15,602 nt of DNA from contig DGUD01000028.1 of NCBI GenBank assembly GCA_002393865.1, positions 1 to 15,602 of the forward strand, written 5' to 3'. This document shows positions 1 to 15,602 of the stretch, piece by piece; the first letter of the stretch is position 1; each line of letters starts with the position of its first letter. Under the pieces are notes generated by a model, which worked only from the letters and a program-made list of their open reading frames with translations, did no database searches and was not told the DNA's origin. This DNA comes from Treponema sp. UBA4319 (lineage in GTDB: Bacteria > Spirochaetota > Spirochaetia > Treponematales > Treponemataceae). Position numbers and translations under genes: made by a program.

Positions 1-58
1 GATTCCGGCGGGAGTGGTATCTGATTCCGGCGGGAGTGGTATCTGATTCCGGCGGGAG
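1..58. repeat. 22-bp tandem repeat, 2.6 copies, cut by window edge
   Basis: Two identical 22-base units (1-22, 23-44) beginning GATTCCGGCGGGAG and ending TGGTATCT are followed by a third, partial unit that keeps only its first 14 bases (45-58). The array probably continues to the left of the window. The last GGCGGGAG (51-58) can pair with CTCCGCC (66-72) to form a hairpin with one bulged G. No T-tract follows it, so I do not call a terminator. No coding function is seen. It may be a short intergenic VNTR. Confidence 0.85.
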
Positions 59-149
59 CCCCAAGCTCCGCCGCAGCCGCCATATTGCTATTTTTATGTA
101 AGCAGCTTCCGGAAAAATGCATAAATATGCAAAAACTGGGGCAAAAACC

Positions 150-178
150 TTGACATTCCGAAACTTTTTTTAGATACT
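150..178 (+). promoter_or_regulatory. Strong sigma-70-type promoter for the aminotransferase
   Basis: A perfect -35 TTGACA (150-155) is followed by a 17-base spacer and the -10 hexamer GATACT (173-178, four of six to TATAAT). The expected start of transcription is near 185, only about three bases before the ATG at 188. A 14-base inverted repeat (118-131, TGCAT arms, AAAT loop) lies upstream at about -60 and could be an operator; this is inference. Confidence 0.7.
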
Positions 179-187
179 GTAAGCATT

Positions 188-1483
188 ATGATTACGCCCC
201 TTGCACAGGAACTGAACGAGACCCTTTCAGGCACCACACCCGGCTGCCTTCTTTCGGATTTGGGAACACGGCTTTACTTCCCCAAAGGTATCATCGCGCA
301 AAGCGGAGAGGCAAAGAAGCTCGGCAAAACCGCAAACGGTACCATCGGCATGACGGTCATCGACGGAACCCCCGCCGTGCTGCCATCCATCCAGAACATC
401 GTGCCCGGTATGACACCGAGGGAGCTGGTGGCCTATGCACCCACCGCAGGGAACGCCGATCTCCGCGCGTTCTGGAAGGAAAACATCATCAAGAAAAATC
501 CCTCGCTCAAGGGGAAATCCATTTCGCTGCCGGTCGTCGTGCCGGGGCTGACTGCAGGCATCTCCTATCTGGCAGACCTTTTCCTTGACGAGACCAAGCC
601 GCTTATAGCAGCCGACCCGTCATGGGACAACTACGTTCTGATTGCAGAGGCACGGAGAAACGCGGCATTCGTGCAGTTCTCCATGTTCAAGGACGGAAAA
701 TTCAACATCGAAGGGCTCAAGCAGACGATGAGCGAGCAGGCAAAGTCCGGCTCCGTCCGGGTTCTCCTGAACTTCCCGCAGAATCCGTCGGGATACAGCC
801 TTACCGCGGCGGAAGCACAGCAGGTCGTCGCGTTCATCAAGCAGCTCGCGGACGGCGGCACCAAAGTCATGGTCTGGAGCGATGACGCCTACTTCGGGCT
901 CGATTACGAGGCAGACATAGAAAAACAGTCGCTGTTCGCCTATCTCGCCGACCTGAGCCCCAATGTCCTCGCCGCAAAAATAGACGGCCCCACAAAAGAA
1001 GACTTTGTCTGGGGATTCCGCTGCGGATTCATTACGTTCGGCTGCAAGGGAATGACGGAAGCGCAGTATGACGCCCTCGTCAAGAAGCTTATGGGCGCAA
1101 TCCGCTCATCCGTCTCCTGCTCGTCAACGCCGCCCCAGTCCCTGCTGCTCCGCGCCTACAACGACCCGGAGACAGAAAAGCAGAAAGCGGCGTTCCGGGC
1201 GGTGCTTGAGCGCCGCTACAAGCTCGTAAAGGCCTTTGTCTCCGCGCACAGCAGCAAAACAATCGCCCCGCTGCCGTTCAACTCCGGCTATTTCATGGCA
1301 TTCCATCTGGATGGAGTGGACGCAGAGGAGCTGCGGCAGAAGTTGCTAAAAGAATGCGGAATTGGTACAATAGCAATCGATGCGCAGACCTTGCGCGTTG
1401 CATTCAGCAGCCTTGAAGAGGACAAGATTGATATTGTATACAAAGCCATCTATGACGCAGCGGACTCACTCGCATCCCGTTAA
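188..1483 (+). CDS. PLP-dependent class I/II aminotransferase (aspartate/aromatic type)
   Basis: A 431-residue fold-type I aminotransferase, normal length for the family. It transfers amino groups between an amino acid and a 2-oxo acid in the cytoplasm. Visible motifs are NFPQNPSGY (195-203) with the PLP-contacting Asn199, SDDAYFGLDY (231-240) with the Asp/Tyr that bind the pyridine ring, and TKEDFVWGFRCG (269-280), where Lys270 should form the Schiff base and Arg278 is the conserved Arg of the GxRxG segment. A second Arg near the C terminus (TLRVAF) would bind the substrate carboxylate. The N terminus (MITPLAQELN, then LYFPKGIIAQS) resembles that of full-length relatives, which supports the ATG at 188 although no Shine-Dalgarno precedes it. 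The promoter lies so close that the mRNA would be almost leaderless. The amino-acid substrate cannot be told from the sequence. The solute-binding lipoprotein gene overlaps its 3' end by 32 bases. Confidence 0.9.
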   Translation: MITPLAQELNETLSGTTPGCLLSDLGTRLYFPKGIIAQSGEAKKLGKTANGTIGMTVIDGTPAVLPSIQNIVPGMTPRELVAYAPTAGNADLRAFWKENIIKKNPSLKGKSISLPVVVPGLTAGISYLADLFLDETKPLIAADPSWDNYVLIAEARRNAAFVQFSMFKDGKFNIEGLKQTMSEQAKSGSVRVLLNFPQNPSGYSLTAAEAQQVVAFIKQLADGGTKVMVWSDDAYFGLDYEADIEKQSLFAYLADLSPNVLAAKIDGPTKEDFVWGFRCGFITFGCKGMTEAQYDALVKKLMGAIRSSVSCSSTPPQSLLLRAYNDPETEKQKAAFRAVLERRYKLVKAFVSAHSSKTIAPLPFNSGYFMAFHLDGVDAEELRQKLLKECGIGTIAIDAQTLRVAFSSLEEDKIDIVYKAIYDAADSLASR

Positions 1484-2792
1484 AAACAGCGCTGTCCGGA
1501 AGCACCGCCGCTTTCCGGGCAGCCGCCATATACCTGCCGGTGCGGCAAAGCTCTGCATTGCCGCACTGCTGGCCATTCAGGCAATCATATCTTTTTCCTG
1601 CACACAGCAACAGAACCCGCTCATCATCTGGACTGACCAAGAGGAATTCGCCTCCTACACGGAGCTGTTCAACGCAAGCCATGGCGTCAAGGCCGTCGTC
1701 GTATACAAGAAAGAGCCCTCCCGCTCGCTGCCGCCCGCAAAGGACGAGCAGCCGCCGGATATCGTCATCGCATCGTGGCTCAAAAATTCCGCCACCAGAA
1801 AAAATTTCTCGCCGCTCGACTACATGTTCGGCGAGCAGAAAATCACAAAAGAAGCCTTCTATGAGGAGCTGCTCGACTACGGGGAAATCAACGGCGCGCA
1901 GTACCTGCTCCCCGTCAATTTCAACATTCCCGCAATGGTGCTCAGCAAGGAGAACGATGCGGTTCTGGACGATGACCATATCATATCCATCGGCGCGCTC
2001 AAGAGGAAATCCGAGGAATTCAACAAGAAGGCGCAGAACGGCTCCTTTACCGCCATGGGATATGCCCCGTCATGGGATTCAGATTTTGCCTACCAGCTGT
2101 CAAAGCTCCAGGGGGCACAGTACCAGGAGCATGGCACAACCTTCTCGTGGAACAGCGAGGCGCTTCAGCTCTCGGTAGACTACCTGCAGAACTGGACAAG
2201 CTCCTGCAACACCAGTACCGAAACCGAGCAGAATTTCCAGTTCAAGTATCTGTACATACCAAAATACCAGCAGGTCGCCAGCGGCCACTGCCTCTTTGCC
2301 TACATGTCCAGCAAAGATTTCTTTTCGCTTGGCGAAGGCCTTGCCGAGAATCTTTCTTTCCGCTGGCTCTCGGACGGAAAGAAAATCATGGTCGAGGACG
2401 ACATCGTCATGCTGGGGCTCTACCGGCACGCAAAGGATTCGCAGAAAGCCGAGCAGTTCATCGAATGGCTCTTCAAGGAAGACACGCAGCGGCAGATGCT
2501 GGAGCGGGCGCGGGACATGAAGCTCGCCACCGTCCAGTTCGGGATTGCCGGCGGCTTTTCCTCCATCAAAAATGTAAACACAAGCATTTTTCCAAGCTGC
2601 TACCGGATGCTGCTCAGCAACCTGCCGGCAGAGGAATACCTGTACATCGACGGCATGCTCCCCGCCCGCTGGCCGCAGTTCAAGGAGCGGCTCGTGCTGC
2701 CATACCTGGCGGAAAGCATGGCCACGAGCAGCAAGGAGAGTCCGCAGTCGCTGGAAGAGCGCCTTGCCGCATGGAACCGGCAGGTCTACTGA
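1452..2792 (+). CDS. Extracellular solute-binding lipoprotein (ABC importer family 1 type)
   Basis: A 446-residue protein with a basic N-terminal stretch (RKHRR), a hydrophobic segment (about 33-47) and the lipobox-like IISFSC with Cys50 as the probable lipidation site. The mature part starts NPLIIWTDQEEFASYTELFN, typical of bacterial family 1 solute-binding proteins. It continues with PDIVIASWLKN, LLPVNFNIPAMVLSKEN and a C-terminal helical region carrying the AEQFIEWLFKEDTQRQML motif seen in sugar-binding proteins. It should sit on the outer face of the inner membrane and present a ligand, probably a carbohydrate, to a permease. No permease or ATPase gene adjoins it, so partner and ligand are unknown. 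The ATG at 1452 is chosen because it gives a complete lipoprotein signal; an ATG at 1380 would add 24 unlikely residues. The start lies 32 bases inside the aminotransferase gene, which suggests translational coupling. Confidence 0.8.
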   Translation: MTQRTHSHPVKNSAVRKHRRFPGSRHIPAGAAKLCIAALLAIQAIISFSCTQQQNPLIIWTDQEEFASYTELFNASHGVKAVVVYKKEPSRSLPPAKDEQPPDIVIASWLKNSATRKNFSPLDYMFGEQKITKEAFYEELLDYGEINGAQYLLPVNFNIPAMVLSKENDAVLDDDHIISIGALKRKSEEFNKKAQNGSFTAMGYAPSWDSDFAYQLSKLQGAQYQEHGTTFSWNSEALQLSVDYLQNWTSSCNTSTETEQNFQFKYLYIPKYQQVASGHCLFAYMSSKDFFSLGEGLAENLSFRWLSDGKKIMVEDDIVMLGLYRHAKDSQKAEQFIEWLFKEDTQRQMLERARDMKLATVQFGIAGGFSSIKNVNTSIFPSCYRMLLSNLPAEEYLYIDGMLPARWPQFKERLVLPYLAESMATSSKESPQSLEERLAAWNRQVY

Positions 2793-2794
2793 GC

Positions 2795-2816
2795 GCGCAT
2801 CATTCAGATGCGTTTG
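2795..2816 (+). terminator. Weak hairpin after the solute-binding protein gene
   Basis: CGCATC (2796-2801) pairs with GATGCG (2807-2812) around a five-base loop, with a possible extra G-T pair. It starts only a few bases after the stop codon, but just three T residues follow, so it is at best a weak terminator. Confidence 0.3.
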
Positions 2817-2922
2817 CCGCACATCGCCGCTGCCGTTTGCGGAAGCGATGCGCAGCTGCCCTGCCCATTCCGGCTGCTGCCCGCGCGCCGTACAAAGGCA
2901 AGCCCAAAGTCAAATTTAGGAC

Positions 2923-2949
2923 TAAATAAAATTTTTCTGCCTCCGATAA
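2923..2949 (+). promoter_or_regulatory. Candidate sigma-28 (FliA/SigD-type) promoter
   Basis: TAAA (2923-2926), 15 bases, then TCCGATAA (2942-2949). The flagellar sigma-28 consensus is TAAA-N15-GCCGATAA, so the match is exact in spacing and has one mismatch in the -10 octamer. Transcription would start near 2955, just before the ribosome-binding site of the gene at 2969. No good sigma-70 pair is seen with it: a GATAAT lies in the same place, but its -35 is poor. Confidence 0.5.
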
Positions 2950-2968
2950 TGAAAATGAGGGTAGGAAA

Positions 2969-3361
2969 ATGTATTCAAACGGGATATCACTTAACGCAGC
3001 ATCATACAAGACGCTCTTTTCAAGCACTTCCGGCAGGCTGTATGTACCAGTCAAGCCGAATGTCGTCGTCTACGCGCAGCTCAGCCATGTACATGGCACG
3101 GCTGCAAAAGCCGGACAGAGCACAGTATCCATCGACAAAGTGCATCTGCTCAACACGCTGATAGATCAGCTTGTCAGCATGAAGAAAAATCCGATTGCAA
3201 AAGCCGATGTATTCGCGCTTTCTGACAAGCAGCAGGACGCGCTCATCCAGAAGTATCAGGAGCAGATTCATACCGCTGTCGTGCTTGCTTCCCAGCCGCA
3301 GACATACGGTCTGGCAGGGCTTATCCCGGAAGAAGGCATCATACTCAACGTAGCCGCATAA
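2969..3361 (+). CDS. Conserved-looking hypothetical protein, possible motility regulon member
   Basis: A 130-residue soluble protein with no signal peptide or membrane segment. I do not recognise the family. The first half is predicted to be beta-rich (SGRLYVPVKPNVVVYAQLSHVHG). The second half is helical and polar (LLNTLIDQLVSMKK; SDKQQDALIQKYQEQIHTAV), and it ends in a short hydrophobic tail (GLAGLIPEEGIILNVAA). The start is set by a good ribosome-binding site (GAGGG at 2957-2961, seven bases before the ATG). It stands alone, between a candidate sigma-28 promoter and a strong terminator, so it is a single-gene transcription unit. If the promoter is real, the protein is probably made with late flagellar or chemotaxis genes. 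The function itself is not visible from the sequence. Confidence 0.8.
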   Translation: MYSNGISLNAASYKTLFSSTSGRLYVPVKPNVVVYAQLSHVHGTAAKAGQSTVSIDKVHLLNTLIDQLVSMKKNPIAKADVFALSDKQQDALIQKYQEQIHTAVVLASQPQTYGLAGLIPEEGIILNVAA

Positions 3362-3368
3362 ACAGAGT

Positions 3369-3396
3369 GCCCCCGGTATGCACCGGGGGCTTTTTT
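3369..3396 (+). terminator. Intrinsic terminator
   Basis: A perfect nine-base-pair stem, GCCCCCGGT (3369-3377) with ACCGGGGGC (3382-3390) around an ATGC loop, is followed directly by six T residues (3391-3396). It lies eight bases after the stop of the 130-residue hypothetical gene and closes that transcript. Confidence 0.95.
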
Positions 3397-3472
3397 CGGC
3401 ACAGCGCCATCTGCAAATTAGCAGTGAATCATATCGTGCTGCTCTGCGGCAATCTTCTTTGACTGCACAAAC

Positions 3473-3589
3473 GGGATGACTAAAAAGTTCAAAATGCGGT
3501 GGTTGAGCCTGTCGAAACCACCATATATAGCGTAGTGGTCATTTCGACAAGCTCAATAACCACTACGAAACGAACTTATTGGACATCCC
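3473..3589. repeat. 117-bp imperfect palindrome, REP/MITE-like element
   Basis: The outer arms GGGATGACTAAAAAGTTC (3473-3490) and GAACTTATTGGACATCCC (3572-3589) are inverted copies with three mismatches in 18. Inside them are two inverted copies of a core: GGTTGAGCCTGTCGAAACC within 3498-3522, and TTTCGACAAGCTCAA within 3531-3567. Each can also fold alone: GGTGGTT/AACCACC (3498-3522), and CGTAGTGGT/ACCACTACG (3531-3567). The centre is the AT-rich ATATATAG near 3523-3530. There is no coding capacity. The TTCGACAggCTCAA core is of the kind found in dispersed bacterial REP-like repeats (established knowledge, from memory). It separates the plus-strand terminator from the minus-strand xylosidase gene end. 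Confidence 0.8.
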
Positions 3590-3635
3590 CTTTATAGGCT
3601 ATTGTCCTCCAAGTGCTACGGCGGGGAAAAACGGC

Positions 3636-5633
3636 CTAGCGTTTCTCAAAAGGGCCCGGGAGCGGATTCTCCGGGCGCTTGTTCCCAAAGAAGTCCGTGT
3701 CAAAGCATATCGGAGAGCCATCCGGATTCTCGAAGCCTTGCTCCGGCTCAAAGGCTTTGCCCAAAGTCTCCGTGCAGACGAGCTTTACCGCAGGACGCGG
3801 GAGGAAATCGTACAGGTTCGTCACGAGCTCCGGCATTCCGTCGCCTTCCTTTACTTCCAGCGTCACCGTATGCTCACGCTCCTCGCAGAAATTCTGCTCC
3901 TTGCCGCAGCGCTTTGCCCCGTTGAAATAGACATTGCCGCCAGTCCAGACGGGCAGCGACTCATAGTAGCGGTCGCTTGCAGGGGATCCCATGCCGCAGT
4001 AACCGTCGAACATAGCTTTCCATTCCTCTTCGGTCGCATAGTCGTTGTAAGGCTGTGTCCCGACAAGCACATTCAGGTCGGACCAGCCGTTTCCTTCCAT
4101 CTCCTTGGAGAATTCCACCATTCCCTGCCGAAGCGGCTTCTGCACAAATATATTGTTGTAGAAACGGGCATCGCCGTGCAGGATAGTCATAAAGCCCGCG
4201 ACTTCCGTACGGTGCGGCACATGGTACGGCGTATAACGGGGCGACGGCTTTGTTATGGAGCCGTTGTTCACGCCCTGACCGACCCCTACCAGAGATCCGG
4301 CAATCAGATTGTGCACCAGCGCAAAGCCTTGCGTGCAGAGCCGGAGCGCGCAATCGGAAAGCAGCACGTTGTTGTCGATGAGCGTCGGACCGTGGGAAAC
4401 CTCCACGAATATATCCTCGCCGATACCCATGCGCCCCTTGCCCTGCAGCAGGTAATCATAGGGCAGCGTATTATTATAGAAGAAATTCTGCGTGACCCGC
4501 GTTCCCTGTGCCTGCCAGTCCAGCCAAAGCCCACGCGTGCAGTTGTGGATATTGTTCCGGCGGATGATAACATCGATGGCCGCATGCATTTTGATGCCGC
4601 CGATTTCGGCACCGGCAAGGTTCTGCTTATTGTTTATATGATGGATATGGTTGTCTTCGATGATGGAGAACACCCCGCCCAAATGCCCGACGATACCGGT
4701 CTGCCCGCAGTCATGGATATTGCAGCGGCGGATAATATGGGAGCCTATTTTCTCTTTGCTCCAGCCTTCGGTCTGCGCAAGGCAGATGCATTCACGCTCT
4801 GTCTGAGTGCCGTCCTTATACTTCCATTCAAGCCATTTGTTGTCGTTGGATTTCTGCAGGTACTTGCCGAGCGATATGCCGGAGCATTTTGAGTCGCTGA
4901 TCTCGCAGTCCTCTATAATCCAGCCCTTGGACCAGTGGGGACCGACCATGCCTTCCTGATAGGCCGTGGGAGGAGCCCACTGCGTTGCCGCCTGCCGCAC
5001 GGAAAAACCGGAAAGCGTTATGTAGCCGACACCTTCCTTGGACGGATAGAAGCAGTTTTCCCGCACATTTATCTCGACATTCTCCTTGGAAGGGTCTGCG
5101 CCATGGAAATTCGCATAGATTACAGTCTGATTGCTGCCGCTGTCCTGCTCCGTGTACCATGCATAGACGGAAAAATCCTTGTCCCAGGAGGCTTCGTCCG
5201 GTACCGGGGAAAGCACCTGCTCCAATGATGTCACCTCATACAGGGATTTCCCGTTCAGGTACACTTCCCCGGTATGGGCAGTAAACGTCGCGATGAACCA
5301 GTCGCCGTGCACCAGGGTCGTATAGGGATTATAGGAGCCGAACAGGCGGTTGTCTATCCGCGCGACAAAGACATCACCTTTGTACGGTTTCCAGTCCGTT
5401 ATGCGCTCCGCGCCAGAGATAACGGCTCCGAGCGGACGCTGGGAGCGGTAGCTGATACGTGCCGTCTCGGTACCCGCATTCGCGGGGTCAACGTATTCCC
5501 GGTATACGCCAGGCGCAACGACGACGCTGTCGCCCGCAACAGCCCGCTTTGCCGCCTCAGAAATCGTCCTGAACGGTTTTGCCTGAGATCCGTCGCCAGA
5601 AACCGCGGCGGCTATATCCACATAGTATGTCAT
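3636..5633 (-). CDS. GH120 beta-xylosidase (right-handed parallel beta-helix), intracellular
   Basis: A 665-residue beta-helix enzyme that should release xylose from the non-reducing ends of xylo-oligosaccharides. It shares many segments with GH120 XylC of Thermoanaerobacterium saccharolyticum as I remember it: YYVDIAAAVSGDGS...PFRTISEAAKRAVAGD at the start, WAPPTAYQEGMVGPHWSKGW (219-238), KIGSHIIRRCNIHDCGQ (295-311) and GLWLDWQAQGTRV (368-380). Asp372 in LWLDW matches the XylC nucleophile, and Glu411 in FVEVSHGP the acid/base. About 16 extra residues (388-406 region) lie between them compared with XylC. No signal peptide is present, so it acts in the cytoplasm. The start at 5633 is chosen because GAGGAGG lies just upstream; a longer form from 5678 would place this site inside the gene. 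It follows the intracellular GH10 gene in the same direction after 122 bases, as a probable operon. Confidence 0.88.
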   Translation of the reverse strand: MTYYVDIAAAVSGDGSQAKPFRTISEAAKRAVAGDSVVVAPGVYREYVDPANAGTETARISYRSQRPLGAVISGAERITDWKPYKGDVFVARIDNRLFGSYNPYTTLVHGDWFIATFTAHTGEVYLNGKSLYEVTSLEQVLSPVPDEASWDKDFSVYAWYTEQDSGSNQTVIYANFHGADPSKENVEINVRENCFYPSKEGVGYITLSGFSVRQAATQWAPPTAYQEGMVGPHWSKGWIIEDCEISDSKCSGISLGKYLQKSNDNKWLEWKYKDGTQTERECICLAQTEGWSKEKIGSHIIRRCNIHDCGQTGIVGHLGGVFSIIEDNHIHHINNKQNLAGAEIGGIKMHAAIDVIIRRNNIHNCTRGLWLDWQAQGTRVTQNFFYNNTLPYDYLLQGKGRMGIGEDIFVEVSHGPTLIDNNVLLSDCALRLCTQGFALVHNLIAGSLVGVGQGVNNGSITKPSPRYTPYHVPHRTEVAGFMTILHGDARFYNNIFVQKPLRQGMVEFSKEMEGNGWSDLNVLVGTQPYNDYATEEEWKAMFDGYCGMGSPASDRYYESLPVWTGGNVYFNGAKRCGKEQNFCEEREHTVTLEVKEGDGMPELVTNLYDFLPRPAVKLVCTETLGKAFEPEQGFENPDGSPICFDTDFFGNKRPENPLPGPFEKR
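3654..3676 (-). terminator. Terminator-like hairpin inside the last codons of the xylosidase gene
   Basis: Read on the minus strand, GCCCGGAG (3676-3669) pairs with CTCCCGGGC (3662-3654) with one bulged C around a six-base loop. CCTTTT follows. The structure lies within the final codons, before the TAG at 3636-3638. The T-tract is short, so termination may be partial. Confidence 0.35.
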
Positions 5634-5720
5634 AATTCCTCCTCTCTCAAAGCTAAGGGGATGCCGCAAAGCCCGCAAGCCAGCAAAACACCCCGCCGGC
5701 GAGCACTCAGAAGCCCAGTT

Positions 5721-5744
5721 TGTCCTGAACGCATCTTCAGGACA
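5721..5744. other. Nine-base-pair hairpin between GH10 and GH120 genes
   Basis: TGTCCTGAA (5721-5729) and TTCAGGACA (5736-5744) form a perfect nine-pair stem with a six-base loop, starting 12 bases after the GH10 stop codon. No T-tract follows on either strand. It is more likely an mRNA-stabilising or processing structure within the operon than a terminator (inference). Confidence 0.6.
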
Positions 5745-5755
5745 GGATCACCACC

Positions 5756-6988
5756 CTAGGCCAGAACCACGTCTGCCTGGGCAACGCCATCTTTCAGCAC
5801 AAACGGAGCGCTCACCGCCCCCGTGCTCAGGCTGTATGTTCCCTTAAAGCCGTGCACGTCCGCAAAGCCCTGCGCATCCGTGGTGAGCGTGTAGTCAGTC
5901 CACCATTCCTTCTGAATCAGGTTCTTGAGCATGGTATAGGCAGGCTTCTCGCTGTTGTCCTTCCGCAGCAAGCCGCTCGGCGCATTAAGCCACGCGCCGT
6001 CCGCAAAATCCCAGCCGGTCACAGCCTGCACCTGCGGATGCGCAAAAAGCGTGCGGTACATCTCCTCCAGCTGCTGTGCCTGGCAGGCCTCGCCTTCCGG
6101 GGTGGACGGCCAGTCCTTTACCTGCCAGTCGTTCAAATCCTCTATCTCCGGCGGAATCGGCGTACCGGAAACTATCGTGTTCTCCGTAAAGTGGAGTGGC
6201 AGCCCGAACCTTGCAAAACGGGCAAGGACATTCTCCAGCTTTTCCTTGCCCCAATAGCCCTGATGCTGGTGGGACTGTATGCCGATTGCACTGATGGGAA
6301 CCCCGGCGTCCAGCAGCCCGTCCAGCAGAATCTCATACGAGACAGAGGTATTGAAATCATTGATGAGGAAGACGCCATCAGGGTTCGCGGCCTTGGCGGC
6401 GGCAAAAACCTCTTTTACCAGCGCGCTGCGCCCCAGCTTGCGGCAAATGCGGGTAACGGCATTGTCGTACTTGGAGAAATCAGGCATGATGACAACTTCG
6501 TTGATGACATCCCAGATATCGACGATCCCCTTGAACGCCGTGACATCCCGTCTGATGCGCTCAAGCTGCTTTTTCAGGATGGTGTCGGTGTCATATTTCA
6601 GCAGCCAGTCCGCACAGACCGTATGCCAGCAAAGCGGATGCCCCTTTGCCGTCACACCGCGGCTTGCCATCAGGCTGGCAGCGGCACGCAGCGCATCCGT
6701 CCGCGGCTTTCCTTCCTCCGGCTCAAAATTTCCCCAATAAAAAGGCAGCGTCCCAAAATTGAAGAGCGAGAACCATTTTTCGGCACGCTCCTCAAGGAAG
6801 GCACGGTCGGCGCCCGGATAAGGATTTGCTGCCGCAAGGATATCAAAAGCCCCGCAGCCAAAGAGGAATTCATGCTTCTGCTGCTGGACCCTGACGGCAG
6901 CCCCCGCAAGAGCTTTGTTATGCGCATCCAGCAGCCTGACCCTGCAGCTGGATTTCCGATGTTCGTAACGAGAAGATGTGTCTGTCAT
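5756..6988 (-). CDS. GH10 endo-1,4-beta-xylanase, intracellular
   Basis: A 410-residue GH10 enzyme with no signal peptide, so it should act on imported xylo-oligosaccharides. The catalytic barrel spans about 45-355. The acid/base is Glu164 in WDVINEVV, and the nucleophile is Glu269 in LHFTENTIV. Other GH10 landmarks are GHPLCWH (116-122), IGIQSHQH (235-242), and WDFADGAWLNAPSGLL...KPAY (326-351). The nucleophile motif is TEN rather than the usual TELD, which places it in a divergent branch. The N-terminal part (CRVRLLDAHNKALAGAAVRVQQQ, 15-37) and the C-terminal part (TDYTLTTDAQGFADVHGFKGTYSL, 364-387) look like one small beta-sandwich wrapped around the barrel. The start is supported by AAAGGAG four bases before the ATG. 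It is the first gene of a pair with the GH120 xylosidase and diverges from the secreted xylanase. Confidence 0.92.
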   Translation of the reverse strand: MTDTSSRYEHRKSSCRVRLLDAHNKALAGAAVRVQQQKHEFLFGCGAFDILAAANPYPGADRAFLEERAEKWFSLFNFGTLPFYWGNFEPEEGKPRTDALRAAASLMASRGVTAKGHPLCWHTVCADWLLKYDTDTILKKQLERIRRDVTAFKGIVDIWDVINEVVIMPDFSKYDNAVTRICRKLGRSALVKEVFAAAKAANPDGVFLINDFNTSVSYEILLDGLLDAGVPISAIGIQSHQHQGYWGKEKLENVLARFARFGLPLHFTENTIVSGTPIPPEIEDLNDWQVKDWPSTPEGEACQAQQLEEMYRTLFAHPQVQAVTGWDFADGAWLNAPSGLLRKDNSEKPAYTMLKNLIQKEWWTDYTLTTDAQGFADVHGFKGTYSLSTGAVSAPFVLKDGVAQADVVLA

Positions 6989-7292
6989 ACCGCTCCTTTG
7001 GGCACAACGGAAGCTCTGTTCCTAGTGCCGAGCTCCATAATACGGGGGCAGCGGCCCGGACGCTACGCATAAGTTGCTCTGTTTTTTACATTTATTGCTT
7101 TCTCCTCCCGCAAGTTTTGCCAGAAGAACAGCAAGAATTATGTGGCAGGGCAATGGATATATGCTATACTGGAAAACTGGACGCGCGCTGGCAGCATGCA
7201 TACACCGGCGCCATCCTGATAGTATTGCTATCAAAACAAAAATACCGCTCCGGCCAGCACTTTGCGCACCGGGGCGTGTCCGGAGGACGTAT
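6989..7292. other. Divergent regulatory region between the two GH10 genes
   Basis: A gene-free stretch of 304 bases. It holds the ribosome-binding site of the minus-strand GH10 gene (6993-6999), a plus-strand promoter (7142-7170) and the GGAGG site of the plus-strand xylanase (7282-7286). For the minus strand only a weak promoter is seen: on that strand TTGCGG is followed after 17 bases by TGTAAA, around 7085-7113. TGCCA and TGGCA (about 7117-7147) form an inverted repeat across a 20-base gap, a possible regulator site (inference). Confidence 0.5.
7142..7170 (+). promoter_or_regulatory. Extended -10 promoter for the secreted xylanase
   Basis: GTGGCA (7142-7147, four of six to TTGACA), 17-base spacer, TATACT (7165-7170), with TG at 7162-7163 forming an extended -10. 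Transcription would begin near 7177, leaving a leader of about 115 bases before the ATG. The weak -35 would fit activation by a regulator such as the nearby AraC protein. Confidence 0.5.
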
Positions 7293-8708
7293 ATGAAAAA
7301 AGCAGGATTGGTCTGCACCCTTCTTGCGGCAGGGATTTCCTTTGCAGCCTGCACATCAAAACGCGCGGAGGCGGCGGCACAGCCCGCAAGCAGCCAGAGC
7401 AGCAGCACGGAAACGGAAGCGAAAGAAGCCGAGAAAGAAGAGAAAATCACAATTCCGCCTCTCGACGTAAATGTCCCCATCCTCAGGGACGCGGTTGCCG
7501 CCCCCTCAGGCTTCGGCAGGAACATCATTTTCGGCGCGGCGGTAAGCAGCGGGGAATACCGTGACGACAAGTACATGAACCTCATTTTCCAGCATTTCAA
7601 CGCCGTCACGCTCGGAAACGAGCTGAAGCTTGACTGCATGAACGGTTACTACATGGGCAACCGCGCGCCGCGCGGCATCGAAAGCGCCGTCCTGAACGGA
7701 AAGACGATACAGGTGCCGTCTCTGGATTACAGCAGGGCAAACGCAATCCTGGACAAAATCGTCGCATGGAACGAAGCCCACCCGCAAACACCCGTCAAAG
7801 TGCGCGGCCACGTGCTCGTCTGGCATTCCCAGGCGCCGGAATGGTTCTTCCACAAAGACTACGACGCCAGCCAGCCCTATGTCACAAAAGAAGAGATGGA
7901 CACACGGCTCGAATGGTACATCAAGACCATACTGGAATACTACACGTCCCCCAAGACGCAGACAGGCAAAAAGTACGGAAAATATTTCTACGGCTGGGAT
8001 GTCGTGAACGAAGCGATAAGCGACGCCACTGGCACCTACCGCAGCGATACGGAGCCCGGACAGGACAAGCTCACCGACCCGACCCACGGCAGCAAGTCCA
8101 GCTGGTGGAAAGTCTACCAGAGCAACGAGTTCATCATCAACGCATTCCGCTACGCAAACAAATACGCCCCGCCGGAACTGGAGCTGTACTACAACGACTA
8201 CAATGAATGCACGCCAAAAAAAGTCCGGGGCATCGTCGCGCTGCTGAAAGCGGTAAAGGACGCGCCCGGCACCCGCATCAGCGCCATGGGCATGCAGGGG
8301 CACTACTCCGTCTACAACCCCGACGTATTCCTGCTCAAGGACGCAGTGCGCGCCTATGCGGAAGTCGTCGGCACAGTCATGATAACCGAACTGGACATGA
8401 AGGCAAGCTCCTCATTCAACGGCACAAACCTTGAGGAAGAATACCTGCTGCAGGCAAAACAGTACCGTAAGCTGTACACTGCGCTGCTGGAGCTTGACAA
8501 GGAGCCGGGCATCACCATCAGTGGCATCACCTTCTGGGGCGTCACAGACCCGTATTCCTGGCTGCAGGGATTCTCCGGCGTCGGCGGCGGCGCGGACGGC
8601 AAGCAGAAGCAGTGCCCGCTCCTCTTCGACGGGGCGTACAAGCCCAAGCCTGCCTTCTACGCCTTTACGGACGACAGCAGGCTCGACGCTATCCTTCAGA
8701 CAAAGTGA
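7293..8708 (+). CDS. GH10 endo-1,4-beta-xylanase, lipoprotein
   Basis: A 471-residue secreted xylanase that cuts internal beta-1,4 links of xylan. It has a short basic start (MKK), a hydrophobic stretch and the lipobox FAAC with Cys20 as the lipidation site. A Ser/Glu/Ala-rich linker (about 21-52) would hold the enzyme away from the membrane. The GH10 barrel covers about 65-460. Glu240 in WDVVNEA is the acid/base and Glu366 in ITELDMK the nucleophile. Other GH10 signatures are FNAVTLGNELK (102-112), GHVLVWHSQAPEWF (172-185), and ITFWGVTDPYSWL (412-424). The ATG at 7293 is set by GGAGG six bases upstream and by the lipoprotein signal; the reading frame is open further upstream but has no such support. 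Whether it is held on the outer membrane surface or in the periplasm cannot be read from the sequence. Its stop overlaps the end of the convergent AraC gene by 13 bases. Confidence 0.95.
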   Translation: MKKAGLVCTLLAAGISFAACTSKRAEAAAQPASSQSSSTETEAKEAEKEEKITIPPLDVNVPILRDAVAAPSGFGRNIIFGAAVSSGEYRDDKYMNLIFQHFNAVTLGNELKLDCMNGYYMGNRAPRGIESAVLNGKTIQVPSLDYSRANAILDKIVAWNEAHPQTPVKVRGHVLVWHSQAPEWFFHKDYDASQPYVTKEEMDTRLEWYIKTILEYYTSPKTQTGKKYGKYFYGWDVVNEAISDATGTYRSDTEPGQDKLTDPTHGSKSSWWKVYQSNEFIINAFRYANKYAPPELELYYNDYNECTPKKVRGIVALLKAVKDAPGTRISAMGMQGHYSVYNPDVFLLKDAVRAYAEVVGTVMITELDMKASSSFNGTNLEEEYLLQAKQYRKLYTALLELDKEPGITISGITFWGVTDPYSWLQGFSGVGGGADGKQKQCPLLFDGAYKPKPAFYAFTDDSRLDAILQTK

Positions 8709-9589
8709 ATCCGCATCTGCCGGTATTCAGACGGGGTGCAACGGTTAAAAATCTTGAACATCCTGATGAATGCCGACAGGCTGGTAAAGCCGGACTGGAA
8801 CGTTATCTCCGTGATTGACATATCGGGGTTCAGCAGGAGCTTCTGCGCGCAGGCAATGCGCTTCTGGTTCAGGTACTTGTAGAACGAGACCCCCGTGAAC
8901 TGCTTGAAGAGACGCGAGAAATGGTACTTGCTGAAGCCTGCGAGCGAGGCAATCTTGTCCAGCGTAAGGTTTTCCGTGCAGTGCTCGTTTATGTAATTGC
9001 AGACGGTGACGAATTTCATGCCGTACTTCTTCCGGCTGCCGCTGTCCGTGGAATTCCCGGCGGCATCGGCAGCACTGTCCGCGCCCAACGGCTCCTGCCC
9101 CGCGTAATTGCTCCCGATAAGAATAAACAGATTGAGCAGGAGCGAGTATACGGAAAGCTCCGCAACAAAGGACTTCTCTTTGTATTCTTTGTCTATCTGC
9201 TCCAGAATCTCCCGCGCCTGAGCATAAAAGCCCGGTGTTCCCTGAGGCGTAATCAGGATTGCGGGGAATATAAGGTTCAGGATTGATCGGAATGATTTTA
9301 TCTCCTGCAGAGGCGCCACCTCGGCCTGAAAGATAAAGCGCCGGCCATATTCCTTGCTGTGCAGCGAATGGAGCACGCCCGGACAGATGACGGCGATGTC
9401 ACCCGGCCCCAGCATGTTCAGCTCCGTACCGACGGTAACCTGATAGTCTTTGTCGTAGGGCATGATAATCTCCAGCGGCGTATGCCAGTGGCTCGGATAA
9501 TCTTCGGTACCGAGATTGTGGTAAACCTTGACGGTCGTATCCTGCTTAAAGTTCACCGTCTCGTAAATTCCGTTCAGATTCTCAATCAT
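8696..9589 (-). CDS. AraC-family transcriptional regulator with cupin sensor domain
   Basis: A 297-residue regulator. The N-terminal cupin (about 15-80) shows YPSHWHTPLEI (31-41), GPGDIAVICPGVLH (61-74) and His34, His36, Glu40 and His74. These could bind a ligand, probably a sugar. The C-terminal AraC domain (about 195-293) has two helix-turn-helix units, the first in LTLDKIASLAGFSKYHFSRLFK (208-229) and the second in SITEITFQSGFTSLSAFIRMFK (258-279), ending with the PSEYR signature. A poorly conserved linker (about 165-188) joins them. The start at 9589 is chosen because AGGA lies nine bases upstream and the promoter at 9632-9659 would start transcription near 9625. An ATG at 9628 would lie before that point. 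Because it sits tail-to-tail with the secreted xylanase, it probably regulates the xylan genes (inference). Confidence 0.92.
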   Translation of the reverse strand: MIENLNGIYETVNFKQDTTVKVYHNLGTEDYPSHWHTPLEIIMPYDKDYQVTVGTELNMLGPGDIAVICPGVLHSLHSKEYGRRFIFQAEVAPLQEIKSFRSILNLIFPAILITPQGTPGFYAQAREILEQIDKEYKEKSFVAELSVYSLLLNLFILIGSNYAGQEPLGADSAADAAGNSTDSGSRKKYGMKFVTVCNYINEHCTENLTLDKIASLAGFSKYHFSRLFKQFTGVSFYKYLNQKRIACAQKLLLNPDMSITEITFQSGFTSLSAFIRMFKIFNRCTPSEYRQMRIHFV

Positions 9590-9631
9590 GCCCCTGTATC
9601 CTGCCGCCGGCGGCCTTCTCCGCCCCATAAA

Positions 9632-9659
9632 ATTCTACATTATGGAAAGAAAAAGTCAA
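9632..9659 (-). promoter_or_regulatory. Sigma-70-type promoter for the AraC regulator
   Basis: On the minus strand TTGACT (9659-9654) and TAGAAT (9637-9632) are separated by 16 bases, each hexamer five of six to consensus. Transcription would begin near 9625, giving a leader of about 36 bases. Confidence 0.7.
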
Positions 9660-9702
9660 GAAAAAAAAGCAAGTATTGTATGGAGAATAGCAATTTTTTG
9701 AA

Positions 9703-9764
9703 GGAACGGAGCTTTCCGCAGTGGTAGCATATAAGGGAGGATGCCGCCGTTCCGCACTTTTTTT
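9703..9764 (+). other. Hairpin with T-tract in the leader of the response regulator gene
   Basis: GGAACGG (9703-9709) can pair with CCGTTCC (9747-9753), followed four bases later by seven T residues (9758-9764). A competing small hairpin, CGGA-GCTT-TCCG (9707-9718), uses part of the left arm. The layout resembles an attenuator, but no clear upstream promoter is seen. A TATAAG at 9730-9735 without a -35 might instead start transcription inside it. Confidence 0.35.
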
Positions 9765-9822
9765 GTTAAGCACAACATGCTGCGTGTTCCGCGTTGCAGA
9801 AAAGAAAAAAAGGAGGCCTACC

Positions 9823-11400
9823 ATGCTAAAAATTCTTCTTATCGACAAGAATCCCCTGACACAGAAAGAGCTTTCTTCGCTCATCAGCTGGGAGCAGGAA
9901 GGATTTGAAGTCGCAAAGGCTGTCCGCAGCGCACAGGAAGCATACACGTTCCTGAAGACCCAGCACATAGACCTTATCATAACAGACATCAATCTGCCGG
10001 ACGCAAGCGGAACTGAGCTTATACGGCAGCTCGACGAAAAAAAGCCGCACGAGGCATGCATCCTCGTTATGAGCGACTGTGCCGACTTTACGCTCGCACG
10101 GCAGGCCTTCCGGCTCAGGTGCACGGACTTCCTGCTCAAGCCATTGCAGAGCCAGGAGCTGATGCGTGCCCTGCAAAGCGTACGGACGCAGCACGAGCAG
10201 GCATGCGGCAGAACGCAGCAGCTACTTGCAAACAGCATCATCTCGCTGCTGCACGGGAAATTCGGCGGAGAGGAGCTTTTATGCGTGCAGGACAATACGC
10301 AGCTTTCCGGCGCCATGCGCTACATCCAGATACTGCCCGCCGACCCCAAGATGAGCAAACTGGACGGCAAGGAAAAGAGGCGCATCCAGAAACAGCTGTA
10401 TGAGCGCTGCCGCGATTTTCTTCAGGATTCCGCCCACTACGCAATTCTTGATGCCGCAGAAAACGAGAACATATACGATACCGGCCTCATCTATTGCAGG
10501 AGCCTTGCAGCCGGACGCGCCTGCCCGCAGGATACGTATTTCCAGCAACTGTACGCCTCTATCAGCGCGGCAGCTCCCGTCCGCATAAAGATGCTCGTCG
10601 GCAAAGAAGTGCAGGAGCTCCGCTCGCTGTCAGAATCCTATACTTCAACCACCATGATGCGCAGCTGCCTCTATCTCTACGAGGACAAAGAGATTTTTGT
10701 CTACGAAAAAGAAATGCAGCAAAACGGCGACCACAGCGTTATCTGCAAGGAGCAGCTTGATGACCTCATCTACGCAATCAACACTGACAACCACACGCAA
10801 ATCCACAAAACGGTGGAGCAGCTTTTTGCGAGATTCCGCCAGATGAAGCTGAGCGAGGCCATGCTCAGCATGAACATCCACTACCTTATGTTCGGGCTCA
10901 TCCACCTTGCCTCCGAGCAGAACAGCGAGCTCAATCAGGAAGAAATCCTCCGCCTGCTCTACGAAGATGCCTTTGACGGCACGATACGGAAAAACACGCA
11001 GGCCCATATAGCCCGTTTTGCATGCGACTACGCGGATTATCTGATGCAGCTCCACCGGCAGGTACCCAGCAGCACGCTCCATAAAATCGCGCAGGAGATA
11101 AAAACAAATTACAACCAGAACCTTACGCTCAAGGATTTAGGGAAAAAATACCACATAAACAGCGCGTACCTCGGACAGCTGTACCGGAAACAATACGGCT
11201 GCTCCTTCAAAGACAGCCTCAGCCGCTTCCGCATCGCAAAATCGGAGGAATTCCTGCTGAAGACTGACAAATGCATTTATGAGATAGCGACACTTGTCGG
11301 ATACCGGGATCCCGATTATTTTGTGAGCCTGTTCATCTCCGAGAAAGGCTGCACTCCGGCGCGTTTCAGGAAACAGCGGATGAGAGTGCTGCAGGGCTAA
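9823..11400 (+). CDS. YesN-like response regulator: REC plus AraC-type DNA-binding domain
   Basis: A 525-residue protein. The REC domain (about 1-120) has Asp55 in IITDINLP as the phosphorylation site, Ser84 at the switch Ser/Thr position and Lys106 in LLKPL. The acidic pocket reads IDKN (7-10), so one of the usual two acidic residues is replaced by Lys9. A middle region of about 300 residues, of no recognised fold, is mixed helix and strand. The C-terminal AraC domain (about 419-518) has LTLKDLGKKYHINSAYLGQLYRK and IYEIATLVGYRDPDYFVSLF, then GCTPARFRK. The start is fixed by AGGAGG (9811-9816) six bases before the ATG. Relatives usually pair with a YesM-type kinase and control sugar uptake; no such kinase lies here. 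It diverges from the AraC gene and converges with the cyclase gene, 16 bases apart. Confidence 0.92.
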   Translation: MLKILLIDKNPLTQKELSSLISWEQEGFEVAKAVRSAQEAYTFLKTQHIDLIITDINLPDASGTELIRQLDEKKPHEACILVMSDCADFTLARQAFRLRCTDFLLKPLQSQELMRALQSVRTQHEQACGRTQQLLANSIISLLHGKFGGEELLCVQDNTQLSGAMRYIQILPADPKMSKLDGKEKRRIQKQLYERCRDFLQDSAHYAILDAAENENIYDTGLIYCRSLAAGRACPQDTYFQQLYASISAAAPVRIKMLVGKEVQELRSLSESYTSTTMMRSCLYLYEDKEIFVYEKEMQQNGDHSVICKEQLDDLIYAINTDNHTQIHKTVEQLFARFRQMKLSEAMLSMNIHYLMFGLIHLASEQNSELNQEEILRLLYEDAFDGTIRKNTQAHIARFACDYADYLMQLHRQVPSSTLHKIAQEIKTNYNQNLTLKDLGKKYHINSAYLGQLYRKQYGCSFKDSLSRFRIAKSEEFLLKTDKCIYEIATLVGYRDPDYFVSLFISEKGCTPARFRKQRMRVLQG

Positions 11401-11404
11401 CGCA

Positions 11405-11428
11405 AGCCCCGCTGCCTTAGCGGAGGCT
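11405..11428. other. Hairpin between convergent genes, possible weak terminator
   Basis: AGCCCCGCT (11405-11413) pairs with AGCGG-A-GGCT (11419-11428) with one bulged A around a five-base loop. It sits between the response regulator and cyclase genes and includes the cyclase stop codon. No T-tract follows on either strand, so any termination effect would be weak. Confidence 0.4.
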
Positions 11429-12574
11429 CTTGTGATGCTGCCGCTTTTCCTCGTAGAGGGCGGCATCGGCTTTCATGATAAGCTTGCGCACATCCTGCAT
11501 CTCCGGCTCAGCCTCCGCAATACCGATGCTAAGCTGGAGCATATACGGCTTTTCTTGTGACGCATTATATGCGCCGAACGCGCCTTCTATGCTGGTCTTG
11601 AGCGACTGCATGGAAGCAGCCGTCTCCATGCTGCAGACAATCACAAATTCATCGCCGCCATAACGGGCAAGATATACACCTCTGCCCCCATGGGCATGGC
11701 ACTGGCGCTTCAATATTCCGGCGGTAGTGCAGAGCGCCTCGTCGCCTTCGATATGCCCGTACTTGTCATTTATCGTCTTGAACAAGTCGATGTCGCACAT
11801 CATCAGGAATAGCCCTTCCGTCCGTTCCTCCTTGAACAATAGGTTCAGGTAATTGTCGAACGAACGCCGGTTGTTTATGCCGGTCAGCCCGTCCTGCGAA
11901 ATCTGCTTTGTCTGCATCTCTATGTACAACAGAGCAAGAGAGACGGACAGCGCAAGCCATATCGTCGATGTGGAGGGCACAATCGCATGGACAAGCCCCG
12001 AAGCGATGAGCAGAATAATAAAAATAAGCCTGATGCGGATTTCATGACGGGTAAAGCGCCGTTGCAGCATTCTCACAATGAGCAGCAGGGCAGAGCTCGC
12101 AAAGAATGTGTAGGTGATTACCGGTTCCGCGGCATGCATCACACCATGCGTGCGCAGATTTGTCTCAGGGGGAATATAAAAGACCCAGCCTGTCCATATC
12201 GAGCAGATGGAGATGACGGCAAGGAATATGATAGGAGCCATTGGAAGATAGCGAAGGATTACGGCGGGGCGCTTTTTCTTGCTGCCCCATGTCTCCATCG
12301 CAAGAAAAAGGAGCCAGCTCGCGCTCGCATAGCCGGAAACAGCATAAAAGGCGGCGGAAGAGACAAGATTCAAAATGTAGCAGAGCCTGCCGGGCATGCC
12401 GTTGCAAACAAGCCGCACGCTTGCAGACAACAGCATTATGCAGACGGTAGAGAGGGCATTACTGAAAAGTATATTCTCAAAGCGCTGATCCGGCCTCGTA
12501 CGAATCTCAAAGAATATCCATCCGAGCACAATGATGCAGACCGCATTCGCCTCCAAAAAGCCAATTTTATCCAT
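11417..12574 (-). CDS. Membrane-anchored diguanylate cyclase (GGDEF)
   Basis: A 385-residue protein that should make cyclic di-GMP from two GTP. The N-terminal half has about seven hydrophobic segments (near 10-24, 40-57, 66-92, 110-132, 150-170, 182-198 and 203-219), a membrane sensor of no named type. The GGDEF domain (about 226-378) has DGLTGINNRRSF (228-239), DIDLFKTINDKYGHIEGDEAL (261-281, metal and substrate binding) and the intact RYGGDEF (304-310). The product-inhibition site RxxD upstream of GGDEF is absent: the matching residues are RGVY (298-301). The gene starts 44 bases after the histidine kinase stop and may be its last operon member. A weak separate promoter (TTGCAC-17-TACCAT, 12615-12587) is possible. 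The ribosome-binding site is weak (AAGAG). A link between this cyclase and the kinase is inference from position. Confidence 0.92.
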   Translation of the reverse strand: MDKIGFLEANAVCIIVLGWIFFEIRTRPDQRFENILFSNALSTVCIMLLSASVRLVCNGMPGRLCYILNLVSSAAFYAVSGYASASWLLFLAMETWGSKKKRPAVILRYLPMAPIIFLAVISICSIWTGWVFYIPPETNLRTHGVMHAAEPVITYTFFASSALLLIVRMLQRRFTRHEIRIRLIFIILLIASGLVHAIVPSTSTIWLALSVSLALLYIEMQTKQISQDGLTGINNRRSFDNYLNLLFKEERTEGLFLMMCDIDLFKTINDKYGHIEGDEALCTTAGILKRQCHAHGGRGVYLARYGGDEFVIVCSMETAASMQSLKTSIEGAFGAYNASQEKPYMLQLSIGIAEAEPEMQDVRKLIMKADAALYEEKRQHHKSLR

Positions 12575-12618
12575 ACAGCTCTTTTTATGGTATAGGAAAA
12601 GTATCTTTTGTGCAAGGC

Positions 12619-14007
12619 TTAGCCGGCGCTGTCCCGCGGCAGCGTCACCGTCAGCAGGGCGCCGGGATTGCCGTTACTGGCAGTCACGGAGCCGCCAAGC
12701 GTCTGCATAATCGCGCGTGCTATAGAAAGCCCCAAGCCGGAACCTCCAGAAGAGCGGCTATGAGAGGAATCCCCGCGGAAAAAGCGCTCAAAGACATGGG
12801 GCAGCACCTCCGGGGAAAAGCCCGGCCCGTTGTCCTGGATGCAGATTAGCGCTTCCTCCGGGCGCTCGGCAAAAGAAAGCTCTATGACGGCTTCCGGGCC
12901 GGCAAATTTTATGCTGTTTGAGATAATGATGGTACAGACCTGGTGCAGCAGCTCGGCATCGGTATGCACGACGTGCCCTTCGTTCTCCCCAAAGACAATC
13001 CTGCTCCCGGCAGAAACAGATCTTGTTTCCTCACGGAGCCGGGCAAAGAGCAGCCCCACGTCGACATCGCTCTTTGAGGGGCTCAGCCGCCCGTTCTCCA
13101 GACGCGAAAGCTGCAGCAGATTCGTTATGATGGATTTCATGGAATTTGCCTCGCGGATAATGATTTCCAGCGATTTCTCCAGCTGGGCGGGATCATCCTT
13201 GCCCCAGCGGCGCAGCAGGTTGCTCTGCCCCAGCACGACGGCAACGGGGGTCTTCAGCTCATGGGACACATCGCTCGTAAAGCTGCGCTCCCGCTCAAAA
13301 TCGCTCTTGAGCCGCGTAAAAAGGTCGTTGAAAGTCAGCGCCAGACCGTCTATCTCATCCAGCGAGCCGGGCTTATGCTTGACGGGCAGCTTCTGGTCAA
13401 GGTTCGAGCTGCTTATCTCACGGGCTGTCTGCGTCATTTTGACGACGGGCCGCATCGTATGCCGCGTTATGAACAAAGAAATGCAGAAGGAAACAAGCAG
13501 CACGGGTATGACAAGAAAGGTTATCGTGCGCGGGATTCCCTGCAAAAGCAGCTCCGTGGAATCGCTATCCATGTTGAGCACCGTCTGGATGATGATGGAG
13601 CGCCCCTTATGGAAATAGGGAACCGCATAGTACAGGATATTCAGGTCGCCGTTCGTAAAATAGCCCTTGCTGATGTAGGGCACTGCCTTGCCGTCAGTCT
13701 GGGGCAGAATAGGAAGGAAGGGGTCGTTCGTGTACATAACGATGCCGGTACCTGCGTCATAGACCGTATAAGTTATAAAATACGGGACATTGGAGAACAT
13801 GTACAGGCGGTTGGACGTATTTGTAGCGGCAAGATCTTTCACAATCTCGCCCGCAGCGTCAAACAAATCCGAGGACTGCTTTATACGGATAAAATGCCGC
13901 AGGGTCAGCGTAAACAAAACCGACAGCAGAAGAACCGCAGCCGCAAGGAGCACGGAAAAACGGAGGGAGAGCTTTACCGCGACGGAACGGTATTCCTTCT
14001 TCTTCAT
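12619..14007 (-). CDS. Sensor histidine kinase with HAMP domain
   Basis: A 462-residue inner-membrane kinase, the sensor partner of the response regulator just upstream. It has a first membrane segment (about 17-38), a sensor region outside the cytoplasm (about 40-158) and a second membrane segment (about 161-181). A HAMP linker follows (about 182-236, starting TRHTMRPVVKM). The HisKA domain carries the phospho-accepting His249 in SHELKTPVA. The catalytic domain has N-box Asn364 (IISNSIKFA), G1 DNGPGF (392-397), F-box FERFFRGD (406-413) and G2 GGSGLGLSIA (421-430). Its ATG shares the bases ATGA with the regulator's stop, with GGAAG eight bases upstream, so the two are translationally coupled. 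The signal is unknown; the external region has many aromatic residues (SNVPYFITYTVYDAGTG) and no recognised ligand motif. Confidence 0.95.
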   Translation of the reverse strand: MKKKEYRSVAVKLSLRFSVLLAAAVLLLSVLFTLTLRHFIRIKQSSDLFDAAGEIVKDLAATNTSNRLYMFSNVPYFITYTVYDAGTGIVMYTNDPFLPILPQTDGKAVPYISKGYFTNGDLNILYYAVPYFHKGRSIIIQTVLNMDSDSTELLLQGIPRTITFLVIPVLLVSFCISLFITRHTMRPVVKMTQTAREISSSNLDQKLPVKHKPGSLDEIDGLALTFNDLFTRLKSDFERERSFTSDVSHELKTPVAVVLGQSNLLRRWGKDDPAQLEKSLEIIIREANSMKSIITNLLQLSRLENGRLSPSKSDVDVGLLFARLREETRSVSAGSRIVFGENEGHVVHTDAELLHQVCTIIISNSIKFAGPEAVIELSFAERPEEALICIQDNGPGFSPEVLPHVFERFFRGDSSHSRSSGGSGLGLSIARAIMQTLGGSVTASNGNPGALLTVTLPRDSAG

Positions 14008-14690
14008 GCGCCGCTACTTCCGTCCGTCATCATATAGCCGGTGCCACGCATGGTCTTTATGTACTCAGAGCCGCATGCCTGGTCTATCTTGGCGCGCAGG
14101 TAGCCGACATAGACATCGACGTTGTTGTCATCGATAAAATGCCCTTCTCCCCACACCGCGCTCATAATCTGGTCGCGGCTGAGCACCTGGTTCACGTGCT
14201 CCATAAAATTCTTGAGCATCAGGAATTCCGTCTTGGAAAACTCCAGCGGCTTTCCGGCAAACGTAACCTTCATGCTTTCCGGATAAAGCTCCAGCTCCCT
14301 GTTCTTTAAGTGGGCAGGGGCAGAAGCCTGCCCCACGCGGCGGAGCACCGCATGCATACGGGCAAGCAGCTCCTCTATCTCAAAGGGCTTTGCAAGGTAA
14401 TCGTCCGCGCCCGCATTCAGCCCGTTCACCTTGTCGTAGGTCTCGCCGCGAGCCGTAAGCAGGATAACAGGGACAGACGAGACTTTGCGTATGCGCCGGA
14501 GCACCTCAAGCCCGCTCAGCTCCGGGAGCATGATATCCAGCAGGATAAGCCCCGGTTTCTCGCTCTCAAAGAGCGAGAGCGCCTGCCGCCCGGTGGCAGC
14601 AAGCACCGTAGAAAAGCCCTCATGCTGCAGCTCCCGGCTGACAAAATCCGCGATTCCCTCGTCGTCCTCAACAATCAGAACTGTATCCAC
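14004..14690 (-). CDS. OmpR/PhoB-family response regulator
   Basis: A 228-residue two-domain regulator, normal size for the family. The REC domain (about 1-117) has the acidic pocket Glu8/Asp9/Asp10, phospho-acceptor Asp52 in LLDIMLPELSG, Thr79 and Lys101 in LAKPF. The winged-helix DNA-binding domain (about 130-225) contains EFSKTEFLMLKNFMEH, VDVYVGYLRAKID and the RGTGYMM wing. The start codon is GTG (14690-14688), with GGGAG eight bases upstream; the start overlaps the preceding gene by 16 bases. The stop overlaps the kinase ATG. It should bind direct repeats at promoters when phosphorylated by the kinase. The TTTTCTTA repeat at 15377-15398 is a good candidate site. Confidence 0.95.
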   Translation of the reverse strand: MDTVLIVEDDEGIADFVSRELQHEGFSTVLAATGRQALSLFESEKPGLILLDIMLPELSGLEVLRRIRKVSSVPVILLTARGETYDKVNGLNAGADDYLAKPFEIEELLARMHAVLRRVGQASAPAHLKNRELELYPESMKVTFAGKPLEFSKTEFLMLKNFMEHVNQVLSRDQIMSAVWGEGHFIDDNNVDVYVGYLRAKIDQACGSEYIKTMRGTGYMMTDGSSGA

Positions 14691-15154
14691 TGCTCCAGCT
14701 CCCTGTCATAGCGGAACCGCTCCTGCGCCTGCAAGCCCGGCACATCCGCCGCCATCACCGTCCCCCCCGTATAGGTGCGGACTCCCTGCAGCGAGACAGA
14801 GAGCGGGAACGCGACGGCATCCTTCAGGCGGATTCGCAGCAGCGTGCCCTCATGGTTGAACGAAAGCTTGGCGCTATCATCGACTGGCTGGCCGTCCAAA
14901 AAAATATTCTCCAGCTGCACGGAGCGGGGATCGATTTCTCTGCTGAAAAAAAAGTCTATGACAAGCGGTTTTTTTTCTTTTGAGGGTATACGGATTTCCT
15001 GCACGTAAGCCTCGGTCTCCTCAAGGGGAATCCTTCTTCCCCGGTAATTGACCACAGGAACTTCGGCCTCCTCTTCTGCCTGCTGCGCACAGAGCGGAAA
15101 CAGCGCAGAAAAGAGTATACATGCTGTCACAAAACAAATTTTTGTCTGGCTCAT
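14675..15154 (-). CDS. Small exported protein with Ig-like domain, first gene of the two-component operon
   Basis: A 159-residue protein from the ATG at 15154. It begins with a signal peptide (SQTKICFVTACILFSALFPL) with a likely signal peptidase I cut after PLCA; no proper lipobox is seen. The mature part, about 135 residues, starts with an acidic stretch (QQAEEEAEVP). It then holds a beta-rich domain with VIDFFFSREIDPRSVQLENIFLDGQ, LSFNHEGTLLRIRL and FPLSVSLQGVRTYTGG. This pattern resembles the bacterial SbsA/Big_5-type Ig fold (inference). An ATG at 15163 would add three residues and is equally possible (GGGAG 13 bases upstream). Starts further out at 15256 are unlikely. The gene overlaps the response regulator by 16 bases. 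This ties the exported protein to the kinase pathway, perhaps as an accessory sensor in the periplasm. Confidence 0.75.
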   Translation of the reverse strand: MSQTKICFVTACILFSALFPLCAQQAEEEAEVPVVNYRGRRIPLEETEAYVQEIRIPSKEKKPLVIDFFFSREIDPRSVQLENIFLDGQPVDDSAKLSFNHEGTLLRIRLKDAVAFPLSVSLQGVRTYTGGTVMAADVPGLQAQERFRYDRELEQWIQF

Positions 15155-15376
15155 ACTACTCATCAGGGAACAGAGGCTCCCAATACTTTCAGAGGCAGCC
15201 CCAAAAATCCCGGACGGACTCCTGAAACTGGTCAAAACACAGCGCAAGAATCGCACATGGGGCGCCCGTCCCGCTGAGACTCTCGCACGAATGCTTCAAA
15301 AGCAAGAGGCTTTTAAAGCATACCCTTTCAGTATATCCGCATTTGCGTAAATACGGAACACCTAAAAAAATAAGAA
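15155..15376 (-). promoter_or_regulatory. Leader and probable promoter of the two-component operon
   Basis: No gene is seen here. On the minus strand a TATACT (15335-15330) is the best -10 hexamer, giving a start near 15323 and a leader of about 160 bases. No -35 of quality lies at the right distance, so an activator is likely needed. A TTGACC further down (near 15230) has no good -10. The phased TTTTCTTA repeats lie about 50 bases upstream of this -10, at roughly -64. Confidence 0.35.
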
Positions 15377-15398
15377 TTTTCTTATCTTTTTCTTAGAA
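15371..15398. promoter_or_regulatory. Candidate operator: TTTTCTTA direct repeat with 11-bp period
   Basis: TTTTCTTA occurs at 15377-15384 and again at 15388-15395, start to start exactly 11 bases, one helical turn. OmpR/PhoB-family dimers bind head-to-tail repeats of this spacing (established knowledge). TAAGAA (15371-15376) is also an inverted copy of the TTCTTA core. The site lies between the minus-strand two-component operon and a plus-strand promoter, so it could control both. Confidence 0.5.
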
Positions 15399-15428
15399 AG
15401 ATTTCATGAATTCCCCGCCGGACTACGG

Positions 15429-15434
15429 TATAGT
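15429..15434 (+). promoter_or_regulatory. Candidate -10 element for the right-edge transcript
   Basis: TATAGT (five of six to consensus) lies 30 bases downstream of the phased TTTTCTTA repeats. The -35 region is poor, which would fit an activated promoter with the operator centred near -53. Transcription would start near 15441 and run into the terminator at 15515-15558. Confidence 0.4.
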
Positions 15435-15440
15435 TAAGAC

Positions 15441-15558
15441 CATAAGGTTGCGTTTGCAGCCCGTATCTAACCTCCTAAAACACGAAGTCCTACTCTTTGA
15501 GGAGTTATTGTGCCACCCTGTCCGAGCTTGTGCCGAGCGCGGGCAGGGTTTTTCTTTT
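15441..15558 (+). ncRNA. Candidate small RNA or structured leader with masked ribosome-binding site
   Basis: A predicted transcript of about 115 bases from the TATAGT promoter to an intrinsic terminator. CTCCTAAA (15472-15479) pairs with TTTGAGGAG (15496-15504) with one bulged G, hiding a strong Shine-Dalgarno (GAGGAG) placed five bases before a GTG at 15510. A second helix, AGGTT (15445-15449) with AACCT (15469-15473), shares two bases with the first, so the two compete. I see no match to SRP RNA, 6S RNA, tmRNA, RNase P RNA or a riboswitch class I know. It could be a stand-alone RNA, or the leader of a gene beyond the window. Confidence 0.4.
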
Positions 15559-15599
15559 ACAGCACCCCGTCCGGACTTGCGCACAGGGCTTCAGCATGA
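15510..15599 (+). CDS. Possible 29-codon leader ORF overlapping the terminator
   Basis: GTG (15510-15512) is preceded by GAGGAG (15499-15504) at ideal spacing, and the frame is open for 29 codons to TGA at 15597-15599. The product would be PCPSLCRARAGFFFYSTP-like, with no recognised motif. The frame runs straight through the terminator hairpin, so ribosomes on it would affect termination. It is very short, so chance is a real alternative. Confidence 0.25.
   Translation: MPPCPSLCRARAGFFFYSTPSGLAHRASA
15515..15558 (+). terminator. Strong intrinsic terminator at the right edge
   Basis: ACCCTGTCCGAGC (15515-15527) pairs with GCGCGGGCAGGGT (15537-15549): 13 positions with one G-T wobble and one mismatch, around a nine-base loop. 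TTTTTCTTTT follows. It works only in the plus direction; the minus strand has no T-tract. Confidence 0.85.
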
Positions 15600-15602
15600 G
15601 AT

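Follow-up and report, generated by a model that had tools for sequence, protein, structure and literature searches.

What is made from the short intergenic stretch at the right-hand end of this Treponema contig, and does it serve the gene beside it or act elsewhere in the cell? The window is the whole stretch of DNA analysed (15,602 nt) and comprises an entire contig (C12) of Treponema sp. UBA4319, whose genome assembly (G000; 2.76 Mb in 225 contigs) is 84% complete. A preliminary description, made from the letters alone, had placed a structured RNA here and had read it as an RNA switch or attenuator under the neighbouring two-component system. From the comparisons reported below, the locus appears to be the gene of a stand-alone small RNA (sRNA) rather than a switch or attenuator. 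On balance we favour its being the gene of a trans-acting sRNA of that two-component system, probably pairing with mRNAs via its UCCUACU and CCUCCU segments. The relevant features of the window were as follows.

12619–14007, minus strand: sensor histidine kinase (HAMP, HisKA and HATPase_c domains)
14004–14690, minus strand: OmpR/PhoB-type response regulator (Response_reg and Trans_reg_C domains), presumed activator
14675–15148, minus strand: 157-aa protein with a signal-like N-terminus, without Pfam or NCBIfam match
15371–15410, plus strand: operator of three 11-bp-phased half-sites, the last covering the -35 position
15429–15434, plus strand: -10 box TATAGT, aligning with those of 17 other operator sites
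15442–15558, plus strand: small RNA, about 110–117 nt
15446–15461, plus strand: 5' hairpin GGUUGC-GUUU-GCAGCC (predicted fold)
15469–15476, plus strand: anti-Shine-Dalgarno-like segment AACCUCCU, predicted to be mostly paired to GAGGAGUU
15488–15494, plus strand: UCCUACU loop, candidate seed, predicted unpaired (probability about 0.8–0.9)
15499–15506, plus strand: GAGGAGUU, predicted to pair with the anti-Shine-Dalgarno-like segment
15515–15558, plus strand: intrinsic terminator (stem 15515–15549, U-tract 15549–15558)
15584–15602, no strand assigned: left end of a 233-bp repeated element, the last 19 bases of the window, outside the RNA

To the left of the RNA the minus strand carries, in this order, the genes for the 157-aa protein, the regulator and the kinase. 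Every NCBIfam match listed for the regulator fell below its own cut-off, and the top NCBIfam match of the kinase was the heavy-metal sensor model TIGR01386, under its cut-off. The window sequence was without a match in phage and plasmid collections. The plus-strand -10 element and the phased operator of the preliminary description were both recovered. Direct reading placed the half-sites at 15377–15387 (TTTTCTTATCT), 15388–15398 (TTTTCTTAGAA) and 15399–15409 (AGATTTCATGA), and the same operator recurs beside two-component operons of this type. Across 18 aligned operator sites the spacing to the -10 box was constant, the box had the consensus TATxxT (T, A, T and the last T invariant), and most sites shared an RTAAGG start; transcription would begin at approximately 15442. 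As in two-component regulons, the 11-bp direct repeats reached the -35 position and a -35 consensus was missing; a promoter scan of the window gave no sigma-70 -35/-10 pair at the RNA promoter. Regulation by the neighbouring regulator is suggested by the adjacency of its gene to the operator. A regulator gene lay beside the operator in 5/12 loci found by operator DNA and in 12/19 loci overall, seven of these 12 having been found via the neighbouring protein. Eleven named stretches with the same operator all came from Treponema sp. or uncultured Spirochaetaceae, and the source, where stated (four of the 11), was the rumen in every case.

The full RNA folded better than dinucleotide shuffles (z −3.58 and z −3.92), mostly through the contribution of the terminator. 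The body folded alone was borderline against shuffles (p 0.043 for the window; 0.043, 0.030, 0.063 and 0.060 for the four members of the family described below). Rfam at the gathering cut-off returned no match to the window RNA, and a loose Rfam search of 15300–15602 returned two chance matches and nothing else. An undescribed, structured and strongly terminated RNA had been proposed between the promoter and the terminator, and it was upheld on these measures. So was a hairpin masking a GAGGAG: GAGGAGUU was predicted to pair with AACCUCCU, the motif was predicted paired in all four members, the UCCU/AGGA pairs were retained in 4/4 and the AGGAG columns were invariant. A competing AGGUU/AACCU helix, put forward as the second of two exclusive folds, can form but costs 4.3 kcal/mol (−12.9 versus −17.2), and a two-fold switch was rejected on this difference. 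Compensatory changes in both helices had been named as the evidence that would support the pairings; RNAalifold on the four members gave four pairs with zero compensatory change or covariation, so the pairings are without that support.

Conservation was assessed in 200 genomes of the genus. The interval 15360–15590 had some match (E ≤ 0.05) in 86 of them; the sole near-full-length match beyond the window was in one close relative, G192 (93% over 15360–15557, stopping at the terminator), itself an incomplete genome (82% complete). Most other matches fell in the AT-rich operator part. A first search of 59 genomes had given short matches alone besides the window, and a 22/24-base match (E 0.008) in a G002 gene, permease-like by our own reading, was dropped as chance. 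The RNA locus is syntenic between the window and G192. Along their alignment, identity was 355/458 in the DUF gene, 50/77 aligned positions in the left intergenic region (119 gap columns), 63/66 in the operator region (15345–15410, with 0 mismatches in 15371–15396), 22/30 in the spacer and 95/96 in the RNA body (15461–15556), then 10/46. Over 15441–15556, 113/116 positions were identical; the changes were 15463 and two within the 5' hairpin, both in its loop, and the terminator was unchanged as far as 15556. For comparison, third codon positions of the regulator and part of the kinase were identical at 323/535 and fourfold sites at 139/253 (Fisher p 8e-18 and 5e-19, respectively, against the RNA body). 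To judge by this contrast, the RNA is under strong selection. The conserved stretch is flanked by its own promoter and an intrinsic terminator, as expected of a stand-alone intergenic sRNA.

Both genomes also carry a paralogous two-component system with a different operator and a different exported protein. At these loci (L061, G000:C188; L173, G192:C295) a paralogue of the 157-aa protein was present, together with a divergent exported-protein gene without Pfam match; the phased operator preceding that gene is of another type (TTCATC), and the 5' hairpin is similar.

A second lineage was found by searching eight genomes with the operator pattern. In G012 this promoter recurs at a site away from the two-component genes, and downstream of it lie CATAAGGTT, a hairpin, ACCTACTTAAAATCCTACTT, AAGGAGG and a terminator; G217 carries the same arrangement, and the two are not independent of each other. 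Between them the core was identical at 72/74 positions with one 1-nt insertion, and third positions of the upstream gene at 191/318 (Fisher p 5e-12 against the core). Their terminators were identical at 19/41 aligned bases and formed a different hairpin, which indicates replacement. Global alignment of the window body to G012 and G217, omitting the first nine bases (common to many transcripts of the regulon), beat shuffles (p 0.0017 and 0.0010); local alignment was not significant (p 0.13 and 0.29). UCCUACUU was present in both genomes at a different alignment position. With moderate confidence, the window/G192 and G012/G217 RNAs may be taken on sequence grounds as one family, the second lineage, at another locus, being probable. 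The sequences also show the body to be independent of the terminator sequence. A sequence model of the body (R2) built from these four training members was searched in the 200 genus genomes. The training members were recovered at E below 1e-18 and nothing else below 0.01; 13 further rows at E 0.011–0.050 were treated as noise. Known members number four, in two lineages.

The reach of the operator was assessed with a site model (R1) built from the 18 aligned sites and searched in the same 200 genomes. Matches at E ≤ 0.01 occurred in 82/200 genomes. At E ≤ 7e-11 there were 27 sites, comprising the 18 training sites and nine new ones. All 27 were inspected; among matches weaker than approximately E 1e-4, inspection covered just the paralogous sites in G000/G192 and some others. 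Downstream of the 27 sites lay a terminated RNA without an exported-protein frame in 10 (two of the window type, two of the G012 type and six of type B) and a short ORF in 17, the signal-like start of the ORFs being judged by eye and six of them being near-copies (G083, G092, G125, G128, G141, G171). Eight of the 17 ORFs were translated: five had 12–16 His in 160–218 residues (G017, G012, G217, G122, G108) and the remaining three were Lys-rich with 0–2 His (G083, G182, G157).

Type B RNAs were seen behind the same operator at L103, L104, L105, L114, L207 and L214 (G187, G183, G116, G210, G205 and G165, respectively). They are approximately 180–290 nt long, lay away from two-component genes in 4/4 loci tested, and have predicted hairpins with UGGAGA-type loops and 3–14 GGA per RNA. 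By eye, the sequence of their terminator stems varies and pairing is kept. Since their longest frames are of 18–73 codons and four of the six run open past the first T-run, type B RNAs are only putatively non-coding. They are possibly CsrA-binding RNAs, going by raw GGA counts. Weaker operator matches at L246 (G139:C47; E 3.5e-5) and L238 (G163:C245; E 3.1e-6) were followed by a short stretch, a hairpin loop with AACCUC(C), a T-run and then an opposite-strand gene; these stretches are perhaps a further RNA class. Neither type B nor the other RNA classes found here matched Rfam.

Several explanations other than an sRNA were weighed against this material. That the region is a short mRNA encoding a small protein is the least probable of them. 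The preliminary description had counted no protein gene larger than 29 codons; this was incorrect for the window, in which an ATG frame from 15406 extends without a stop over 65 codons, as far as the window end, but in G192 the frame meets a stop after 12 codons. The GTG frame said to run through the terminator does exist (15510–15599, 29 codons, with GAGGAG 5 bases upstream), but it ends within the repeat element in the window and its C-terminus is unrelated in G192; a start codon after GAGGAG is missing in 2/4 members, the GTG being absent in G012/G217. The strongest coding frame against the sRNA reading is a TTG frame at 15448, in the frame of ATG 15406. It is open through the terminator in both the window and G192, with 35 codons to the first T-run, and the three changes between the two are mild: one synonymous (CGT/CGA), one Leu/Met and one Val/Ile. 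Against it, its C-terminus lies past the terminator in DNA unrelated between the two genomes, synonymous change is nearly absent, unlike in the neighbouring genes, and the 1-nt insertion between G012 and G217 shifts any frame. No protein frame was conserved to its end, and the plain coding conservation that had been named as fatal to an RNA did not appear in any of the frames. At the level of sequence, the locus is a terminated unit with a conserved operator and promoter and with extreme conservation of a kind that is not coding-type. That the RNA is a cis-acting leader (a switch or an attenuator) of the gene that follows it in the same direction is also very unlikely, though somewhat less so. 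In G192 a gene with NYN (nuclease-type) and OST-HTH/LOTUS domains (L131:2464–3297) lies on the same strand approximately 100 bases after the terminator. In the window's genome its counterpart (G000:C195:162–995), 98% identical, starts contig C195, the left end of which carries the other end of the 233-bp repeat and then 10 bases, GACTTGCGCA, that also precede the repeat in the window; the gene presumably lies right of the window. Even so, the 233-bp element appears to intervene there, and G012 and G217 have another gene downstream. Pairing of the body with either terminator arm (G000, G012 and G217; six tests) did not exceed shuffles (p 0.15–0.95), and antitermination was rejected on this result. 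Body–terminator antitermination is also strongly disfavoured because the terminator was replaced in G012/G217 while the body remained unchanged. The proposal of a switch or attenuator found no support: an antiterminator pairing and a constant type of downstream gene were both missing across the loci, as was, in two of the four members, a start codon behind GAGGAG.

Two explanations remain. That the stretch is conserved for no RNA function, being either the decayed remains of the leader of an exported-protein gene now lost or a tract transferred recently, is improbable, its likelihood lying between those of the two preceding explanations. It draws on G017 (L041, C147), where the syntenic promoter gives a leader with TCCTACTTCATTCAGG and a long hairpin before a His-rich exported-protein gene, and where this leader can be aligned locally to the body of G012 (p 0.0015). 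The G017 case may connect the sRNA with an mRNA leader, and the RNA may have originated from one. A transferred tract is at odds with the alternation of conserved blocks and diverged spacer within 200 bases, and both decay and transfer are at odds with the repetition of the pattern by the second pair at another locus. The main rival to mRNA pairing is a stand-alone, two-component-controlled RNA that binds a protein or the ribosome as a sponge or decoy; we regard this as unlikely, with a better claim than any of the foregoing. The whole body is conserved, beyond a short seed, no target complementarity was found, and type B RNAs behind the same operator have UGGAGA hairpin loops. Yet nothing points to a protein partner, and the window RNA is not a CsrA sponge of the known layout because its single GGA, at 15501, is predicted paired; that candidate, which calls for several loop GGAs, was rejected.

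The favoured reading remains the trans-acting sRNA. The regulator's binding, the expression of the RNA, its action in trans, the kind of target and the signal are all inferred, as follows. The kinase would sense an envelope or metal-type signal, and the phosphorylated OmpR/PhoB-type regulator would bind all three phased half-sites, with the last one taking the place of a -35 box. Transcription would begin near 15442 and the RNA would end at 15549–15558, its ends protected by the 5' hairpin and the terminator. The free RNA would act in trans, with the open UCCUACU loop, and CCUCCU once unfolded, pairing with ribosome-binding sites and lowering the translation of target mRNAs; in the predicted fold UCCUACU is open and CCUCCU largely paired. 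Target searches in G000 and G192 used the 17-base complement of CUAACCUCCUAAAACAC, which was found in G000 in the gene itself alone and in G192 at one further site with 3 mismatches. This single further site, which is not above chance, overlaps an exported-protein gene's ribosome-binding site; the reversed control gave 6 (G000) and 5 (G192) matches, more than the real pattern. Of 18 translation-start regions, none paired better than shuffles (best p 0.16).

The 233-bp element at the end of the window, with inverted ends CAGGGCTTCAGCATGA...TCATGCTGAAKCCCTG, is abundant in the window's genome. Its 17-base end pattern, at two or fewer mismatches, gave 81 forward and 72 reverse matches (controls 0), and many contigs end in it. 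A 10-base duplication surrounds the element at the window end and C195, and none was seen at the four full-length copies looked at. It was also present on stretches L072, L080, L087, L097 and L162. The NYN/OST-HTH gene beyond it possibly codes for a protein that acts on RNA, and it neighbours an RNA gene.

Enterobacteria have trans-acting sRNAs under OmpR-family two-component control (OmrA/OmrB, MicF and MgrR). Like the window RNA, these are short, terminated, highly conserved intergenic RNAs with a response-regulator-type operator upstream; unlike it, they belong to a different phylum, and Rfam gave no sequence relation. CsrA-sponge RNAs (CsrB/CsrC, RsmX/Y/Z) carry a series of GGA in loops. 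They share with the window RNA the two-component control of a terminated non-coding RNA and are pertinent to type B, but the window RNA has one GGA and no loop series. The alpha-r14 or 'cuckoo' sRNAs are described as having three hairpins, all of which present the same CCUCCUCCC unpaired, and NfeR1 (alpha-r14) is tied to the two-component system NtrBC (PMC10746234). The likeness to the window RNA is in the shortness of the RNA, the anti-Shine-Dalgarno-like segments (UCCUACU and CCUCCU here) and the two-component tie, and the difference is that the window RNA offers a single CCUCCU, partly paired, and a single UCCUACU loop; by direct reading, its hairpins do not each hold an unpaired CCUCCUCCC. 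For Leptospira, csrB and csrC homologues are reported to be lacking, FliW is named as the possible antagonist of CsrA, and a CsrA-like ncRNA is reported from L. biflexa (PMC8668096). The L. biflexa RNA would make a sponge RNA in a spirochaete less novel. Among titles and abstract beginnings, no paper on the window RNA or on regulatory RNAs of rumen Treponema was found. Overall the window RNA looks like a new sRNA family, absent from Rfam, of an ordinary, known bacterial regulatory-RNA kind.

A broader and decidedly speculative idea, which we think doubtful, is that one Treponema two-component promoter module has repeatedly been rewired between protein and RNA. In most of the species examined it would drive exported, often His- or Lys-rich proteins and, in three lineages, RNAs without an exported-protein frame, instead or additionally; the window RNA would descend from the leader that such a protein gene once had at this very site, and type B, with UGGAGA loops in its terminator too, would sequester CsrA. 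If true, a type B CsrA sponge would stand in a phylum where FliW is thought to do that job. Should the sRNA reading hold, the family would come with an operator, a candidate regulator that can be named and a candidate class of signal, so that every step is testable; the signal class is suggested by the His- and Lys-rich exported proteins of the regulon and by a kinase whose closest model, though matched below its cut-off, is that of a metal sensor. It would also mean that one regulated promoter may yield a protein in some species and an RNA in others related to them.
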